This document shows, in pieces, positions 1 through 64,000 of a DNA stretch of 64,000 bases; positions within the stretch are counted from its first letter, which is position 1, and each line of letters begins with the position of its first letter. Location: the NCBI RefSeq assembly GCF_003002055.1, contig NZ_PVZF01000003.1, positions 186,001 through 250,000 on the forward strand. The letters are read 5' to 3'. A model generated the notes under the pieces. That model had not been told where the DNA came from, ran no database searches, and worked only from the letters and a program-made list of their open reading frames with translations. This DNA is from Kineococcus rhizosphaerae. GTDB lineage: Bacteria > Actinomycetota > Actinomycetes > Actinomycetales > Kineococcaceae. Both the position numbers and the translations under genes were made by a program.

Positions 1-360
1 GATCGTCCGGAACACGGTCGCGAACCGGCGGTCGCTGCGCACCACGACGGCCAGCACGTAGCCGAGCACGAGGATCGGCACGGTGACGATCGCGGTGTAC
101 AGCAGGGTGTACCCGACGGACTTCCAGAACACCGGGTCGGACGCGATGGCGGTGTAGTTGCCGAGGCCGATGAAGCGGTAGGACCCGATGAGCGGCCAGT
201 TCGTCAGCGACATGTAGACCGCGAACGCCAGCGGGACCAGCACGAAGACCGTGACGAAGGCCAGGGCCGGCAGGGTCAGCAGGAACCCCGTGCGGGCCGG
301 GTGGGTGAGGGACTTCGGGTTCCGGTCGATGGTCGCCGGGGTGCGGGTGAGTGTGCTCAC
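1..360 (-). CDS. Sugar ABC transporter permease, N-terminal part (runs off left edge)
   Basis: Starts with GTG at 360 and is open to base 1, so 120 codons are visible and the C-terminal two thirds lie outside. The product begins MSTLTRTPATIDR; a first membrane segment follows (FLLTLPALAFVTVFVLVPLAFAV), then the MSLTNWP and FIGLGNY signatures typical of the LacF/UgpA-type inner-membrane subunit of carbohydrate ABC importers, and a second membrane segment near residue 100. It lies 112 bp behind the binding-protein gene on the same strand and probably belongs to the same sugar-uptake operon as the GH127 gene. The diagnostic EAA loop is not in the window. Family assignment is firm; the substrate (an arabinose-containing oligosaccharide) is inferred only from the neighbours. 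Confidence 0.85.
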   Translation of the reverse strand, partial: MSTLTRTPATIDRNPKSLTHPARTGFLLTLPALAFVTVFVLVPLAFAVYMSLTNWPLIGSYRFIGLGNYTAIASDPVFWKSVGYTLLYTAIVTVPILVLGYVLAVVVRSDRRFATVFRTI

Positions 361-472
361 AGCTTCTTCCGTTCGCTCGGGCGGTCCGCTCTGGCCGGCG
401 GCTTCACGTCGCGCCACACACGACTCCGTCGGAGCGGCGCGACGCTCCAGCCGCCGTCGCGGCCCTGCTCGC

Positions 473-1786
473 TCACAGCTGCGCCTGTTCCAGGATGCGG
501 TCGAAGTCCTTCTGGCCCTGCTCGAGGGCCCCGTCGAGGTCGCCGTCGAAGACCGCCCGGCGGAACGCCGCGATCCACGGCGAGTCCTGCTGGTTGAACA
601 GCAGGTTGTAGGCCAGCGTCGTCGGCGCGTACGCCCCGGCGATCCCGTCCAGCGGCGCGACGGCCAGCGGGAACGTGCGCCGGTACTCGTCGGTGGCGGC
701 GTCGGAGCGGACCGGGATGTACCCGCCCGCGGGCAGGTTGGCCTGCTGCGGCAGGTCGAGGGCGAACTTGGCGAACTGCCACGCCCCCGAGGCGTTCGGC
801 GCCCCGCGCGGGATGCAGAGGTTGTCGCCACCGGCGAACGTCGCCCGGCCCCCGTCGGGTCCGGGCAGCAGCACGACACCCGTCTTGGCCCGCATCTCCT
901 CCGAGGCGTTCAGCGCCGCCACCGAGAAGTTCGCCGGGATCATCCCGACCTTGCCGTCGCGGAAGTCGGCCCCCCAGCGCGAGCCGTCGCCGGAGAAGTT
1001 CGCCTGCGGCATCAGCTTCTCCGTCCACAGCGTCCGGTAGAACGCGAACGTGCGCCGGACGGCGTCGTTGTCCTTCATCGAGCCCCGCTGCGCGCCCACG
1101 TCGCCCACGACGTTCGGCATCTTCGCGGCCCAGATGTGCGGCTGGACGACGAACCCGAGGATGCCCGCGGCGTTGCCGTCGACGGACCAGCCGTAGGTCC
1201 CCTCCCCCAGCTCCCCGATCGCGCGGGCCGCCTCGAGCAGGCCGTCGAGGTCCTGCGTCTGCTCCACCGGGTCCAGCCCCGCCCGCTCGAACAGCTCGGT
1301 GTTGTAGAACAACGCCGAGTTGTCCGCGATGTAGGGCACGCCGTAGTGCCGGCCGTTCCGCGTCGCCAGGCCCAGCTGGCCGGGGTTGAGCTGTGCGGCG
1401 AAGTCGAGCTGCTGCACGAGCGGGGTGAGGTCGGTGAACGAGTCGCGGTAGATGAACAGCATCGAGTTGATGTCGTCGATGTCGACGATGTCCGGGACGT
1501 TCCCGCCCCGGATCGCCGTCGCCAGCTTCGTGACGTACTGACCGTCCAGGACGGGCGTGACCTCGACGGTCACGGCGTCCTGGGACGCGTTGAACGCGTC
1601 GACGACCTGCCGGACCCCGACGACCGTCGCCGCCCGGCACCACAGCCGCACGGTCCCGGTCGCGTCCTCGCCGAAACCGGCGGCACTCACGTCGGCCTCG
1701 GGCAGGGCGGACGCGCACCCCGGCAGCAGCGCTGCCAGGGCCGCGAGCCCGCCCAGCCCGAGGACGTCCCTGCGGTGGAGCTCCAT
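473..1786 (-). CDS. Extracellular sugar-binding lipoprotein (ABC SBP family 1, Tat-type signal)
   Basis: A 437-residue solute-binding protein of a carbohydrate ABC importer. The start is ATG at 1786, preceded by GGAGG with a 4-nt gap. The N-terminus MELHRRDVLGLGG carries an RR pair followed by a hydrophobic stretch and the lipobox LPGC, so the protein is probably exported folded through Tat and anchored as a lipoprotein. The middle contains family features such as VDIDDINSML and YGVPYIADNSALFYN, which line the sugar cleft in MalE/UgpB-like proteins. It begins 24 bp after the GH127 stop codon and precedes a permease, so it probably delivers the sugar released by that enzyme. Ligand identity is inferred, not visible. 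Confidence 0.9.
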   Translation of the reverse strand: MELHRRDVLGLGGLAALAALLPGCASALPEADVSAAGFGEDATGTVRLWCRAATVVGVRQVVDAFNASQDAVTVEVTPVLDGQYVTKLATAIRGGNVPDIVDIDDINSMLFIYRDSFTDLTPLVQQLDFAAQLNPGQLGLATRNGRHYGVPYIADNSALFYNTELFERAGLDPVEQTQDLDGLLEAARAIGELGEGTYGWSVDGNAAGILGFVVQPHIWAAKMPNVVGDVGAQRGSMKDNDAVRRTFAFYRTLWTEKLMPQANFSGDGSRWGADFRDGKVGMIPANFSVAALNASEEMRAKTGVVLLPGPDGGRATFAGGDNLCIPRGAPNASGAWQFAKFALDLPQQANLPAGGYIPVRSDAATDEYRRTFPLAVAPLDGIAGAYAPTTLAYNLLFNQQDSPWIAAFRRAVFDGDLDGALEQGQKDFDRILEQAQL

Positions 1787-1810
1787 CGCACCTCCTCGAA
1801 CGTCGTGGGA

Positions 1811-3742
1811 TCAGGCCCGGGGGAACCAGACCCGCATGGCTCCCAGTTCCCGGTTCGCCCAGGCGTAGTACGGGATCGCCGGGACGGTGAGGGTCTCGTC
1901 CGCGCCCTGCGGGGCCGGGTCGTCGCCGGCCGGCCGGTACAGCGGGCCGGTCGCGGCGGACAGGGCCGCGTGGACGGGCAGCTGCAGCACCGTGACCCCC
2001 TCGAGCAGGTCGGGACGGTGCTCGGGCTGCGCCCCGCGCAGTTCCGCGACGCGGACCCGCACGTCGTCGGCGACGAGGCCGCCCGGCAGGTCGGCCTGCT
2101 CGACGGCGTACACGAGCGGACCGCGTTCGACGACGACGCAGCCCCGGACCGCGTCGACGCGCGGGTCGGCCTCGACGACCCGGACGGTCATCGGCAGCAC
2201 GAGCTCGACGACGTCGCCGACGGCGAACTCCCGCCGGACCCGCAGGTACTCCCCCGGCACGGCCTCGACGGCGGACCCGTTGACGGTGGCCATCGCACCC
2301 TCGGCCCAGGCGGGGACCCGCAGCGCGAGCTCGAACTCGCCCGGGGTCCGCGCGACCTGCACGCGGACCGTCCCGTCCCAGGGGTAGTCCGTCGTGACGT
2401 CCAGCGTGGCGCCGGCGCCGGAGACGGTCCCCGTCGTGAACTGGTGGACCTGCACCCCGTCGGTGCTGCTGGTCGCGACGTAGGCGTCGAGGGAGGACAG
2501 CGTCCGCATGATGTTCGGCGGGCAGCAGGCGCAGTCGAACCAGGGCCGGCGGCCGTGGGTGGCGCTGCGCTCCTCCTCGGGGAACGCGCCGTGCCGCAGC
2601 TGCAGGGCGTTGACGTAGAAGTACTCGGTGCCCGCCAGCGAGACGCCGGGCAGGAACGCGTTGTAGAGGGTGCGTTCGACGAGGTCGGCGTAGCGCGCGT
2701 CCCCCGTGGCCAGCAGCATCCGCCACGTCCACTGGACGCTGCCGATGGCCGCGCACGTCTCGGCGTAGGCCCGGTCGGGGCCGAGTTCGTAGTGGTCGCC
2801 GAACTGCTCCCAGTCCCAGCGCGACCCGATGCCGCCGGTGACGTAGGTCTTCGAGGCGAGCATCCCCTCCCACTGCCGGACGAGGGCGGCCAGGAGCTCG
2901 GCGTCGCCGGTCTCGGCGGCCACGTCGGCCGCGCCGGCCGTGAGGTAGACCGCCCGGACCGAGTGGCCCTCCGGCGACGTCTGCTCGCGGACGGGGACGC
3001 GGTCGGAGAAGTAGGTGGGTTCGGCGTCGTGCTTCGTCTGGATGATGCCGTGGCCGCGGGCGTCGACGAACCAGCGGGCCAGGTCGAGGTACTCGCGGGT
3101 GCCCGTCTCGCGGAACAGTTCCACCAGGCCCATCTCGACGACGGGGTGCCCGTCGACCTCCTCGGTCTTCCCCGCGCCGAAGGTGGCGACGAGGTGGTCG
3201 GCGAGCTTGACGGCCACGTCGAGCAGGCCCGTCTCGCCCGTGCTGCGGTGCACCGCGACGGCGGCCTGGAACAGGTGCCCGGCGCAGTAGTGCTCGTGGC
3301 TCCAGTGCAGGCCGGTGTAGCGCTCGCCCTTCCCGCGGACCTGCTGGACGGAGTCGAGGTACCCGTCGGGGGCCTGGGCGGCGGCGACGACGTCCGTGAC
3401 CTCGCGGATCCAGCCGAGGACCTCGTCGTCGGCCTGCCGGCCGTACTCCCACCCGGCGGCCTCGAGCCACTTGTAGACGTCGGAGTCCATGAAGATCGGG
3501 CCCGTGACCTCGCCCTGCTCCTGGCCGGCGGCGATCCGCAGGTTGCGCAGGTTGCCCGCCGTCTCCAGCTTCTCGTAGCCGGTGCGGATGGCCTGGCGGC
3601 GGTTGGCCTGCATGCGCTCGAACCAGAAGCCCGAGGTGATCGTCGAGTCGCCGAGGGGGACCGGTCGCAGGGCGACCGCGGCGGCGGCCGTCGGGGCCGC
3701 GGGGGCGCTGGGCACGGTGGGGCCGGCGGTCGTGCTGGTCAT
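1811..3742 (-). CDS. Glycoside hydrolase family 127 (DUF1680), beta-L-arabinofuranosidase-like
   Basis: A 643-residue enzyme, usual length for GH127. It should release terminal beta-L-arabinofuranose using a cysteine nucleophile held by zinc. The zinc set known from HypBA1 (Glu338, Cys340, Cys417, Cys418) is matched by Glu328, Cys330, Cys406 and Cys407 in the motifs AETCAAIG and FDCACCPPN; Cys407 corresponds to the catalytic cysteine. No signal peptide is visible: an alanine/proline-rich leader of about 25 residues precedes the catalytic domain, suggesting cytoplasmic action on imported oligosaccharide. Start is ATG at 3742 with GGAG 5 nt upstream. It is the first gene of the operon and is divergent from a LacI regulator. 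Other GH127 members hydrolyse other furanosides or related sugars, so the exact substrate is open. Confidence 0.92.
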   Translation of the reverse strand: MTSTTAGPTVPSAPAAPTAAAAVALRPVPLGDSTITSGFWFERMQANRRQAIRTGYEKLETAGNLRNLRIAAGQEQGEVTGPIFMDSDVYKWLEAAGWEYGRQADDEVLGWIREVTDVVAAAQAPDGYLDSVQQVRGKGERYTGLHWSHEHYCAGHLFQAAVAVHRSTGETGLLDVAVKLADHLVATFGAGKTEEVDGHPVVEMGLVELFRETGTREYLDLARWFVDARGHGIIQTKHDAEPTYFSDRVPVREQTSPEGHSVRAVYLTAGAADVAAETGDAELLAALVRQWEGMLASKTYVTGGIGSRWDWEQFGDHYELGPDRAYAETCAAIGSVQWTWRMLLATGDARYADLVERTLYNAFLPGVSLAGTEYFYVNALQLRHGAFPEEERSATHGRRPWFDCACCPPNIMRTLSSLDAYVATSSTDGVQVHQFTTGTVSGAGATLDVTTDYPWDGTVRVQVARTPGEFELALRVPAWAEGAMATVNGSAVEAVPGEYLRVRREFAVGDVVELVLPMTVRVVEADPRVDAVRGCVVVERGPLVYAVEQADLPGGLVADDVRVRVAELRGAQPEHRPDLLEGVTVLQLPVHAALSAATGPLYRPAGDDPAPQGADETLTVPAIPYYAWANRELGAMRVWFPRA

Positions 3743-3784
3743 GAGCTCTCCGTCGAGTCGTCAGGAAGCGGCCCGGAAACCCCG

Positions 3785-3796
3785 GAACACGTTTTC
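3785..3796. promoter_or_regulatory. LacI-type operator, 12-bp near-palindrome
   Basis: The sequence GAACACGTTTTC is a CG-centred palindrome with one mismatch, the usual form of a LacI/GalR-family site. It lies between the divergent GH127 and LacI genes, 7 bp downstream of the -10 box of the GH127 promoter, where a bound repressor would cover the transcription start. The adjacent LacI gene is the probable binder (inference). Confidence 0.65.
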
Positions 3797-3803
3797 TGCA
3801 GCG

Positions 3804-3832
3804 AACCTAGAACGCGACCCGCACGCCGTCAA
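3804..3832 (-). promoter_or_regulatory. Promoter of the GH127 sugar operon
   Basis: On the minus strand, TTGACG (3832-3827) and TAGGTT (3809-3804) are separated by exactly 17 bp, close to the sigma-70/SigA consensus. The predicted start falls at the operator at 3785-3796. This is one of the clearest -35/-10 pairs in the window. Confidence 0.65.
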
Positions 3833-3877
3833 GGGCGCGGTACTCTGCTGCGACTCGGACGGACGGGAGGACAGCAC

Positions 3878-4873
3878 GTGACGGAAAGCCTCGTTCCGGC
3901 GCGGATCGTGGACGTCGCCGCGCTCGCGGGCGTCTCGGCCGGCACCGCCTCCAAGGCCCTCAACGGGACCGGTCAGCTCCGGGCCGAGACGCGCGAACGC
4001 GTCCGCCGCGCGGCCGAGCAGCTCGGCTTCACCCCCGACGCGGTCGGCCGCGGCCTGTCCTCCGGGCGCAGCTACACCGTCGGCCTCATCACGACCGACA
4101 GCTTCGGCCGGTTCTCCATCCCGATCATGCTCGGCGCCGAGAACGCCCTCGGGGCCGGGGAGATGAGCGTCCTGCTGTGCGACAGCCGCGACGACCCGCT
4201 GCGCGAGCAGCACTACCTGCGCACCCTGCAGGCCCGGCGCGTCGACGGGATCATCGTCACGGGCCGCCGGACGGACCCCCGCCCGCCGCTCGCGGCGGGC
4301 GTCCCCGTCGTCTACGCGTTCACCCCCTCCCAGGACCCGCACGACACCTCCCTCGTCGCCGACCAGGCCGGCGGCGCCACGGCCGCGGTGCAGCACGTCC
4401 TCGACCTCGGCCGCCGCCGCGTCGCGCACGTCACCGGCCCCGCCGACCACCACGCGACGCAGGTCCGGCGCGGGGCCGTGGAACGCGCGGCCGGGGAAGC
4501 CCTCGTCGGCCCCGTGCTGCACGGGGACTGGAGCGAGCGCTGGGGCCGGCACGCGGCGGACCTGCTGCTGCGCCGGCACCCCGACGTGGACGCCGTCACC
4601 TGCGGCAGCGACCAGATCGCCCGCGGGATCTGCGACGGCCTGCGCGACGCCGGCCGGCGGGTCCCGGAGGACGTCGCCGTCGTGGGGTTCGACGACTGGG
4701 ACGTCATCGCCCTGGCGTCCAGGCCTCCCCTGACCACCGTGAACCTCGGGCTCGAGGCGCTCGGGCGCCGGGCCGGGGAACTGCTGCTCGCGGCCGTCGC
4801 GGGCACCGCCTCCCCCGGGATGACGACGATGCCGACCCGGCTCGTGGTCCGGGAGTCGACCGTCCCCGCCTGA
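3878..4873 (+). CDS. LacI-family transcriptional regulator (local sugar operon)
   Basis: A 331-residue regulator beginning with GTG at 3878, preceded by GGGAGG with a 7-nt gap. The N-terminal helix-turn-helix IVDVAALAGVSAGTASKALN and hinge are complete, followed by a periplasmic-binding-protein-like effector domain ending with VPEDVAVVGFDDWDVIALA and the conserved PPLTTVN segment. It is divergent from the GH127 operon with a shared 135-bp control region containing a LacI-type operator. By analogy with the family it should repress that operon until the cognate sugar binds. A TACTCT box at 3841 may be its own -10. Confidence 0.92.
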   Translation: MTESLVPARIVDVAALAGVSAGTASKALNGTGQLRAETRERVRRAAEQLGFTPDAVGRGLSSGRSYTVGLITTDSFGRFSIPIMLGAENALGAGEMSVLLCDSRDDPLREQHYLRTLQARRVDGIIVTGRRTDPRPPLAAGVPVVYAFTPSQDPHDTSLVADQAGGATAAVQHVLDLGRRRVAHVTGPADHHATQVRRGAVERAAGEALVGPVLHGDWSERWGRHAADLLLRRHPDVDAVTCGSDQIARGICDGLRDAGRRVPEDVAVVGFDDWDVIALASRPPLTTVNLGLEALGRRAGELLLAAVAGTASPGMTTMPTRLVVRESTVPA

Positions 4874-4997
4874 CGCGCTCCCGGTCCTCGGGGCGCCGGG
4901 GTCGCGGCTCAGCCGGGGAGCTCACCGGCGCACCACGTGCGCCCGGTGCGCGGTGGTGCGACAGTTGACGCGGAATGCGTTGCGCGGCAACGTCGAT

Positions 4998-5016
4998 GAA
5001 GGGTAGGCACACCTTG
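4998..5016. promoter_or_regulatory. DtxR/IdeR-like iron (or manganese) box
   Basis: The core AGGGTAGGCACACCT (5000-5014) matches 12 of 15 central positions of the IdeR consensus AGGTTAGGCTAACCT. It lies 27 bp before the start of the VIT/CCC1 transporter gene. A TTGACG at 4965-4970 with CAACGT 17 bp later is a possible promoter, which would put the box over the transcription start. The outer dinucleotides do not match, so the call is moderate. The remainder of the 4874-5041 gap shows nothing else clear. Confidence 0.5.
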
Positions 5017-5041
5017 CTGCCCCGGGATCGAAGGGGTAGTC

Positions 5042-5755
5042 GTGGTCGAAGTGCACCCGAGCGAGCCGGCGCTGCACCAGGGGGCGGTCAGCGGTCGCCT
5101 GAACTGGATGCGGGCCGCGGTGCTGGGAGCGAACGACGGGATCGTCTCGGTCGCCGGCCTGGTCGTCGGGGTGGCCGGGGCCACCACCGACCGCCCCGTG
5201 CTGCTGACGGCAGGGACCGCGGGACTGGTGGCCGGGGCGCTGTCGATGGCCGCCGGGGAGTTCGTCTCGGTCTCCACCCAGCGCGACACCCAGCGGGCCC
5301 TGCTGGAGACCGAACGCCGCGAACTGGAGGAGACGCCGGCCGAGGAGCTGGAGGAACTCGCCCAGATCTACGTCGGCAAGGGCCTGTCGGACGAGCTGGC
5401 CCACCAGGTGGCGGTCGAGCTGAGCGCGAAGGACCCGTTGCGCGCCCACGCCGAGGCCGAGCTGGGGATGGACGTCGACGAGGTGGTGAGCCCCTGGCAG
5501 GCGGCGTGGGCCTCGGCGGCCGCGTTCACGATCGGGGCCCTGGTCCCGCTGCTGACGATCGTGCTGATGCCCACGGGGGCGCGGGTCGCGGCCTGCTTCG
5601 TGGCGGTCGTCCTCGCCCTGGCCCTGACGGGCACCCTCAGCGCCCACCTGGGTGGTGCCGGCCGGCGCCGGGCGACGGTCCGGACGGTGCTGGGCGGGGC
5701 GGTCGCCATGGCCGTGACCTACGGGATCGGCCACCTGGTCGGCCGGAGCGTCTAG
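5042..5755 (+). CDS. VIT1/CCC1-family Fe2+/Mn2+ transporter
   Basis: A 237-residue membrane protein of the vacuolar-iron-transporter family. The N-terminal signature LGANDGIVSVAGLVVGVAGA forms the first membrane segment, followed by GLVAGALSMAAGEFVSVSTQ, a charged cytoplasmic stretch of about 60 residues rich in Glu that is the metal-binding domain in this family, and three C-terminal membrane segments. Starts with GTG at 5042 after AAGGGG. Members move ferrous iron or manganese out of the cytoplasm or into compartments. The DtxR-like box just upstream supports metal control, although whether bound regulator would repress or activate cannot be told. Confidence 0.9.
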   Translation: MVEVHPSEPALHQGAVSGRLNWMRAAVLGANDGIVSVAGLVVGVAGATTDRPVLLTAGTAGLVAGALSMAAGEFVSVSTQRDTQRALLETERRELEETPAEELEELAQIYVGKGLSDELAHQVAVELSAKDPLRAHAEAELGMDVDEVVSPWQAAWASAAAFTIGALVPLLTIVLMPTGARVAACFVAVVLALALTGTLSAHLGGAGRRRATVRTVLGGAVAMAVTYGIGHLVGRSV

Positions 5756-5806
5756 CACGACACCCCCGACGCCGTCCGGGAGGGGCGGTGGAACGCTGGG
5801 CCACCG

Positions 5807-6694
5807 TCAACGGCCAAGGCTGCCCTCGAGCAGGGTGAGCGCCGCCTGGTGACCGGAACCGGGTGCGGCGCTGAGGGTGAGGAGCCTGTGCCCGGACCCG
5901 TCCGCGACGGTGAGGACGGTGTACTGCAGGTCGACGTCGCCGACGGTGGGGTGGTGCAGCCGTTTCGTCCCGGTGGTGCAGTTGTGCACCCGGTGGGACG
6001 ACCAGGCGCGGGCGAACTCGGGACTGGCGATGCTGAGGTGCCCGACCAGTTCGGCCAGCGCCCGGTCGTCGGGGAACTGGCCCGCGACCCAGCGCAGGGA
6101 GGCGACGGCGCGTCGCGCTTCGGCCGGCCACTCGCGGTGCAGCTCCTTGGTGTGCGGGTCGCAGAACAGCATCGAGACCAGGTTCGGACGATCGGCGACG
6201 CGGTCGGGAGCTGCGAGGTCGAGGTGGCCGGCCAGCAGGGCGTGCCCGAGCCGGTTCCAGGCCAGGACGTCGTTGCGGACGTCGAGGACCAGCACACCGG
6301 CACCTGAGACCGCGTGGGCCAGTTGCCGGGTGCCGGCCCGGACGTGTTCGACCCTGGGAGGGGTGCGGCGGCCCCGGGTGGTGGGCCGGGCGAGGTGTCG
6401 CAGGTGCTCGTCCTCGTCCTCGTCCAGTCGCAGCGCATCGGCCAGGGCCTCCTGGACCTGGTCGGAGGCGTGGGCGCTGAGCCCCTGCTCCAGGCGCGCG
6501 TAGTACGTGGGGCTGACGCCGGCCAACTGGGCCAGCTCCTCCCGACGCAGGCCCGGCACCCGCCGCGCCCCGTGGGAGACCAGACCCACCTGGGCGGGGG
6601 TCAGCCGCGCCCGCACCGCCCGCAGGAAGGCGCCCAGCTCCCCGGCGTGGCCGAGGGGCGCGCTGGGCGGGGTGACGGGTCGCGGGTCGGGCAC
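5807..6694 (-). CDS. XRE-family regulator with MmyB-like ligand-binding domain
   Basis: A 295-residue regulator. The N-terminal third is an XRE helix-turn-helix with the typical LRREELAQLAGVSPTYYARL sequence. The remainder is the MmyB-type domain (ARAGTRQLAHAVSGAGVLVLD, WNRLGHALLAGH, LRWVAGQFPDDRALAELVG), a PAS-like fold thought to bind a fatty-acid-like ligand in this family. Start is GTG at 6694 preceded by CACACT with a 6-nt gap, so the mRNA may be leaderless. It is divergent from a PRISE-type reductase; such regulators in actinobacteria usually control the adjacent short-chain dehydrogenase, which is the likely role here (inference). Confidence 0.9.
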   Translation of the reverse strand: MPDPRPVTPPSAPLGHAGELGAFLRAVRARLTPAQVGLVSHGARRVPGLRREELAQLAGVSPTYYARLEQGLSAHASDQVQEALADALRLDEDEDEHLRHLARPTTRGRRTPPRVEHVRAGTRQLAHAVSGAGVLVLDVRNDVLAWNRLGHALLAGHLDLAAPDRVADRPNLVSMLFCDPHTKELHREWPAEARRAVASLRWVAGQFPDDRALAELVGHLSIASPEFARAWSSHRVHNCTTGTKRLHHPTVGDVDLQYTVLTVADGSGHRLLTLSAAPGSGHQAALTLLEGSLGR

Positions 6695-6700
6695 CGGCCC

Positions 6701-6706
6701 AGTGTG
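6701..6706 (-). promoter_or_regulatory. Leaderless -10 box of the XRE/MmyB gene
   Basis: CACACT on the minus strand lies 6 nt before the GTG at 6694. It keeps the conserved A2 and T6 positions. No Shine-Dalgarno sequence is seen. Confidence 0.4.
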
Positions 6707-6811
6707 GCCCGCGACCCCGGGAGGCTGCCTGTCCCTGTCAGTGCTCGTTCCGGTCGGACCAGGCTGGAGGGGGTGTGGCTCGGGGGGAGACGGCCGGTCG
6801 AGGCTGGCGGC

Positions 6812-7927
6812 GTGAACCTGAACACGACCGCGAGCACCGCCCCTGCTGCCACCTCCGCCCGCACCGTCCCCCCCGGTCGCCGGGGCACCGCACTGGTCGT
6901 CGGTGCGCACGGCGTCATCGGCGCCGAGCTGGTCCGGCACCTGCGCGAGCGCGCCGACTTCGACGTCGTCGGCCTCTCCCGTCGTGGCGGGCAGGACGAG
7001 CCGGGGCTGCGGCACCTGGCCGTGGACCTGCTCGACGCGGCGGCGACGACCCGGGCGCTGGCCCGGGTTCCGGAGGTGACGCACGTCTTCCACGCCGCGT
7101 TCCAGGACCGTCCGACGTGGGCGGAGCTGGTGGAGCCGAACCTGACGATGCTGCGCAACGTCGTCACCGCCGTCGACGCGGCTGCGACGGGTCTGCAGCA
7201 CGTCGGCCTGATGCAGGGGTACAAGGTGTACGGCGCGCACCTGGGCCCGTTCCAGACCCCGGCCCGCGAGGACGACCCCGGCCACCTGCCCCCGGAGTTC
7301 AACGTGGCGCAGCAGGACGTCCTGCAGGAGCTGCAACGGGACCGGTCGTGGACCTGGTCGGCGCTGCGCCCGTCGGTGGTCTGCGGGACGGCGCTGGGCA
7401 ACCCGATGAACCTCGTCCTGGTGCTGGCGGTGTACGCGGCCCTGTGCAAGGAACTCGGGGTGCCGTTCCGCTTCCCCGGCAGACCCGGGGCCTACGACAC
7501 GCTGCTGGAGGTCACCGACGCCGGTCTGCTGGCGCGGGCGACGGTGTGGGCGGCGACCGACCCGGCGGGGGCGAACCAGGCGTTCAACGTCGCCAACGGG
7601 GACCTGTTCCGCTGGAACCGGATGTGGCCGGTGCTGGCGGAGCTCTTCGAGGTCCCCGTGGCGGCGCCGTTGGCGATGTCGCTGGTGGAGGTGATGGCGG
7701 ACGAGGAACCGGTCTGGGAGAGGATCAAGGCCCGGCACGGGCTGGCGGACGTGCCGTTCTCGGCGGTGTCCAGCTGGGGTTTCGGCGACGGGGTCTTCTC
7801 GTGGGACTACGACTTCCTGGCCGACGGGTCGAAGGCGCGCAGGGCTGGTTTCCACGACCACGTCGAGACCGAGGAGATGTTCAAGGTGCTGGTGCGCCGC
7901 CTCCGGGAGGACCGGATCATCCCCTGA
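6812..7927 (+). CDS. PRISE-type short-chain dehydrogenase/reductase (progesterone 5-beta-reductase/iridoid synthase-like)
   Basis: A 371-residue extended SDR. After about 28 variable residues comes the NAD(P)-binding glycine motif in VVGAHGVIGAEL, then the PRISE-family active-site region MQGYKVYGAH, with the Lys and Tyr spaced as KxYG rather than the classical YxxxK, and WSALRPSVVCG, also characteristic. Family members reduce activated C=C double bonds of enones using NADPH; the physiological substrate in bacteria is generally unknown. GTG at 6812 was chosen because GAGG lies 8 nt upstream; an in-frame GTG at 6773 is possible. The divergent XRE/MmyB regulator probably controls it. Confidence 0.8.
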   Translation: MNLNTTASTAPAATSARTVPPGRRGTALVVGAHGVIGAELVRHLRERADFDVVGLSRRGGQDEPGLRHLAVDLLDAAATTRALARVPEVTHVFHAAFQDRPTWAELVEPNLTMLRNVVTAVDAAATGLQHVGLMQGYKVYGAHLGPFQTPAREDDPGHLPPEFNVAQQDVLQELQRDRSWTWSALRPSVVCGTALGNPMNLVLVLAVYAALCKELGVPFRFPGRPGAYDTLLEVTDAGLLARATVWAATDPAGANQAFNVANGDLFRWNRMWPVLAELFEVPVAAPLAMSLVEVMADEEPVWERIKARHGLADVPFSAVSSWGFGDGVFSWDYDFLADGSKARRAGFHDHVETEEMFKVLVRRLREDRIIP

Positions 7928-7953
7928 CGACGGCCCGGGTGCCGACGCGGGGC

Positions 7954-8295
7954 CTAGGCCCCGCCGACGTCCACGAGCTTCTCGAAGAGGAACTCGTAGG
8001 GCAGGTACGCGGTGTCGTACTCGTGCCCCTCGGCGTGCGGCAGCAACTGCGACACCTGCAGCAGGCGCCACCCGTCGAGGAGGGCGTCGAGGCCGGTGGC
8101 GTAGGGGGGTTCGTCGCTGTCGCCCATCGTCGGGCGCGAGCGGCCGGTGCCGTCGTAGCGGGTCCAGCCGATGACGGTGGAGTCGAGGGCGGAGGTGCCC
8201 AGGTAGAGCACCATGACCTGCTGGCGCACGGTGGGCGTGGTGGACGGTGCGGCGAAGGACTGCTCGACGCTGCCGAGCGGGGTGGTCGTGGTCAC
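7954..8295 (-). CDS. Small conserved-looking protein of unknown function
   Basis: A 113-residue protein beginning GTG at 8295 after GAGGAGA with a 5-nt gap. It has no signal peptide or membrane segment. Recognisable blocks are VLYLGTSALDSTVIGWTRYD and LPYEFLFEKLVDVGGA. I do not recognise a family. It follows the phytanoyl-CoA dioxygenase gene by 41 bp on the same strand and probably shares its transcript, so it may be an accessory protein or part of the same small catabolic unit. The good ribosome binding site and orderly spacing support it as a real gene. Confidence 0.75.
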   Translation of the reverse strand: MTTTTPLGSVEQSFAAPSTTPTVRQQVMVLYLGTSALDSTVIGWTRYDGTGRSRPTMGDSDEPPYATGLDALLDGWRLLQVSQLLPHAEGHEYDTAYLPYEFLFEKLVDVGGA

Positions 8296-8336
8296 GCTGT
8301 TCTCCTCGGTGGTGGGGGACGGACGACGGGCCGGGT

Positions 8337-9215
8337 TCAGCGACCCCAGCCGTCGGCGGCGTGGCTCGCGCCCAGCCGCACGTCGGTGGCGCCGGGGGCG
8401 ATGAACCGGGGGCGCAGGGTCTCCCGGGTCAGGTAGTAGTCGATGTCGAAGTCCTCGTCGCCGGTCAGCGTCCGCCACAGCTTGGCGCGGTTCACCAGTT
8501 CGAGGCGCCCCTCGTTGGCGTCGGTCCAGCCGAACTGCCGGGTCAGTTCGCGGCGCACGCCGTCGCTGTCGATGTCGTCGGTGTTCCACAGCCGCAACTG
8601 CCGGACGGCGGGGTTGAAGCGGATCTTGAACATGTAGCGGGGCACGTCGGAGTCGTTGCGGCGACCGCCGTGCCAGATGCCGTGGTGCAGCAGGACCACG
8701 GTCCCCGCCGGGCAGGTGAGCCGGGTCTGGCCCGCGAGGTTCTGGTAGCGGCCGATCCCGGTCTGGTTGATCCGGCGCAGGTGGGTCCCGGGGACGCTGA
8801 GGGTGCCACCCTGCTCGAGGGTCACCTCGCGGGGGTAGTACATGAGCTGGGCGTCGAACGCGTCCCGTCGCGTGTCGAGGATCGCGTCGCCGTGCATGTT
8901 CTGCGCCTCGCCGCCGTGGGGCGGGCGCACGTGCACGGCGTGGTGGTCGACGTGCGGGGACGGCCCCACCAGGCTCTGGATCGCGCCGGCCACGACGGGC
9001 AGGTCGATGAGTTCGCGGACGAAGCTGCCCTCAGGGAACGCGACGTCGACGGGGGTCCCGTAGGGCACGGGGTCGATCCCGGCGTCGAGGACGTCGACGG
9101 CCCGCCGGTTCAGCTCGTCCGGGACGACGCCCTCGAACGAGATCGCGCCGTGGGAGACGAAGTGCGCCATCTCCACCGACGTCAGGAGGTGCTTGCGGTC
9201 CACCGGAACGGTCAT
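8337..9215 (-). CDS. Phytanoyl-CoA dioxygenase (PhyH) family Fe(II)/2-oxoglutarate oxygenase
   Basis: A 292-residue non-haem iron oxygenase. The facial triad is visible as the HxD in AQNMHGDAILD and the distal His in LLHHGIWHGGRR, with Arg in FKIRFNP placed to bind 2-oxoglutarate. Double-stranded beta-helix features such as the LEQGGTLSVPGTH segment fit PhyH proteins. Start is ATG at 9215 with TAGCGT ending 7 nt upstream, a likely leaderless promoter. It is divergent from an AraC regulator and followed by a small unknown gene, the usual layout of an inducible catabolic PhyH unit. The substrate cannot be inferred. Confidence 0.9.
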   Translation of the reverse strand: MTVPVDRKHLLTSVEMAHFVSHGAISFEGVVPDELNRRAVDVLDAGIDPVPYGTPVDVAFPEGSFVRELIDLPVVAGAIQSLVGPSPHVDHHAVHVRPPHGGEAQNMHGDAILDTRRDAFDAQLMYYPREVTLEQGGTLSVPGTHLRRINQTGIGRYQNLAGQTRLTCPAGTVVLLHHGIWHGGRRNDSDVPRYMFKIRFNPAVRQLRLWNTDDIDSDGVRRELTRQFGWTDANEGRLELVNRAKLWRTLTGDEDFDIDYYLTRETLRPRFIAPGATDVRLGASHAADGWGR

Positions 9216-9222
9216 GGCCCCG

Positions 9223-9228
9223 ACGCTA
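9223..9228 (-). promoter_or_regulatory. Leaderless -10 box of the PhyH gene
   Basis: TAGCGT on the minus strand lies 7 nt before ATG 9215. No Shine-Dalgarno sequence occurs in the gap. Confidence 0.5.
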
Positions 9229-9287
9229 GGCGCGCGCCGGAGGGCCCGTCGTGGCGCAGACCCGACGTCTGCTGGTAGGAAAGCGAC

Positions 9288-10055
9288 GTGCTCGGCGCCG
9301 ACCTGTCCGAACCGCCGCAGGTCGTGGCGCAGGGCCGCAGCGTCCACGGCCGCGACCGCGCGGTGGACGAGTTCGAACTCCCGGACCTGTGGTCGCTGCA
9401 CCTCTACCAGTACGACGCCGACCTCGAGGTCGACGGCACCACCTACCCCGTCACCCCGGGCAGCCTGTCGCTGGTGCGGCCGGCGACCCCCGTGCGGTAC
9501 CGCTACCGCGGCCCGTCCCCGCACCTCTACGCCCACGTGCGCGCCCCCGTGCTGACCACCGGGGGTCCCCGGGCGCTGGTCGTCAGCGCAGGGCCGAACC
9601 TGCCGGTGTTCACCGACCTCATGACCTCGGCCGTCGCGAGCGCGGTGGCGTGCCCGGAGCGGACACGGGCGGACGTGTGGCTGGTGCTGCTGCGCCTGCG
9701 CGACGCCGTCCGGCCCCTGCCGGGGACGCCGGGCCTCGCGGAGAGCTACGTCGCCGCGACCATGTCGTACGTCGAGGCGCACCTGGCCGGGGTGGTCACG
9801 GTCCCGCAGATCGCACGGACCGTCGGCGTCTCGCCCGACCACCTCACGCGCGTGTTCTCGCGCACCACGGGGCAGACGGTCGCCGGGTACGTGCGGCGCC
9901 GGCGCGTCGAGCACGCCGTGCACCTGCTCACGCGGACGACGATGTCCGTCAGCGCGGTGGCCGCCGCGGTGGGCATCCCCGACCTGCAGGCCTTCAACAA
10001 GACGTGCCGGGCCGTGACGGGACGCTCGCCGCGGCGGCTGCGCGAGCAGGGGTGA
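9288..10055 (+). CDS. AraC-family transcriptional regulator
   Basis: A 255-residue regulator starting with GTG at 9288 behind AGGAAAG. The N-terminal half is a cupin-like sensor (FELPDLWSLHLYQYDADLEV, followed by PGSLSLVRPATPVRYRYRG). The C-terminal half has both AraC helix-turn-helix motifs: VTVPQIARTVGVSPDHLTRV and the second around MSVSAVAAAVGIPDLQAFNK, ending in TGRSPRRLREQG. It is divergent from the PhyH gene with a 72-bp shared region and should activate that unit in response to its substrate (inference). Confidence 0.92.
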   Translation: MLGADLSEPPQVVAQGRSVHGRDRAVDEFELPDLWSLHLYQYDADLEVDGTTYPVTPGSLSLVRPATPVRYRYRGPSPHLYAHVRAPVLTTGGPRALVVSAGPNLPVFTDLMTSAVASAVACPERTRADVWLVLLRLRDAVRPLPGTPGLAESYVAATMSYVEAHLAGVVTVPQIARTVGVSPDHLTRVFSRTTGQTVAGYVRRRRVEHAVHLLTRTTMSVSAVAAAVGIPDLQAFNKTCRAVTGRSPRRLREQG

Positions 10056-10086
10056 GGCCGGGGCGCAGCGGCCCCGGGCCCGCGGG

Positions 10087-11625
10087 TCAGGCCTTGTGCT
10101 GCGCTGAGCTGCGCGCCGGGTTGCCCTGCTCCTCGGCCTTGGGGTCCACCAGGTCCTGCTTGGCCGACACGCCCTCGCGGATCCGGCGGCCGATCTCGGC
10201 GTCGACGTGGTCCCAGTAGCCGAAGGCGCGGGTGAGGACGGCGTCGCTCACCCCGTTCAGCAGGTGGCCCACGACGTTGTCGACGAAGCGACCGCGCGCC
10301 GCGTCGTCCATCACGTCGTTCAGGAGGGCGTGGGCCTGACCCCAGTCGTCGTCCTCGGCGTGCTGCTCGTAGGCGGCGCGGACGGGTTCGCCGCCCGCGT
10401 CCCAGCGACCGGTGTGACCGGCGCGCTCGGCGTCGGCGGCAGGCCCCCCGTAGGAGTTCGGCGCGTACACGGGGTCGCCCGGGTTGCTGTACCGCATGGC
10501 CCCGTCCTTGGCGTAGCTGTTGACGGGGGCCTTCGCGTGGTTCACCGGCAGCTGGGCGTAGTTCGCCCCGATGCGGTAGCGGTGCGCGTCGGCGTAGCTG
10601 AACATGCGGCCCAGCAGCATCTTGTCCGGGCTCACCCCGATGCCCGGGACCATGTTCGACGGCTCGAAGGCGGCCTGCTCGATCTCGGCGAAGTAGTTCT
10701 CCGGGTTGCGGTTCAGCGTCAGCTTGCCGACCTCGTGCAGGGGGTAGTCGCTGTGCGGCCACACCTTGGTCACGTCGAAGGGGTTGAACCGGTACCCGGC
10801 GGCGTCCTCGTCCGGCATGAGCTGGACGAACAGGGTCCAGGACGGGAACTCGCCGTCGCGGATGTGCTCGTTCAGGTCACGGATGTGGTAATCGGTGTCG
10901 ATGGAGGCCATCTGGTCGGCCTCGTCCTGCGTGAAGAACTCGTTCCCCTGGTCGGTCTTGAAGGTGTACTTGACCCAGGTGCGCTCGCCCTCGGCGTTGA
11001 TCCACTGGAACGTGTGGGACCCGTAGCCGTTCATGTGCCGCCACGTGCGCGGGATCCCGCGGTCGCCCATGAGCCAGGTGACCTGGTGGGCCGACTCGGG
11101 AGAGAGGGTCCAGAAGTCCCACTGCATGTCGTGGTCGCGCAGGTGGTTGTCGGCGCGGCGCTTCTGGGAACGGATGAAGTCCTGGAACTTCAGCGGGTCC
11201 TTGACGAAGAAGACCGGCGTGTTGTTCCCGACGAGGTCGTAGTTCCCCTCGCTCGTGTAGAACTTCAGCGAGAACCCGCGCGGGTCGCGCCAGGTGTCGG
11301 GGGTGCCGGACTCGCCGGCGACGGTCGAGAAGCGGGCGAGCACAGGGGTCGTGGTGCCCGGCTGGAACAGCGCGGCACGGGTGTGCGCGGACACGTCGCC
11401 CGTCACGCGGAACTCGCCGAAGGCTCCGCCCCCCTTGGCGTGCACGACGCGCTCGGGGACGCGTTCGCGGTTGAACTGGGCCATCTTCTCGATGAGGTAC
11501 GCGTCGTGCAGCAGGATCCCGCCGCCGGGGCCCTGGGTCAGGGAGTGCTCGTCGCTCGCGACGGGGATGCCGGCGTCGTTCGTCGTCGGCGCGCCGGGTG
11601 CGGTGGTTTCCATCTGCTCGGTCAC
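10087..11625 (-). CDS. katA: Monofunctional haem catalase (KatA type)
   Basis: Decomposes hydrogen peroxide to water and oxygen in the cytoplasm. About 512 residues, the small-subunit catalase length. The distal haem His lies in [15 protein letters not shown], the distal Asn region in [16 protein letters not shown], and the proximal Tyr ligand in [18 protein letters not shown] at 11625 is used here; ATG at 11613 is equally possible because neither has a well-spaced ribosome binding site. It follows the DUF4331 gene by 150 bp on the same strand and lies near an AhpD-like gene, so the three may form an oxidative-stress group. The last 20 residues vary in the family. Confidence 0.95.
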
Positions 11626-11775
11626 GACCTCAGCATCCGCGCCGCCGGGACGCCGCGCCACCGGGGAGGACCCGCTCGCAGCCGGCGTCCAGGGAACCGT
11701 CGGGGAGGGTGCGTGACGGGACTGGACTGGACCAGGTCACCTTCGCCCACCCGGAACCACCGACGGGGACGCACC

Positions 11776-12816
11776 TCAGGGCGTCGCGCCGGGGACCGGC
11801 CGGACGTAGGGGAACGTGCTCGAAGGGGCGTGCGGGACCGAACCCCGCCCGAGGCCCAGACCGATCGGGCTGTTCGCGGCCAGGGTGAACACCACGTCGG
11901 CCGCGTCGTCGGTGAGGGTGCGCCCGTTCCAGCCGAGCAGGTCGAAGGACGCGGGTGTCCCCACGGTGTAGGGCAGCACGTCGGGCAGCAGGCGCCCGAC
12001 CAGGCGTTCGGCGTAGGCGGCCGGGTCGGCGGCGGTCCCGTGGGCGGCCACGAACCGGGTGAGCCGCTGCGTGAACGTCGCGGCGTGGGCGGCGCGATCA
12101 CCGGCGGGGGTGCCCTCGTTGAGACGTTCCGCCAGGTCCTCGTCGAGCTGGGCGAGCAACGGGTGGACCACGGGCAGCCCGATCCGGTTGACAGGGTGCC
12201 AGCCGCCGGCGTGGGTGGCCAGCCACGCCACGGCCCACACCCGGATCCGTCCGTCGGCGGCGACGGCGGGCAGCAGCTCGTCGGGCACCTCGAGCACGAG
12301 GGAGTGCACGTCCTGGTCGGCGAACAGGTTGCGGGCCCGGGCGGGGGTCCAGTCGCCGAGGTCGGGCACCGTGCCCTCGTGGACGGCGTGCCCCACGGCG
12401 TGCAGCACGGTCGGCTCGATCCAGAACGGGTCGGCGGCCCGGCCCGCCCACACCCGGACCCCGTCGGCGGTGGCCGAGGCCTCGCCGGTGCGCGCTCGCA
12501 GCAGCACGCTCCCCCCGGCGTGCGGGTCCGTCGCGGCGGCACCGCTGAGAACCTCCAGCTCGAAGGCCTGGGCGCCGTCCTCGGCGCGGTCGTCGAAGGT
12601 GAAGCGGTGGGTCAGGTCCTCCACGGCGTCGCCGTCGAGGTCGACCTCGACCTCGTAGCGGCCCTCGGGGTGCCACCCGGGAACGGGGGCCCGACCGAGG
12701 GAGTGGCAGGTGTTCAGGACCAGCGCGGTGCCGCGCTCGCCGCGGAAGAGGTAGAGGTCGGTGGTGTCCAGGCGCACGTCCTGGCGAGCCTGGGGGGAGT
12801 CGAGGTGGTGGGACAC
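11776..12816 (-). CDS. DUF4331 family protein
   Basis: A 346-residue protein with the characteristic opening SHHLDSPQARQDVRLDTTDLY of DUF4331, followed by a beta-rich body and the typical FFNGR-like block near the end in FDLLGWNGRTLTDDAADVV. Function of the family is unknown; many members are exported, but this one has no signal peptide. Start chosen at GTG 12816 because the family motif begins directly there; an AGG lies about 11 nt upstream. It sits between catalase and an AhpD-like gene on the same strand, hinting at a stress role, but a hairpin after the AhpD-like gene suggests it is transcribed separately. Confidence 0.85.
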   Translation of the reverse strand: MSHHLDSPQARQDVRLDTTDLYLFRGERGTALVLNTCHSLGRAPVPGWHPEGRYEVEVDLDGDAVEDLTHRFTFDDRAEDGAQAFELEVLSGAAATDPHAGGSVLLRARTGEASATADGVRVWAGRAADPFWIEPTVLHAVGHAVHEGTVPDLGDWTPARARNLFADQDVHSLVLEVPDELLPAVAADGRIRVWAVAWLATHAGGWHPVNRIGLPVVHPLLAQLDEDLAERLNEGTPAGDRAAHAATFTQRLTRFVAAHGTAADPAAYAERLVGRLLPDVLPYTVGTPASFDLLGWNGRTLTDDAADVVFTLAANSPIGLGLGRGSVPHAPSSTFPYVRPVPGATP

Positions 12817-12903
12817 GATCGGTGACCTGCCGTTCCTGGTGGGTTCGCGGGTGGTTTCGCGGGTGGGTTCCGGGTGGTGGGGCCGGTTCACGGCGCGACT
12901 GGA

Positions 12904-12937
12904 GCCGGGCACCGGTGCGGGTGCACCGGTACCCGGC
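12904..12937 (-). terminator. Hairpin terminator after the AhpD-like gene
   Basis: Arms 12904-12918 and 12923-12937 pair over 15 bp with one mismatch and a 4-nt loop. It lies 23 bp past the AhpD-like stop codon on the minus strand. No T-tract follows, as is usual at this GC content. Confidence 0.55.
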
Positions 12938-12959
12938 GCCGGGTGGGGAGGCCGGTGGC

Positions 12960-13505
12960 TCAGCGGGCGGCGAGCAGGCGGACCTTGGGGAAGTCCAGGG
13001 GCACCTGGAGAGCGACGTTGACGTAGTTCGTGAACAGGTTGAGCGCGACGTGGGCGATGAGCTCGACGATCTCCTCGTCGTCGAACCCGACGGCGCGCAG
13101 CCTCGTGAAGTCCTCGTCACCGACCTGGGCGCGCTGCTCGACGAGGGCGTGCGCGAAACCGAGCGCGGCGGCCGTGCGGGGGTCCTCGGAGTTCCCGGCC
13201 TGGGCCTGGCTCATCTCGGCGGTGGTGGCACCGGCCTTGCGCCCCAGAGCGGTGTGGGCGGCCAGGCAGTACTCGCAGCTGTTGCGGTCGGCGACCATGA
13301 CGGCGATCTGCTCACCGAGCTTGGCGGGCAGCCGGCCGGCGCCGAGCGCGCCGAAGGCGCCCCACATCATCGTCAGGGCGGCCGGGGAGTTGGCCACCGC
13401 GCGGAACATGGCCGGGGTGACCCCGAAGGCGGCGGTGATGTCGGTGAGCAGCTCCCGGGTCGTACCGGTGGCGTCCTGGGTGGTGATCGAGGCGACGCGC
13501 GACAT
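12960..13505 (-). CDS. AhpD/carboxymuconolactone-decarboxylase-like alkylhydroperoxidase
   Basis: A 181-residue alpha-helical protein of the AhpD-like superfamily. The redox motif CEYCLAAHT supplies Cys77, Cys80 and the relay His84, preceded by the usual EQIAVMVADRNS helix. Such proteins reduce peroxides with electrons from a dihydrolipoyl or thiol partner. ATG at 13505 has GGAAGGAAC 4 nt upstream. It is divergent from a MarR regulator with a shared 125-bp promoter region, so it is the likely target of that regulator. The catalase nearby fits a peroxide-defence role. Confidence 0.9.
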   Translation of the reverse strand: MSRVASITTQDATGTTRELLTDITAAFGVTPAMFRAVANSPAALTMMWGAFGALGAGRLPAKLGEQIAVMVADRNSCEYCLAAHTALGRKAGATTAEMSQAQAGNSEDPRTAAALGFAHALVEQRAQVGDEDFTRLRAVGFDDEEIVELIAHVALNLFTNYVNVALQVPLDFPKVRLLAAR

Positions 13506-13582
13506 GGCGGTTCCTTCCGTCAGGGACTCCCGGGTGCCTCCCGGGAGGTGTGGGATGCGGCCGGCGACCGACCGTTAGGAGT

Positions 13583-13612
13583 ACTATTTGTCTCCAGGGG
13601 CGACGGTGTCAA
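13583..13612 (-). promoter_or_regulatory. Promoter of the AhpD-like gene
   Basis: On the minus strand TTGACA (13612-13607) is followed after 18 bp by AATAGT (13588-13583). The -35 is a perfect consensus. A GGAG-N10-CTCC inverted repeat at 13578-13595 overlaps the -10 and could be the MarR site; its arms are only 4 bp, so this part is weak. Confidence 0.6.
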
Positions 13613-13618
13613 GAGTGT

Positions 13619-13624
13619 TAGGCT
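13619..13624 (+). promoter_or_regulatory. Leaderless -10 box of the MarR gene
   Basis: TAGGCT ends 6 nt before GTG 13631, so transcription would begin at the start codon. No Shine-Dalgarno sequence is present. Confidence 0.55.
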
Positions 13625-13630
13625 CCCAAA

Positions 13631-14290
13631 GTGAACAAGGCGGCCATCTTCGACGCGCTGAGCGAACCGGTCTCCCGCCGCATCACCAGCGGCCTGACGA
13701 GGATCGCCCTGGTCCTGCGCACCCAGGCCTGGCGCGGGGCCGAGCCCGAGGGCGTGACCCCCACCCAGGCGCAGGCCCTGGCCACGTTGCGCGAGAACCC
13801 CGAGGGCATGCGCCTGGCCGAGCTGGCCGCGCAGCTCGGGGTCTCGGCCCCCACCACGAGCGTGCGCGTGAACGCCCTCATCGCCAAGGGCCTCCTCGTG
13901 CGGGAGGCCGGTGCGGACAAGCGCTCGATCCGGCTGCGCCTGAGCCCCGCCGGGGCCGCTCTGCTCGAACGGTCGGCCCGGTGGCCGGACTTCCTCGCCC
14001 GCGCCGTCGACGTCCTGGACGACCGGGAGCAGGAGGACCTGCTGCGTTCCCTGGTCAAGATCGTCCGGACCCTGCAGGTCGAGGGCAACGTCGCCCCTCA
14101 GCGCACCTGCGTCACGTGCAGCCACTTCCGCCCGTACGCCCACCCCGACGGCCCCCTGCCGCACCACTGCGCGTACGTCGACGCCCCCTTCGGCGACCGC
14201 CACCTGCGCCTGGCCTGCCCCGAGCACGAGGACGCACCGGCGCAGGAGCAGGAGCTCAGCTGGCAGCGCTTCACCGAGGGCCCCCGCTGA
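13631..14290 (+). CDS. MarR-family regulator with C-terminal four-cysteine module
   Basis: A 219-residue regulator: MarR winged helix over residues 40-110 (MRLAELAAQLGVSAPTTSVR, then the wing at KRSIRLRLS), dimerisation helices, and an extra C-terminal tail with Cys160, Cys163, Cys180 and Cys196 in CVTCSHF, HHCAYVDAPFGDRHL and ACPEHE. The tail is a known add-on in a MarR subgroup and could bind zinc or sense redox state. Start GTG at 13631 lies 6 nt after TAGGCT. Its divergent partner is an AhpD-like peroxidase with CxxC chemistry, so a thiol/peroxide-responsive repressor is a reasonable guess, not shown. Confidence 0.9.
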   Translation: MNKAAIFDALSEPVSRRITSGLTRIALVLRTQAWRGAEPEGVTPTQAQALATLRENPEGMRLAELAAQLGVSAPTTSVRVNALIAKGLLVREAGADKRSIRLRLSPAGAALLERSARWPDFLARAVDVLDDREQEDLLRSLVKIVRTLQVEGNVAPQRTCVTCSHFRPYAHPDGPLPHHCAYVDAPFGDRHLRLACPEHEDAPAQEQELSWQRFTEGPR

Positions 14291-14330
14291 ACCTCACCGG
14301 CGCGAGGCGTCCGGCCCGGGCGGGTGCGCC

Positions 14331-15359
14331 CTACGCGCTGGCCCGCGGCGTGAACACGTGCTCGACCCGGCGCGAGCCCGGCTCGGCCGGGGCGTCGGGG
14401 CCGAGCGCGGCGATCGCGAGGTCGACGGCGTGCCGGGCGACGAGGTGCCGGTCGGCGGCCAGCGTCGTCAGCTGCGGGGTGACGAAGGTCCCCAGCGACA
14501 ACCCGTCGATCCCGAGCAGGCGCACCTGGTCGGGGACCCGCACCCCGAGCTCGGTGAACGTCGACAGCGCACCGACGGCCAGGATGTCGTTCCAGGCGAA
14601 CACCGCGTCGGGCAGGCCCGCGGCGACGATCCGGCGGGCCGCCGCCCGGCCGGCCTCGACCTCCTGACCGCCGGCGTTGCAGAACTCCGCCGACAGGCCG
14701 CGCGCGGTGAGCGCGTCCGCGATGAGCCGGGCCCGGTCGCTGGTCCGGTGCTCGCCGTCGCCGTCGAGGACGACCACGTGGCGCACCCCCGCCGTCGCGA
14801 GGTGCTCGGCGGCCTCGCGCAGGGCGGGCCGGGGGTCGAGGCGGACCAGGTGCGAGTCCGGCGTCTTCCCGCCGGCCCCGGGGTCGACCGCCACGACCGG
14901 CATCCCGGCCAGCGCCTCCGCCCAGTGCGCGGAGTCGCCGAGGTAGCCCAGGACGGCGTCCACCTGGCCGGCCAGGTCCGACAGGATCCGCCCCGGGTCC
15001 CGGGCGTGCGAGGTGTCGACGAGCACGACGTTCCACCCGAGCTCACCCGCGTAGCGCACCGTGGCGGCGGCGAACTCGGGGGCGTAGGGGTTGGCCAGGT
15101 CAGGCACGACGAGCCCGAGGGTGTCGTGCGCGGCGCGGGCCAGGCCCCGCCCGAACCGGGAGGGCCGGTAGTTCAGCTCCTTCGCCGCGGCCAGGACCCG
15201 CCCCTTCGTGGCGGCGGAGATGCCGTCCATGTCGTTCATGGCGCGGGTCACCGTCTGGCGGGACACGCCCGCCGCGGCGGCGACGTGCTCGATGGTGGCC
15301 CCGACCCGCAGCGTCCTGCGGGCACGACGGGGCGCGTCTTCCTGCTGCTCAGCGGTCAT
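14331..15359 (-). CDS. LacI-family transcriptional regulator (second sugar operon)
   Basis: A 342-residue regulator with a 19-residue basic leader before the helix-turn-helix TIEHVAAAAGVSRQTVTRAM and hinge (YRPSRFGRGLARAAHDTLGL). The effector domain contains VFAWNDILAVGALSTFTELG and VPDQVRLLGIDGLSLGTFV, standard for LacI/GalR. ATG at 15359 is preceded by GGAGGAAC with a good gap. It is divergent from the ABC operon at 15.5-18.7 kb, and a perfect 18-bp palindrome lies between them, making this the probable repressor of that operon. Convergent with the MarR gene, whose stop is 40 bp away. Confidence 0.92.
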   Translation of the reverse strand: MTAEQQEDAPRRARRTLRVGATIEHVAAAAGVSRQTVTRAMNDMDGISAATKGRVLAAAKELNYRPSRFGRGLARAAHDTLGLVVPDLANPYAPEFAAATVRYAGELGWNVVLVDTSHARDPGRILSDLAGQVDAVLGYLGDSAHWAEALAGMPVVAVDPGAGGKTPDSHLVRLDPRPALREAAEHLATAGVRHVVVLDGDGEHRTSDRARLIADALTARGLSAEFCNAGGQEVEAGRAAARRIVAAGLPDAVFAWNDILAVGALSTFTELGVRVPDQVRLLGIDGLSLGTFVTPQLTTLAADRHLVARHAVDLAIAALGPDAPAEPGSRRVEHVFTPRASA

Positions 15360-15407
15360 CGCCGTTCCTCCACTCCGTCACGGACCCGCGACGCATCATC
15401 GCGTGCC

Positions 15408-15437
15408 TTGACAGGTCTCCGTGACCGGTGGCACCGT
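15408..15437 (+). promoter_or_regulatory. Promoter of the second sugar ABC operon
   Basis: TTGACA at 15408-15413 is followed after 18 bp by CACCGT at 15432-15437. The -35 is consensus; the -10 keeps only A2 and T6. The expected start, near 15444, falls just before the operator at 15446-15463. Confidence 0.5.
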
Positions 15438-15445
15438 CCTACCAC

Positions 15446-15463
15446 TCCGTGAGCGCTCACGGA
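15446..15463. promoter_or_regulatory. LacI-family operator, perfect 18-bp palindrome
   Basis: TCCGTGAGCGCTCACGGA is fully self-complementary around a central CG. Its position between the divergent LacI gene and the ABC operon, just after the TTGACA promoter, is what a repressor site needs. Confidence 0.8.
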
Positions 15464-15506
15464 AGCACGGCTCGAAGGTCTCGACGAAGAGAGTGGGCTG
15501 GTTGGA

Positions 15507-16829
15507 TTGCACGTCTCGTCTCACCCGCCGGGGGGCGCCCCCGGTCGATCCCCCTCCCGGCGCGCGTTCCTGCGGGCCGGTCTCGCCGGCGCGGCCGGCG
15601 TCCCGCTGACGGCCGCGGTGGCCGGGTGCGGGTCGGGGACCTCGATCTCCAGCGACCCGAAGGAACTGGTGCTCTGGTACTGGAACCGGTCGATCGCCCC
15701 CAGCCTCCTGGCGAAGGCGGCCCAGCAGATCCCGGGCACCGCCAAGCGCCTGCGGGCCGACGTCATCGGCGGGGCCTTCGACAACAAGCTGCGCACGGGG
15801 TTCGCCGCGCAGGCGTACATCCCCGACATCACGGCGGTCAACTCCAACGCCGCGCTGTACTTCCCCAGCGAGGACCAGTTCGTCAACCTCGACGACTACG
15901 GGGCGCAGGACTTCAAGGACGACTACTACGAGTGGAAGTGGAACCTCGGCCGGACGCCGACGGGCCGCTTCCTGTTCTTCCCCATGGACACCGGCCCGAC
16001 GGGGTTCTTCTACCGCGCGGACCTGTTCGAGGCCGCCGGGATGCCCTCGGCGCCCGAGGACGTCGGCGCCGCCGTCCGCACCTGGGACGACTGGATCGCC
16101 TTCGGCCAGCAGCTGCGCGAGTCCAGCGACGTCGCGCTCGCCACCAACGCCGTCTCGATCTTCAACCAGTACGTCAACGCCTCCCCGGAACGCTTCTTCG
16201 ACAAGGACGACAAACCGTTGTTCCACGAACCCGGGTCGGCGATCCGGGCCGCGTGGGACACCGCGGTCAAGGCGGTCCGGGCCAAGGTCACCCGCAACCT
16301 GCAGATCGAGAACGAGCAGAACGCCGCGTGGAACTCCGGCAAGCTCGGCGCCAACATCGAGGGCGCGTGGTGGATGAAGGTCCTCAGCGACACGACCCCC
16401 GACCTGGCCGGGAAGTGGCGCATCGCCCAGCAGCCCGGCCTGCCGGGCAACTCCGGCGGCTCGTTCCTCGCCGTCCCCAAGACGTGCAAGGACCCCGCGG
16501 CGGCCCTGGCCTTCGCCCGCTGGCTCACGCTGCCGGAGAACCAGGCCCAGTCCTACAACGAGGTCCAGCTCTTCCCCTCGGCCCCCGGGGCGTTCACCGC
16601 CGGCATGGCCGACTCCGGCGGGTTCTTCGGCGACCAGGACCCCCTGGCGTTCTTCAGCACCGCCGCCGAGAACGTCCCCACGACGTTCATCAGCACCTAC
16701 GAGAAGCAGGTCGAAGCCTTCCGCGACCAGCTGCGCGTCGTGGAGTCCGCCGGCAAGGACCCCGACCAGGCGTGGGACGACGCGGTCACAGCCGTGGACA
16801 AGATCCTCAAGAAGCGAGGGGTGATCTGA
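15507..16829 (+). CDS. Extracellular sugar-binding lipoprotein (ABC SBP, Tat signal)
   Basis: A 440-residue solute-binding protein. The signal contains the twin-arginine motif SRRAFLRAG, a hydrophobic stretch and the lipobox VAGC, so it should be a Tat-exported lipoprotein. Later features include FFPMDTGPTGFFYRADLFEA and EGAWWMKVLSD, characteristic of sugar-binding family 1. No ATG or GTG is suitably placed: TTG at 15507 is the best start, although its ribosome binding site is weak, so the exact N-terminus is uncertain. It overlaps the next permease gene by one base (TGATG). The substrate is unknown, presumably a sugar or oligosaccharide sensed by the divergent LacI protein. Confidence 0.9.
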   Translation: MHVSSHPPGGAPGRSPSRRAFLRAGLAGAAGVPLTAAVAGCGSGTSISSDPKELVLWYWNRSIAPSLLAKAAQQIPGTAKRLRADVIGGAFDNKLRTGFAAQAYIPDITAVNSNAALYFPSEDQFVNLDDYGAQDFKDDYYEWKWNLGRTPTGRFLFFPMDTGPTGFFYRADLFEAAGMPSAPEDVGAAVRTWDDWIAFGQQLRESSDVALATNAVSIFNQYVNASPERFFDKDDKPLFHEPGSAIRAAWDTAVKAVRAKVTRNLQIENEQNAAWNSGKLGANIEGAWWMKVLSDTTPDLAGKWRIAQQPGLPGNSGGSFLAVPKTCKDPAAALAFARWLTLPENQAQSYNEVQLFPSAPGAFTAGMADSGGFFGDQDPLAFFSTAAENVPTTFISTYEKQVEAFRDQLRVVESAGKDPDQAWDDAVTAVDKILKKRGVI

Positions 16830-17815
16830 TGGCCGTCACCGTGGGCCAGCGGACGACGCGCCGGGCACCGGAGCTCAGCGTGAAGCGCCAGGGTGTGCGG
16901 CGGTTCTGGCCGCAGTACGCCGCCGTCTCGCCGTTCTACCTGATCTTCCTCGTCTTCGGGGCCTTCCCGATCCTCTTCTCGATCTACCTGTCCTTCACCG
17001 ACTGGGACGGCATCGGGCAGATCAAGTTCGTCGGCCTGCAGCAGTACGCCTACCTCTTCCAGGACTCCCGGTTCTGGAACGCCGTCGGGAACACCCTGGT
17101 CATCTGGGTCATCTCCACGGTGCCCATGCTGTTCCTGGCCCTGGTCATGGCCTTCCTGCTGCACCAGAACATCCGGATGAAGGGCTTCTACCGGGTCGCC
17201 TTCTTCATCCCGAACGTCACGAGCATGGTCGCCATGGCCATCGTGTTCGGGTCGGTGTTCTCCGACAGCTTCGGCATCGTCAACTCGGCGCTCACCGCCC
17301 TGCACCTGCCGACGGTCGCCTGGCTGTCGACCGAGTGGGGCATCAAGATCACCATCGCGGTGATGGTCATCTGGCGCTGGACCGGCTACAACGCGATCCT
17401 CTACCTGGCTGCGCTGCAGGCCGTCCCGGACGAGCTCTACGACGCGGCGAAGGTCGACGGCGCCGGGTTCTGGCGGACGTTCTTCTCCGTGACCATCCCG
17501 ATGCTGCGCCCGGTGATCCTGTTCACCGTCATCACCTCCACCATCGGCGGCCTGGGGCTGTTCACCGAACCGCAGATCCTGTTCGGGGCCGCGAACGGCA
17601 ACGGCACGGTCGGCGGCGTCAACGAGGCCGGCATGACGATCGTCCTCTACCAGTACGACCAGGCGTTCTCTCAGCTCGACTTCGGCTACGGCTCGGCGAT
17701 CGCGTGGGCGCTGTTCGCCCTCGCCGCCGTGTTCGCCATCATCAACTGGCGGCTGCTGCGGGACCGCGACGCGGTCCCCAAGGTCACCCGCCGCGCCAAG
17801 GAGGTGGCGAAGTGA
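16829..17815 (+). CDS. Sugar ABC transporter permease (MalF/UgpA type)
   Basis: A 328-residue inner-membrane subunit with six predicted membrane segments after a 30-residue cytoplasmic leader. The ATPase-contact EAA loop is seen in ELYDAAKVDGAGFWRTFFSV. LSFTDWDGIGQIKFVGLQQY is the usual early periplasmic signature. Start ATG overlaps the binding-protein stop; its own 3' end overlaps the next permease by 4 nt (GTGA), so the three genes are translationally coupled. No ATP-binding subunit is present in the operon; in actinobacteria such importers commonly share an unlinked MsiK-type ATPase. Confidence 0.95.
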   Translation: MAVTVGQRTTRRAPELSVKRQGVRRFWPQYAAVSPFYLIFLVFGAFPILFSIYLSFTDWDGIGQIKFVGLQQYAYLFQDSRFWNAVGNTLVIWVISTVPMLFLALVMAFLLHQNIRMKGFYRVAFFIPNVTSMVAMAIVFGSVFSDSFGIVNSALTALHLPTVAWLSTEWGIKITIAVMVIWRWTGYNAILYLAALQAVPDELYDAAKVDGAGFWRTFFSVTIPMLRPVILFTVITSTIGGLGLFTEPQILFGAANGNGTVGGVNEAGMTIVLYQYDQAFSQLDFGYGSAIAWALFALAAVFAIINWRLLRDRDAVPKVTRRAKEVAK

Positions 17816-18714
17816 GCGCTCCCGAACTGGCCCGCACGTCGGCCACGACGCGCAAGGACCGCCTCGCCGTCGTCAGGCCCCGCCGCAGCCGGCAGTGGGT
17901 CGTGGGACGGGTCGTCACCCACGCCTGCATCCTCGTCGGTGTCGTCCTGTCGCTGTTCCCGTTCTACTGGCTGCTCGTCATGTCGACGAGCACGACGGCG
18001 CAGATCTTCGGCTACCCGCCGAACCTGCTGCCGAGCACGCACCTGCTGCAGAACCTGCGCAATGTCGTCGCCAACGTCGACCTGCTCGGCTCCATGCTGA
18101 ACTCGTTCATCGTGGCGGGATCCCTCGCGGTGCTGGTGGTCCTGCTGGACTCCCTGGCCGCGTTCGCGTTCGCCAAGTACCGGTTCCCCGGCCGCAACGC
18201 GCTGTTCGGCGTGCTGCTGGTGACGTTCCTCGTCCCCGGCAACCTGTCCCTCGTCCCGAGCTTCGTGCTGATGTCGAAGCTGGGGTGGATGGGCGACCTG
18301 CAGGCCCTCATCGTGCCCGGTGCGGCCAACGCCTTCGGCATCTTCCTGCTGCGGCAGTTCGCGCAGGCGTCCATCCCGGACGAGCTCATCGAGTCCGCGA
18401 CCCTCGACGGGGCCGGGTTCTTCCGGACCTGGTGGTCCATCGCGATCCCGATGCTGCGCGGTGGGCTCGCGTTCCTGGGGATCTTCACGTTCGTGACGGC
18501 CTGGAACGACTACATCTGGCCGTTGGTCGTGCTGGTCAACCCGGGGCGGCAGACGTTGCAGACCGCGCTGGCGCAGCTGAACTCGGTCTACACGACCGAC
18601 TACGGGATGATCATGGCCGGCGCCGTCGTGAGCGTGGTGCCGCTCATCGGCATCTTCCTCATCGGCTCCCGGCACTTCATCTCGAACATCGCCGCCGGCG
18701 CCCTCAAGGGGTGA
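17812..18714 (+). CDS. Sugar ABC transporter permease (MalG/UgpE type)
   Basis: A 300-residue second permease subunit. It has a basic cytoplasmic leader, six membrane segments and the EAA loop ELIESATLDGAGFFRTWWSI; the closing FVTAWNDYIWPLVVL is typical of the MalG branch. GTG at 17812 overlaps the preceding stop (GTGA) and has GGAGGT 8 nt upstream. It ends the operon, and a strong hairpin begins 6 bp after the stop codon. Confidence 0.95.
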   Translation: MSAPELARTSATTRKDRLAVVRPRRSRQWVVGRVVTHACILVGVVLSLFPFYWLLVMSTSTTAQIFGYPPNLLPSTHLLQNLRNVVANVDLLGSMLNSFIVAGSLAVLVVLLDSLAAFAFAKYRFPGRNALFGVLLVTFLVPGNLSLVPSFVLMSKLGWMGDLQALIVPGAANAFGIFLLRQFAQASIPDELIESATLDGAGFFRTWWSIAIPMLRGGLAFLGIFTFVTAWNDYIWPLVVLVNPGRQTLQTALAQLNSVYTTDYGMIMAGAVVSVVPLIGIFLIGSRHFISNIAAGALKG

Positions 18715-18720
18715 GGCCCC

Positions 18721-18750
18721 GGGCGGCGGCCCCCCGCGGGGCCGCCGCCC
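18721..18750. terminator. Bidirectional hairpin terminator
   Basis: A perfect 13-bp GC stem (18721-18733 with 18738-18750) and 4-nt loop lies between the convergent permease and tannase-like genes, whose stop codons are 39 bp apart. Confidence 0.8.
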
Positions 18751-18753
18751 GGT

Positions 18754-20394
18754 TCACCGGAAGGTCTGCCGCACCCACGCGACGAAGTTCTCCGTGTGGT
18801 CCCCCGTCTCCTCGGCCTCGGTGTGGCCGACGCCCCAGACGGTGGCGAAGTCGACCGAGGCCCCCCGTCCCCGCAGGGCGGCGGCGAGGTTCAGCTCCAC
18901 CGTGCTCGCGGTGTCCCCCTGGGTCAGCCCCGTGCGGATCCGCCAGTGCGGGGCCAGCGAACGGTCCGTGCGACCGTCGGCGAGGTGGTGCAGCGGGTCG
19001 TAGGCGTCGACGCGGTACGCCGCGTCCTCGCCGAGGCTGTCGGTCTGCTCGAGGTCGGCGGCGTACTCCGAGGCCGCGTACCCCGCCTGCCAGCCCTGCA
19101 GCTGCGCGTACCGCTCCTCCCCCGCCGCGACGACGTCGTGCGCGGCCCGAGCGAAGTGCAGGTTCTGCGTGCCGTGGCCGAAGACCGCGTTCTCCGTGGC
19201 GCCGCGGTCGACCCCGTCGAAGGCTCCCACGTCCTTGGTGGGCGGTTTCTGGCTGCGGACGAAACCCCCCAGGTCCCGGACGGTCGCCTGCCCCGACGCC
19301 TGGTCGAACGTGACCCAGCCCGCTCCCCCGTCGAGGGCGGCGACGAACTCCACGGGTGTCGCCGCCCCGTCGTGCGGGAACGTCGTGTAGCCCAGGAACC
19401 GGTTGAGCGAGGTGGTCAGAGCCGCCAGGACGTGGTCGTGGTAGCTGCCGGCCAGGTCGATCCCGGTGGCCGAGGACGTCAGCGTAAGGGCGTCGCCCGC
19501 CTCGTCGAGCAGGTCCAGGGAGTTCAGGTGCCCGGCGTAGGCCGCCGCGAGGTCCTTCGAGTACTGCTCCGTCCACGTCCCCGGCGCACGGGTCCCGGTG
19601 TCGGCGAACTGCCCCATGTTCCACTCGTACGCGGCGTTGGCGTGACCCAGGCTGGTGATGGGGCACCAGCACACCGCGGCGGCGATCGCGTCGGAGGTCC
19701 CCGCCGCGCCGAGCGCCTCGAGGTAGGGCGTGAACTCGGGGGCGTCGCCCGACGTCCCGGTGACCGCCGTCTGCGCCCCGCCCCCGCTGTGCCCGTAGCA
19801 GACGATCCGGTCGCGGCTGCCGGGGATCGCCTCGGCGTTGGCCCGCACGTACCGGATCGCCGCCTTGAGGTCGACGACCCCCCAGGGCGCGTTCCCGGTG
19901 AACGTGTCGGAGTTCGTGTCGGTGCCCCGCAGCCCGGCGGTGACGTGGACGAAGCCGGCCGACACCGTCGCCGCGACGTCCTCCCAGCGGTACTCCGCGA
20001 CCGCGGGCTGACCCGTGTACCCGGGGGTGTTCACGGGGAACACGATCGGGGCGGTCGCCGCCGTCCAGCCGTCGACGGCGCCGTCGGACGCGGTGACGGT
20101 GAAGGTGCCGTCCCCGTTGTCCTCGGCGTCGAAGTACGCGCCGGGGACGACCACGGCGAGCCGTTCGCGGTCGGGGGCCTGCGGGCTCGCGACGTAGGTG
20201 ACGCCGACCTGGTGGTAGGCGTCGTGCTCCGCGTCGTAGCGCCAGGCCGCCGCGTCGAGGGTGAGGTCGCCCGCGGCCGGCGCCGGGGAGGTGGACGCGG
20301 GGGCCGGGGCGCTCTCCTCGTCGGGTCCGCAGGCGGCCAGGGCCAGGACCCCCGCCGCGGTGCCGCCCAGGACCGTCCGCCTGCTGGTGCTCAT
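18754..20394 (-). CDS. Tannase-like (subtype B) alpha/beta-hydrolase, Tat lipoprotein
   Basis: A 546-residue exported serine esterase. MSTSRRTVLGG followed by LALAAC gives a Tat motif and lipobox. The nucleophile elbow is CYGHSGGGAQT, and the probable catalytic His is in the C-terminal WGVGHTEAEE. The C-terminal block HWRIRTGLTQGDTASTVELN resembles bacterial subtype B tannases, which hydrolyse galloyl or related aromatic esters; feruloyl-esterase-like activity is an alternative. Start ATG at 20394 follows TACGGT by 6 nt. It stands alone, divergent from the PhzF-like gene and convergent with the sugar importer. The esterase fold is firm, the substrate class only likely. Confidence 0.75.
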   Translation of the reverse strand: MSTSRRTVLGGTAAGVLALAACGPDEESAPAPASTSPAPAAGDLTLDAAAWRYDAEHDAYHQVGVTYVASPQAPDRERLAVVVPGAYFDAEDNGDGTFTVTASDGAVDGWTAATAPIVFPVNTPGYTGQPAVAEYRWEDVAATVSAGFVHVTAGLRGTDTNSDTFTGNAPWGVVDLKAAIRYVRANAEAIPGSRDRIVCYGHSGGGAQTAVTGTSGDAPEFTPYLEALGAAGTSDAIAAAVCWCPITSLGHANAAYEWNMGQFADTGTRAPGTWTEQYSKDLAAAYAGHLNSLDLLDEAGDALTLTSSATGIDLAGSYHDHVLAALTTSLNRFLGYTTFPHDGAATPVEFVAALDGGAGWVTFDQASGQATVRDLGGFVRSQKPPTKDVGAFDGVDRGATENAVFGHGTQNLHFARAAHDVVAAGEERYAQLQGWQAGYAASEYAADLEQTDSLGEDAAYRVDAYDPLHHLADGRTDRSLAPHWRIRTGLTQGDTASTVELNLAAALRGRGASVDFATVWGVGHTEAEETGDHTENFVAWVRQTFR

Positions 20395-20400
20395 GCCCCG

Positions 20401-20406
20401 ACCGTA
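20401..20406 (-). promoter_or_regulatory. Leaderless -10 box of the tannase-like gene
   Basis: TACGGT on the minus strand ends 6 nt before ATG 20394. Confidence 0.5.
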
Positions 20407-20431
20407 CGAGCCGGACCCGTGACCGCGCGAG

Positions 20432-20437
20432 TAGCGT
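20432..20437 (+). promoter_or_regulatory. Leaderless -10 box of the PhzF-like gene
   Basis: TAGCGT ends 7 nt before ATG 20445. The GGGG just before the start is a poor Shine-Dalgarno candidate. Confidence 0.5.
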
Positions 20438-20444
20438 CACGGGG

Positions 20445-21269
20445 ATGGACGTGCTGCGCTACGCCGCCTTCACCGACGACCCCTCCGGGGGGAACCCCGC
20501 GGGCATCGTGCTGGACGCCGCGGACGCCTCCGCCGCCGAGATGCTCGCCGTCGCCGCGCAGGTGGGCTACGCCGAGACCGCGTTCGTCGTCTCGCCGCTG
20601 CACGAGCGGCGGGTGGGCCTGCGCTACTTCTCCCCCCACGCCGAGGTCCCGTTCTGCGGTCACGCCACCGTCGCGACGGCCGTGCTGCTCGGGGAGCGGC
20701 ACGGGGCCGGGACGTTCACGTTCGACACCCCCGTGGGTGCGGTGGAGCTGACGACGGCCGACGGGCGGGCGTCGTTCACGAGCGTCGACCCCCTCGTCAC
20801 CGAACTGCCCGCCGCGGACGTCGACGAGCTCCTGGACCTCCTGGGCCTGCGGCACGACGACCTCGACGAGCTGCACCCGCCGCGGCTGGCGGCCGCGGGC
20901 AACCCGCACCCCGTGCTCGTCGTGCGCGACCGCGCCCGGTTCGACGGGTTCACGGTCGACCCCCTGGCCGCCCGCCGGGTCCTCGACGCCCACGGCTGGC
21001 CGGCGACCATCACCGTCGTGCACCGCCGCGAACCCCTGGTCTTCGAGGCGCGCAACGTGTTCCCCGTCGGCACGATCACCGAGGACCCCGCCACGGGGTC
21101 GGCCGCGGCCGCCTTCGGCGGGTACCTGCGCGCGCTCGGGCTCGTCGAGGTCCCCGCGCGGGTGACGATCCACCAGGGCCGGCACGTGGGGCGGCCGGGA
21201 CTGCTGATCGTCGACGTCCCGGCCGAGGGCGGGATCGTGGTGACGGGCAGCGCGGTGCCGATCGGGTGA
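20445..21269 (+). CDS. PhzF-family isomerase-like protein
   Basis: A 274-residue protein of the PhzF/diaminopimelate-epimerase fold. The two half-domains show the family signatures: GNPAGIVL near residue 17, ETAFV, the FCGHAT block near residue 67, and EDPATGSAAAAFGGYLR near residue 215. In PhzF a Glu and Asp handle proton transfer, and the conserved Glu of YAETAFV is present. Only PhzF proper makes phenazine precursors; no other phz genes occur here, so this is one of the many family members of unknown substrate. ATG start at 20445 sits behind a leaderless-type promoter. Confidence 0.92.
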   Translation: MDVLRYAAFTDDPSGGNPAGIVLDAADASAAEMLAVAAQVGYAETAFVVSPLHERRVGLRYFSPHAEVPFCGHATVATAVLLGERHGAGTFTFDTPVGAVELTTADGRASFTSVDPLVTELPAADVDELLDLLGLRHDDLDELHPPRLAAAGNPHPVLVVRDRARFDGFTVDPLAARRVLDAHGWPATITVVHRREPLVFEARNVFPVGTITEDPATGSAAAAFGGYLRALGLVEVPARVTIHQGRHVGRPGLLIVDVPAEGGIVVTGSAVPIG

Positions 21270-21297
21270 ACGTGCCCCGGGCCGGGGCCCCTCGGCC

Positions 21298-22869
21298 TCA
21301 GCCCGCGTCGACGCGGTTGCGCCCCGCCGCCTTCGCGGCGTACAGCCGCGCGTCGGCGAGCGCCAGCAGGGACGCCTTGTCCCCGCCGGGCGCGAGGGTC
21401 GCGACGCCCGCGCTGACGGTGATGGCCCGGCCGGGGGTGACGGCGGACCAGTCGGTCTCCTCCACCGTGCGCCGGACGCGTTCGCCGAGGTCCGCGGCGC
21501 AGCCGGAGCGGGCGTCGGTCACGACGAGCAGGAACTCCTCCCCGCCCAGGCGCGCGGCGAACGACTCCGGGCCGGGGCAGCCGTCCACGGCGTCGGTGAG
21601 GATGCGGGCCAGGCGGCGCAGCACCTCGTCACCGGCCTCGTGCGAGTAGGTGTCGTTCACGGCCTTGAAGTGGTCGAGGTCGAGCAGCACCACGCCCGCG
21701 ACCCGTCCCTGGCTGCGGGACGCGGTGAGCAGCTCGGGCAGGCGCTCGTCGACGAACAAGCGGTTGCGCAGCCCCGTCAGCGGGTCGCGTCGCGCCTCCT
21801 CGCGGTACCGGGCCGCTTCCTGGCGCGCGACGTCGATCTCGAACACCGCCTGCCGGGCCCGGGCCTGCGCCTCGCGCTGCTCCGAGAGCAGCTCGCGGTC
21901 GGCGGCGTGGAACGCCTTGTGGGTCTCGAAGGCGGCCCGGTAGTCGCCCAGGGCCGCGAAGACCTCGGCCTGCTCGGCGAGGATCTGGGACCGGACGGTG
22001 CCGAACCCCTCCCGGGCGCACGCCGCGCGGGCCTCGTCCAGGACGCGGGACGCCGCGGCGACCTCCCCCCGCACGCGCAGCACCACGGCGAGGGTGAGCA
22101 GGCAGACGGGGGCGTCGTCGCCGTTCTTCGCGTCCATCGCCGAGTTCGCCTCGATGGCGGCGCGGGCGGCGGCCTCGGCGAGCTCGGGTTCCCCGCACAG
22201 CAGGTGGACGCGGGCGACGGTGTCGAGGGTGTTGGCGTTCAGCGGGCGGTCGTAGCGCGCGCTCAGCTCGTGCAGCAGGGCCATCTCCCGCCGGGCGGCC
22301 ACCGCGTCCCGGCGCTCCAGCTCGGAGTAGGCCCGGTTGTTCACCACGAGCAGGTGCAGCTGCCCGTCGCCCACGGCGAGCTCCTCGGCCCGCTCGTACC
22401 AGGTGCGGGAGTCCTCGTAGGCGCCGAGCTCGTCGAGCAGGTCGGCGACCTTGACGAAGACGCGCGTGCGCAGCCGGCGGGGGAGGTCGTCGCTGCACGC
22501 GGCGGCGGCGTCGAGGGCGTGCTCGAGGGCGGTGGGCCGGTCACCGAGGTCGGTGAAGACGCGGGCCAGCAACCAGGGGACGCGGACCGCGGCCTCCGGG
22601 CCCAGGTGGTCGTGCTGGGCGCGCAGGTCGGTGATGAGGCGGGCGGCGGCGGCGGAGTCACCGGTGCGCTGCACCGCCTCGGCCAGTCCCAGGCGGGCCA
22701 GGACGAGCGCGTCGGCGTCACCGAGCGCGGAGGCCCGTTCGGCCAGCTCGCCGGCGAGCGCCTCGGCGCGCTGCGGGTCGGCCCCGACCAGGTCGTCGAG
22801 CGCGGCGAGGTCGCGGCGCAGCAGCGCGCGGGCGGGGTCCAGCGCGACGTGCCCCGTCACGCTCACCAC
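21298..22869 (-). CDS. Diguanylate cyclase with TPR-like N-terminal region
   Basis: About 523 residues, soluble. The first 340 residues are helical repeats of TPR type (for example RRLRTRVFVKVADLLDELGA and LAEQAEVFAALGDYRAAFET). A coiled linker leads to a GGDEF domain whose active site reads RLGGEEF, with the DPLTGLRNRLFVDERL and LLDLDHFKAVND motifs intact, so c-di-GMP synthesis from GTP is expected. No RxxD inhibitory site is obvious just before the GGEEF. Start codon uncertain among GTG 22869, 22866 and 22860. It shares the neighbourhood with two more GGDEF genes. Convergent with the PhzF-like gene. Confidence 0.9.
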   Translation of the reverse strand: MVSVTGHVALDPARALLRRDLAALDDLVGADPQRAEALAGELAERASALGDADALVLARLGLAEAVQRTGDSAAAARLITDLRAQHDHLGPEAAVRVPWLLARVFTDLGDRPTALEHALDAAAACSDDLPRRLRTRVFVKVADLLDELGAYEDSRTWYERAEELAVGDGQLHLLVVNNRAYSELERRDAVAARREMALLHELSARYDRPLNANTLDTVARVHLLCGEPELAEAAARAAIEANSAMDAKNGDDAPVCLLTLAVVLRVRGEVAAASRVLDEARAACAREGFGTVRSQILAEQAEVFAALGDYRAAFETHKAFHAADRELLSEQREAQARARQAVFEIDVARQEAARYREEARRDPLTGLRNRLFVDERLPELLTASRSQGRVAGVVLLDLDHFKAVNDTYSHEAGDEVLRRLARILTDAVDGCPGPESFAARLGGEEFLLVVTDARSGCAADLGERVRRTVEETDWSAVTPGRAITVSAGVATLAPGGDKASLLALADARLYAAKAAGRNRVDAG

Positions 22870-22949
22870 CGCCGTCCGTCGTCCACCCCGAGGGGTCCTG
22901 CTGCTCCTGTCGACGCCGTGGCCGTGCGCCTTGAGCCCGTCTCGCCCTT

Positions 22950-24374
22950 TCAGCCGGTGACCAGCTGCAGCCGCCGGGACTGGTCGGAGGCGAACTTCCG
23001 TTCGGGGTCGACCTCGTCGCGCACCTTCCGCCAGGCCGGCAGCTCGGGGTACATGCGGGCGAACCGGTCGGCCGTGGTGCGGGAGTCCTTGGCCAGGTAC
23101 AGCCGGCCGCCGGCGTCGAGGACCATCTCGTCGAGCAGGTCGCAGAGCTGGTCCAGCCCCTTCTTCACGGGCAGGTCGACCGCGAGCGTCCAGCCGCGCG
23201 TCGGGAACGACAGGGGTGCGTCGTTGGCGTCGCCGAAGCGCTTCAGGACGTTCAGCGCCGAGATGTGCCCGGACTCGACGATGGCCTCCATGCTCGACTT
23301 CAGCAGGTCGGTCCGCTCGAAGGGCACGACGAACTGGTACTGCAGGAAGCCGTCGGGGCCGTAGGCCCGGTTCCAGTCCGCGAACAGGTCCAGCAGGTGG
23401 TAGAACTGCGTGATGTTCTGCACCACACCGGACTTCGTCTTCGACTTCCGGTAGTAGAACTCGTTGAGCGCCTTGGCCGACAGCCGGTTCAGCATCCCGG
23501 AGGGGAACAGGTCGGGGAAGCGCGCGAGCTGCGGGGCGTCGAACTTCAGCGGGTCCTTGCGCAGCTCGGGCGGCAGGTCGGACAGCTTCGCCGAGGAGCC
23601 GCGCAGCAGGAAGCCGCGGCCCATGTGCTCGCCCTTGGTCACCGAGTCGAACCACGTCTTGGAGTACGTGTAGTTCTCGTCGTTCTTCTGCAGCCGCTCG
23701 AGCATGTCGTCGAAGTCGGGCGTCTGCTCGACGTCGGCGATGAAGTAGGACGTCTCGACGCGGTCCAGGCGGATCTTCGCGCGCAGCACGATGCCGGTCA
23801 GGCCCATGCCGCCGGTGGTGGCCAGGAAGAGGTCCCGGTCGGGCCCGTCGGGGGTGAGCGTGCGGATCTGCCCGTCGGCGGTCAGCAGGTCCAGGGACAG
23901 GACGTGCCGGGTGAAGGTGCCCTGGGTGTGGTGGTTGCCGCCGTGGATGTCGGCGCCGATGGCCCCGCCGACGGTGACCTGGCGGGTGCCGGGCAGGACG
24001 GGCACCCACAGGCCGTGCGGGACGACGGCGCGCAGGAGCTCGTCCAGGGAGCACCCGGCGTCGACGTCGGCGACCGCGGCGTCGACGTCGACGTGGTGGA
24101 TGCGGTCCAGGGCGGTCATGTCGACGACGAGCCCGCCGGCGTTCTGGGCGGGGTCGCCGTAGGAGCGGCCCAGGCCGCGGGCGATGACTCCGCGCGGGCC
24201 GGCGGTGCGGACGGCCTCGGCGATGACGTCGAGGTCCGCGGTGCGCAGGACGGTGGCCGTCGTGGGGGCGGTGCGTCCCCAGCCGGTGAGGCGCCGGCTC
24301 GTGCGCAGCGCGCCGTCGGCGTCGGGGACCGGTCGGGAACTCGAGCGCGGGCTCAGGCCAGGGATGCTCACCAC
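22950..24374 (-). CDS. dprE1: DprE1-like FAD-dependent decaprenylphosphoryl-ribose 2-oxidase
   Basis: A 474-residue VAO-type flavoprotein. It should oxidise decaprenylphosphoryl-ribose at C2, the first half of epimerisation to the arabinose donor for cell-wall arabinan. FAD-binding motifs are ARGLGRSYGD and PGTRQVTVGGAIGADIHGGN, with the His that carries FAD in DprE1. Near the C-terminus Lys429 in AKDSRTT matches catalytic Lys418 of M. tuberculosis DprE1, exactly 31 residues after the equivalent of Cys387, which here is Ala398 (GCG at 23181-23183). No DprE2 gene is adjacent. Start taken as GTG 24374, 7 nt after TAGGCT; an in-frame GTG at 24410 exists. A related sugar-lipid oxidase role remains possible. 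Confidence 0.85.
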   Translation of the reverse strand: MVSIPGLSPRSSSRPVPDADGALRTSRRLTGWGRTAPTTATVLRTADLDVIAEAVRTAGPRGVIARGLGRSYGDPAQNAGGLVVDMTALDRIHHVDVDAAVADVDAGCSLDELLRAVVPHGLWVPVLPGTRQVTVGGAIGADIHGGNHHTQGTFTRHVLSLDLLTADGQIRTLTPDGPDRDLFLATTGGMGLTGIVLRAKIRLDRVETSYFIADVEQTPDFDDMLERLQKNDENYTYSKTWFDSVTKGEHMGRGFLLRGSSAKLSDLPPELRKDPLKFDAPQLARFPDLFPSGMLNRLSAKALNEFYYRKSKTKSGVVQNITQFYHLLDLFADWNRAYGPDGFLQYQFVVPFERTDLLKSSMEAIVESGHISALNVLKRFGDANDAPLSFPTRGWTLAVDLPVKKGLDQLCDLLDEMVLDAGGRLYLAKDSRTTADRFARMYPELPAWRKVRDEVDPERKFASDQSRRLQLVTG

Positions 24375-24381
24375 GGGGACG

Positions 24382-24387
24382 AGCCTA
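24382..24387 (-). promoter_or_regulatory. Leaderless -10 box of the dprE1-like gene
   Basis: TAGGCT on the minus strand ends 7 nt before GTG 24374, supporting that start over the upstream GTG at 24410. Confidence 0.5.
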
Positions 24388-24454
24388 ACCGCCACCCCGG
24401 ACGGTCCCACGGACGGCGCATCAAGGCGGACGGGGCCGTGCCGATCATGCTGGT

Positions 24455-25897
24455 GTGCTCGGAGACCAGGACCGTCCGTCGCTGCGGCCCACGGTCCTGA
24501 CGATCGCGGCCGGGCTGCTGTGCGTCGCCGTCGCCCAGGTCCCCTCCCCGGAGTCGGACGCGGGCACCCTGCTCTACCTGCTGCCCGTGGTGGCCTCGGT
24601 GCTGACCGCGGCGGTCGCGGTGCCGCGGATCCCGGCGGGGTTCCGCCGGCCGTGGTGGTGGCTGCTGGCCAACCTGGTCCTCCTCCTGCTCGGCGAGACG
24701 GTCTTCGCGGTGCTCGACCTGCGCGGGTCGCAGACCTGGCCCACCCCGGGCGACGCCTGCTACCTGCTGGGCTACGTGCCGGTGACGGTCGGGCTGCTGT
24801 CGCTGAACCGGCAGCGCACGAGCACCCGGTACCGGGGCAGCCTGCTGGACGCCGCGATCCTGTCCCTGTCGGCGGCGACCCTGTTCGGGGTGTTCGTCAT
24901 CCTCCCGGTGGCCTCGGACAGCGCCCAGCCCCTGCTGGCCCGCGTGGTCAGCTCGGCCTACCCCGTCGCCGACGTCCTGCTGTTCTTCCTCGTCGCCCGC
25001 CTGGTGACGGGCCCGGGGGCCCGGCCGCCGGCGTTCTGGCTGCTCGTGGCCGCCACGAGCAGCACGATCGTGGCCGACGTCGCGTGGAACCTGCAGCAGC
25101 TGACGACGGGCGGCAGCGAGTCGGGCCGGGCCGTGAACGTGCTGTGGCTGCTCTACTACGTCGGGTTCGCCGCGGCGGCGGTGGACGCGCGGACGCCCGG
25201 GCACCACGTGGACGCGTCGGAGTCCACCGGGGGGCTGACCGCGCCGCGGTTGTTCGTCCTGGCGGTCGCGGCCGCGCTGCCCTCGGCGGTCCTGGTGACG
25301 ATGGCGCTCACGCGCCGGCCCGTGGCAGTCGGCTGGCTGGCGGCCGGCTCGGTGGCCCTGATCGCCCTGGTCGTCGGGCGCGTCTGGGACCTGCTGCAGC
25401 GCCTGCGGTCGCAGTCGCGCCGGCTGGAGGCCCTGGCCCGGACGGACCCCCTGACGGGCCTGGCCAACCGGCGCACCCTGGAGCACGAGCTGTCCCGGCA
25501 GTGCCGGGCCGACCGCGGCGACGAGGTCTTCCTGGCGCTCGTCGACCTCGACCACTTCAAGCGCTACAACGACAGCCGCGGCCACCAGGCCGGTGACGAC
25601 CTCCTCAAGGCCGCCAGCGCCGCCTGGGTGGAGTCCCTGGGCGCCGGGGGGTTCCTGGCCCGTTGGGGCGGTGAGGAGTTCGTCGCCGTCGTGACGGGGT
25701 CGGCCACCGACGCCGCGCACCGGTTCGAGGCGCTGCGCCGGGTGGTGCCCGACGGGCAGACCTGTTCCGTGGGGGTGGCGCAGTGGGTCCCGGGCGAGGC
25801 CGTGGACGCGACGCTGCAGCGCGCCGACGCGGCCCTGTACGCGGCGAAGGCCGCCGGCCGCGACCGGTGCGAGGTGGCGGCCCAGCCCGTCGGCTGA
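24455..25897 (+). CDS. Membrane diguanylate cyclase
   Basis: A 480-residue protein with about nine hydrophobic segments over residues 10-300 (a MASE-like sensor region), then a GGDEF domain: [28 protein letters not shown] and the active site RWGGEEF. The domain is complete, ending in ALYAAKAAGRDR, so c-di-GMP synthesis is predicted. Start is GTG at 24455; GATCAT ends 6 nt upstream and there is no ribosome binding site. It is divergent from the DprE1-like gene. Sensor ligand is unknown. Confidence 0.92.
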   Translation: MLGDQDRPSLRPTVLTIAAGLLCVAVAQVPSPESDAGTLLYLLPVVASVLTAAVAVPRIPAGFRRPWWWLLANLVLLLLGETVFAVLDLRGSQTWPTPGDACYLLGYVPVTVGLLSLNRQRTSTRYRGSLLDAAILSLSAATLFGVFVILPVASDSAQPLLARVVSSAYPVADVLLFFLVARLVTGPGARPPAFWLLVAATSSTIVADVAWNLQQLTTGGSESGRAVNVLWLLYYVGFAAAAVDARTPGHHVDASESTGGLTAPRLFVLAVAAALPSAVLVTMALTRRPVAVGWLAAGSVALIALVVGRVWDLLQRLRSQSRRLEALARTDPLTGLANRRTLEHELSRQCRADRGDEVFLALVDLDHFKRYNDSRGHQAGDDLLKAASAAWVESLGAGGFLARWGGEEFVAVVTGSATDAAHRFEALRRVVPDGQTCSVGVAQWVPGEAVDATLQRADAALYAAKAAGRDRCEVAAQPVG

Positions 25898-25902
25898 ACG
25901 CC

Positions 25903-27060
25903 TCAGTGCCGGCCGGTGAACGGCACCGGCTCGGGCAGCCCCGCCTCGGCGCGCACCCGCCGGGAGAAGCCCTCGATCGAGGCCAGGGCCGCCGCGACGT
26001 CCGCCGCGGACACCGCGAACGGCATGCTGTGGATCGTCTCGGCCGGGACCGTCGCGGCCGCGGCGACCCTCGCCAGCTCCTCGGTGTCCGAGGGGCGCAA
26101 CCCCACCTCGGTCAGCGTGGTCGGCAGTCCGACCCGGGTCGTGAACTCCACGAAGTCGCGGATCTCCGAGGTCGGCGCACCCTCCAGCACGAGCTGCGTG
26201 ATCGAGCCGATGTTCACCTTCTGCCCGTGCGCCAGCCCGTGCGTCTGCGGCACGGCCGTGAGCCCGTTGTGGACGGCGTGCGCGGCCGCCAGACCACCGG
26301 ACTCGAACCCCACCCCGGACAGCAGCGTGTTCGCTTCGACGACCTTCTCCACCGCGGGGGTCACCAGGTGGTCGCGGACGGCGTCCAGCGCGGGCAGCGC
26401 GTTGTCCCACAGCACGTCCCAGCTCAACCGGGCCAGCGCCGCGGCGGCCTGGGTGGGCAGCCCGCCCGCCATCGTCGCCGATCCCGAGGCCACCGTCGCG
26501 CGCGCCTCCAGCCACGTCGCCAGGGCGTCACCGACCCCGGCGGCGAGGAAGTGGGCGGGCGCGCTCACGATCAGCTGCGTGTCGACGAGGACGAGGTCGG
26601 GGTTGCGGGGGAAGAACCGGTACTCCTCGAACTCCCCGGCGTCGGTGTAGATCACCGCGAGCGCCGAGGTGGGCGCGTCGGTCGAGGCCACCGTCGGGAC
26701 GGTGGCCCAGCGGGTGCCGGCGAGGAACCCGGCGGCCTTGACGGCGTCGATGGTGCTGCCGCCGCCGAGGGCGACGAGGACGTCGGCGCCGGCCTGCCGG
26801 ACGACACCGACGAGACGGTCGACCTCGCGGGCCGAGGGCACCCCGCCGAACCCCTCCCGGCGCGCGGGCAGCCCGGCGGCCCGCAGGGAGGCCTCGACCT
26901 CGTGCCCGGCGAAGCCCCAGACGACGTCGTCGGCCACGACGAGGGGGGCCGAACCGAGGGGCCGCAGGTGCTCCCCGAGGCGTCCGAGGGCGCCGGCGCC
27001 CTGGACGTAGCGCCCGGGGCCGATGAGGGTGCGGATCGCGGGAGAGCTGGGACGGGACAC
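25903..27060 (-). CDS. Iron-containing (glycerol-dehydrogenase-like) alcohol dehydrogenase
   Basis: A 385-residue group III dehydrogenase. NAD is bound by ALGGGSTIDAVKAAG; the metal ligands are Asp in AAGVGDALATW and the two His of AAHAVHNGL and THGLAHGQKV. Residues TVASTDAPTSALAVIY fit GldA-type glycerol dehydrogenases, so glycerol to dihydroxyacetone oxidation is likely, although other polyols are possible. GTG at 27060 was chosen because GGAGG lies 8 nt upstream; the in-frame GTG at 27069 would overlap that site. It ends 5 bp from the convergent GGDEF gene. No dihydroxyacetone kinase is nearby. Confidence 0.9.
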   Translation of the reverse strand: MSRPSSPAIRTLIGPGRYVQGAGALGRLGEHLRPLGSAPLVVADDVVWGFAGHEVEASLRAAGLPARREGFGGVPSAREVDRLVGVVRQAGADVLVALGGGSTIDAVKAAGFLAGTRWATVPTVASTDAPTSALAVIYTDAGEFEEYRFFPRNPDLVLVDTQLIVSAPAHFLAAGVGDALATWLEARATVASGSATMAGGLPTQAAAALARLSWDVLWDNALPALDAVRDHLVTPAVEKVVEANTLLSGVGFESGGLAAAHAVHNGLTAVPQTHGLAHGQKVNIGSITQLVLEGAPTSEIRDFVEFTTRVGLPTTLTEVGLRPSDTEELARVAAAATVPAETIHSMPFAVSAADVAAALASIEGFSRRVRAEAGLPEPVPFTGRH

Positions 27061-27145
27061 GGGGTGCACCTCCGGGACGGGACGACTCCTGCGTCGTCGG
27101 GCGCTGCGGACGGTACGGGCGGGGACGGGGTGCGCGCTGCGACGG

Positions 27146-27162
27146 TTCTCACCCCGTGAGAA
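27146..27162. promoter_or_regulatory. Interrupted palindrome in the gldA-like / GGDEF-EAL intergenic region
   Basis: TTCTCAC-CCC-GTGAGAA is a perfect 7-bp inverted repeat with a 3-bp spacer, about 85 bp before the gldA-like start and 57 bp before the GGDEF-EAL start. It looks like a transcription-factor site; the factor is not identifiable. Confidence 0.45.
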
Positions 27163-27218
27163 GTCGATCGACCCGTTCGGCCGATCACCCCCGCGCCCGG
27201 GCGGCCGATCCTCTGAAG

Positions 27219-29543
27219 GTGAGCAGGAGGACGGAGCGCCGGCGCCCGGCCGCAGCGGGCGCGTGGGTCGTCCCGCTGCCGGTGCGCCTGCTCCTGGTGC
27301 TGCTGACGGCCGGCGTGGGCGTCTACCTCGTCAGCCTGCTGCCGCCGTTCCGGCCGCAGGGCCGGACCATCCCGCTGTTCGACCTCTACCTCAAGAACTC
27401 GATGTGGCCGCTGTTCGCGGTGCTCGTCCTGTGGCGCGCCGTGCGGGTCCGCGCAGAACGCCTGGCCTGGTCGTTCCTGGCGGCCGCCGTGACGGCCGGC
27501 GCCACCGGGTCGTTCACCTACTACGCCTTCCTGCAGTTCCGGACGGACGTCGCGTTCCCGTCGGTGTCCGACGCCTCGTGGCTGCTGCTGTACCCCCTGG
27601 CCTACGTGGGCGTGGTGCTGCTGCTGCGCTCGCGCGCGGGACGGCTGCAGGGCACGGTGTGGCTGGACGCGCTCCTGGCCGCCTTCGCCGGCGGTTCCCT
27701 GGCGGCGCTGGTGCTCATCGGCCCGCTCCTGCAGCTGGGCTCGCACCGGCTGCTGCCCGCGCTGACGGGCCTGGCGTACCCGATCAGCGACCTCCTGCTC
27801 CTCATGATGATGACGTCCGTCGTCGCGGTGTTCGGCTGGCGGCCCGGGCGCACGTGGACGCTGCTGGGCGCGGGGTTCGCGGTGCAGGCCGTCTCCGACT
27901 CCACGTACGCCGTGGCGCTGACCGAGGGCACCTGGCGGGCGAACACGGTCCTCGACGCGGGCTGGCCGATCCCGCTGCTGCTCATCGCGCTGGCGGCCTG
28001 GCAGCCGCCGACGCGGCACGTCAGCCGGCCCGTGGGGCTGACCGACCTCGTGGCGCCCGCCGCGTTCGCCCTGCTGTCGGTGGCCGTGCTGTTCGTCGCC
28101 ACCGTCCGGGACGTCCCGCTCGTGGTGAGCCTGCTGGCCCTGGCGGGCGTCCTCACGAGCATCACCCGCACCGCCGTGACCTTCCGGCAGGTCCGGGACC
28201 TGACGGTCTTCCGCAACCAGGCGCGCACCGACGAGCTGACGGGCCTGGCCAACCGGCGCCGCTTCACCGAGGCCCTCGGCAGCCTCCTGGAGACCGACGG
28301 GCCGCCGGGCCTGTCGGTCCTGCTCATCGACCTCGACCGCTTCAAGGAGGTCAACGACAGCCTCGGGCACGCCGCCGGCGACGAGCTGCTCGTCGAGGTC
28401 GGCCGGCGGTTCGCGGCCGCGCTGCGCTGCGACGACCTGCTCGCCCGGCTGGGCGGCGACGAGTTCGCCGTCCTGGTCCGCACCGGCCGCGACACCGACG
28501 CCCAGCACGTCGCGGACCACCTGTCCGCGGCGCTGGCCGCCCCGTTCGTCCTGTCCGGCGTGCGCGTCCACGTCGGGGCCAGCGTCGGCCTGGCCACCGC
28601 CTGCACCCGGGCCGTGAGCGCCGCCGAGCTCCTGCGCCGCGCGGACGTGGCGATGTACCGCGCCAAGGCCGACCGCTGCGGGACCCACCTGTACGCCGAC
28701 GACCTCGACGAGCACAGCCGCGACCGGCTGCGGCTGGTCGACGAGCTGCGTACCGGCATCGCCCAGGGCCAGCTGGTGCTGCACTACCAGCCGAAGATCG
28801 CCCTGGGCTCGGGGCGGCTGACCGGCGTGGAGGCGCTCGTGCGCTGGCAGCACCCCGTCCGGGGGCTGCTGGGCCCCGACGCGTTCCTGCCGCTCGTGCA
28901 GGACGCCGGCCTGTCGGCGGACCTGAGCGCGCAGGTCCTGCGCGTCGCCCTGCGCGACTGCGCCGCGTGGCGCGCGGCGGGGTGGGACGCCACCGTGGCC
29001 GTGAACCTGTCGACGTCCGAGCTGCTCGACCTCGCCCTGCCGCAGGAGGTGGCCCACGCCCTCGCCGAGGTCGGGCTGAGCGGCTCGGCCCTCGTCGTGG
29101 AGATCACCGAAGGCGTCTTCATGGTCGACAAGGCGACGTCGGTCGCGGTGCTGACGGCGCTGCGCGACCAGGGCGTCCGCGTCTCCGTCGACGACTACGG
29201 GACCGGGTACTCCTCGCTGGCGTACCTGCGCGAACTGCCCCTGGACGAGCTGAAGCTGGACCGCTCGTTCACGCAGAACCTCGACGCCGACGCGCGGACC
29301 GCGGCGATCGTGGAGTCCACCATCGCGCTGTCGCACTCCCTGGGCCTGGCCATGGTCGCCGAGGGCGTCGAGAACGACGCCGTCCTCGACCGGCTGCGGA
29401 CCGCGGGCTGCGACCTCGCCCAGGGCTACCACGTGAGCCGGCCCCTGCCCGTGGACGCGCTGCGCGCGTGGTTCGCCACGCTCGACGCGGACCGGGCCTG
29501 GCACGCACCGCAGGCGGGCGCCGAAGTCCGCGCGGGCGCCTGA
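27219..29543 (+). CDS. Membrane GGDEF-EAL c-di-GMP turnover protein
   Basis: About 774 residues. Eight or so membrane segments occupy the first 330 residues; then a GGDEF domain with RLGGDEF intact and an EAL domain with [11 protein letters not shown], the [10 protein letters not shown] loop and [11 protein letters not shown]. Both active sites look complete, so the protein may make and degrade c-di-GMP, with one activity dominant under given conditions. Start chosen at GTG 27219, 6 nt after GATCCT; an in-frame GTG at 27156 would add 21 basic residues. Third c-di-GMP gene within 8 kb. It ends 25 bp before deoC. Confidence 0.92.
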
Positions 29544-29568
29544 GACCCCGGGTGGCACACTCGCCGGT

Positions 29569-30231
29569 GTGAACCGACGAACCCGGACCGACGTCGCCCG
29601 CCTGGTCGACCACACGCTGCTCAAGCCCGAGGCCACCGCCGCGGACGTCGCGGCCCTGGTCGCCGACGCCCGCGCCCTGGGCGTCCTGGCCGTCTGCGTC
29701 TCCCCGAACACGCTGCCCCTCGCCGACGCCGGCGACCTCGTCGTCGCGACCGTCGCGGGGTTCCCGTCCGGCAAGCACACCAGCGCCGTCAAGGCCGCCG
29801 AGGCCGCCGCCGCCGTGCAGGCCGGCGCGCACGAGGTCGACATGGTCATCGACGTCGGCGCGGCGCTCGCGGGCGAGGTCGACGCCGTCCGCGCCGACAT
29901 CGCCGCGGTCCGCACGGCGGCCCCGGCCCCCACCGTCCTGAAGGTCATCGTCGAGTCGGCCGCCCTGCCGGACGAGACGCTGGTGGCCGTGTGCCGGGCC
30001 GCGGAGGAGGCCGGCGCCGACTTCGTGAAGACGTCGACGGGTTTCCACCCCGCCGGTGGCGCCAGCGTCCACGCGATCGAGGTCATGCACGCCACCGTCG
30101 GCGGCCGGCTGGGCATCAAGGCCAGCGGCGGGATCCGCACCACCCAGGCGGCGCTCGCGCTGCTGGACGCGGGTGCGACGCGGCTCGGGCTGTCGGGCTC
30201 GGCGGCGGTGCTGGACGGCCTGACGGACTGA
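29569..30231 (+). CDS. deoC: Deoxyribose-phosphate aldolase
   Basis: A 220-residue class I aldolase that splits 2-deoxyribose 5-phosphate into glyceraldehyde 3-phosphate and acetaldehyde. The Schiff-base Lys lies in [10 protein letters not shown] and the second active-site Lys in [20 protein letters not shown] and [15 protein letters not shown] are further family signatures. GTG at 29569 follows CACACT by 7 nt and has no ribosome binding site. It lies between the GGDEF-EAL gene and a NagD-like phosphatase; other deo genes are absent, so it probably serves general deoxynucleoside salvage. Confidence 0.95.
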
Positions 30232-30301
30232 ACGACGGACTTGGACGACGGACTGGACGCGCGACGGACCGGACGGAGGGGCTGAGGTGGAGGGCAACGA
30301 G

Positions 30302-31084
30302 ATGAGCACGGCGAAGAACGGCATCGAGTGCTGGCTGACGGACATGGACGGCGTCCTCGTCCACGAGGAGCACGCCCTGCCCGGGGCGGCGGAGTTCCTG
30401 CAGCGCCTCGCCGACTCCAGCCGGCGGTTCCTGGTGCTGACGAACAACTCGATCTTCACCCCGCGCGACCTGTCGGCCCGGTTGTCGCGCAGCGGGATCG
30501 AGGTCCCGGAGGAGAACATCTGGACGTCCGCGCTGGCCACGGCGGACTTCCTCTCGCGGCAGATGCCGGGCGGTTCGGCGTACGTCATCGGGGAGTCGGG
30601 CCTGACGACAGCCCTGTACGAGGCCGGGTACACGACGACCGACACCGACCCCGACTACGTGGTGCTCGGGGAGACCCGGACCTACTCCTTCGAGGCCATC
30701 ACCAAGGCCATCCGGCTGGTCGAGGCCGGGGCGCGGTTCATCGCCACGAACCCCGACGCGACCGGCCCCTCCAAGGAGGGTTCGCTGCCCGCGACCGGTT
30801 CCGTGGCGGCGCTCATCACGCGGGCCACGGGCGCCGAACCGTACTTCGTGGGCAAACCCAACCCGATGATGTTCCGCTCGGCGATGAACCGGATCGAGGC
30901 CCACTCCGAGACCACCGCGATGATCGGTGACCGGATGGACACCGACGTCGTCGCGGGGATCGAGGCCGGGCTGACGACGTTCCTCGTCCTGACCGGGTCC
31001 ACCAAGCGCGAGCAGGTGCGGCGCTTCCCGTTCCAGCCGCACGCGATCGTCGACGGGATCGGGGACCTGATCGACCTGATCTGA
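30302..31084 (+). CDS. HAD-IIA family (NagD-like) sugar phosphatase
   Basis: A 260-residue haloacid-dehalogenase-type phosphatase. Motif I is LTDMDGVLVHEE (Asp nucleophile and Asp acid/base), motif II the Thr/Ser in LVLTNNS, the IIA cap sits between, and motif IV is MIGDRMDTDVVAG. KPNPMMF carries the conserved Lys. ATG at 30302 is preferred because GGAGGG ends 7 nt upstream; GTG 30287 would overlap that site. Substrates of NagD-like enzymes are small phosphorylated sugars or nucleotides. Spacing from deoC is 70 bp. Confidence 0.92.
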   Translation: MSTAKNGIECWLTDMDGVLVHEEHALPGAAEFLQRLADSSRRFLVLTNNSIFTPRDLSARLSRSGIEVPEENIWTSALATADFLSRQMPGGSAYVIGESGLTTALYEAGYTTTDTDPDYVVLGETRTYSFEAITKAIRLVEAGARFIATNPDATGPSKEGSLPATGSVAALITRATGAEPYFVGKPNPMMFRSAMNRIEAHSETTAMIGDRMDTDVVAGIEAGLTTFLVLTGSTKREQVRRFPFQPHAIVDGIGDLIDLI

Positions 31085-31102
31085 GGGTGCCGGGGCACCG
31101 CC

Positions 31103-32980
31103 TCAGGAACCGACGCCCAGCCGCGCGGCGAGGAACGTCACGACCCGCTGCCACAGTTCCCGCTTGGACTCCTCGCGCCGGTAGTCGTGCCCCTCCCCGG
31201 CCAGCTGCAGGTACTCCACGTCGCGCTCCAGCGCGCGCAGCGCCGCCACGACCTGCAACGCCTCCCCCAGGGGGACGTTGGTGTCCAGCTCCCCGTGGAC
31301 GACCAGCAGCGGCACGTCGATCTCCTCGGCCCGGTGCAGCGGCGAGATCTCCTCCAGCAGCGCGCGGTCGCGCTCGGGGTGGCCGTACTTGCTGACGGCG
31401 GCAGCCCCGATCCACGGTTCGGTGTCGCGGTAGAACGTCGTCAGGTCGCTCATGCCGCAGATGTCGACCCCGGCGGCGAAGACGCCCGGGGAGAAGGCGA
31501 GCGCCGCGAGGGTCAGGTACCCGCCGTAGGAGCGGCCGGTGACGGCGATGCGGGCGGGGTCGGCGTCCTGCCGCTCGACGAGCAGCTCGGCGCTGGCCAG
31601 GACGTCGTCGAACGCGTCCCAGCGCTTCTCGAGGTCGTCGGCGTGCACGAACTCGCGGCCGAACCCGGACGAGCCCCGCACGTTGGGGGCCAGGACGGTG
31701 ATGCCGGCGGCGACGAGGGCCTGCAGCATCGGGACGAACGTGGGGCGTTCCTGCGCCTCGGGGCCGCCGTGGAGCCAGAGCGCGGCCGGGCCGGGCCCGT
31801 CGGCGCCCGGCGGGCGGTACAGCCAGCCGGTCAGCGCCAGCCCGTCGCGTCCGCTGTAGCTCACCAGGGTCGGCACCACGAGTTCCCGCTCGGGCAGGTC
31901 CGGGGAGTGGGTGATGCGGGTCCAGCGTCCCGACCCGGTGTCCAGGTGCCACAGCTCGCGCGGTCGCTGCGGCCCTTCCACGCCGAGGACGACGCTGCGC
32001 CCGTCGCGCGAGAGCACCGGGTCGGTGGCGACGAGCCCGGGCAGGCCGTGCAGCGGGGTGCGCTCGCGGGTGGAGGTGTCGAACAGCTCCAGCTCGCTGG
32101 CGCCGGCGGCGTTCCAGACCAGCAGCAGCAGGGTGCCGGCGTCGTCGGCGTCGACGAACTCCAGCTCGGCGTCGTCGCGGGCGGCCAGCGTCTGCGGTTC
32201 GCCGCGGTACCCGTTGGGCCCGAACGGCAGGCCGAGGAGCTGGCGGCGGGGCAGGCCGACGTCGGAGGCCAGGTAGACGTAGACGGGCCCGGTGTCGCCG
32301 GCCGGGGCCGGGCGCAGCAGGGCGACGTCGGTGGACCCGGTCGCCCCGTGCGGCAGCAGGGGCTGGTGCTCGTCGATGAGCCGGTCGACGACGACGGCGA
32401 ACTGCTGCCCGCGCTCGCCGTCGACGAGCACGAGGAAGCGTTCCTCCTGCGAGACGTCGAGCACGTGGATCAGGTCGCCCTCGGCGAGGGGGTCGAGGCG
32501 GCCGGTCGCGGGGTCGCCGAGGAAGGCGCGCGAACGGCGGCCCCCGGTCGGCGGGAACGTCACGACGACGCGGTGCCCGCTGCGCGTCCAGGGGCCGAGC
32601 TCGGCGTGCTCGTGCGCCTCCCCGGCGATGCGGCGCGCGCCGGTGCCGTCGGGGCGCACGACCCAGACCTCGGTGCGCACTCCCCCGCCGGCGGCGACGG
32701 CGCACGCCAGCCAGCGGCTGTCGGCGGCCCAGGAGACCGAGACGACGGGGTCGTCGGACAGGTGGATCCGGCGCGCCGGCGGGGCGGGCCCGTCCAGCAC
32801 GACCTCCTGCACCCACACCTGCGGGGTGCCCGAGCGGTCCGAGAGGAAGGCGACCTGCCGGGCGTCCGGCGTCATCGTCGGCCGCCAGCTGCCCCAGGCG
32901 CCGGCCAGCTCGCCGGCCAGGGTCAGGGCCGCGTCGAGCGGGGCGGCGACCGCGGTGCCGGTGGACTCGTGCGCGCTCAT
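31103..32980 (-). CDS. S9-family (prolyl-oligopeptidase-like) serine peptidase
   Basis: About 625 residues, cytoplasmic. A beta-propeller N-terminal region covers roughly residues 30-370, followed by an alpha/beta-hydrolase peptidase domain with nucleophile in TGRSYGGYLTLAALA, Asp in VHGELDTNVPLGEAL and His in AGEGHDYRREESK. Such enzymes cut short peptides or remove acylated residues. Start ATG at 32980 with CACAGT ending 7 nt upstream; GTG 32989 is an alternative. It lies 49 bp downstream of the amidotransferase gene, same strand, as the third member of an apparent ligase-amidotransferase-peptidase set, where it would hydrolyse the product (inference). Confidence 0.88.
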   Translation of the reverse strand: MSAHESTGTAVAAPLDAALTLAGELAGAWGSWRPTMTPDARQVAFLSDRSGTPQVWVQEVVLDGPAPPARRIHLSDDPVVSVSWAADSRWLACAVAAGGGVRTEVWVVRPDGTGARRIAGEAHEHAELGPWTRSGHRVVVTFPPTGGRRSRAFLGDPATGRLDPLAEGDLIHVLDVSQEERFLVLVDGERGQQFAVVVDRLIDEHQPLLPHGATGSTDVALLRPAPAGDTGPVYVYLASDVGLPRRQLLGLPFGPNGYRGEPQTLAARDDAELEFVDADDAGTLLLLVWNAAGASELELFDTSTRERTPLHGLPGLVATDPVLSRDGRSVVLGVEGPQRPRELWHLDTGSGRWTRITHSPDLPERELVVPTLVSYSGRDGLALTGWLYRPPGADGPGPAALWLHGGPEAQERPTFVPMLQALVAAGITVLAPNVRGSSGFGREFVHADDLEKRWDAFDDVLASAELLVERQDADPARIAVTGRSYGGYLTLAALAFSPGVFAAGVDICGMSDLTTFYRDTEPWIGAAAVSKYGHPERDRALLEEISPLHRAEEIDVPLLVVHGELDTNVPLGEALQVVAALRALERDVEYLQLAGEGHDYRREESKRELWQRVVTFLAARLGVGS

Positions 32981-33029
32981 GGCCTCCACTGTGCCCGCCG
33001 GCGCGGGCGGGCGGCGACCGGGGTTCGGC

Positions 33030-34814
33030 TCACCCGACGCCGTGCCGCTGCAGCCACATCTCCAGCAGGGCCAGCTGCCACAGCACGTTGGAGCCGAGGG
33101 GTGTCCGCTCGGTGTTGGGGTCGGCCAGCAGGCGGTCGACGACCTCGGGCCGGAACAGGCCGCGGCGCCTGGCCGCCGGGTCGGTCAGCGCCTCGCGCAC
33201 CCGGTCCAGGTAGGGCCCCTGCAGCTGCCGGATCGCCGGCACCGGGAAGTACCCCTTCGGCCGGTCGATGACCTCGTCGGGCACGAGTCCGCGCGCGGCC
33301 CGCTTCAGCACGCCCTTGCCGCCGTCGGCCAGCTTCAGCTGCGGCGGGATGCGCCCGGCGAACTCCACGAGCTCGTGGTCCAGGAACGGGACCCGCGCTT
33401 CGAGGCCGTGCGCCATGGTCATGGTGTCGACGCGCTTGACCGGGTCGTCGACGAGCATGACGGTGGTGTCGTTGCGCAGGGCCGCGTCGACGGCCGTCTC
33501 GGCGCCGGGGGCGGCGAACGCCTGGCGGGTGAAGTCGCCGGCGGCGTCGGAGTCCGGCAGCCACTCGGGGTTCAGCACGTCGGCGAGCCCGCGGTGGCTG
33601 CGGTCGAAGAACACCCGGGCGTACTCCGCCACGGCCCGCTCGCGCGGGACCCCGGCCAGCGGCGGGTACCAGTCGTACCCGCCGAGCACCTCGTCGGCGC
33701 CCTGCCCGGACTGCACGACCTTGACGTGCCGGGAGACCTCCTCGGACAGCAGCAGGAACGCCACGCAGTCGTGGCTGACCATGGGCTCGCCCATGGCGGC
33801 CACGGCGTCGTCGATCCCGGGCAGCAGCCGGGCGCTGTCGACGTGCAGGCGGTGGTGCGCGGTCCCGAACCGGCGGGCGACGAGCGAGGAGTACTCGTAC
33901 TCGTCGCCGGACTCCCCGCCCGCGGCGTCGAACCCGATGCTGAAGGTGGCGAGGTCGCGCTGACCGGCCTCGGCCAGCAGCGCGACGACGAGGCTGGAGT
34001 CCAGGCCCCCCGACAGCAGCACCCCGACGGGCACGTCGGCGACCATCCGCCGTTCGACGGCGATGCGCAGCCGTTCCAGCAGGCCCTGCTCCCACTCCCG
34101 GGGGGACAGGTCGGCGAACTCGGGCGAGCGCGTGAACTGCGGCACCCAGTACGTCGTGTCCCGGGTGGTGCCGTCGGGTTCGACGACGCGGACGGTGGCC
34201 GGCGGCAGCTTGCGCACCCCGGTCAGGACGGTGCGCGGGGCGGGCACGACGGAGTGGAACGTCAGGTACTGGGCCAGGGCGTCGCGGTCGAGGCTCGTGT
34301 CGACCCCACCGCCGGCCAGGAGGGCCTGGACGGTGGAGGCGAACCGGATCCGGTGGGGCTGCGCGTCGACGTACAGGGGTTTGATCCCCAGCCGGTCGCG
34401 GGCCAGCACGAGCCGGCCCGTGGCGTGCTCGTGGACGGCGATGGCGAACATGCCCAGGAAGTGCTCGACGAACGCGGTCCCCCACTGCGCGTAGGCCTTC
34501 GCGACCACCTCGGTGTCGGAGGTGGAGGCGAAGCGGTGCCCCGCGGCCGTCAGCTCGGCCCGCAGTTCGCGGTAGTTGTAGACGCAGCCGTTGAACACCA
34601 CCGAGACGCCCGCGGCGACGTCGACCATCGGCTGCGCACCCGCCGGGGACAGGTCGATGATCGACAGGCGGCGGTGCCCCAGCGCGACGGGGCCGCGGGC
34701 CCACAGCCCGTCGCCGTCGGGCCCGCGGTGCACCAGGCACGCCGACATCCGCACCACGGCACCGACGTCGGCCCCGGCCCCGTCGAACCTCAGCTCACCG
34801 GCCAGCCCGCACAC
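33030..34814 (-). CDS. Asparagine-synthase-family amidotransferase (NAGGN amidotransferase type)
   Basis: A 594-residue two-domain enzyme. The N-terminal glutaminase begins MCGLAGE with nucleophile Cys2 and continues with HRGPDGDG, FNGCVYNYRELR and STSDTEV; the synthase domain has the ATP pyrophosphatase loop SGGLDSS (268-274). It should amidate a carboxylate with glutamine-derived ammonia. The sequence recalls the amidotransferase of the N-acetylglutaminylglutamine amide (NAGGN) osmolyte pathway more than housekeeping AsnB. GTG start at 34814 overlaps the 3' end of the ligase gene by 20 bp, and the S9 peptidase follows, so the three are probably one operon. The substrate is likely the product of the upstream ligase. 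Confidence 0.85.
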   Translation of the reverse strand: MCGLAGELRFDGAGADVGAVVRMSACLVHRGPDGDGLWARGPVALGHRRLSIIDLSPAGAQPMVDVAAGVSVVFNGCVYNYRELRAELTAAGHRFASTSDTEVVAKAYAQWGTAFVEHFLGMFAIAVHEHATGRLVLARDRLGIKPLYVDAQPHRIRFASTVQALLAGGGVDTSLDRDALAQYLTFHSVVPAPRTVLTGVRKLPPATVRVVEPDGTTRDTTYWVPQFTRSPEFADLSPREWEQGLLERLRIAVERRMVADVPVGVLLSGGLDSSLVVALLAEAGQRDLATFSIGFDAAGGESGDEYEYSSLVARRFGTAHHRLHVDSARLLPGIDDAVAAMGEPMVSHDCVAFLLLSEEVSRHVKVVQSGQGADEVLGGYDWYPPLAGVPRERAVAEYARVFFDRSHRGLADVLNPEWLPDSDAAGDFTRQAFAAPGAETAVDAALRNDTTVMLVDDPVKRVDTMTMAHGLEARVPFLDHELVEFAGRIPPQLKLADGGKGVLKRAARGLVPDEVIDRPKGYFPVPAIRQLQGPYLDRVREALTDPAARRRGLFRPEVVDRLLADPNTERTPLGSNVLWQLALLEMWLQRHGVG

Positions 34815-37380
34815 CGGTGTCCCCCTCCCGCGCGTCGGCGCCGCGGTCGACGAGGATCCACGTGTCCTTGGCCCCGCCCCCGCGCGAGGAGTTCACGACG
34901 AGGCTGCCCTCGGGGGCGACGCGGGTCAGCGCGACGTCGGCCAGGTGGCAGTCCGCGGCGCCGGTGCCGGTGACGTAGACGAACGCGCGCAGGTCGACCC
35001 GCCGGGGCTGCAGCGTGGCCTCGGTCCGGTTCCAGCTGGGCACCGAGGACAGGTCGACCACCTCCTGGGCCACCCAGTTCGCGGGGTCGGCGGCGATCTC
35101 GGCGCGGCGGGCGGCGACCTCGGCCGCCGAGGCCGCGGGACCGATGAGCACCCCCGCCCCGCCGTAGCCGTCGACGGGTTTGGTCACCAGTTCCCCGATG
35201 CGTTCGAGCACCGCGCGGCGCTCGCTCTCGTCGCTGAGGCGGTACGTGGGCACCGACTCCAGCAGGGGACGTTCCCGCAGGTAGTAGCCGATGAACTCCG
35301 GCACCGAGCGGTACATGGCCTTGTCGTCGGCGATGCCGTTGCCCGGGGCGTTGGCCAGCACCACCCCGCCGGCGGCGGCGACCTCGAAGACCTCCTCGCC
35401 CAGCGCCCGGCCGGTGCGGTCGCGCAGGTCCAGCAGTTCGTCGTCCAGGCGCAGGTACAGCACGCCCACCGGGTCCCCGGACGCCCGGTGCAGGACGACC
35501 CCGTCCCGCACGTCGAGGTCGTCGACGCCGGCCAGCAGCAGCCCGGCGCCGTCGGCGAGCTTGCGGTGCTCGAACCAGGCGCCGCTGGCCGGGCCGCTGG
35601 ACAGCAGGACCGCCCGCGTCCCCGGCCGCGACCGGGCGAGCAGGGTCGAGCGCAGCCGCTCGAACGCCGTCGCGGGGTCCAGCAGGGCCGGTGGCCGCGG
35701 CATCCCGGGGACGACGGCGTCCATGAGGGCGCGGGCGGCGACCCCGTAGGCGACGCCGCTGGGGTTGCGGACGTTGTCCTCCAGGACCCGCCAGCCGCCG
35801 TACTCGTTGCGCACCAGGTCGAAACCCGCCACGGGAGCCCGCACGACGCCGGCCGGCAGCCGCCGGGCGCGGTCCTCCCAGCCCGGGGCGCCCACGACGG
35901 CGGCCCGGTCCAGCACTCCGTCCTCCACGATGCGCTGCTCGCCGTAGACGTCGCGCAGGAAGCACTCGATGGCGCGCGCCCGCTGGACCAGGCCGTGCTC
36001 GAGCTGCGTCCACTCGTGCTGGTGGATCATGCGCGGCAGCAGGTCGACCTCGAAGGGCTGCTCGCGGGTGCCGTCGGGTCCGGCGACGACGTAGGCGAGG
36101 TGGCGCTGGGCGGCCCACGCGTCGCGCGCGGCCCCGGTGATCGCCATGCCCTCCGGGCCCAGGGCCCGCACGTGCTCGATGACCTCCCGGTACACCGGCC
36201 GCGGCTGCGCGTTGAGGCCGACGGCCTCGTCCCCGGCGCGGCTGCGGTACCGGCGCAGCACGGGGGTGGCCGGCGACTCGCCGGCGGCGGCGCCGTGGGT
36301 CTCCTCCACCACCTGGCGCACGACGTCGTCGAGCTGGCCGTGCTCGACGAAGGCCGCCCGCTGGCGGTCCGCGGAGTTGCCCCGGGCCAGGGTGGCCTCG
36401 GTGAGGTCGGTGACCTCGTCCCAGTCGCCGAGCTCCTCCAGCTGGGGGCGCAGGCGGTGCAGCAGGGAGCGGACCGCGACGGGGGCCGGGACCGGGCGGG
36501 GGTGCTCGCCCTCGGCGAGCAGGTCGCCGGACAGCCCGCCGCGGGCGGCCTGCCAGATGCCGGCCCGGTACAGCGGGGCCGCCTGCTGCACGCGGGGCCG
36601 TCCCGCGAGGACGTCGAGCTCGGCGGCGCGGACGGCGGCGCGGAACAGGCCGGCGATGAGGACGGCGTCGTCGACGAGCGGGCAGGCGTCGCAGACCCGC
36701 AGCTCCAGGGTGGGCGCGTGCGAGCTGGGCCGGACGTCGAAGTAGGCCATCTTGCGGTCGGCGATGACGCCGGAGGCGATGAGGTCGTCCAGCAGCTGGT
36801 CGTACCGGGCCGCCGAGCTCAGCTCCCCGGTCGTGCCGGCGGAGGGCCAGCGCTGCCAGATGGTGGTCCGGATGCTGGCGTACCCGGTGTTCTGCCCGTT
36901 CCAGAACGGCGAGCTGGCCGACAGCGCCAGCAGGACGGGCAGCGTGGGGGCGACGCGCTGCATGATCTCCACCGCGAGGTCGCGGTCGCTGACGCCCACG
37001 TGGATCTGGGTGCCGCAGATGAGCTGCTCGTCGACCAGCAGGCGGTACTGCTCCTGCATGCGCCCGTAGCGGCCGGTGGCGGTCAGCTCGAAGTCGCTGA
37101 AGGTCGAGCGCGGGGCGGTGCCGACCGCGGCGACCCCGAGACCGTCGCGGGCCGCGGCCTCGACCAGGCCCTTGCGCAGGCGCAGCAGTTCCTCGCGCAG
37201 CTCGGTCAGGGTGCGCACCACCGCGGTGTTGGTCTCGACCGTCGTGCGCTGCAGCTCCGCGGAGTACCACGTCTGGTCCAGCCGCGACAGCACCTGCGGG
37301 GCGCGGGCGGACAACTGCCAGCTCTGCAGGTCGATGAGGTGGAGCTCCTCCTCGACGCCGAGCGTCAACTCTGCACCCAT
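34795..37380 (-). CDS. Fused carboxylate-amine ligase (GCS2) and circularly permuted ATP-grasp protein
   Basis: An 861-residue fusion. Residues 1-370 are a GCS2/YbdK-type ligase (LGVEEELHLIDLQSW; CGTQIHVGVSDRD; LELRVCDACP), joining an amine to a glutamate-like gamma or alpha carboxylate. Residues 390-850 are a circularly permuted ATP-grasp type 2 domain (DNVRNPSGVAYGV; TKPVDGYGGAGVLIGP; NSSRGGGAKDTWIL), a second ATP-dependent carboxylate ligase. One polypeptide could make two amide or peptide bonds. ATG at 37380 follows TAGCGT by 6 nt. The gene overlaps the amidotransferase by 20 bp. No GNAT domain is present, unlike the NAGGN synthetase. The product is unknown. Confidence 0.85.
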   Translation of the reverse strand: MGAELTLGVEEELHLIDLQSWQLSARAPQVLSRLDQTWYSAELQRTTVETNTAVVRTLTELREELLRLRKGLVEAAARDGLGVAAVGTAPRSTFSDFELTATGRYGRMQEQYRLLVDEQLICGTQIHVGVSDRDLAVEIMQRVAPTLPVLLALSASSPFWNGQNTGYASIRTTIWQRWPSAGTTGELSSAARYDQLLDDLIASGVIADRKMAYFDVRPSSHAPTLELRVCDACPLVDDAVLIAGLFRAAVRAAELDVLAGRPRVQQAAPLYRAGIWQAARGGLSGDLLAEGEHPRPVPAPVAVRSLLHRLRPQLEELGDWDEVTDLTEATLARGNSADRQRAAFVEHGQLDDVVRQVVEETHGAAAGESPATPVLRRYRSRAGDEAVGLNAQPRPVYREVIEHVRALGPEGMAITGAARDAWAAQRHLAYVVAGPDGTREQPFEVDLLPRMIHQHEWTQLEHGLVQRARAIECFLRDVYGEQRIVEDGVLDRAAVVGAPGWEDRARRLPAGVVRAPVAGFDLVRNEYGGWRVLEDNVRNPSGVAYGVAARALMDAVVPGMPRPPALLDPATAFERLRSTLLARSRPGTRAVLLSSGPASGAWFEHRKLADGAGLLLAGVDDLDVRDGVVLHRASGDPVGVLYLRLDDELLDLRDRTGRALGEEVFEVAAAGGVVLANAPGNGIADDKAMYRSVPEFIGYYLRERPLLESVPTYRLSDESERRAVLERIGELVTKPVDGYGGAGVLIGPAASAAEVAARRAEIAADPANWVAQEVVDLSSVPSWNRTEATLQPRRVDLRAFVYVTGTGAADCHLADVALTRVAPEGSLVVNSSRGGGAKDTWILVDRGADAREGDTGVRAGR

Positions 37381-37386
37381 CCGCTC

Positions 37387-37392
37387 ACGCTA
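37387..37392 (-). promoter_or_regulatory. Leaderless -10 box of the ligase-amidotransferase-peptidase operon
   Basis: TAGCGT on the minus strand ends 6 nt before ATG 37380. The gap from here to 37609 (about 215 bp) holds no gene that I can support, only the hairpin at 37560-37596. Confidence 0.55.
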
Positions 37393-37559
37393 GACCGGAT
37401 GCGCGATCCTGCCCCCGGAGCGGGCCCACGAAACCCAACGTTTACGTGCCGAGCCCCTGACGTCACTGCGGGTGGAGGTGAGGTCACTGCACGTCCCGGG
37501 TGCGGGGGCGGGGGCCGGACCTCGTCGTCGCAGGTCCGTGGGGACGCCCCGGGGCGGGT

Positions 37560-37596
37560 CCGCGGGTCCGCACCGCCGCTGCGGCGGGACCCGCGG
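37560..37596 (-). terminator. Hairpin terminator after the TPR gene
   Basis: A 10-bp perfect outer stem (37560-37569 with 37587-37596) encloses a smaller CCGC/GCGG stem. It starts 14 bp past the TPR-protein stop on the minus strand. Confidence 0.55.
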
Positions 37597-37609
37597 GCAC
37601 GCCGGGAGG

Positions 37610-37927
37610 TCAGACCTCCGCGCCGAGGACGTGGGCCATCACGCGGTGGCCCCGGGCCTCGCCGTGGCGGCTCTGGCGCTCCAGCGCCCGGGACAGGAGC
37701 AGGTGCGCGAACGCGTCGGACGGGCTGCGGCGGACGAGGTCGCGCGCCTGCTCCTCGGCCTTGCCGAGCATGGCCGCCCCGAAGTAGCTGCGGGCCAGGA
37801 GCTCGCGCAGGGAACGGTCGTCGGGGTGCCGGCGCACCAGGGGTTCGAGCGACCGGACGGCGTCGGTGAACCGGCGCTCGTCGAACGCGTCGCGGGCCAT
37901 CTCGAAGCTGAGCAGGTCGATGTTCAC
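37610..37927 (-). CDS. Small tetratricopeptide-repeat protein
   Basis: A 105-residue all-helical protein with about two and a half TPR units, visible in ARDAFDERRFTDAVRSLEPL, LRELLARSYFGAAMLGKAEE and FAHLLLSRALERQSRHGEAR. Start GTG at 37927 with GGAG 5 nt upstream. No signal peptide. Probably a protein-interaction module; partner unknown. It is divergent from the DUF1801 gene with a 51-bp shared region and has its own terminator-like hairpin. Confidence 0.82.
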   Translation of the reverse strand: MNIDLLSFEMARDAFDERRFTDAVRSLEPLVRRHPDDRSLRELLARSYFGAAMLGKAEEQARDLVRRSPSDAFAHLLLSRALERQSRHGEARGHRVMAHVLGAEV

Positions 37928-37965
37928 ACGGTCTCCAACCCCACCCCCGGGGGTGTTGTTCCGGG

Positions 37966-37971
37966 TAGCGT
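37966..37971 (+). promoter_or_regulatory. Leaderless -10 box of the DUF1801 gene
   Basis: TAGCGT ends 7 nt before GTG 37979. Confidence 0.5.
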
Positions 37972-37978
37972 GGCGACC

Positions 37979-38365
37979 GTGCCGGACAACGGGAAGACCC
38001 CCGCCCAGAACATCGACGAACTCGTCGAGCGCAGCGCCGGCTGGCGCGGTGAGGTCCTCGCGCAGTGCCGCCGGACCATCCTGTCCGTCGACGACGGGAT
38101 CGTCGAGGAGTGGAAGTACATGGGTGCCCCGGTCTGGGACCGGTACGGGACGCTCGTCGTCGGCGGGGTGTTCAAGGCCAAGGTGAAGATGGGTTTCCTG
38201 TGGGGTGCCTCGCTGGCGGACCCGAAGGGCCTGTTCAACGGTGAGCTCGGCGGGAACCAGCGCCGGTCGGTGGAGTTCGCCGAGGGCGACACCGTCGACA
38301 CCGAGGGGTTCGCCGACCTGGTCCGGGAAGCCGTGCGCCACAACGCGGCCAAGAAGAAGAAGTAG
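37979..38365 (+). CDS. DUF1801 family protein
   Basis: A 128-residue protein of the YdhG/DUF1801 fold, with EEWKYMGAPVWDRYGTLVVG, the VKMGFLWGASLADPKGLFNG segment and a basic C-terminus ending in several Lys. The family is widespread and structurally characterised but without a firm function. Start GTG at 37979 lies behind a TAGCGT box. The stop codon is only 1 bp from the convergent frameshifted metallopeptidase gene. Confidence 0.85.
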   Translation: MPDNGKTPAQNIDELVERSAGWRGEVLAQCRRTILSVDDGIVEEWKYMGAPVWDRYGTLVVGGVFKAKVKMGFLWGASLADPKGLFNGELGGNQRRSVEFAEGDTVDTEGFADLVREAVRHNAAKKKK

Positions 38366-38366
38366 T

Positions 38367-38724
38367 TCAGCCCCAGCCGAGCTCGTGCAGCCTCGCGTCG
38401 TCGAGGCCGAAGTGGTGCGCGATCTCGTGCACCACCGTGATCCTCACCTCCGCGACGACGTCGTCGCGGTCGCGGGCGATCGCCAGCGTGGGGCGCCGGA
38501 AGACCGTGATGCGGTCCGGCAGCGCGCCCGCGGCCCACCACGAACCGCGCTCGGTCAGCGGCGTCCCCTCGTACAACCCCAGCAGGTCCGGCCCGAAACC
38601 CTCCGGGGGGGTCGTCCTCGACGAGGACCACGACGTTGTCCATCGCCCGGGCCAGGTCGGCGGGGATCTCGTCGAGGGCGTCGGCGACGGCCTCCTCGAA
38701 CTCCTCGCGGGACAGGTGGACCAC
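38367..38724 (-). pseudogene. Zincin-like metallopeptidase family gene with a frameshift in a G7 tract
   Basis: Two frames together encode a normal 118-residue member of the small HExxH metallopeptidase family. The first 40 residues (MVHLSREEFEEAVADALDEI onward to VEDDPP) are in one frame from GTG 38724; the rest (EGFGPDLLGLYEGTPLTERG through VVHEIAHHFGLDD to HELGWG) is one base out. The switch is at the run of seven G at 38605-38611 on the plus strand; removing one G restores the frame. Total length 358 nt is one more than 119 codons. It is either a sequencing or assembly error, a recent null mutation, or slippage-controlled expression. The HEIAH zinc motif itself is intact. Confidence 0.8.
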
Positions 38725-38728
38725 GCGC

Positions 38729-39010
38729 CTAGCGGACCACGGCCGTCCGCCGGCTGTCGAGTTCGCGCACGGGCGAGCGCCCCCACCGCAACCGCTCCAC
38801 GAGGACCGCGTCCACCCCGACGCGCACGTCCGCGACCAGGGCCGACTCGGCGTGCACGTGGACCAGGGCCAGGTCGCGGGCCAGGGCGGGGGTCGTGGCC
38901 CGCACGGTCTGCACCCGGACGATCCCCGAGTCCGACCACGCGGCCGGGAAGGAGGTGGAGCGCCGGTGCGCGATGACGGTCACCCGGTAGCGGTGGTGCT
39001 CAGGCTGCAT
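38729..39010 (-). CDS. Small hypothetical protein
   Basis: A 93-residue basic protein starting at ATG 39010. It has no signal peptide or membrane segment; predicted beta/alpha alternation (YRVTVIAHRRSTSF, GIVRVQTVRATTPALARDLA) suggests a small folded domain. I do not recognise a family. GACGAT ends 6 nt before the start, fitting the leaderless pattern, and it lies 4 bp before the frameshifted metallopeptidase gene on the same strand. Existence is likely but not certain. Confidence 0.5.
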   Translation of the reverse strand: MQPEHHRYRVTVIAHRRSTSFPAAWSDSGIVRVQTVRATTPALARDLALVHVHAESALVADVRVGVDAVLVERLRWGRSPVRELDSRRTAVVR

Positions 39011-39127
39011 GCCTCGATCGTCACCGCGTCGTCGTCGCCTGTCGAACATCGGGTCTCAGCTCCGTCTCAGGTCGGCCCCCGACCCCACCACGGGGCGCCG
39101 GCCCCGGCGGTTCACCGGCCCGGCGGT

Positions 39128-39304
39128 TCAGCAGCAGCGGGCACCGGGCCGGACGGCCCGCGCGTCGGCGCGCCGGCGTTCGAAGGCGCCCCGGCTCAGC
39201 GGCGCGTGGCCGTGCTCGGCGCACCGGCCCAGGTACGCCTCCCAGCGCTCCTCGCCGTCGACCTGCCGCCGCGCCCAGCGCAGCGCCGCCCACACGCGTC
39301 TCAC
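39128..39304 (-). CDS. ybdD: YbdD/YjiX family small protein
   Basis: A 58-residue protein with the YbdD/YjiX ending GARCC and a body of the form YLGRCAEHGHAPLSRGAFER. The family almost always follows CstA and is thought to assist this transporter. GTG 39304 overlaps the cstA stop codon (GTGA), so translation is coupled. Last gene of the two-gene unit. Confidence 0.88.
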   Translation of the reverse strand: MRRVWAALRWARRQVDGEERWEAYLGRCAEHGHAPLSRGAFERRRADARAVRPGARCC

Positions 39305-41469
39305 GACCGGCCCCCGGCCCGGGCCCGCTCCAGCTCGCGCCGCTCGTCGGGCAGGACCACGATCCCGGCCGGTTCGACGAGCCGGGACTCCACGGCCGGC
39401 TCCTCCGTCGTCGGCAGCCCCCCGGCCCGCAGGGCCCGCACCACCACGACGGCGGCGTTGACGGCGACCACGAGCACCAGCAGCGCGAACACCGACTGCA
39501 GGACCCCGTTCACCGTCGAGTTCGTCACGACCTGCTGCATCTGCGCGGCGTCCTTCGCCGGGGCCAGGACCTGGCCCGAGGCCAGGGCGTCGGCGTACTT
39601 CGAGCGCTGCGCGAAGTAGCCGATGGCCGGGTTCGCGGAGAACACCTTCTGCCAGCTCGCCGTCATCGTGGCCACGAGGTCCCACGCCAGCGGGACGGCC
39701 GTGACCCACGCGTACCGGGCCTTGCCGTGCTTGACGAGCAACGTCGTCACGAGCGTCAGCGCGATCGCGGCGAGCAGCTGGTTGGCGATCCCGAACAGCG
39801 GGAACAGCTGGTTGATCCCGCCGAGGGGATCGGTGACCCCGGTGTAGAGGAAGTACCCCCACGCACCGACGACGACGGCGCTGGCCACGACGTTGCCGGG
39901 CCGCCAGGACAGGTCCCCGAACCTCTTCCAGACGTTGCCGACCGTGTCCTGCAGCATGAACCGGCCCACGCGCGTCCCGGCGTCGACCGCGGTGAGGATG
40001 AACAGCGCCTCGAACATGATCGCGAAGTGGTACCAGAACGCCTGCAGCCCACCGCCGAACGCCTGGTGGAACACCTGGGAGATCCCCAGCGCCAGCGCCG
40101 GGGCGCCGCCCGTGCGGGACACGACGCTGTCCTCGCCCACGGCCTGCGCCGCGCCGGCCAGGGCGTCGGGGGACGTCGTGAACCCCAGCCCGGAGACGAA
40201 GCGCGCGGCGGACTCGGCGGTGCCGCCCGTCGCCCCCGCCGGGGAGTTGACCGCGTAGTACAGCCCCTGGTCGATGACCGAGGCCGCGATGAGCGCGCTG
40301 ATCGCGACGAAGCTCTCCATGAGCATGCCGCCGTACCCGATGAGCCGGACCTGGCGTTCCTTCGCGACCATCTTCGGCGTCGTGCCGGAGGCGATGAGCG
40401 CGTGGAAGCCCGACAGCGCCCCGCAGGCGATGGTGATGAACACGAACGGGAACAGCGACCCCGCGAACACCGGCCCGTTCCCCTCGCGCGCGAACGACGT
40501 CACGGCGTCGTTGGCCAGCACCGGCCGCGCCACGACGAGGCTGACGGCCAGCAGGACGATGACGCCGACCTTCATGAACGTCGAGAGGTAGTCGCGCGGG
40601 GTCAGCAGCAGCCACACGGGCAGCACCGAGGCGACGAAGCCGTAGACCACGAGGGCGACCACGAGGGTCTGCGGCGTCAGCGTGAGGGCGCCGGCCAGGC
40701 CCCAGCTCTCCACGTACCCGCCGCCGACGATCGCGGCCAGCAGCAGGACCACGCCGACGCCGGTGGCCTCCAGGACCTTCCCGGGCCGCAGGTAGCGCAG
40801 GTAGACGCCCATGAACAGCGCGATGGGGATCGTCAGGGCGATGGAGAACACGCCCCACGGGGAGTCGGCCAGGGCGTTGACGACGATGAGCGCGAGCACG
40901 GCCAGGATGATGATCATGATGGCGAACACGGCGACGAGCGCCGCGACGCCGCCGACGAGGCCGATCTCCTCGCGGACCATCTGCCCCAGGCTGCGCCCGC
41001 CGCGGCGCATCGAGAAGAACAGCACCGTCAGGTCCTGCACGGCCCCGGCGAAGATCACCCCGACGACGATCCAGACGGTGCCCGGCAGGTAGCCCATCTG
41101 CGCGGCGAGCACGGGCCCGACCAGCGGGCCGGCCCCGGCGATGGCGGCGAAGTGGTGGCCGAACAGGACCCGCCGGTCGGTCACCTCGAAGTCGACGCCG
41201 TTGGCGTTCTTCTCCGCCGGGGTGGCCCGGCGGTCGTCGGCACCCAGCACCCGGTAGGCGATGAACCGGGAGTAGAACCGGTACGCGATCGCGTAGGACG
41301 CCAGCGCCGCGAACAGGATCCACAGGGCGTTGACGGACTCGCCGCGCGCGAGGGCCAGGACCGTCCAGCAGGCGGCGCCGACCACGGCCACCGCCGTCCA
41401 CACCGCGACCGACCGGGGTGAGGGGCGCCGTCGCGCCACCTCGAGGTGCTCGGACTGCAACCGGGACAC
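39301..41469 (-). CDS. cstA: Carbon-starvation protein CstA (pyruvate/peptide transporter)
   Basis: A 722-residue membrane protein with about 16-18 membrane segments. Family motifs include VLFGHHFAAIAGAGPLVGPV near the N-terminus, GTVWIVVGVIFAGAVQDL and the GFHALIASGTTPKM loop. CstA proteins import pyruvate and/or peptides during carbon limitation. Start at GTG 41469 is preferred over upstream in-frame starts because GGAGG lies 6 nt upstream. The C-terminal 70 residues after the last membrane segment are cytoplasmic. Coupled to ybdD by a 4-nt overlap. No linked two-component regulator is seen. Confidence 0.95.
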   Translation of the reverse strand: MSRLQSEHLEVARRRPSPRSVAVWTAVAVVGAACWTVLALARGESVNALWILFAALASYAIAYRFYSRFIAYRVLGADDRRATPAEKNANGVDFEVTDRRVLFGHHFAAIAGAGPLVGPVLAAQMGYLPGTVWIVVGVIFAGAVQDLTVLFFSMRRGGRSLGQMVREEIGLVGGVAALVAVFAIMIIILAVLALIVVNALADSPWGVFSIALTIPIALFMGVYLRYLRPGKVLEATGVGVVLLLAAIVGGGYVESWGLAGALTLTPQTLVVALVVYGFVASVLPVWLLLTPRDYLSTFMKVGVIVLLAVSLVVARPVLANDAVTSFAREGNGPVFAGSLFPFVFITIACGALSGFHALIASGTTPKMVAKERQVRLIGYGGMLMESFVAISALIAASVIDQGLYYAVNSPAGATGGTAESAARFVSGLGFTTSPDALAGAAQAVGEDSVVSRTGGAPALALGISQVFHQAFGGGLQAFWYHFAIMFEALFILTAVDAGTRVGRFMLQDTVGNVWKRFGDLSWRPGNVVASAVVVGAWGYFLYTGVTDPLGGINQLFPLFGIANQLLAAIALTLVTTLLVKHGKARYAWVTAVPLAWDLVATMTASWQKVFSANPAIGYFAQRSKYADALASGQVLAPAKDAAQMQQVVTNSTVNGVLQSVFALLVLVVAVNAAVVVVRALRAGGLPTTEEPAVESRLVEPAGIVVLPDERRELERARAGGRS

Positions 41470-41530
41470 GTTCCGCCTCCTCGCGGTCGTCTGTGCGTCT
41501 GCCCAGAAGACTCGCACGCCCGCCCGGCCG

Positions 41531-42322
41531 TCACCCCACGAGCGGCCCGTACAGCGCGGCGCGGCGGTCGGCCAGGTAGGGGTTCGCCCGCTGGGCCCGC
41601 TCGACCGCCCCGGGGTCGACCGTGGCGAACAGCAGCGCCTCGCCGTGCTCCACCGACGCCAGGACCGTCCCGTCCGGGGCGACGACGCTGCTGCGGCCCA
41701 CGTAGTCGAACGACCCCTCGTGCCCGTCGCGGTCGACGTAGGCGACGTGGACCTGGTTCTCCCAGGCGCGGACCCGGACCACCTGCTCGGCCACCAGCTC
41801 GAACGGGTGCATCTGCGCCGTCGGGACCGCGACGAGGTGGGCGCCCGCGAGCGCCGCCGCGCGCACGGCCTCGGGGAACTCCACGTCGTAGCAGATGAGC
41901 AGCGCGATGCGCAGACCGTCGAGGTCGGCGGTCGTGACGAGCCGGTCGCCCGCGGTGAAGGCGGCGCGGTCGACGTCGCCGAACAGGTGGACCTTGTGGT
42001 GGCGGGCCAGCACCCGCCCGTCGGGGCCGACGAGGACGGCGGCGTTGAAGCAGTCGTCCCCCACGACCTCGGGCAGGCCCACGACCAGCGCGATCGAGTG
42101 CTCGCGGGCGAGCGCCCGGACCCGGTCGAGCAGGCCGGGGGCCAGGGCGCGCACGCGGGCCGGGGTGTCGGGACCCAGGTCGTAGCCGGTGAGGAACATC
42201 TCCGGGGTGATGAGCAGCGAGGCCCCGCCGGCGGCGGCCTCGGCGGCCCGGCGCCCGAGCGCGTCCAGGTTGGCCCCGGGGTCCCCGCTCACCCCGGCGG
42301 TCTGCAGGCAGGCGATCTCCAC
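41531..42322 (-). CDS. Carbon-nitrogen hydrolase (nitrilase superfamily)
   Basis: A 263-residue amidase-type enzyme. The catalytic triad is visible as Glu in LLITPEMFLTGYD, Lys in ARHHKVHLFGD and Cys in ALLICYDVEFPE. It hydrolyses a C-N bond in an amide or N-carbamoyl compound; it most resembles short omega-amidase or predicted amidohydrolase branches. GTG at 42322 follows TAGGGT by 7 nt. It is divergent from the acyl-CoA reductase gene with a 60-bp shared region, and codirectional with cstA 62 bp downstream. Confidence 0.92.
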   Translation of the reverse strand: MEIACLQTAGVSGDPGANLDALGRRAAEAAAGGASLLITPEMFLTGYDLGPDTPARVRALAPGLLDRVRALAREHSIALVVGLPEVVGDDCFNAAVLVGPDGRVLARHHKVHLFGDVDRAAFTAGDRLVTTADLDGLRIALLICYDVEFPEAVRAAALAGAHLVAVPTAQMHPFELVAEQVVRVRAWENQVHVAYVDRDGHEGSFDYVGRSSVVAPDGTVLASVEHGEALLFATVDPGAVERAQRANPYLADRRAALYGPLVG

Positions 42323-42329
42323 GGGGTGG

Positions 42330-42335
42330 ACCCTA
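42330..42335 (-). promoter_or_regulatory. Leaderless -10 box of the nitrilase gene
   Basis: TAGGGT on the minus strand ends 7 nt before GTG 42322. Confidence 0.5.
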
Positions 42336-42369
42336 CGGTCGGGCGCGCGGTGCGGGTGCGCATCCGTGG

Positions 42370-42375
42370 CAGGAT
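42370..42375 (+). promoter_or_regulatory. Leaderless -10 box of the acyl-CoA reductase gene
   Basis: CAGGAT ends 7 nt before GTG 42383. The same TGGCAGGAT-N7-GTG arrangement recurs at 44710. Confidence 0.45.
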
Positions 42376-42382
42376 CCTCCGC

Positions 42383-44674
42383 GTGCGATTGGCTGAGCAG
42401 CTCGACGGCAAGCGGTTCCTCCTGACCGGGGTGACGGGCTTCATCGGTGAGGCGTTGCTGCAGCGTCTGCTGGTCGACCTGCCCGGCACGACGGTGGTGG
42501 CGCTGGTCCGTCCCAAGCCCGGTCAGAGCGGCGAGGACCGGCTGCGCTCGCTGCTGCGCAAGCCGATCTTCCGGGCCGCCGGGGACGCCGACGACCTGCT
42601 CAAGACGCGCGTCGAGGCCCTCGAGGGCGACCTGTCGAACGTGCCGGAACTGCCCGCCGACATCGACGTCGTCGTGCACTGCGCCGGCGACGTCTCCTTC
42701 GACCCGCTCATCCAGGACGCCTTCACCACCAACGTCGTCGGCACCCGCGCGCTGGTGGAACGCACGCTGGAGGCCAACGAGCGCGGCCACGGCGCCGTCC
42801 ACTACGTCCACGTCTCGACGGCCTACGTGGGGGGCCGCCGGCGCGGGGCCGTGCCCGAGCGCGCGGTCGAGCACAGCGTCGACTGGCGCAGCGAGACCGA
42901 GTCCGGGCTGCGGCTGGCCGCGCGCATCGAGGAGGACTCCCGCCTGGAGGAGCGCCTGAAGGGGTTCCTGCGCGCCGCCGAGCGCGACCACGGCCGGGCC
43001 GGGCCGCTGTCGGTGGCCGCCGGCGCCGAGGAGCGCCGCGTGAAGTGGGTCGTCGCCCAGCAGAAGGCCGCGGGCCTGGAACGGGCGCGCACGCTGGGCT
43101 GGACGGACTGCTACACCTTCACCAAGGCCATGGGCGAGCGGCTGGTCGAGGAGGTCGCCGCCCCCGTGATCCCCACGACGATCCTGCGCCCGAGCATCGT
43201 CGAGTCGGCCGTGAAGCACCCCAGCCCCGGCTGGATCGAGGGCTTCAAGATGGCCGAGCCGATCATCCTGGCCTACGGGCGCGGGGAGCTGACCGAGTTC
43301 CCGGCCGCTCCCGACTCCGTCATGGACGTCGTGCCGATCGACCACGTCGTCAACGCGATCCTCAAGGCGTCGGCGACCCCGCCGCCGCTGTCGCGGCCGG
43401 CGTACTACCACGTGTCCTCCGGGGCCCGGAACCCGCTGACGTTCCGGGAGATCTACGAGTACATCCGCGAGTACTTCACCGCGCACCCCTTCGACTCCTC
43501 CCCGGCGGTCATGCCGACGTGGGACTTCCCCGGGGGCCGGGCCGTCGAGCGCAAGATCCGCGCCGGGGAGCTGCTGACGGGTGCCGGCGACCGCCTGCTG
43601 GCCTTCGCCCCGCGCTCGCGCAAGGTGCGCGAGGCGTCCCGCAAGCTGGACGGGGCGCGTCGCCAGATCGACTTCGCCCGCCGCTACATGGACCTGTACA
43701 AGGCGTACACCGAGGCCGAGCTGCGGTTCGTCGACGACAACACCCTGGCCCTGCACCGGGCCCTGGACCCGGCCGACGTGGAGCTGTTCGGCTTCGACAC
43801 CTCCACGGTCGACTGGCGGCACTACTGGCTGGAGTCGCACTGCCCGTCGGTGACGACCCAGATGCGCAAGTACGAGGAGATCCGCCGCCGGCGCACGGCG
43901 ACGGAGAACAACGGGCCCCGGGCGCTGCGGCCGGCCGGTGAGGGTGGCGCGCCGGTCCTGGCGGTCTTCGACCTGGCCGGGACGCTGCTGCCGGGCACGG
44001 TCGTCGACACGTACCTCACGCTGCGGCTGTCGTCGCTGGACGCGCCGGCCCGGATCGCGGAGTTCGGCCGCGTCATGCGGCACCTGCCGGGCTGGATCGC
44101 CGCCGAGCGCCGCGACCGCGGCAGCTTCCTGCGCTCGCTGTTCCGCGGCTACGCCGGGGTGGACCTCGACGCCCTCGAGCAGTACGTCGACGACGTCTTC
44201 GCCCCGGACTTCCTGGCCTCGATCTCCTCCGACGCGCTGCGCCGCATCCAGGCCCACCGCGACGCCGGGCACCGCACGGTCCTCATGACCGGCGACGTCC
44301 GGCAGGTCACGCGGCCGCTGGCCGGGCTGTTCGACGAGGTCGTGTGCACCGAGCTCGACGAGCAGGTCGTCGACGGCACGCGCCGCGCGAGCGGCTTCCT
44401 CACCTCCCCGCCGCTGGTCGGGGAGGCCCGGGCGGCGTGGGTGCGCCGGTACGCCGAGGTCGAGGGGGCGGACCTGTCCGCCAGCTACGCCTACGCCGAC
44501 TCCCACGTGGACCTGCCGCTGCTGAAGGCCGTCGGCAACCCCACCGCCGTCTCCCCCGACGTGCCGCTCTTCCGCGTCGCCCGGGGCTCGCGCTGGCCCG
44601 TCGCGGACTGGGCCGCGTCGTCGCCGACGCGGCGCCTGCGGGTGCCGCAGCAGGTGCTGGCGGGGACGGACTGA
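42383..44674 (+). CDS. Fatty acyl-CoA reductase fused to a HAD-IB domain
   Basis: A 763-residue fusion. Residues 10-500 are a FAR/MS2-like NAD(P)H-dependent reductase: TGVTGFIG (15-22) binds the cofactor, Tyr244 and Lys248 in YTFTKAMGE form the YxxxK site, and the ILRPSIVES and VVPIDHVVNAI blocks follow. It should reduce acyl-CoA to aldehyde or alcohol. Residues 525-750 are a HAD-IB (phosphoserine-phosphatase-like) domain, VFDLAGTLLPG, with the nucleophile Asp530 but Ala532 where the acid/base Asp is usual; motif IV YADSHVDLPLL is intact. GTG at 42383 follows CAGGAT by 7 nt. A PlsC-type acyltransferase follows, indicating a lipid-modifying pair. Confidence 0.88.
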   Translation: MRLAEQLDGKRFLLTGVTGFIGEALLQRLLVDLPGTTVVALVRPKPGQSGEDRLRSLLRKPIFRAAGDADDLLKTRVEALEGDLSNVPELPADIDVVVHCAGDVSFDPLIQDAFTTNVVGTRALVERTLEANERGHGAVHYVHVSTAYVGGRRRGAVPERAVEHSVDWRSETESGLRLAARIEEDSRLEERLKGFLRAAERDHGRAGPLSVAAGAEERRVKWVVAQQKAAGLERARTLGWTDCYTFTKAMGERLVEEVAAPVIPTTILRPSIVESAVKHPSPGWIEGFKMAEPIILAYGRGELTEFPAAPDSVMDVVPIDHVVNAILKASATPPPLSRPAYYHVSSGARNPLTFREIYEYIREYFTAHPFDSSPAVMPTWDFPGGRAVERKIRAGELLTGAGDRLLAFAPRSRKVREASRKLDGARRQIDFARRYMDLYKAYTEAELRFVDDNTLALHRALDPADVELFGFDTSTVDWRHYWLESHCPSVTTQMRKYEEIRRRRTATENNGPRALRPAGEGGAPVLAVFDLAGTLLPGTVVDTYLTLRLSSLDAPARIAEFGRVMRHLPGWIAAERRDRGSFLRSLFRGYAGVDLDALEQYVDDVFAPDFLASISSDALRRIQAHRDAGHRTVLMTGDVRQVTRPLAGLFDEVVCTELDEQVVDGTRRASGFLTSPPLVGEARAAWVRRYAEVEGADLSASYAYADSHVDLPLLKAVGNPTAVSPDVPLFRVARGSRWPVADWAASSPTRRLRVPQQVLAGTD

Positions 44675-44709
44675 GGTGGCGCGCAGGGCCCCCGCCGGGG
44701 CCCTCGTGG

Positions 44710-44715
44710 CAGGAT
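44710..44715 (+). promoter_or_regulatory. -10 box upstream of the acyltransferase gene
   Basis: CAGGAT ends 7 nt before a GTG (44723) that opens a 26-codon reading frame overlapping the acyltransferase start, as in the leaderless genes nearby. Confidence 0.4.
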
Positions 44716-44722
44716 GCGCGGT

Positions 44723-44803
44723 GTGAACTCCGCACCGTCGAGCAGTCCCCGCACCGGTCAGCGCCGACCGCTGGTGACGGGGACCGAAGGATGGCGAGTC
44801 TGA
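44723..44803 (+). CDS. Possible 26-residue leader peptide
   Basis: GTG at 44723 sits at the position expected for a leaderless start (7 nt after CAGGAT) and opens a 26-codon frame, beginning MNSAPSSSPRTG, that ends in TGATG, overlapping the ATG of the acyltransferase at 44803. The arrangement suggests translational coupling of a short leader to the enzyme. The peptide resembles nothing known. A small frameshift that cut off the true N-terminus of the acyltransferase is the alternative. Confidence 0.4.
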   Translation: MNSAPSSSPRTGQRRPLVTGTEGWRV

Positions 44804-45546
44804 TGGGAATCCCGCGACCGTCCCGGATCGTCCGGGCACTGCCGTTGCTGCGCAAGCACTCCAGCGGCTCCTCCGAGGGCGGTGGACGGTCCGTCCACCG
44901 CAACGACTGGGTCCGCTCGGCGCCGGCGACCACGGTGCGCTCGGCGCTGCAGCAGGTCCTGATGGGCCCGGTGATCCGCTCGCAGGTGCGGGTCCACACC
45001 CACGACGTGGAGGCGCTGGACCGGCTGGGGACGGCGGCCGTGCTGGTCGCCAACCACTCCTCGCACCTGGACGCGCCCGTGATCCTGGAGGCGCTGGGCG
45101 CGCGCCGGCGCCGGCGGGTGGCCATCGCGGCCGCGGCGGACTACTTCTTCGACGTGTGGTGGCGCGCGGCCCCCTCGGGCCTGGTCATCGGGACCTACCC
45201 GCTGGAACGGCGCGGCGGCCGCGGGGCGAACCCGTCGGCGCAGCTGCTCGCGGACGGCTGGAGCCTGGTGATCTTCGCCGAGGGCGGCCGCAGCTACACG
45301 GGCGAGATGCGTCCCTTCAAGAAGGGCGCGGCCTACCTGGCCCTGGAGGCCGGCGTCCCCGTCGTCCCGATCGCGCTGCGCGGGACGTTCGAGGCCATGC
45401 CGCCCAAGCGCAACTGGCCCGTGCCCGGCCGTCCCGACGTGCACGTGACGTTCGGGGAGCCGCTGCACGGCCGCCAGGGCGAGAAGGCCGGGGACTTCAC
45501 CGCGCGCATCGAGGAAGCGGTCGCGAAGCTCCTCGCGAACTCCTGA
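44803..45546 (+). CDS. 1-acylglycerol-3-phosphate acyltransferase-like (PlsC family)
   Basis: A 247-residue acyltransferase. The HX4D motif is NHSSHLDAP, and block III is FAEGGRSYTGEMRPFKKG with the EGxRS signature; VPVVPIALRG is block IV. It should transfer an acyl chain from acyl-CoA or acyl-ACP to a hydroxyl, usually lysophosphatidate. ATG at 44803 overlaps the leader-peptide stop; ATG at 44791 is an alternative, as neither has an ideal ribosome binding site. Located 128 bp behind the acyl-CoA reductase fusion, so the two may act on the same lipid. Confidence 0.88.
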   Translation: MGIPRPSRIVRALPLLRKHSSGSSEGGGRSVHRNDWVRSAPATTVRSALQQVLMGPVIRSQVRVHTHDVEALDRLGTAAVLVANHSSHLDAPVILEALGARRRRRVAIAAAADYFFDVWWRAAPSGLVIGTYPLERRGGRGANPSAQLLADGWSLVIFAEGGRSYTGEMRPFKKGAAYLALEAGVPVVPIALRGTFEAMPPKRNWPVPGRPDVHVTFGEPLHGRQGEKAGDFTARIEEAVAKLLANS

Positions 45547-45594
45547 CTCCTTGTGATCTCCCCCACACCGGCGGTGGTCCTGCCTGCGTGGTGA

Positions 45595-46584
<990 letters not shown>

Positions 46585-46597
46585 TCGCCGCGAGACC

Positions 46598-46675
46598 GAG
46601 CACGGGCTCTGCCCCTGCTCCTCCCGACGGGTCCCCCAGCCCGCCGTCGGAGGAGCAGGTGCGGAGTCCGTGCTC
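46598..46675. terminator. Large bidirectional hairpin terminator
   Basis: Three nested stems: outer 46598-46605 with 46668-46675 (8 bp), middle 46614-46624 with 46649-46659 (11 bp perfect) and an inner GACGG/CCGTC stem. It separates the convergent rpf-like and TrmH genes and begins 13 bp after the rpf-like stop. Confidence 0.75.
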
Positions 46676-46759
46676 CTCGCCGTCCCGGGGCGCCTGGACC
46701 ACCGGCTCACCCTCCCGGCCGGACACGCTCTCACGTCCGCCCGCCCGTGACGGGGTGCC

Positions 46760-47419
46760 TCAGGCCGGCGGGACTCCCCCGGAGCCGTCCCCGGGCCGTT
46801 GCCCGAACACGTGCCGCCGCACCCACGCGTGCATCGCCACCGCGGCGGCGGCACCGACGTTGATGGACCGGGTCGAGCCGAACTGGGCGATGGCCAGGAC
46901 GTCGACGCAGTGGCCGACGGCCTCGTCGGTCAGCCCCGGCCCCTCCTGCCCGAAGAGCAGCACGCACGCGCGCGGCAGGTCGTAGGTCTCCAGCGGCACC
47001 GACCCCTCGACGTTGTCGATGCCGACGATCGGCAGGCCCCGCCCGGCCGCCCAGGCCGCCAGTGCCGCCACGTCGGCGTGGTGGTGGGTGCTCAGGTACC
47101 GGTCGGTGACCATCGCCCCGCGCCGGTTCCACCGCTTGTGCCCCACGACGTGGGCCCCGGCGGCGTTCACGGCGTTCGCGGTCCGCACGACGGAGCCGAT
47201 GTTCGCGTCGTGCTGCCAGTTCTCCACCGCCACGTGCAGCGGGTGCCGGCGGGTGTCGAGGTCGGCGACGATCGCCTCGTTCGACCAGTAGCGGTACGTG
47301 TCGACGACGTTGCGGCGGTCCCCCTCGCGCAGGAGCTCGGGGTCGTAGCGCGGGTCGTCGGGCCAGTCCCCGTCCCAGGGCCCGACGCCGACGACCCGCT
47401 GCTGCTCGACCTCACTCAC
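46760..47419 (-). CDS. TrmH/SpoU-family RNA 2'-O-methyltransferase
   Basis: A 219-residue SPOUT enzyme. All three family motifs are present: NIGSVVRTANA (motif 1), CVLLFGQEGPGLTDEAV (motif 2) and STRSINVGAAAAVAMHAW (motif 3), which form the trefoil knot binding S-adenosylmethionine. It methylates a ribose in tRNA or rRNA. GTG at 47419; GACCAT ends 6 nt upstream, and there is no ribosome binding site. The 50-residue N-terminal extension (WDGDWPDDPRYDPELL) is common in actinobacterial members. It lies 12 bp after the start side of the ABC exporter's last gene, same strand. Confidence 0.92.
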   Translation of the reverse strand: MSEVEQQRVVGVGPWDGDWPDDPRYDPELLREGDRRNVVDTYRYWSNEAIVADLDTRRHPLHVAVENWQHDANIGSVVRTANAVNAAGAHVVGHKRWNRRGAMVTDRYLSTHHHADVAALAAWAAGRGLPIVGIDNVEGSVPLETYDLPRACVLLFGQEGPGLTDEAVGHCVDVLAIAQFGSTRSINVGAAAAVAMHAWVRRHVFGQRPGDGSGGVPPA

Positions 47420-47431
47420 GCCCCGATGGTC

Positions 47432-48607
47432 TCAGGCCGCCTTGCGCCACGCAGACTTCAGCCCGAGCGAGCGGCCGGTCTGCAGCAGGCTGTTCTCGTA
47501 CAGCCTGCGGGCGACGCTCACGAACAGCACGGCCGTCAGGGCGATGATCCCGAGCGAGACCAGCGGTTCCCACAGCGCGACGTCGCCCTGGACGACCCGC
47601 TTCGGCATGGTCATGGGCGAGGTCAGCGGGACGTAGCTGAGGACGGTCTGCAGGGTCCCGGGGTCGTTGGTGAAGAACGTCGCGAAGAACGGCAGCATGA
47701 CGAACATCTGCACGGGCGTCGCGGTGGACTGCAGGTCCTCCAGCCGGCTGGCCATCGCCCCGGCCGCCGCCCACAGGCACGACAGCATCGCGAACCCGAA
47801 GAGGAAGAACACCAGGAACCACACCGCCGCCGTCGGGATCCCCGGGATCGAGGACAGCAGGTCGGGCTGGGCGGCGGCCAGGGCCCCCACCCCGGCCCCG
47901 ACGAGCAGCAGCACCTGGCCGAAGGCGAGGATCCCGTTGCCGAGGATCTTGCCGATGAGCAGCTGCCGCACGGGGACCGTCGTCACGAGGAGCTCGATGA
48001 CGCGGGTCTGCTTCTCCTGCACGACGCTCTGCGCGATGGAGTACCCGAAGATGATGACGATCTGGAAGAAGATGATCGCGAACGCCAGGCCGAGCAGGTA
48101 GACGGTCAGCGGGTCGACGGCGTCGGGGGCCAGAAGCCGCGTCGCGGGCGGCGGCAGCGCCAGGACGCGCTCGACGTCGGCGCGGTCGACGCCGACGGCC
48201 TCGAACCCCAGGACGGTCTGGGCGTTGACGACCCGGTTCGTCAGGATCGAGGTGAGGGTGTCGCCCACGGTGCGGTCCCCGACGATCGAGGCGGCGCCGG
48301 AGTCCACGACGACGGCCGCGTCGACGTCCCCGGCCCGCACGGCGGCCTCGGCGGCGGCGACGTCGGCGGTGTCCTTCAGGTGGACGCGGTCGTCGCGGTC
48401 CTCGGAGGCCAGGGCGGTGGCGACCAGGGGCCGGGAGTCGGAGGTGACGGCGACGTCGTAGTCGTTGGTGCCGCCGGAGAACACCCCGGGCAGGACGGCT
48501 GCGGCCGCCACGATGAGGAAGAGGAACAGCGTCGAGAAGATGAAGCCCTTGTCGCGCAGGCGTTCGGTCATCTCACGCCGGGCGATGATCCACCACTGGC
48601 CCCTCAC
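47432..48607 (-). CDS. ABC-2 type exporter permease (NatB-like)
   Basis: A 391-residue membrane protein. One N-terminal membrane segment (STLFLFLIVAAAAVLPGVFS) is followed by an extracytoplasmic domain of about 130 residues and five further membrane segments, the NatB/YhaP layout. VVQEKQTRVIELLVTTVPVR is the typical loop of ABC-2 permeases. GTG 48607 overlaps the ATPase stop by 4 nt with GGAGGT 6 nt upstream. It exports an unknown substrate; sodium or small lipophilic compounds are family precedents. Confidence 0.9.
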   Translation of the reverse strand: MRGQWWIIARREMTERLRDKGFIFSTLFLFLIVAAAAVLPGVFSGGTNDYDVAVTSDSRPLVATALASEDRDDRVHLKDTADVAAAEAAVRAGDVDAAVVVDSGAASIVGDRTVGDTLTSILTNRVVNAQTVLGFEAVGVDRADVERVLALPPPATRLLAPDAVDPLTVYLLGLAFAIIFFQIVIIFGYSIAQSVVQEKQTRVIELLVTTVPVRQLLIGKILGNGILAFGQVLLLVGAGVGALAAAQPDLLSSIPGIPTAAVWFLVFFLFGFAMLSCLWAAAGAMASRLEDLQSTATPVQMFVMLPFFATFFTNDPGTLQTVLSYVPLTSPMTMPKRVVQGDVALWEPLVSLGIIALTAVLFVSVARRLYENSLLQTGRSLGLKSAWRKAA

Positions 48608-49494
48608 CGGGACACCTCCTGGAACAGTTCGGACAGCGTCGGCAGCAGCGGCGCGAAGGAGCGCACCGGCCCGCGGCGGACGGCTTCGGCGAGGATCTTC
48701 TGGTCGAGGTCGGCGTGCGTGTCGAGCAGTTCGAGGACGACGCCGTGCTCGCGGCGCTCGGCCAGGCGGACCCCGGCCACGTCGCGGACCCAGTCGAGGT
48801 CGGCGTCGGTGACGAGCTCGTAGCGCGACCCGCCGCGTTCGCGGCGCAGCTTCTCCGGTTCGCCGGCGGCCACGACGCGGCCGGCGTGCAGGATGACGAG
48901 GTCGTCGCACAGCCGGTCGACGAGGTCCAGCTGGTGGCTGGAGAACAGCACGCCGACGCCCGCGGCGGTCTTCTCGCGCAGCAGGTCCGCCATGGCGTCG
49001 ACGGCGAGGGGGTCCAGGCCGGAGAACGGTTCGTCCAGGACCAGGAGCTCGGGGTCGTGGACGAGGGAAGCGGCGACCTGGACGCGCTGCTGGTTGCCCA
49101 GCGACAGGGACTCCAGCTTGTCGTTCGCGCGCTCGCCCAGCCCGAGGCGATCGAGCAGGTCCTGACCGCGCTTGGCGGCGACACCGCGGTCGACGCCGTG
49201 CAGGCGGGCGAGGAACACGAGCTGCTCGAGCAGCCGGCCCTTGGGGTACAGGCCGCGTTCCTCCGGCATGTACCCGAACCGGCGGCGCAGGGCCAGGTCG
49301 GGGACCTGCCCGCGGAACGTCACCGTCCCGGAGTCGGCGGCGAGGACGCCCAGGGCGATCCGCATCGTGGTGGTCTTCCCGGCACCGTTCGCGCCGACGA
49401 AGCCGACCATGCGTCCGTCGGGGACGCTGAGGCTGACGTCGTCGAGCGCGAGACGGTCCCCGAACCGGCGGGTGATGTTGTCGAGGACGAGCAC
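48604..49494 (-). CDS. ABC transporter ATP-binding protein (NatA-like)
   Basis: A 296-residue ATPase with Walker A in GANGAGKTTTMRI, signature LSLGNQQRVQVAAS (LSLGN in place of LSGGQ, as in this subfamily), Walker B LLVLDEPFSGLDP and the switch His in SSHQLD. A C-terminal extension of about 80 residues matches DUF4162-like tails of exporter ATPases. GTG 49494 follows TAGGTT by 7 nt. Forms an exporter with the permease that overlaps it. Confidence 0.95.
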   Translation of the reverse strand: MLVLDNITRRFGDRLALDDVSLSVPDGRMVGFVGANGAGKTTTMRIALGVLAADSGTVTFRGQVPDLALRRRFGYMPEERGLYPKGRLLEQLVFLARLHGVDRGVAAKRGQDLLDRLGLGERANDKLESLSLGNQQRVQVAASLVHDPELLVLDEPFSGLDPLAVDAMADLLREKTAAGVGVLFSSHQLDLVDRLCDDLVILHAGRVVAAGEPEKLRRERGGSRYELVTDADLDWVRDVAGVRLAERREHGVVLELLDTHADLDQKILAEAVRRGPVRSFAPLLPTLSELFQEVSR

Positions 49495-49501
49495 GGCGCC
49501 G

Positions 49502-49507
49502 AACCTA
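49502..49507 (-). promoter_or_regulatory. Leaderless -10 box of the NatA-like gene
   Basis: TAGGTT on the minus strand ends 7 nt before GTG 49494. Confidence 0.5.
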
Positions 49508-49557
49508 TGGGCCGGCTGGGAACGGTCGCGTCCCCCGATCGTCTACCGGCCCCTCGC

Positions 49558-50607
49558 TCAGACGGCGGGGTGGACCTGCACCGCGGTGGCCTTGACCGCC
49601 AGGTGCACGGGCCGGCCCGGGGCGAGGTCGAGCTCGGCGGCCGCGGCGGCCGTGAGGTCGGCCAGGACGTCGTGCGCCCCGAGCGCGGCGCGCAGCCGGA
49701 CGACCTCCCCGCGCGGGGTGACGTCCACGACGGTCGCGGTCCACCGGTTCCGGGGGCTGCCACCCGGGTCGGTGGCGTGCACGGCGACGGCGCTCGGGCT
49801 GAACAGCGCGACGCCCCGCTCCCCCACGGGTCCGTGGACGAGACCGGCGACGACGGTCCCGTCGTCGGTGCGCAGTCCGTCGGCCGTGACGGTCCCGGGC
49901 AGCAGGACCAGACCGGCGAGCCGGGCCCCGAAGGCGCTGCGCGGCCGGGCGAGGACCTCCTGCACCGGGCCGCGCTCGACGACCCGGCCCGCGTCCACGA
50001 CGAGCGCCCGGTCGGCGAGGGCGAGGGCGTCGAGGGGGTCGTGCGTGACGAGGACGGCCGAGCGGCCCGCGCCGCGCAGCACGCGCCGCAGGACCTGGCG
50101 GACCTCCGGGGCCGCGCTGACGTCGAGGGCGGCCAGCGGTTCGTCGAGCAGCAGCAACCGCGGTTCGGCGGCCAGGGCCCGCGCGATCGCGGCGCGCTGG
50201 GCCTGCCCGCCGGACAGTTCGTGCGGCCGGCGGTCCGCGAAACCGGCCAGGCCGACGTCGGTGAGGAGTTCGCGGGCCCGGGCGAGCGCGCGGGCGCGGG
50301 GCACCCCGCGGCTGCGGGGGCCGAAGGCGACGTTGGCCTCGACGTCCAGGTGCGGGAACAGCAGCGCCTGCTGCGCGAGCAGCCCGACCCCGCGCCGGTG
50401 CGGCGGCGTGGACGAGCGGTCGTCGACGAGGACCCGGCCGTCGAGCACGACCCGGCCGGCGGTGGGCCGCAGCAGCCCGGCGAGCAGCGCGAGCAACGTC
50501 GACTTCCCGGCGCCGTTGGGGCCGAGCACGGCCAGCACCTCCCCCGCGGGCACCTCGAAGCCCAGCGCCAGCCCTCGGGGGGCGAACTCGACGTCGACCT
50601 CGAGCAT
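49558..50607 (-). CDS. modC: Molybdate ABC transporter ATP-binding protein
   Basis: A 349-residue ATPase: Walker A GPNGAGKSTLLALL, signature LSGGQAQRAAIARALA, Walker B LLLLDEPLAALD, switch VLVTHDPLDAL. The C-terminal 110 residues contain a TOBE/Mop-type domain (VTPRGEVVRLRAAL), normal for ModC. ATG 50607 overlaps the modB stop by one base. Energises molybdate uptake with ModA and ModB. Last gene of the operon. Confidence 0.93.
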   Translation of the reverse strand: MLEVDVEFAPRGLALGFEVPAGEVLAVLGPNGAGKSTLLALLAGLLRPTAGRVVLDGRVLVDDRSSTPPHRRGVGLLAQQALLFPHLDVEANVAFGPRSRGVPRARALARARELLTDVGLAGFADRRPHELSGGQAQRAAIARALAAEPRLLLLDEPLAALDVSAAPEVRQVLRRVLRGAGRSAVLVTHDPLDALALADRALVVDAGRVVERGPVQEVLARPRSAFGARLAGLVLLPGTVTADGLRTDDGTVVAGLVHGPVGERGVALFSPSAVAVHATDPGGSPRNRWTATVVDVTPRGEVVRLRAALGAHDVLADLTAAAAAELDLAPGRPVHLAVKATAVQVHPAV

Positions 50608-51407
50608 CAGAGGATCCCGCGCCGTCCGCGCACGGCCACGACCACGACGACCGCCACGACGACCAGGAGCAGCGACATCGCCGCCGCGGCGTCGGGGTCC
50701 ACCTCGCGCTGCAGGTAGATCTCCAGCGGCAACGTGCGGGTGACGCCCTGCAGGCTCCCCGCGAACGTCAGGGTCGCCCCGAACTCCCCGAGGGCCCGCG
50801 CGAACGCGAGCACGGCGCCGGAGACGACGCCGGGCGCGACGAGCGGCAGCGTGATGCGGAACAGCACCCGCGCGGGACGGGCCCCCAGGGTCGCGGCGAC
50901 GGACTCGTAGCGCCGTCCGGCCGTGCGCAGGGTCCCCTCCAGGCTCAGCACGAGGAACGGCAGCGACACGAACGTCTGGGCGACGACGACGGCGAGGGTC
51001 GTGAACGCCACCGTGACACCCAGACCGGACAGCGTCGGACCGAGCAACCCCCTGCGCCCCAGGGCGAACAGCAGCGCCAGGCCGCCGACGACGGGCGGCA
51101 GCACGAGCGGCAGCAGGACGATCGAGCGCAGCACCCGCAACCCCGGGAAGCTGCTGCGGGCCAGCACGAGGGCCATCGGGACGCCGAGCAGCAGGCACAG
51201 CGCGGTGCTGGCCGTGGCGGTCTTCAGGCTCAGGACGAGCGCGGCCCGTGCGGAGTCGGACGTGACGAGCGGGACGAAGTGCGCCCAGTCGACCCGGGAG
51301 ACGACCCCCAGCAGGGGGACCACGAACAACGCCAGCCCCAGCGCCGCGGGGACGAACACCCAGCGCGGCAGTGCGCTCCCCTCCACCGCACCGCCGCGTC
51401 GGGTCAC
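50607..51407 (-). CDS. modB: Molybdate ABC transporter permease
   Basis: A 266-residue permease with five or six membrane segments. The EAA loop reads [20 protein letters not shown], followed by [20 protein letters not shown], the highly conserved ModB/CysT signature. GTG 51407 overlaps modA by 4 nt. The C-terminus is a long hydrophobic valine-rich helix. Confidence 0.94.
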
Positions 51408-52189
51408 GTCGCCGGGGCGCCGAACCCGGCGTCCTCCAGGACCGACCGCCCCTGCGCGCCGGTCACGAAGGTGACGAACTCCGCGGCCAGGTCGGACTCA
51501 CGAGTGCCCTTCAGCGCCGCGATCGGGTAGGTGTTCACGGCCTCGGAGCTCTCCGGGAACTCCACCCCGGTGACCTCCTCGCCCGCGCCCGCGACGTCGG
51601 TGACGTAGACGAGCCCGGCGTCGGCCTCCCCGGAGGTGACCTTGCCCAGGACGTCGGTGACCGAGGACTCCTCGCTGACGGGGGAGATCGTGACGCCGGT
51701 CTTCTGCTCCACGGTCCTCGTCGCGGCACCGCAGGGGACCTGCGCGGCGCACACGACGACCTTCACACCGGGTTTCGCGAGGTCGGCGAAACCCCTGATG
51801 CCGGCGGGGTTCCCCGCGGGGGTTGCGATCTCCAGGACGTTGGTGGCGAAGTCGACGGGCGCCCCGGAGGTCAAGTCGGTGACCTTCGCCATGTTCTTCT
51901 CGTCGGCCGAGGCGAAGACGTCCGCGGGGGCGCCCTCGGTGATCTGGGTGGCGAGGTCGGAGGAGCCGGCGAAGGAGAACGTCACGTGCACGCCGGGGTG
52001 GGCCTGCTCGAACTCGGTGCCGATCTCGGTGAAGGTCTTCGTGAGCGAGGCGGCGGCGAACACCGTCAGCGTCGTCGTGCTCCCCGCGGAGGCCGAGGAC
52101 GTGGCCGGGGCGGCGGTGTCGGCCGACGACCCGCACGCGGTGAGCAGGGCGCCGGCGGCGACGAGGGCGAGCAGGGCGCGCGAGGTCAC
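51404..52189 (-). CDS. modA: Molybdate-binding lipoprotein
   Basis: A 261-residue periplasmic-type binding protein. Signal peptide with lipobox LLTAC (Cys near residue 20), a Ser/Thr/Ala-rich linker, then [17 protein letters not shown] and [15 protein letters not shown], which supply the two Ser residues that bind the oxyanion; [13 protein letters not shown] is the third signature. GTG 52189 overlaps the preceding regulator gene by 4 nt. Binds molybdate or tungstate. Confidence 0.94.
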
Positions 52190-52596
52190 GAGAGGTGCCC
52201 CTCGGGGGTCTCGACGATCACCGTCGTCGCCTTGACGACGGCGGTGGCCCGGCTGCCGGGCTCGAGCCCGAGCTCCTCGGCGGCCTCCCGGCTCATGAGG
52301 GACACGACGCGGTGCGGACCGCACTGCATCTCGACCTGGGCCATGACGCCGTCGAGGACGACGCGGGTGACGAGCCCGGCGAAGCGGTTGCGGGCCGAGC
52401 GCGCCACCCCGGTGGTGTCGGTGGCGGCCGTGGTGGCGTGCTCGACGGCGAAGCGGGCGAGGTCGGCCCCGTCGACGACCGTGCGCCCGGCGCCGTCCTT
52501 GGCGCTGGGCAGGGCCCCGGCGTCGGTCCAGCGGCGGGCGGTGTCGTCGGAGACGCCGAGCAGGTCGGCGACGTCACGGAGGCGGTACGTCGGCAC
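52186..52596 (-). CDS. HTH-TOBE molybdate-responsive regulator
   Basis: A 136-residue two-domain protein: a MerR/excisionase-like helix-turn-helix (YRLRDVADLLGVSDDTARRW) and a C-terminal TOBE/Mop domain (RFAGLVTRVVLDGVMAQVEM, ATAVVKATTVIVE) that binds molybdate. It probably senses cytoplasmic molybdate and regulates the operon it heads, taking the place of ModE. GTG 52596 follows TAGGAT by 6 nt. Overlaps modA by 4 nt. Confidence 0.9.
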   Translation of the reverse strand: MPTYRLRDVADLLGVSDDTARRWTDAGALPSAKDGAGRTVVDGADLARFAVEHATTAATDTTGVARSARNRFAGLVTRVVLDGVMAQVEMQCGPHRVVSLMSREAAEELGLEPGSRATAVVKATTVIVETPEGHLS

Positions 52597-52602
52597 AAGC
52601 GG

Positions 52603-52608
52603 ATCCTA
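52603..52608 (-). promoter_or_regulatory. Leaderless -10 box of the molybdate operon
   Basis: TAGGAT on the minus strand ends 6 nt before GTG 52596. Confidence 0.55.
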
Positions 52609-52652
52609 GCCGCAGACGCGGCGTCACGTCTGCGGACGGGCCGCAGGTGCGG

Positions 52653-53048
52653 TCAGCGAGGCGTGGTGAGGAGTTCGGCCATCTCGGGCAGGTCGAAGAC
52701 CTGCGCGACGGCGAGCCCGGACTGCCGCCCCAGGCCCGGGTCGGCGCCGGCGCCCAGCAGCGCCTCCACGACGTCGCGGGCCTGCCGGAACACCGCGGCA
52801 CCCAGGGCCGTCTGCCCCTTGTCGTTGACGCGCGAGTGGTCGGCGCCGCGCTCGAGCAGGACGCGGACGGTCTCGGGGTGCACGTGGTAGGCGGCCAGGA
52901 TCAGCAGGGTGTCCCCCACGGAGTTCGTGAGGTTCGCCGGGACACCGGCGTCGAGGCGCTCGGCCAGCGCGGCGCTCTCCCCGTCGCGGGCCAGGTCGAA
53001 CGTCTCCTGCAGGAAGCGCAGCTCGTCCTCGGTCAGGGCCTCGGTCAC
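52653..53048 (-). CDS. Ankyrin-repeat protein
   Basis: A 131-residue protein with about three ankyrin repeats (VGDTLLILAAYHVHPETVRV, KGQTALGAAVFRQARDVVEA, LLGAGADPGLGRQSGLAVAQ). In actinobacteria such single-module proteins often accompany catalases or stress enzymes; here it stands alone, 45 bp before the molybdate operon on the same strand. GTG 53048 follows TACGAT by 6 nt. Function is presumably protein binding. Confidence 0.9.
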   Translation of the reverse strand: MTEALTEDELRFLQETFDLARDGESAALAERLDAGVPANLTNSVGDTLLILAAYHVHPETVRVLLERGADHSRVNDKGQTALGAAVFRQARDVVEALLGAGADPGLGRQSGLAVAQVFDLPEMAELLTTPR

Positions 53049-53054
53049 CGCCGG

Positions 53055-53060
53055 ATCGTA
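53055..53060 (-). promoter_or_regulatory. Leaderless -10 box of the ankyrin gene
   Basis: TACGAT on the minus strand ends 6 nt before GTG 53048. Confidence 0.5.
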
Positions 53061-53103
53061 TCCGCGCGCCCTGGGGGGCTGGTGTCGGGCCGACCGGGGG
53101 CCG

Positions 53104-53123
53104 TACGGTTGCTGAACCGGTTC
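53104..53123 (+). promoter_or_regulatory. -10 box and LacI-type operator of the isomerase/oxidoreductase pair
   Basis: TACGGT (53104-53109) is a probable -10; the perfect palindrome GAACCGGTTC (53114-53123) overlaps the expected start. This CCGG-centred form is usual for LacI-family sugar regulators. No regulator gene lies next to it, so control would be from elsewhere. Confidence 0.55.
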
Positions 53124-53199
53124 GGTACACGATCGGACCCGGGACGAGGGCGTCCACGACGACGCCCGCCGACCGCCGAGAGGACGCGAAGCAGCGCTC

Positions 53200-53952
53200 A
53201 TGACGACCCTGGACCCCTCGAAGATCTCCGTGCAGCTGTACACCGTGCGCGACGCGCTCGCCGCCGACCTGGACGGCACCCTGGCCCGGCTGGCGGGCAT
53301 CGGCTTCCGCCAGGTCGAGCCGTTCGGCCTCGCCCAGCGGGCCGCCGAGCTCGCCCCGGTGCTGGCCCGGCACGGGCTGAGCGCATCCAGCGCGCACACG
53401 AGCGTCGTCGGCGCCGACCTGGACGCCGTCCTGGCCGCCGCGCGGCTCACCGGCACGACGCTCGTGGTCGACCCGCACGTCGACCGCGCCCGCTGGACGA
53501 GCACCGAGGACGTCGCCGGCGTCGCCGCCGAGCTCAACGCGGCCGCCGCGCGCGCCGCCGACGCCGGCGTGACGATCGGCTACCACAACCACGAGTTCGA
53601 GCTGGAGACGAGGATCGGGGGCCGCCCGGCCCTGGAGGTCCTCGCCGACCACCTCGACGACGCCGTGGCCCTCGAGGTCGACACCTACTGGGCCGTCGTC
53701 GGCGGTGTCGACGTCCCCGAGCTGCTGGGCCGCCTCGGCTCGCGCGTCAAGGCCGTCCACCTCAAGGACGGCGACGGCTCGCGCGACAACACCAAGCAGG
53801 TCGCCTTCGGCACCGGCGACGTGGACGTCACCTCGATCCTGGCCGCCTCCGCCGGCGTCGACCTGGGCGTCGTCGAGCTCGACGACACCACGGGCGACAT
53901 GTGGGCGGCCGTCGAGGACAGCTACGCCAACCTCGTGAAGGCCCTGTCGTGA
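53200..53952 (+). CDS. Sugar phosphate isomerase/epimerase (xylose-isomerase-like TIM barrel)
   Basis: A 250-residue TIM-barrel enzyme of the AP-endonuclease-2 superfamily. Metal ligands are suggested by Glu in IGYHNHEFELE, Asp in ALEVDTYWAVVGG, His in VKAVHLKDGDG and Glu in LGVVELDDT. Such proteins isomerise or epimerise sugars, inositols or their keto derivatives. ATG at 53200; the ribosome binding site is weak. It overlaps the following oxidoreductase by 4 nt, and the pair is probably a sugar or inositol catabolic module under a LacI-type regulator. Confidence 0.9.
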   Translation: MTTLDPSKISVQLYTVRDALAADLDGTLARLAGIGFRQVEPFGLAQRAAELAPVLARHGLSASSAHTSVVGADLDAVLAAARLTGTTLVVDPHVDRARWTSTEDVAGVAAELNAAAARAADAGVTIGYHNHEFELETRIGGRPALEVLADHLDDAVALEVDTYWAVVGGVDVPELLGRLGSRVKAVHLKDGDGSRDNTKQVAFGTGDVDVTSILAASAGVDLGVVELDDTTGDMWAAVEDSYANLVKALS

Positions 53953-55058
53953 CCGGGCGCTCGGGGCCCGTCGGCATCGGCATCGTCGGCGCCGGCGTCA
54001 TCAGCGGCACCTACCTGGAGAACCTGACGTCGTTCCCGGACGTGCGGGTCCACGCCGTCGGCGACCTGTTCCCCGAGGCCGCCGCGGCGCGCGCGCAGGA
54101 GCACGGCGTCCCGGTCCACGGCGGGATCGACGCCGTCCTGGGCCACGAGGACGTCGAGATCGTCATCAACCTGACGATCCCGGCCGCGCACGTCGAGGTC
54201 TCGCTCGCCGCGATCTCGGCGGGCAAGCACGTCTGGTCCGAGAAGCCCGTCGCCCTCGACCGCGAAGGGGGCCGGCAGCTGCTGGGTGCCGCCGACGCCG
54301 CGGGCGTCCGGCTGGGCTGCGCACCGGACACCTTCCTCGGCACCGGTCTGCAGACGGCCCTGAAGGCGCTGCGGCGCGGCGACATCGGTGAGCCGCTGAC
54401 CGCGCTGACCCTCATGCAGTCCCCCGGCCCGGAGTCCTGGCACCCCAACCCCGCGTTCCTGTTCCAGACCGGCGCCGGTCCGCTGTTCGACATCGGCCCC
54501 TACTACCTGACGACGCTCGTGCAGGCGTTCGGGCCGGTCTCGTCCGTGGCGGCGATCGCCTCGAAGTCCAGGGAGCAGCGCACCATCGGCTCCGGGCCCC
54601 GGGCCGGGGAGGTGTTCGACGTCACCGTCCCCACGCACGTCAGCGCCCTGGCCCGGTTCGCGGGCGGTCAGAGCTCCCAGAGCACCTTCAGCTTCGACTC
54701 CCCGCTGCCGCGGCACGGCTTCGTCGAGATCACCGGGACGGAGGCGACCCTGGCGCTGCCGGACCCCAACGACTTCGACGGCGACCTGTCGATCCGCCGC
54801 CGCGGGTCCGAGGACTGGGAGCTGCTGGCCTCGACCAAGGCCCTGTCGACCCGCGGGACGGGGGTCCTGGAGATGGCCCGCGCCCTGCGCGCCGGCCGCC
54901 CGCACCGCGTGCAGGGGGCGCTGGCCCACCACGTCGTCGACGTCATGACGTCCATCGCCGAGTCCGCGGAGAGCGAGGCGTTCGTGCCCGTCACGAGCAC
55001 CGTCGAGGCGGCCGAGCTGCTGCCGGACGACTGGGACCCGACGGCGCGCACCGTCTGA
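53949..55058 (+). CDS. Gfo/Idh/MocA-family NAD(P)-dependent oxidoreductase
   Basis: A 369-residue dehydrogenase with the N-terminal Rossmann motif VGIGIVGAGVISGTYLENL, the catalytic EKPVAL block (Lys) near residue 98 and the C-terminal domain with FDIGPYYLTTLVQAFGPV. It probably oxidises a sugar, sugar acid or cyclitol handled by the coupled isomerase. GTG 53949 overlaps the isomerase stop (GTGA). A terminator hairpin follows 24 bp after the stop. Confidence 0.92.
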   Translation: MTGRSGPVGIGIVGAGVISGTYLENLTSFPDVRVHAVGDLFPEAAAARAQEHGVPVHGGIDAVLGHEDVEIVINLTIPAAHVEVSLAAISAGKHVWSEKPVALDREGGRQLLGAADAAGVRLGCAPDTFLGTGLQTALKALRRGDIGEPLTALTLMQSPGPESWHPNPAFLFQTGAGPLFDIGPYYLTTLVQAFGPVSSVAAIASKSREQRTIGSGPRAGEVFDVTVPTHVSALARFAGGQSSQSTFSFDSPLPRHGFVEITGTEATLALPDPNDFDGDLSIRRRGSEDWELLASTKALSTRGTGVLEMARALRAGRPHRVQGALAHHVVDVMTSIAESAESEAFVPVTSTVEAAELLPDDWDPTARTV

Positions 55059-55082
55059 GCCCGGCCCGCGCCCGGATCGTCG

Positions 55083-55113
55083 GCCCCCGCTGCCGTTCAC
55101 CGGCAGCGGGGGC
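55083..55113 (+). terminator. Hairpin terminator after the oxidoreductase gene
   Basis: A perfect 13-bp GC-rich stem (55083-55095 with 55101-55113) with a 5-nt loop. No T-tract follows. Confidence 0.75.
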
Positions 55114-55242
55114 AACGACCACCCGGCCTGCTCGGTTCCGCACCTGCGCCCGAGGTCCGCCGAGCGGCTGATCCCGGCCCGGACGGGTCATCCTCTGGGC
55201 TGATCTCCAGCCGCCCTCGTCCTCGGGCGCCGGATCGGGACT

Positions 55243-55248
55243 TACCCT
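55243..55248 (+). promoter_or_regulatory. Leaderless -10 box of the first dedA-like gene
   Basis: TACCCT ends 6 nt before GTG 55255. Confidence 0.5.
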
Positions 55249-55254
55249 GTCCAC

Positions 55255-55974
55255 GTGTCCTTCCTCGCCGAGTTCTCGGCCGCGCTGACGTCCTCCGCAC
55301 CGTCCGCCGTCCCCGCGCTCCTGCCGGACTGGGCCAGCCCCGAGACCTTCCTCGACAGCCTCGGCGCCGCCGCGCTGTGGGTCTCGATCGCGATCGTGTT
55401 CGTCGAGTGCGGGCTGTTCATGTTCTTCCTGCCCGGCGACTCCCTGCTGTTCACCGTGGGCCTGTTCACCCACTCCGGCATCCTCAAGGACCCGCTGTGG
55501 GTGTCGTGCCTGCTGCTGTCGGTCGCGGCGTTCCTGGGCAACGCGGCCGGCTACGAGATCGGCCGCAAGGCGGGGCCGGCCCTGTTCGACCGCCCCAACT
55601 CCAAGATCCTCACGCCCAAGCGCATCAAGCAGACCCGCGAGTTCTTCGAGAAGTACGGTGCCCGCGCCATCATCCTGGCCCGCTTCGTGCCCGTCGTGCG
55701 CACCTTCATCACCCTCGCCGCGGGCGCGGGCGCGATGCCGCGCCGCGTCTTCCTGACCTTCTCGGCGATCGGGGCGGTGGCCTGGGCCAGCGGCATCACC
55801 CTCCTCGGGTACGCCCTGGGCAGCGTCTCGCTCATCCGCGACAACCTCGAGCTCGGGCTGCTGCTGCTGGTCGTCCTGTCCCTCATCCCGGTGGGCATCG
55901 AGTACCTGCGCGGCCGGGCCAAGGAGCGCAAGCAGGCCGCGGTCGAGCCCCAGACCCCCGAGCGCCAGCACTGA
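55255..55974 (+). CDS. DedA/SNARE-associated (VTT domain) membrane protein
   Basis: A 239-residue polytopic protein of the DedA family, which includes flippases for undecaprenyl phosphate and other lipids. Family motifs: FVECGLFMFFLPGDSLLFT, AGYEIGRKAG and the ARFVPVVRTFITLAAGAGAM block, with the conserved acidic and Arg residues needed for function. GTG at 55255 behind TACCCT. The short basic tail is cytoplasmic. A second DedA gene follows one gene downstream. Confidence 0.93.
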   Translation: MSFLAEFSAALTSSAPSAVPALLPDWASPETFLDSLGAAALWVSIAIVFVECGLFMFFLPGDSLLFTVGLFTHSGILKDPLWVSCLLLSVAAFLGNAAGYEIGRKAGPALFDRPNSKILTPKRIKQTREFFEKYGARAIILARFVPVVRTFITLAAGAGAMPRRVFLTFSAIGAVAWASGITLLGYALGSVSLIRDNLELGLLLLVVLSLIPVGIEYLRGRAKERKQAAVEPQTPERQH

Positions 55975-55998
55975 CCAGCCCCCGGGCAGGATGACCCG

Positions 55999-56412
55999 GT
56001 GGCCCGTACGCGTCTGCTCCTGTCCCTGCGCTGGGGCGACATGGACGCCTACCGCCACGTGAACAACGTCGAGCTCCTGCGGCTGCTCGAGGAGGCCCGC
56101 GTCCGGGCCTTCGGCATCGCCGCCCCCGACGGCTCGGCGCCCATGCTCGCCACGGGCATGGTCGTGGCCAAGCACACCGTCGAGTACCTGCGGCCCCTGG
56201 ACTACCGGCTCGCCCCGATCGCGGTCGACCTGTGGGTCGGGCGGGTCGGCGGGGCCAGCTTCGAGGTCGACTACGAGGTCGTCGAACCCGACGAGGCCTC
56301 GGCCGTGTACGTGAAGGCCTCCACGGTCTGCGTGGCCTACGACTTCGACGCCGCCCGCCCGCGGCGCCTCGGCGAGGACGAGCGGGCCCGGCTGGCGGGC
56401 CTGGCGGGCTGA
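55999..56412 (+). CDS. Acyl-CoA thioesterase (4HBT hot-dog fold)
   Basis: A 137-residue hot-dog thioesterase. LRWGDMDAYRHVNNVELLRL contains the catalytic Asp in the WGDMDAYRHVNN motif of the YbgC/FadM-like branch. It would cleave an acyl-CoA thioester. GTG 55999 follows CAGGAT by 6 nt. It lies between two DedA genes, 25 and 35 bp away, so a role in membrane lipid turnover is possible. Confidence 0.9.
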   Translation: MARTRLLLSLRWGDMDAYRHVNNVELLRLLEEARVRAFGIAAPDGSAPMLATGMVVAKHTVEYLRPLDYRLAPIAVDLWVGRVGGASFEVDYEVVEPDEASAVYVKASTVCVAYDFDAARPRRLGEDERARLAGLAG

Positions 56413-56446
56413 GGGTCGCCTTCCCCGCTTCTGGGATGATCGGGAC

Positions 56447-57067
56447 GTGTCCGACTGGCTGGCCCACCTCGCCGACCCCCAGCTCGAGGACCTCGGCGCG
56501 CTCGGGCTGTACGCCCTCGTCTTCGGGATCGTCTTCGCCGAGACGGGCACCCTCGTCGGCTTCTGGCTTCCCGGCAGCAGCGTCCTGTTCACCGCGGGCC
56601 TGCTGGCCGGCCGGGACTCCTCGACGCTGTCGCTGCCGGTCCTCGTCGTCGGGGTGACGCTCGCGGCCGTCCTGGGCGACACCGTCGGGTACTGGTCCGG
56701 GCGCCGCCTGGGCCGGCCGTGGCTGCAGCGGCGCGCCGGGCGGGCCGCCGCCCACCTGCCCAAGGCCGAGGCATTCTACCTCAAGTACGGCTGGTTCGCG
56801 GTCGTGGCGTGCCGGTTCATCCCGTGGCTGCGCGCCTTCACGCCGATCATCGCGGGGACGGCCGCGATGCCGTACGCGAAGTTCTTCTCCGCCAACGTCG
56901 TCGGCGCACTGTGCTGGGGCGCGCTGCTCGTGCTCGCCGGCTACGCGGCCGACTCCCTGCCCTGGGTCCGCACCGTCGCCTACTCGATCGCCGGGGTCGC
57001 GATCCTCGCTTCGATCGTCGTCCCGATCGTGTCGTGGGTCCGCCGGCGGCGGTCCGCGCGCGCGTGA
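56447..57067 (+). CDS. Second DedA/SNARE-associated membrane protein
   Basis: A 206-residue DedA-family protein: FAETGTLVGFWLPGSSVLFT, GDTVGYWSGRRLG and ACRFIPWLRAFTPIIAGTAA. It is about one third diverged from the first copy in the motifs and lacks its N-terminal extension. GTG 56447 follows GATGAT by 6 nt. Its 3' end overlaps the YigZ gene by 4 nt. Confidence 0.93.
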   Translation: MSDWLAHLADPQLEDLGALGLYALVFGIVFAETGTLVGFWLPGSSVLFTAGLLAGRDSSTLSLPVLVVGVTLAAVLGDTVGYWSGRRLGRPWLQRRAGRAAAHLPKAEAFYLKYGWFAVVACRFIPWLRAFTPIIAGTAAMPYAKFFSANVVGALCWGALLVLAGYAADSLPWVRTVAYSIAGVAILASIVVPIVSWVRRRRSARA

Positions 57068-57690
57068 GGGAGCCGCTGCCCGTCCCGGCCCGCGGGGTGC
57101 GGACCGAGCTCGTCGTGGAACGGTCCCGGTTCCTCACGACCCTCGAACCCGTGTCCGGCGCGGGGGACGTGGACGCCGTCGTGGCCCGCGTCCGCGAGGA
57201 GTTCGGCGACGCCCGCCACCACTGCACCGCGTCGGTGCTCGGCGAGGACGGCGGGCAGCAGCGGTCCGGCGACGACGGCGAACCCGCCGGGACGGCCGGC
57301 GCGCCCATGCTCGCGGCGCTGAACGGGGCCGGGGTGACGGGCGTTGTGACGGTGGTGACGCGGTACTTCGGCGGAGTGCTGCTCGGGACCGGTGGGCTCG
57401 TGCGCGCCTACGGCGGCTCGGTGAGCGCGGCCCTGGCCGAGGCCGGCGTCGTGCGGCGCCGGTGGGTGGACCTCCTGGCCGTCCGCGCACCCCTCGCCGA
57501 CGGTGGACGGGTCGAGGCGGCGCTGCGGCGCACCCGCGCCGTGGAGGACGTGCAGTGGGCCGCCGACGGCTGGCGGGCCGTCGTCGCCGCCCCCGTGGAC
57601 GGTCGGGACGCGCTGGCGGCCGAGCTGGCCGCCGCAGGTCTGCCCGCCACCCTGGAACCCCTCGGCCGCGCCGTCCGCCCCTCCCCGTGA
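57064..57690 (+). CDS. YigZ/IMPACT family protein
   Basis: A 208-residue protein with the UPF0029 signatures ASVLGEDGGQQRSGDDGEPA through TAGAPML, and VVTRYFGGVLLGTGGLVRAY, followed by the C-terminal DUF1949 domain. Bacterial YigZ is linked to ribosome or translation stress by structure only; function is unclear. GTG 57064 overlaps the DedA stop. The stop codon lies within the left arm of the inverted repeat at 57687. Confidence 0.9.
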   Translation: MREPLPVPARGVRTELVVERSRFLTTLEPVSGAGDVDAVVARVREEFGDARHHCTASVLGEDGGQQRSGDDGEPAGTAGAPMLAALNGAGVTGVVTVVTRYFGGVLLGTGGLVRAYGGSVSAALAEAGVVRRRWVDLLAVRAPLADGGRVEAALRRTRAVEDVQWAADGWRAVVAAPVDGRDALAAELAAAGLPATLEPLGRAVRPSP

Positions 57691-57758
57691 TCAAGGACTC
57701 CCCCACCGCGATCAAGGAACTGGACGTCCTTGATCGCGGCGGGGGAGTCCTTGATCAC
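57687..57758. repeat. 32-bp inverted repeat spanning both convergent stop codons
   Basis: Arms 57687-57718 and 57727-57758 match at 31 of 32 positions with an 8-nt loop. Each arm contains two copies of a TGATCAAGGA-like unit. The YigZ stop lies at the outer edge of the left arm (57688-57690) and the methyltransferase stop at that of the right arm (57755-57757). It can act as a bidirectional terminator or be a REP-like element. Confidence 0.85.
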
Positions 57759-58573
57759 GGAGGGAGGTGGGCGACCGTGAGGCGGACGGCGACGGTGACG
57801 TCGACCGCCTCGGGGACCGCGTCGAGCCGTTCGCGCAGCGCCGCCTCGTCGGTGTGGAAGGCGCTGGGGCCCATGAGCACCAGCGCCCGCAGGTCGGGGC
57901 GGGTGAACGTCCGGGTGAACCGCAGCTCGTCCTCGGCGGCGATGGCGAACGCAGCGAGGTCGGCGTGCAGCCGCTCGGCCTTGCCCTCCTCGACGCCGAC
58001 CATCCCCAGCGGCCCGCGGACCTCCTCGAGGTGCTCGGGCAGGGGCGTGACCACGACCCACGAGCCGCCGGGGCGCAGGACCCGCGCGACCTCCGCGGCG
58101 CCCCGCGGGGCGAAGACCGTCGTCACGAGGTCCGCCGAGGCGTCTGCGAACGGCAGCCCGCGCCACACGTCACCGCCGACGGCCGCGACCCGCGGGTGGG
58201 CGCGGGCGGCCCGCTTCAGCGCCGGGGTCGACGGTTCGAGGACGACCCCGCGACCGCCCGTGCGCTCCACGACGGCCGCCAGGTAGTACCCCGTCCCGCC
58301 CCCGACGTCGACGACGAGCCCGGGCACGGCCCGGTCCGCGAGCGCCGCGGCGACGGGCGCGTAGTGGCCGGCGCCGAGGAACTGATCGCGGGCGGCGACC
58401 ATGCCGGGGGTGTCGCCGGTGGCCCGGCTGCCGACGGCGAGGTTGACGTAGCCCTGGCGGGCGAGGTCGAAGCGGTGCCCGGCGGCGCACCCGAGCGTGC
58501 GGTCGGCCAGGTCCAGGCCCTGCGCGCACACGGGGCAGCGCAGCGCGGGCAGGACCTCGGCGAGGGCGGTCAG
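57755..58573 (-). CDS. RlmA/TlrB-like 23S rRNA (guanine-N1) methyltransferase
   Basis: A 272-residue SAM-dependent methyltransferase. It has an N-terminal zinc finger of the RlmA kind, Cys13, Cys16, Cys29 and His33 (LRCPVC, then GCAAGHRFDLARQGYVNL), and a Rossmann domain with VVDVGGGTGYYLAAVV. The only start that keeps the whole zinc finger is CTG at 58573, which overlaps the upstream stop as CTGA; the nearest GTG (58531) would delete two of the ligands. Family members methylate G745 or G748 in hairpin 35 of 23S rRNA; TlrB types give tylosin resistance. Coupled to the LemA-like gene. Confidence 0.85.
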   Translation of the reverse strand: MTALAEVLPALRCPVCAQGLDLADRTLGCAAGHRFDLARQGYVNLAVGSRATGDTPGMVAARDQFLGAGHYAPVAAALADRAVPGLVVDVGGGTGYYLAAVVERTGGRGVVLEPSTPALKRAARAHPRVAAVGGDVWRGLPFADASADLVTTVFAPRGAAEVARVLRPGGSWVVVTPLPEHLEEVRGPLGMVGVEEGKAERLHADLAAFAIAAEDELRFTRTFTRPDLRALVLMGPSAFHTDEAALRERLDAVPEAVDVTVAVRLTVAHLPP

Positions 58574-58944
58574 TTCTCCGCCGCGGCGCCGAGGGGGTGC
58601 AGGCCGGAGACGGCGCCGACCCAGGAGGCGGGGACGGCGTGCAGCTTGGCGTCGTAGGCGCGCACGGCCGCGGCGTGGAACGCGACGTCCCCGGCGAGGC
58701 GGTGCTCGGCGTCGGCGAGGGCCTTGACGGTCTGCGGGTCGGGTTCGACGTCGGAGGCCTGCTGGGAGGAGACGTGCGCGGCGAGGTCCGCGAGGCGGCT
58801 GCGGCGCTGGTCGGCCAGGGCCCCGGCCTCGACGGCGAGGTCGCGCATGCGCACGAGGGCGGCGCGGGTGGAGACGGCGTACAGCGCGACGACGAGCACG
58901 AGCAGGACGACGACGATCAGGACGACGGTCCCGGCGGCGCCCAT
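58570..58944 (-). CDS. LemA-like membrane-anchored protein
   Basis: A 124-residue protein: one N-terminal membrane helix (VVLIVVVLLVLVVALYAV) and a coiled helical domain (TRAALVRMRDLAVEAGALAD, QRRSRLADLAAHVSSQ) resembling the start of LemA proteins, though shorter than the usual 180-200 residues. Function unknown; may be a membrane scaffold. ATG 58944 overlaps pyrE by one base, and its stop overlaps the methyltransferase start, giving a three-gene coupled unit. Confidence 0.65.
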   Translation of the reverse strand: MGAAGTVVLIVVVLLVLVVALYAVSTRAALVRMRDLAVEAGALADQRRSRLADLAAHVSSQQASDVEPDPQTVKALADAEHRLAGDVAFHAAAVRAYDAKLHAVPASWVGAVSGLHPLGAAAEN

Positions 58945-59522
58945 CAGGCGAGCCCGATGTCGGCGAGGCCGAAGGCGTAGCGGTAGGGGACGCCCTGGGC
59001 CTCGACCTTCTCCTTGGCGCCGGTGTCGCGGTCGACGATGACGGCGACGCCGACGACCTCGGCGCCGGCGGCCCGCAGGGCCTCCACGGCGGTCAGGACG
59101 GAGCCGCCGGTGGTGGAGGTGTCCTCGACGGCCAGGACCTTGCGGCCGGCGACGTCGGGGCCCTCGATGCGCCGCTGCAGGCCGTGGGTCTTCTCGGCCT
59201 TGCGGACGACGAACGCGTCGAGCGCCCGGCCGCCGTGGTCCTGCGCCCAGCCGCGGGCGTTGGCGGCGTGGACCATGGCGAGGGCGACGGGGTCGGCGCC
59301 CATGGTCAGGCCGCCGACGGCCTCGAAGTCCCAGTCGGCGACGAGGTCGAGCAGCACCGGGCCCACGAGCGCGGACGCCTCGCCGTCGAGGCTGATGCGG
59401 CGCAGGTCGACGTAGTAGTCGGCCTCCTTGCCGCTGGACAGCGTCACCGTGCCGCGCACGACGGCCTTGGTGGACACGAGGTCGGCGAGGCGTTCTCGAT
59501 CTGGGTTCGCGGCAGGGCTCAC
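58944..59522 (-). CDS. pyrE: Orotate phosphoribosyltransferase
   Basis: A 192-residue enzyme of de novo pyrimidine synthesis, joining orotate to PRPP to give OMP. The catalytic loop VVRKAEKTHGLQRR and the PRPP-binding motif VLAVEDTSTTGGSVL are intact. GTG 59522 sits 8 nt after TAGGAT, slightly longer than the usual leaderless gap here; an in-frame GTG at 59552 is less likely. Heads the pyrE-lemA-rlmA unit, and is divergent from the exonuclease III gene. Confidence 0.94.
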   Translation of the reverse strand: MSPAANPDRERLADLVSTKAVVRGTVTLSSGKEADYYVDLRRISLDGEASALVGPVLLDLVADWDFEAVGGLTMGADPVALAMVHAANARGWAQDHGGRALDAFVVRKAEKTHGLQRRIEGPDVAGRKVLAVEDTSTTGGSVLTAVEALRAAGAEVVGVAVIVDRDTGAKEKVEAQGVPYRYAFGLADIGLA

Positions 59523-59592
59523 GGGTGCCGATCCTAGGTGCTGCCGGGCCACGTCCCCGGCACGGTCCCGGGCACGCGGGTGGGTGCGCGGG

Positions 59593-59598
59593 TAACGT
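59593..59598 (+). promoter_or_regulatory. Leaderless -10 box of the exonuclease III gene
   Basis: TAACGT ends 7 nt before GTG 59606. Confidence 0.5.
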
Positions 59599-59605
59599 CC
59601 GGCGC

Positions 59606-60406
59606 GTGCGCCTCGCGACCTGGAACGTGAACTCCGTCCGTGCCCGCCTCGACCGCGTCCTGGCGTGGCTCGAGCGCAGCGACGTCGACGTCCTGGCGGT
59701 GCAGGAGACCAAGTGCAAGGACGAGCAGTTCCCGGAGCAGGCGTTCCGGGACGCCGGCTACGAGGTCGCCCACCACGGGCTGTCGCAGTGGAACGGCGTC
59801 GCGCTGCTGTCCCGGGTGGGGCTGGAGGACGTCAGCACGAGCTTCTCCCCCGACGTCCCGCACTTCGGCGACCCCGCCGTGGCCGAGGCGCGGGCGATCG
59901 GGGCGACGTGCGGCGGGGTGCGGGTGTGGAGCCTGTACGTGCCCAACGGCCGGGGGCTGGACGACCCGCACTACCCGTACAAGCTGCAGTGGCTGGAACA
60001 GCTGCGCGCGGCCGGCGCGGGCTGGCTCGCCGAGGACCCGGGCGCGCAGGTCGCGCTGGTGGGCGACTTCAACGTCGCCCCGCAGGACGAGGACGTGTGG
60101 GACGTGGACTTCTTCGCGGGCAAGACGCACGTCTCCGAGCCGGAGCGGGCCGCCTTCCAGGCGCTGGTCGACGCGGGCTTCGCCGACACCGTCCGCCCGT
60201 ACGCGCCGGGGCCGGGGACGTACACGTACTGGGACTACACGCAGCTGCGCTTCGCGAAGCGGCAGGGCATGCGGATCGACTTCGTCCTGGGTTCCCCCGC
60301 GCTGCAGGCCCGGGTCACGGGCGCGACGATCGACCGCGAGGAGCGCAAGGGCAAGGGCGCCTCCGACCACGCCCCGGTGGTCGTGGAGCTTGCGCCGAAC
60401 GCGTGA
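59606..60406 (+). CDS. xthA: Exodeoxyribonuclease III (AP endonuclease)
   Basis: A 266-residue EEP-fold nuclease for base-excision repair. It begins directly with the family start RLATWNVNSVRARLDRVLAW; the metal Glu is in VLAVQETKCKDEQFP, the catalytic Asp/Asn in LVGDFNVAPQDEDVWD, and the terminal SDHAP motif is intact. GTG 59606 behind TAACGT. It incises at abasic sites and trims 3' blocks. Confidence 0.95.
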   Translation: MRLATWNVNSVRARLDRVLAWLERSDVDVLAVQETKCKDEQFPEQAFRDAGYEVAHHGLSQWNGVALLSRVGLEDVSTSFSPDVPHFGDPAVAEARAIGATCGGVRVWSLYVPNGRGLDDPHYPYKLQWLEQLRAAGAGWLAEDPGAQVALVGDFNVAPQDEDVWDVDFFAGKTHVSEPERAAFQALVDAGFADTVRPYAPGPGTYTYWDYTQLRFAKRQGMRIDFVLGSPALQARVTGATIDREERKGKGASDHAPVVVELAPNA

Positions 60407-60455
60407 ACCCTGCCCGTTCGGCCCCGGAGGGGGAGACGGGGGCGCTGGGTCTCAC

Positions 60456-60461
60456 TAGATT
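60456..60461 (+). promoter_or_regulatory. Leaderless -10 box of the TPR-like gene
   Basis: TAGATT ends 7 nt before GTG 60469. Confidence 0.55.
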
Positions 60462-60468
60462 CCGAACG

Positions 60469-61029
60469 GTGCGAGCACCTGTGAGCTGCGACGACCTCGA
60501 GCAGGTCGAACTGAGCGCGGCCAACGACGCCCGGGGCCAACGGGCCGTCGCGGACCTCCTGCACTCCTGGGCCCGCCGGGCGGTCCCGGGGGACTCGGTC
60601 TCGCGGGGGCGGTTGTTCGTGGCGGCCAGTGAGCACGCCGCGTTCGCCGGGGACGCGCGGCGGGCGCTGCGACTGGCGCGGGAGGCCCTGGCGACCGGTG
60701 ACCACGTCGCGCCCGACACGCGGTGCTACGTGGTGTCGGCGCTGCTGGTGTGCGGTCACCTGCGCGAGGCGGTGGCGCTGGCCGACGAGGTCCTCGACGA
60801 CCCGGGCGCCGACGTCGACGTGTACCTGCAGCTGGGCGAGGAGTTCTCCTGGCACCGGCAGCCGGAGGAGGCGTCGCGGATCTACACCCAGGGGATGTTC
60901 CGCTGCGCGGGCGACGAGGAGGCGACCGAGCTGCTGCTGGGCGCGTGGCGCCGTGGGCGCACCCCCCGCACGATCGACCTGCGCGACCGCGTCCCCGTGC
61001 TGCCTTCCCCCGCCGCCCCCCGCGACTGA
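60469..61029 (+). CDS. TPR-like helical protein
   Basis: A 186-residue soluble helical protein with TPR-type repeats (RLFVAASEHAAFAGDARRAL, CYVVSALLVCGHLREAVALA, EEFSWHRQPEEASRIYTQGM). Function unknown; similar proteins occur widely in actinobacteria. GTG 60469 follows TAGATT by 7 nt. Ends before the long inverted repeat at 61085. Convergent with the DUF1684 gene. Confidence 0.8.
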   Translation: MRAPVSCDDLEQVELSAANDARGQRAVADLLHSWARRAVPGDSVSRGRLFVAASEHAAFAGDARRALRLAREALATGDHVAPDTRCYVVSALLVCGHLREAVALADEVLDDPGADVDVYLQLGEEFSWHRQPEEASRIYTQGMFRCAGDEEATELLLGAWRRGRTPRTIDLRDRVPVLPSPAAPRD

Positions 61030-61043
61030 CCCGCCCCTCCCCC

Positions 61044-61156
61044 TTCCCGCGCATCGCACACGTCGGACCCCCGTGGGCGCCGCTTTCCCGCGCATCGCAC
61101 ACGAAGAGCCCTCCCGGACCGCTCCGGGAGGGCTCTTCGTGTGCGATGCGCGGGAA
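61044..61156. repeat. 34-bp perfect inverted repeat with an extra partial copy
   Basis: Arms 61085-61118 and 61123-61156 are perfectly complementary over 34 bp with a 4-nt loop. The first 19 bp of the left arm also occur as a direct repeat at 61044-61062. The element lies between convergent genes (stops at 61029 and 61166) and may be a terminator or a REP-like element. Confidence 0.9.
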
Positions 61157-61165
61157 GAGGAGGGG

Positions 61166-61765
61166 TCAGGCGTCCCAGGCCCAGGAACCCGCGAGCTCGC
61201 CGACGGTGACGGGCACGTCGACGACGTTGCCGGGCGGCGGCAGCGGGCAGGCCCACGCGGGGTCGTACGCGCAGCTGGGCGGGTAGGCGAAGTTCAGGTC
61301 CACGACCAGGCCGTCGGCGGTGCTGCCGAGGTCGGCGCCCTTGACGGTGTCCAGGACGTAGCGCCCGCCGCCGTAGCCCGGGCCGGGGTCCTTCAGCGGC
61401 ACGAACAGACCGCCGCCGTACTGGTCGAGCCACCACGCGTCGAGCGTCCCGAGGCCCGGCAGGGCGAGGGTCCCGACGCGTTCGAAGGTGACGGTCCCGT
61501 CGGTGCCCGTGACGGCCTCGCGCCGCAGGGGGTCGGCGGGCTGCACCGGGACGACGAAGCGCAGCGCGGGGTCGTAGGTGGCGACGGGCAGGCCGCGGAA
61601 GGTCGCGCGGTCGGCCGGCAGCAGCGGGCTCGCGGGGTGGGTGGCGAACAGCTCGTCGCGCCCGGCGGTCCACAGGGCGTGCCCGTCGGCGGGCTCGGAC
61701 GCGCGGACGGCGGCGTACAGCGCGCCGACGCGGCGGCGCCAGTCCAGGACGTCGAGGCGGTCCAT
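61166..61765 (-). CDS. DUF1684 family protein
   Basis: A 199-residue protein with the family hallmarks GLFVPLKDPGPGYGGGRYVL, LNFAYPPSCAYDPAWACPLP and the PPPGNVVDVPVTVGE ending. No signal peptide. Function unknown; a phosphate- or lipid-related role has not been shown to my knowledge. ATG at 61765. It lies 88 bp downstream of the DUF2000 gene on the same strand. Confidence 0.88.
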   Translation of the reverse strand: MDRLDVLDWRRRVGALYAAVRASEPADGHALWTAGRDELFATHPASPLLPADRATFRGLPVATYDPALRFVVPVQPADPLRREAVTGTDGTVTFERVGTLALPGLGTLDAWWLDQYGGGLFVPLKDPGPGYGGGRYVLDTVKGADLGSTADGLVVDLNFAYPPSCAYDPAWACPLPPPGNVVDVPVTVGELAGSWAWDA

Positions 61766-61853
61766 CAGCGGACCCGGGCGGGGGTGCGGTCGATCACGCG
61801 GCCCAGTCGAGCACGGGGGGCGCCGGGGCGCGCGACGACCCCCCGCCGCGGTC

Positions 61854-62285
61854 TCAGGGGTGGGCGTGGGCCCCCTTGACGACCTTGTCCACCGCGTTCT
61901 TCGGCCCGTGCACGGCCAGTCCGACGACGTCGAGGTCCTGCGCGCCGACGGCGGCCACCGCGGCCCGGTTGGCGGCGTCGTGCCCGGTGGCGAACATCTC
62001 GGCCGTGAACAGGGCCGTCGACAGCTTCCGCCCGAGGGCCTTCTCGCGCGCCGAGCGCAACGTCGCCGCGTCCGCCTCGAAGACCATGACGGGCTGGCCG
62101 AGCAGCGCGAGGTAGGCGTTCGCATCGGCGTCGGCATAGGGCTCGCCCACCAGCTCGGGGTGGGCCGCGCTGATCCCGCTGGCCAGGAACGCCGTGACGT
62201 TCAGGCGCTGCCAGGCGGGCAGGTCGTCGCGGACCAGGACGGCGATCTTGGTGTCGAACCGGGCGGTCGGGGGTGCGTCGCTCAC
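61854..62285 (-). CDS. DUF2000 family protein
   Basis: A 143-residue protein with the family blocks FDTKIAVLVRDDLPAWQRLN, TAFLASGI, GEPYADADANAYLALLGQPV, EMFATGHDAANRAAVAAV and the NAVDKVVKG ending. Function unknown; the fold is related to peptidyl-tRNA hydrolase II. GTG 62285 with GGAG 9 nt upstream. Divergent from an AraC regulator with a 49-bp shared region; such pairs are common, suggesting that the regulator controls it. Confidence 0.9.
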   Translation of the reverse strand: MSDAPPTARFDTKIAVLVRDDLPAWQRLNVTAFLASGISAAHPELVGEPYADADANAYLALLGQPVMVFEADAATLRSAREKALGRKLSTALFTAEMFATGHDAANRAAVAAVGAQDLDVVGLAVHGPKNAVDKVVKGAHAHP

Positions 62286-62322
62286 GCGGTCAGACTCCTG
62301 CGCCCGGCACCGTCGCGTCTTG

Positions 62323-62328
62323 TACGTT
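62323..62328 (+). promoter_or_regulatory. Leaderless -10 box of the AraC gene
   Basis: TACGTT ends 6 nt before GTG 62335. Confidence 0.55.
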
Positions 62329-62334
62329 CCTGAC

Positions 62335-63120
62335 GTGGCGGACTCCACGGGCGACTCGGTGCGCAGCTGGCGACCCGGACTGGCCGGGGTCGCCGAGGTG
62401 CTGCACGCCCGCTTCGTCGAGCACGCCTACCCCCTGCACACCCACGACACGTGGACGCTGCTTCTGGTGGAGGACGGCGCGGTGCACTACGACCTCGACC
62501 GCCGCGGGCACGACACCTCGACGCTGGTCACGCTGCTGCCCCCGCACGTCCCCCACGACGGCCGCGCCGCGACGACGACGGGGTTCCGCAAGAAGGTCCT
62601 CTACCTCGAGGAGGACGCGCTGCCGGCGGGGTTCGCCGGACGCGCCGTCGACGACCCGGAACTGCCCGACCCGCGGTTCGCCACCGCCGTCCGAGCCCTG
62701 CACGCCCGGCTCGGCGGCCATCCCGAGCCCCTGGACGTCGAGTCCCGGGCCGCGGTCCTGCTCGACGCCCTCGGCGGGCACCTCGCGCGCACCCGGGTGC
62801 GTCCCGTGCGCGACGTCCCCCTGGCCCGGCGGCTGCGCGCCCTGCTCGACGGGCACGTCGTCGAGGGGGTGTCCCTCGCCGACGCCGCCACCGCGCTCGG
62901 GGTGTCCGGCGCGCACCTGGTGCGGACCTTCACGCGCGAGGTCGGGATGCCGCCGCACGCCTACCTCACCGGTCGCCGGGTGGACCTGGCCCGGCGCCTG
63001 CTGCTGAGCGGGCACCGCCCCGCCGAGGCCGCCGTCCTCGCCGGGTTCCACGACCAGCCGCACCTGAACCGGCACTTCCGGCGCGTCCTGGGCACGACCC
63101 CGGGCCGGTTCACGGCCTGA
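62335..63120 (+). CDS. AraC-family regulator with cupin N-terminus
   Basis: A 261-residue regulator. The N-terminal cupin shows EHAYPLHTHDTWTLLLVEDG and TLLPPHVPHDGR; the C-terminal part has two helix-turn-helix motifs (VSLADAATALGVSGAHLVRT and AEAAVLAGFHDQPHLNRHFR) and ends with LGTTPGRF. GTG 62335 lies 6 nt after TACGTT. It is divergent from the DUF2000 gene, its likely target. Confidence 0.93.
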   Translation: MADSTGDSVRSWRPGLAGVAEVLHARFVEHAYPLHTHDTWTLLLVEDGAVHYDLDRRGHDTSTLVTLLPPHVPHDGRAATTTGFRKKVLYLEEDALPAGFAGRAVDDPELPDPRFATAVRALHARLGGHPEPLDVESRAAVLLDALGGHLARTRVRPVRDVPLARRLRALLDGHVVEGVSLADAATALGVSGAHLVRTFTREVGMPPHAYLTGRRVDLARRLLLSGHRPAEAAVLAGFHDQPHLNRHFRRVLGTTPGRFTA

Positions 63121-63136
63121 GGGTCGTCGCCCGGGG

Positions 63137-64000
63137 TCAGCGCCGGTCGCGGGTACCGCGCACGAGCGTCGGGGGGTCCGGGAACGTCGGGCGGAACGCC
63201 AGGCCCGCCGTCGCGAAACCCGCCGAGTCGCTGAGCCGGCGCGGCGTCCCGCCGGCGGTGGGGAAGGTCCAGACGGCCGGGTCCGCCGAGCCGACGTCGC
63301 TGCCGGGGGTGTCCGGGACGAAGTTCGCGCCCGCCACGGCGACGGTCGAACCGTCCGGGCTCCACGCGAGCTGGTCGACCTGCAGGTCGACGGCCCCGAG
63401 GTCGCGCAGCAGGTTCCCCTCGAGGTCGAGGACCGCGACGTGCGGGTCCTGCACGGGGCGGAAGTACGTGTGGGGGTCGGGGACGACGGCGGTGCGGACC
63501 ACGGCGACGGTGTCCCCGGACGGGGAGACCGACGGCAGCCGCTCGGAGAACCCGGGCGTCTGGACCCGGCGGGCCGACGCGGTCGCGACGTCGACCCGGA
63601 CGAGGTCGTCGCCGAACTCGTCGGAGGTCGCGGCGAGCACGGTCCGGCCGTCCCCGCTGAACGTCGGCGACTGCAGGCTGCGCGCCCCCGTGACGGCGCG
63701 GGTGGTCCCCGTGGCGACGTCGGTGAGGTTCAGGTGCGGCCAGCTGCTCGACCCGCACGGGTCCCCGTCGCTGGAGGCCCACACGAGGTCCGCGCCGTCC
63801 CGGGAGAACTGCAGGGCCCAGGTGTTCACGGGGGTGTCGGTGAGGCGGCGGGTGCGTCCCGCGGGGCTGACGAGCGTGATGTCGGCGGCGGGGACGGGCG
63901 GGTGGCCGGCGCAGTCGACGAGGTCGCGCACGTCGGAGCGGGCGACGGCGAACCCCCCGTCCGGGGCCGCCGCGACGTCGGCCAGGCTGGACCCGGCGAG
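63137..64000 (-). CDS. TolB/WD40-like beta-propeller protein, C-terminal part (runs off right edge)
   Basis: The frame is open from base 64000 to the stop at 63137, so 287 residues of the C-terminal part are visible and the start is outside. Several propeller blades of the PD40/TolB kind can be read (FSRDGADLVWASSDGD, FSGDGRTVLAATSDEFGDDL, VSPSGDTVAVVRT, WSPDGSTVAVAGANF). A Cys pair and the GDPCGSSSWPHLNL segment suggest an exported protein, but no signal can be seen. Function unknown; convergent with the AraC gene, 16 bp between stops. Confidence 0.8.
   Translation of the reverse strand, partial: LAGSSLADVAAAPDGGFAVARSDVRDLVDCAGHPPVPAADITLVSPAGRTRRLTDTPVNTWALQFSRDGADLVWASSDGDPCGSSSWPHLNLTDVATGTTRAVTGARSLQSPTFSGDGRTVLAATSDEFGDDLVRVDVATASARRVQTPGFSERLPSVSPSGDTVAVVRTAVVPDPHTYFRPVQDPHVAVLDLEGNLLRDLGAVDLQVDQLAWSPDGSTVAVAGANFVPDTPGSDVGSADPAVWTFPTAGGTPRRLSDSAGFATAGLAFRPTFPDPPTLVRGTRDRR

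What the first reader, a model, noticed from the sequence alone, without database searches (positions are those of the whole stretch)
42383..45546. Acyl-CoA reductase-HAD plus PlsC acyltransferase: unexplained lipid pathway
A FAR-type reductase makes fatty aldehyde or alcohol, and the adjacent PlsC-type enzyme acylates a hydroxyl. Together they could yield wax-ester-like or alkyl/ether-type lipids, uncommon in actinobacteria. Both genes sit behind nearly identical TGGCAGGAT-N7-GTG promoter arrangements.
Basis: inference. Interest (0 to 1): 0.5.

Follow-up and report, generated by a model that had tools for sequence, protein, structure and literature searches.

The report
Conserved actinobacterial fatty-aldehyde lipid gene pair
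Two neighbouring genes, a fatty-acyl reductase fused to a phosphatase-like domain and a dedicated acyltransferase, are the remnant of a larger conserved gene cluster in actinobacteria and are good candidates for making the unexplained aldehyde-derived (plasmalogen-like) lipids reported in an aerobic relative.

Summary
FAR-HAD (42383-44674) has a complete fatty-acyl-CoA-reductase part (NAD_binding_4 plus Sterile) and a fused HAD domain. PlsC (start 44791 or 44803, end 45546) is intact. Both lie behind TGGCAGGAT-N7-GTG, but the second GTG opens a 26-codon upstream ORF that overlaps the PlsC start. The motif is a general leaderless promoter. The pair is conserved: FAR-HAD occurs in 60 of 246 class genomes, and its PlsC is a distinct clade. 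Elsewhere the locus is FAR-HAD / Zn-dehydrogenase / LarA homologue (LarAH14-16, function unknown) / PlsC. Kineococcus lacks the middle genes, and the window's genome also lacks LarC. All 12 Kineococcus HAD domains have lost the motif-I acid/base Asp (DLAGT) and carry a new Asp two residues after motif II. Published GC-MS shows anteiso-C15:0 dimethyl acetal in K. rubinsiae, the very genome of locus L004. The FAR + HAD + acyltransferase parts match the myxobacterial elb ether-lipid operon. The best reading is an aldehyde/ether (plasmalogen-type) lipid pathway. The ether-forming and desaturase steps were not found, and only about 44% of the genome could be examined for them. Wax esters are unsupported. 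New variant of a known kind; interest 0.55.

The parts
42367..42375 (+). TGGCAGGAT box, leaderless promoter of FAR-HAD
   Evidence: a TG(G/A)NNGGAT box precedes this gene in all 7 Kineococcus loci printed and the 7 printed (two of these repeat genomes)
42383..44674 (+). FAR-HAD, 763 aa: fatty-acyl-CoA-reductase-type protein fused to a HAD domain
42422..43360 (+). NAD_binding_4 reductase domain (residues 14-326); TGVTGFIG and YTFTK motifs intact
43661..43834 (+). Sterile (FAR C-terminal) domain match, residues 427-484
43961..44527 (+). HAD domain, residues 527-715
43976..43978 (+). Ala532 codon: replaces the motif-I acid/base Asp (DLAGT instead of DxDGT)
44294..44296 (+). Asp638 codon: gained acid two residues after motif-II Thr636
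44707..44715 (+). second TGGCAGGAT box
44723..44803 (+). 26-codon leaderless upstream ORF whose TGA overlaps the PlsC start
   Evidence: 11 of 12 Kineococcus loci have a stop/start overlap; in L005 the frame runs into PlsC
44791..45546 (+). PlsC-type acyltransferase, 251 aa (247 aa if started at ATG 44803)
44992..45378 (+). PF01553 Acyltransferase domain; NHSSHLD (HX4D) and EGGRS motifs read from the sequence

Best explanation
The locus is the Kineococcus form of a conserved actinobacterial lipid unit. The FAR part reduces a fatty acyl thioester (probably the dominant anteiso-C15 chain) to the aldehyde or alcohol. The product is built into a glycerolipid, and the dedicated PlsC puts the second acyl chain on it. 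The fused HAD domain acts on a phosphorylated intermediate. The expected product is an aldehyde-releasing or alkyl/alkenyl-ether (plasmalogen-type) glycerolipid, which appears as a fatty dimethyl acetal on methanolysis. Shown: the domains, the conservation as a unit, the absence of the two middle genes in Kineococcus, and the HAD residue change. Reported by others: the dimethyl acetal in K. rubinsiae. Inferred: substrates, order of steps and product. Unknown: the ether-forming and desaturating enzymes.
For: Reductase part complete. Best solved homologue by sequence and by fold is a fatty acyl reductase, rice DPW, 7eoz. PlsC forms one side of a branch (100/99) with the other FAR-associated PlsCs, apart from the two paralogues in the same genome. 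PlsC downstream on the same strand within 3.3 kb in 59 of 68 loci. K. rubinsiae B12, WGS VWPY, the source of L004 (83% identical FAR-HAD, same arrangement), contains anteiso-C15:0 dimethyl acetal by GC-MS, which its authors take to indicate plasmalogens (PMC7472656, passages). The myxobacterial elb operon combines a FAR1-like domain, an AGPAT-like domain (ElbD) and a HAD protein (ElbB); an i15:0 aldehyde found in the wild type is missing in elbD mutants (PMC9131029, passages). HAD nucleophile and metal Asp residues are invariant in 110 of 110, and in Kineococcus the HAD domain is as conserved as the reductase.
Against: No alkyl-DHAP synthase, CarF or PlsA was recognised, though only crude motifs on about 44% of the genome were possible. 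The dimethyl acetal is 2.9% in one strain and no mutant links it to these genes. The clearest lipid data for other aerobic actinobacteria, Subtercola, could not be matched to a genome here. The HAD acid/base residue is missing and TIGR01490 scores under its cut-off. The relatives' LarA homologue and dehydrogenase have no place in a simple ether-lipid scheme. Nine of 68 testable relatives have no PlsC in reach.
Confidence: 0.48

Rival explanations
1. The pair makes fatty alcohols that end as wax esters or free alcohols; PlsC is an ordinary lysophosphatidate acyltransferase beside it.
For: FAR fold matches an alcohol-forming plant enzyme (that DPW forms alcohol is recalled). Table 2 of PMC7472656 lists small amounts of a C16:0 N alcohol peak in Kineococcus species.
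Against: No WS/DGAT match in the genome (no control genome rang, so weak). PlsC is a FAR-linked clade separate from the genome's two other PlsC proteins.
Confidence: 0.15
2. The unit acts on a hydroxy-acid or polyol-containing lipid, not an ether lipid: the ancestral cluster with a Zn-dehydrogenase and a LarA-type isomerase makes an unusual head group or hydroxyacyl chain, and Kineococcus keeps a shortened version.
For: LarAH14-16 lies beside FAR-HAD in 35 of 37 genomes that have both and belongs to an NPN-dependent hydroxyacid isomerase family.
Against: Both genes are missing between FAR-HAD and PlsC in Kineococcus and LarAH is missing from all seven Kineococcus genomes searched, while FAR-HAD and PlsC stay, so they are not essential to the core. 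Propionibacteriaceae copies have lost the GGHK...H stretch.
Confidence: 0.2
3. The dimethyl acetal in Kineococcus comes from the known anaerobic-type reductases PlsA/PlsR, and FAR-HAD/PlsC does something unrelated.
For: PlsA/PlsR are reported in Propionibacteriales and Actinomycetales (PMC9702350, passages).
Against: No PlsA-like long ORF was recognised in the 2.46 Mb examined, by a crude motif. The strain is described as aerobic.
Confidence: 0.12
4. The HAD domain in Kineococcus is dead and kept only as structure (this can be true together with any of the readings above).
For: DLAGT instead of DxDGT in 12 of 12 Kineococcus.
Against: Nucleophile, both motif-IV Asp residues and Arg683 invariant in 110 of 110; HAD as conserved as the reductase; a new Asp appears next to motif II.
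Confidence: 0.4

Closest known systems
Myxobacterial elb ether-lipid/plasmalogen operon (ElbD, ElbB; CarF)
   Same: Parts list of FAR1-like reductase domain, AGPAT-like acyltransferase and HAD protein; branched-chain aldehyde lipids in an aerobe (PMC9131029, passages)
   Different: ElbD also carries acyl-CoA-synthetase and ACP domains; here FAR is fused to HAD and the acyltransferase is separate; no CarF recognised in the 44% of the genome examined
Fatty acyl-CoA/ACP reductase (plant DPW 7eoz, animal FAR1 type)
   Same: NAD_binding_4 plus Sterile, full-length match of residues 3-497
   Different: C-terminal HAD fusion, outside the stretch that matches 7eoz
HAD-IB phosphatases (TIGR01490 HAD-SF-IB-hyp1, PF12710)
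   Same: Nucleophile Asp530, motif-II Thr636, Asp706/Asp710
   Different: Motif-I acid/base Asp replaced by Ala; TIGR01490 below its cut-off
PlsC 1-acylglycerol-3-phosphate acyltransferase (5kym)
   Same: PF01553, HX4D and EGG(T)RS-type motifs
   Different: Below the TIGR00530 cut-off; FAR-linked clade of its own
LarAH14/15/16 (NF052592), in relatives only
   Same: Ancestral cluster member; the Frankia LarAH14 was tested with no activity found (PMC7583248)
   Different: Absent from the window's genome

Membership tests
Fatty acyl-CoA reductase (FAR) | NAD_binding_4 with TGxxGFxG and YxxxK | tested here: met
Fatty acyl-CoA reductase (FAR) | C-terminal Sterile domain | tested here: met
   37.9 bits, cut-off 35.4
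Fatty acyl-CoA reductase (FAR) | NADPH-dependent reduction of fatty acyl thioester | not testable with these tools
   needs an assay
HAD-IB phosphatase | Motif I DxDx(T/V) with both Asp residues | tested here: not met
   DLAGT in the window and 12 of 12 Kineococcus
HAD-IB phosphatase | Motif II Thr/Ser and motif IV DxxxD | tested here: met
   T636, D706, D710
HAD-IB phosphatase | TIGR01490 over its cut-off | tested here: not met
   81.7 of 98.3 bits
PlsC/AGPAT acyltransferase | PF01553 with HX4D and EGxRS | tested here: met
PlsC/AGPAT acyltransferase | TIGR00530 over its cut-off | tested here: not met
   64.5 of 102.95 bits
elb-type ether-lipid pathway | FAR + AGPAT + HAD parts together | tested here: met
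   (by domain names; no sequence comparison with Elb proteins was made)
elb-type ether-lipid pathway | ACS and ACP domains in the FAR/AGPAT protein | tested here: not met
   Pfam of both proteins
Plasmalogen synthesis | CarF/PEDS1 or PlsA/PlsR in the genome | tested here: inconclusive
   crude motif scans of 2.46 of 5.61 Mb, none recognised
Plasmalogen synthesis | Vinyl-ether lipid in the organism | not testable with these tools
   literature: dimethyl acetal in K. rubinsiae; vinyl ether not directly shown in the passages read
Wax-ester synthesis | WS/DGAT (PF03007) | tested here: inconclusive
   no match in the genome, no control rang

The most novel reading that the evidence does not exclude
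Aerobic actinobacteria possess their own plasmalogen-type lipid pathway, independent of CarF and PlsA, built on FAR-HAD and a dedicated PlsC. In its ancestral form it includes a nickel-pincer LarA homologue of the orphan group LarAH14-16. Kineococcus has shed that enzyme and moved the catalytic acid of the HAD domain from motif I to a site two residues after motif II.
Probability: 0.2. Interest if true: 0.8.

Novelty: new variant of a known kind. Interest (0 to 1): 0.55.

Why it matters
Plasmalogens in aerobic bacteria are described as exceptional outside myxobacteria (PMC9131029), yet dimethyl acetals are reported in aerobic Kineococcus and Subtercola; in the passages seen here no genes are assigned to them. 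This locus offers a testable candidate. It also gives an orphan LarA group a fixed neighbourhood, and suggests that the lack of activity of the one assayed member may be due to an untested, lipid-related substrate.

Tried and rejected
Shared promoter as a special regulatory link: rejected. The motif is a leaderless promoter seen in front of unrelated genes.

Second GTG as the PlsC start: rejected by frame.

Relocated HAD acid as a proven compensation: not proven. The tree needs only two changes at residue 532 and two at 638, and the sign test cannot reach significance (p 0.5).

CarF, alkyl-DHAP synthase and PlsA hunt in 2.46 Mb: nothing convincing. The one weak hit of a diiron query (L209) gave no Pfam family. 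Inconclusive, because 56% of the genome was not seen and the patterns were crude and partly recalled.

Structure job: FAR-HAD model, mean pLDDT 85.6. Foldseek best hit DPW; 3fvv (unknown function) for the HAD part.

Papers: searches listed nothing that describes the FAR-HAD / dehydrogenase / LarAH / PlsC cluster. No supplementary files were read.

In one search four genes entered twice (L003, L096, L146, L147), so 52 rows are 48 genes. The PlsC profile was built from PlsCs of some of the loci it then searched. The tree used 59 of the 110 FAR rows.
Full report
What is there. FAR-HAD runs from GTG 42383 to 44674 (763 aa). Pfam finds NAD_binding_4 at residues 14-326 (2.6e-50), Sterile at 427-484 (37.9 bits, cut-off 35.4) and HAD at 527-715 (8e-32). 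The closest solved relative by sequence and by fold is rice DPW, deposited as a fatty acyl-CoA reductase (7eoz). The motifs TGVTGFIG and YTFTK are intact. PlsC ends at 45546; its frame has ATG starts at 44791 and 44803, and PF01553 covers residues 68-196.

The promoter remark. TGGCAGGAT-N7-GTG occurs exactly twice in the window against a shuffle mean of 0.01. In front of FAR-HAD it is a leaderless start (inferred from spacing). In front of PlsC the GTG (44723) opens a 26-codon frame that ends TGA 44801-44803, overlapping ATG 44803 as TGATG. The same design is seen in 11 of 12 Kineococcus loci, with an upstream frame of 18-31 codons whose stop overlaps a PlsC start codon; in L005 the frame runs straight into PlsC. 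This looks like translational coupling by a short leaderless ORF (inference). The relaxed motif GTGGNWGGAT-N4-9-RTG has 14 genome matches against 2 for the reversed control. At 9 of these 14 the following frame is at least 155 codons long (one of them FAR-HAD itself), and the other products look unrelated to lipids. So it is a general leaderless promoter, not a private regulatory signal.

The conserved unit. A genome scan found 207 relatives of FAR-HAD and kept the best 80. Of these 80 loci, 68 have at least 3.3 kb downstream. A PlsC lies there on the same strand in 59 of 68, a LarA homologue in 59 of 68 and the zinc dehydrogenase in 31 of 68. The nine without PlsC are L028, L035, L054, L063, L071, L077, L080, L081 and L083. 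Of 19 testable loci among 20 fetched from other genomes, chosen mostly for lacking LarAH, 12 have PlsC downstream on the same strand, 5 have it on the opposite strand within 2.7 kb, and 2 have none. A tree of 52 PlsC rows (48 genes) puts the window's PlsC and the other FAR-linked PlsCs, 46 rows, on one side of a 100/99 branch. The two other PlsC proteins of the same genome lie on the other side, together with three further PlsC-like neighbours of FAR-HAD. The tree is midpoint-rooted and has some long branches.

The ancestral cluster. In Kribbella, Nocardioides, Actinopolymorpha, Quadrisphaera and others the order is FAR-HAD, zinc dehydrogenase, LarA homologue, PlsC. The LarA homologue scores 914 bits against NF052592 (LarAH14/15/16; cut-off 740). 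In 246 genomes of the class, FAR-HAD is in 60 and LarAH in 39 after dropping one weak match; 37 have both, and in 35 of 37 the two are 1.2-1.7 kb apart; the other two are on different contigs. LarC, needed for the nickel-pincer cofactor, is in 31 of the 39. Propionibacteriaceae copies have lost the GGHK...H stretch that I take for the cofactor site (the assignment is recalled). Kineococcus has no LarAH: none in the window's genome or in the six Kineococcus genomes behind L004-L009. LarC is absent from the window's genome. Quadrisphaera, named in the same family, has the full cluster (L036, L072), and Pseudokineococcus has FAR-HAD without a nearby PlsC or a LarAH over the cut-off. The likeliest history is loss of the two middle genes on the way to Kineococcus (inference). 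FAR-HAD itself is in 11 of 11 genomes of the window's genus.

The literature on the LarA group. LarAH14 from Frankia showed none of seven tested activities (PMC7583248, section 5 read). Groups 14 and 15 are said to lack the second catalytic histidine (PMC12611868, part 1 of 5 read). The surroundings reported here give a lead to its substrate.

The HAD domain. In 110 aligned FAR-HADs the nucleophile (530), Arg683 and Asp706/710 are invariant. Position 532, the usual acid/base, is D in 85, A in 12 (all 12 Kineococcus), E in 9, Q in 3 and H in 1. Residue 638, two after motif-II Thr636, is D, E or Q in 16 of 16 rows with a non-acid at 532, and in 0 of 94 rows with D or E there. On a tree of 59 of these rows, made from the reductase part only, each trait changes twice, together, which is too few for significance. 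In Kineococcus the HAD domain is as conserved as the reductase (mean identity 0.863 against 0.849). So the domain is probably not decaying, and relocation of the acid is a fair hypothesis. That residue 638 lies in the active site is recalled from HAD structures, not measured.

The lipid evidence. K. rubinsiae B12 (WGS VWPY, the record behind L004) contains 2.9% anteiso-C15:0 dimethyl acetal, confirmed by GC-MS. Its authors call this surprising for an aerobe, take it as indicative of plasmalogens, and suspect that it is misread as hydroxy acids in other Kineococcus (PMC7472656, passages). Subtercola species carry up to 17% of a single dimethyl acetal (PMC5945732, passages). In myxobacteria the elb operon combines a FAR1-like domain, an AGPAT-like domain and a HAD protein; elbD mutants lack an i15:0 aldehyde and lose ether lipids; CarF homologues were reported only in some myxobacteria and Leptospira (PMC9131029, passages). 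PlsA/PlsR are reported in Propionibacteriales and Actinomycetales (PMC9702350, passages), so they remain a rival source. From PMC11770544 and PMC11948995 I saw passages only; they add background on LarA enzymes and wax-ester synthase.

A side form. In L095 and L097 FAR-HAD is flanked by two small proteins, of which one in each pair weakly matches FA_desaturase_2 or Rubrerythrin. An oxygen-dependent step next to FAR would fit an aerobic vinyl-ether route, but this is inference.

What is missing. No ether-forming or desaturating enzyme was found; only 2.46 of 5.61 Mb could be scanned, with crude motifs. Wax-ester synthase gave no hit, but without a working control.

Verdict. I rate the plasmalogen-type reading at about 0.48.

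Noticed in passing
window 45708-45876: c-di-AMP riboswitch (RF00379, 56.2 bits) directly before a Transglycosylase-like/LysM gene (45877-46584).
   Followed up: partly
L010, L015, L036 and other loci; NF052592: Orphan LarA group LarAH14-16 sits almost always beside FAR-HAD; Propionibacteriaceae copies have lost the GGHK...H stretch, and eight of 39 LarAH genomes in the class sample have no LarC match.
   Followed up: partly
L095:5143-9116 and L097:5190-9062: FAR-HAD flanked on both sides by small proteins, one in each pair weakly like FA_desaturase_2/Rubrerythrin.
   Followed up: partly
window 44723-44803: Short leaderless upstream ORF overlapping the PlsC start, conserved in 11 of 12 Kineococcus loci.
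   Followed up: yes
L104-L106 (group f24): HAD motif I reads DLDGA, with Ala in place of the usual Thr; the three genomes (G038, G122, G088) also have a LarAH below the family cut-off and no LarC match.
   Followed up: no
window 41534-42322 (-): Carbon-nitrogen hydrolase divergently placed from FAR-HAD, with CstA (39304-41517) beyond it.
   Followed up: no
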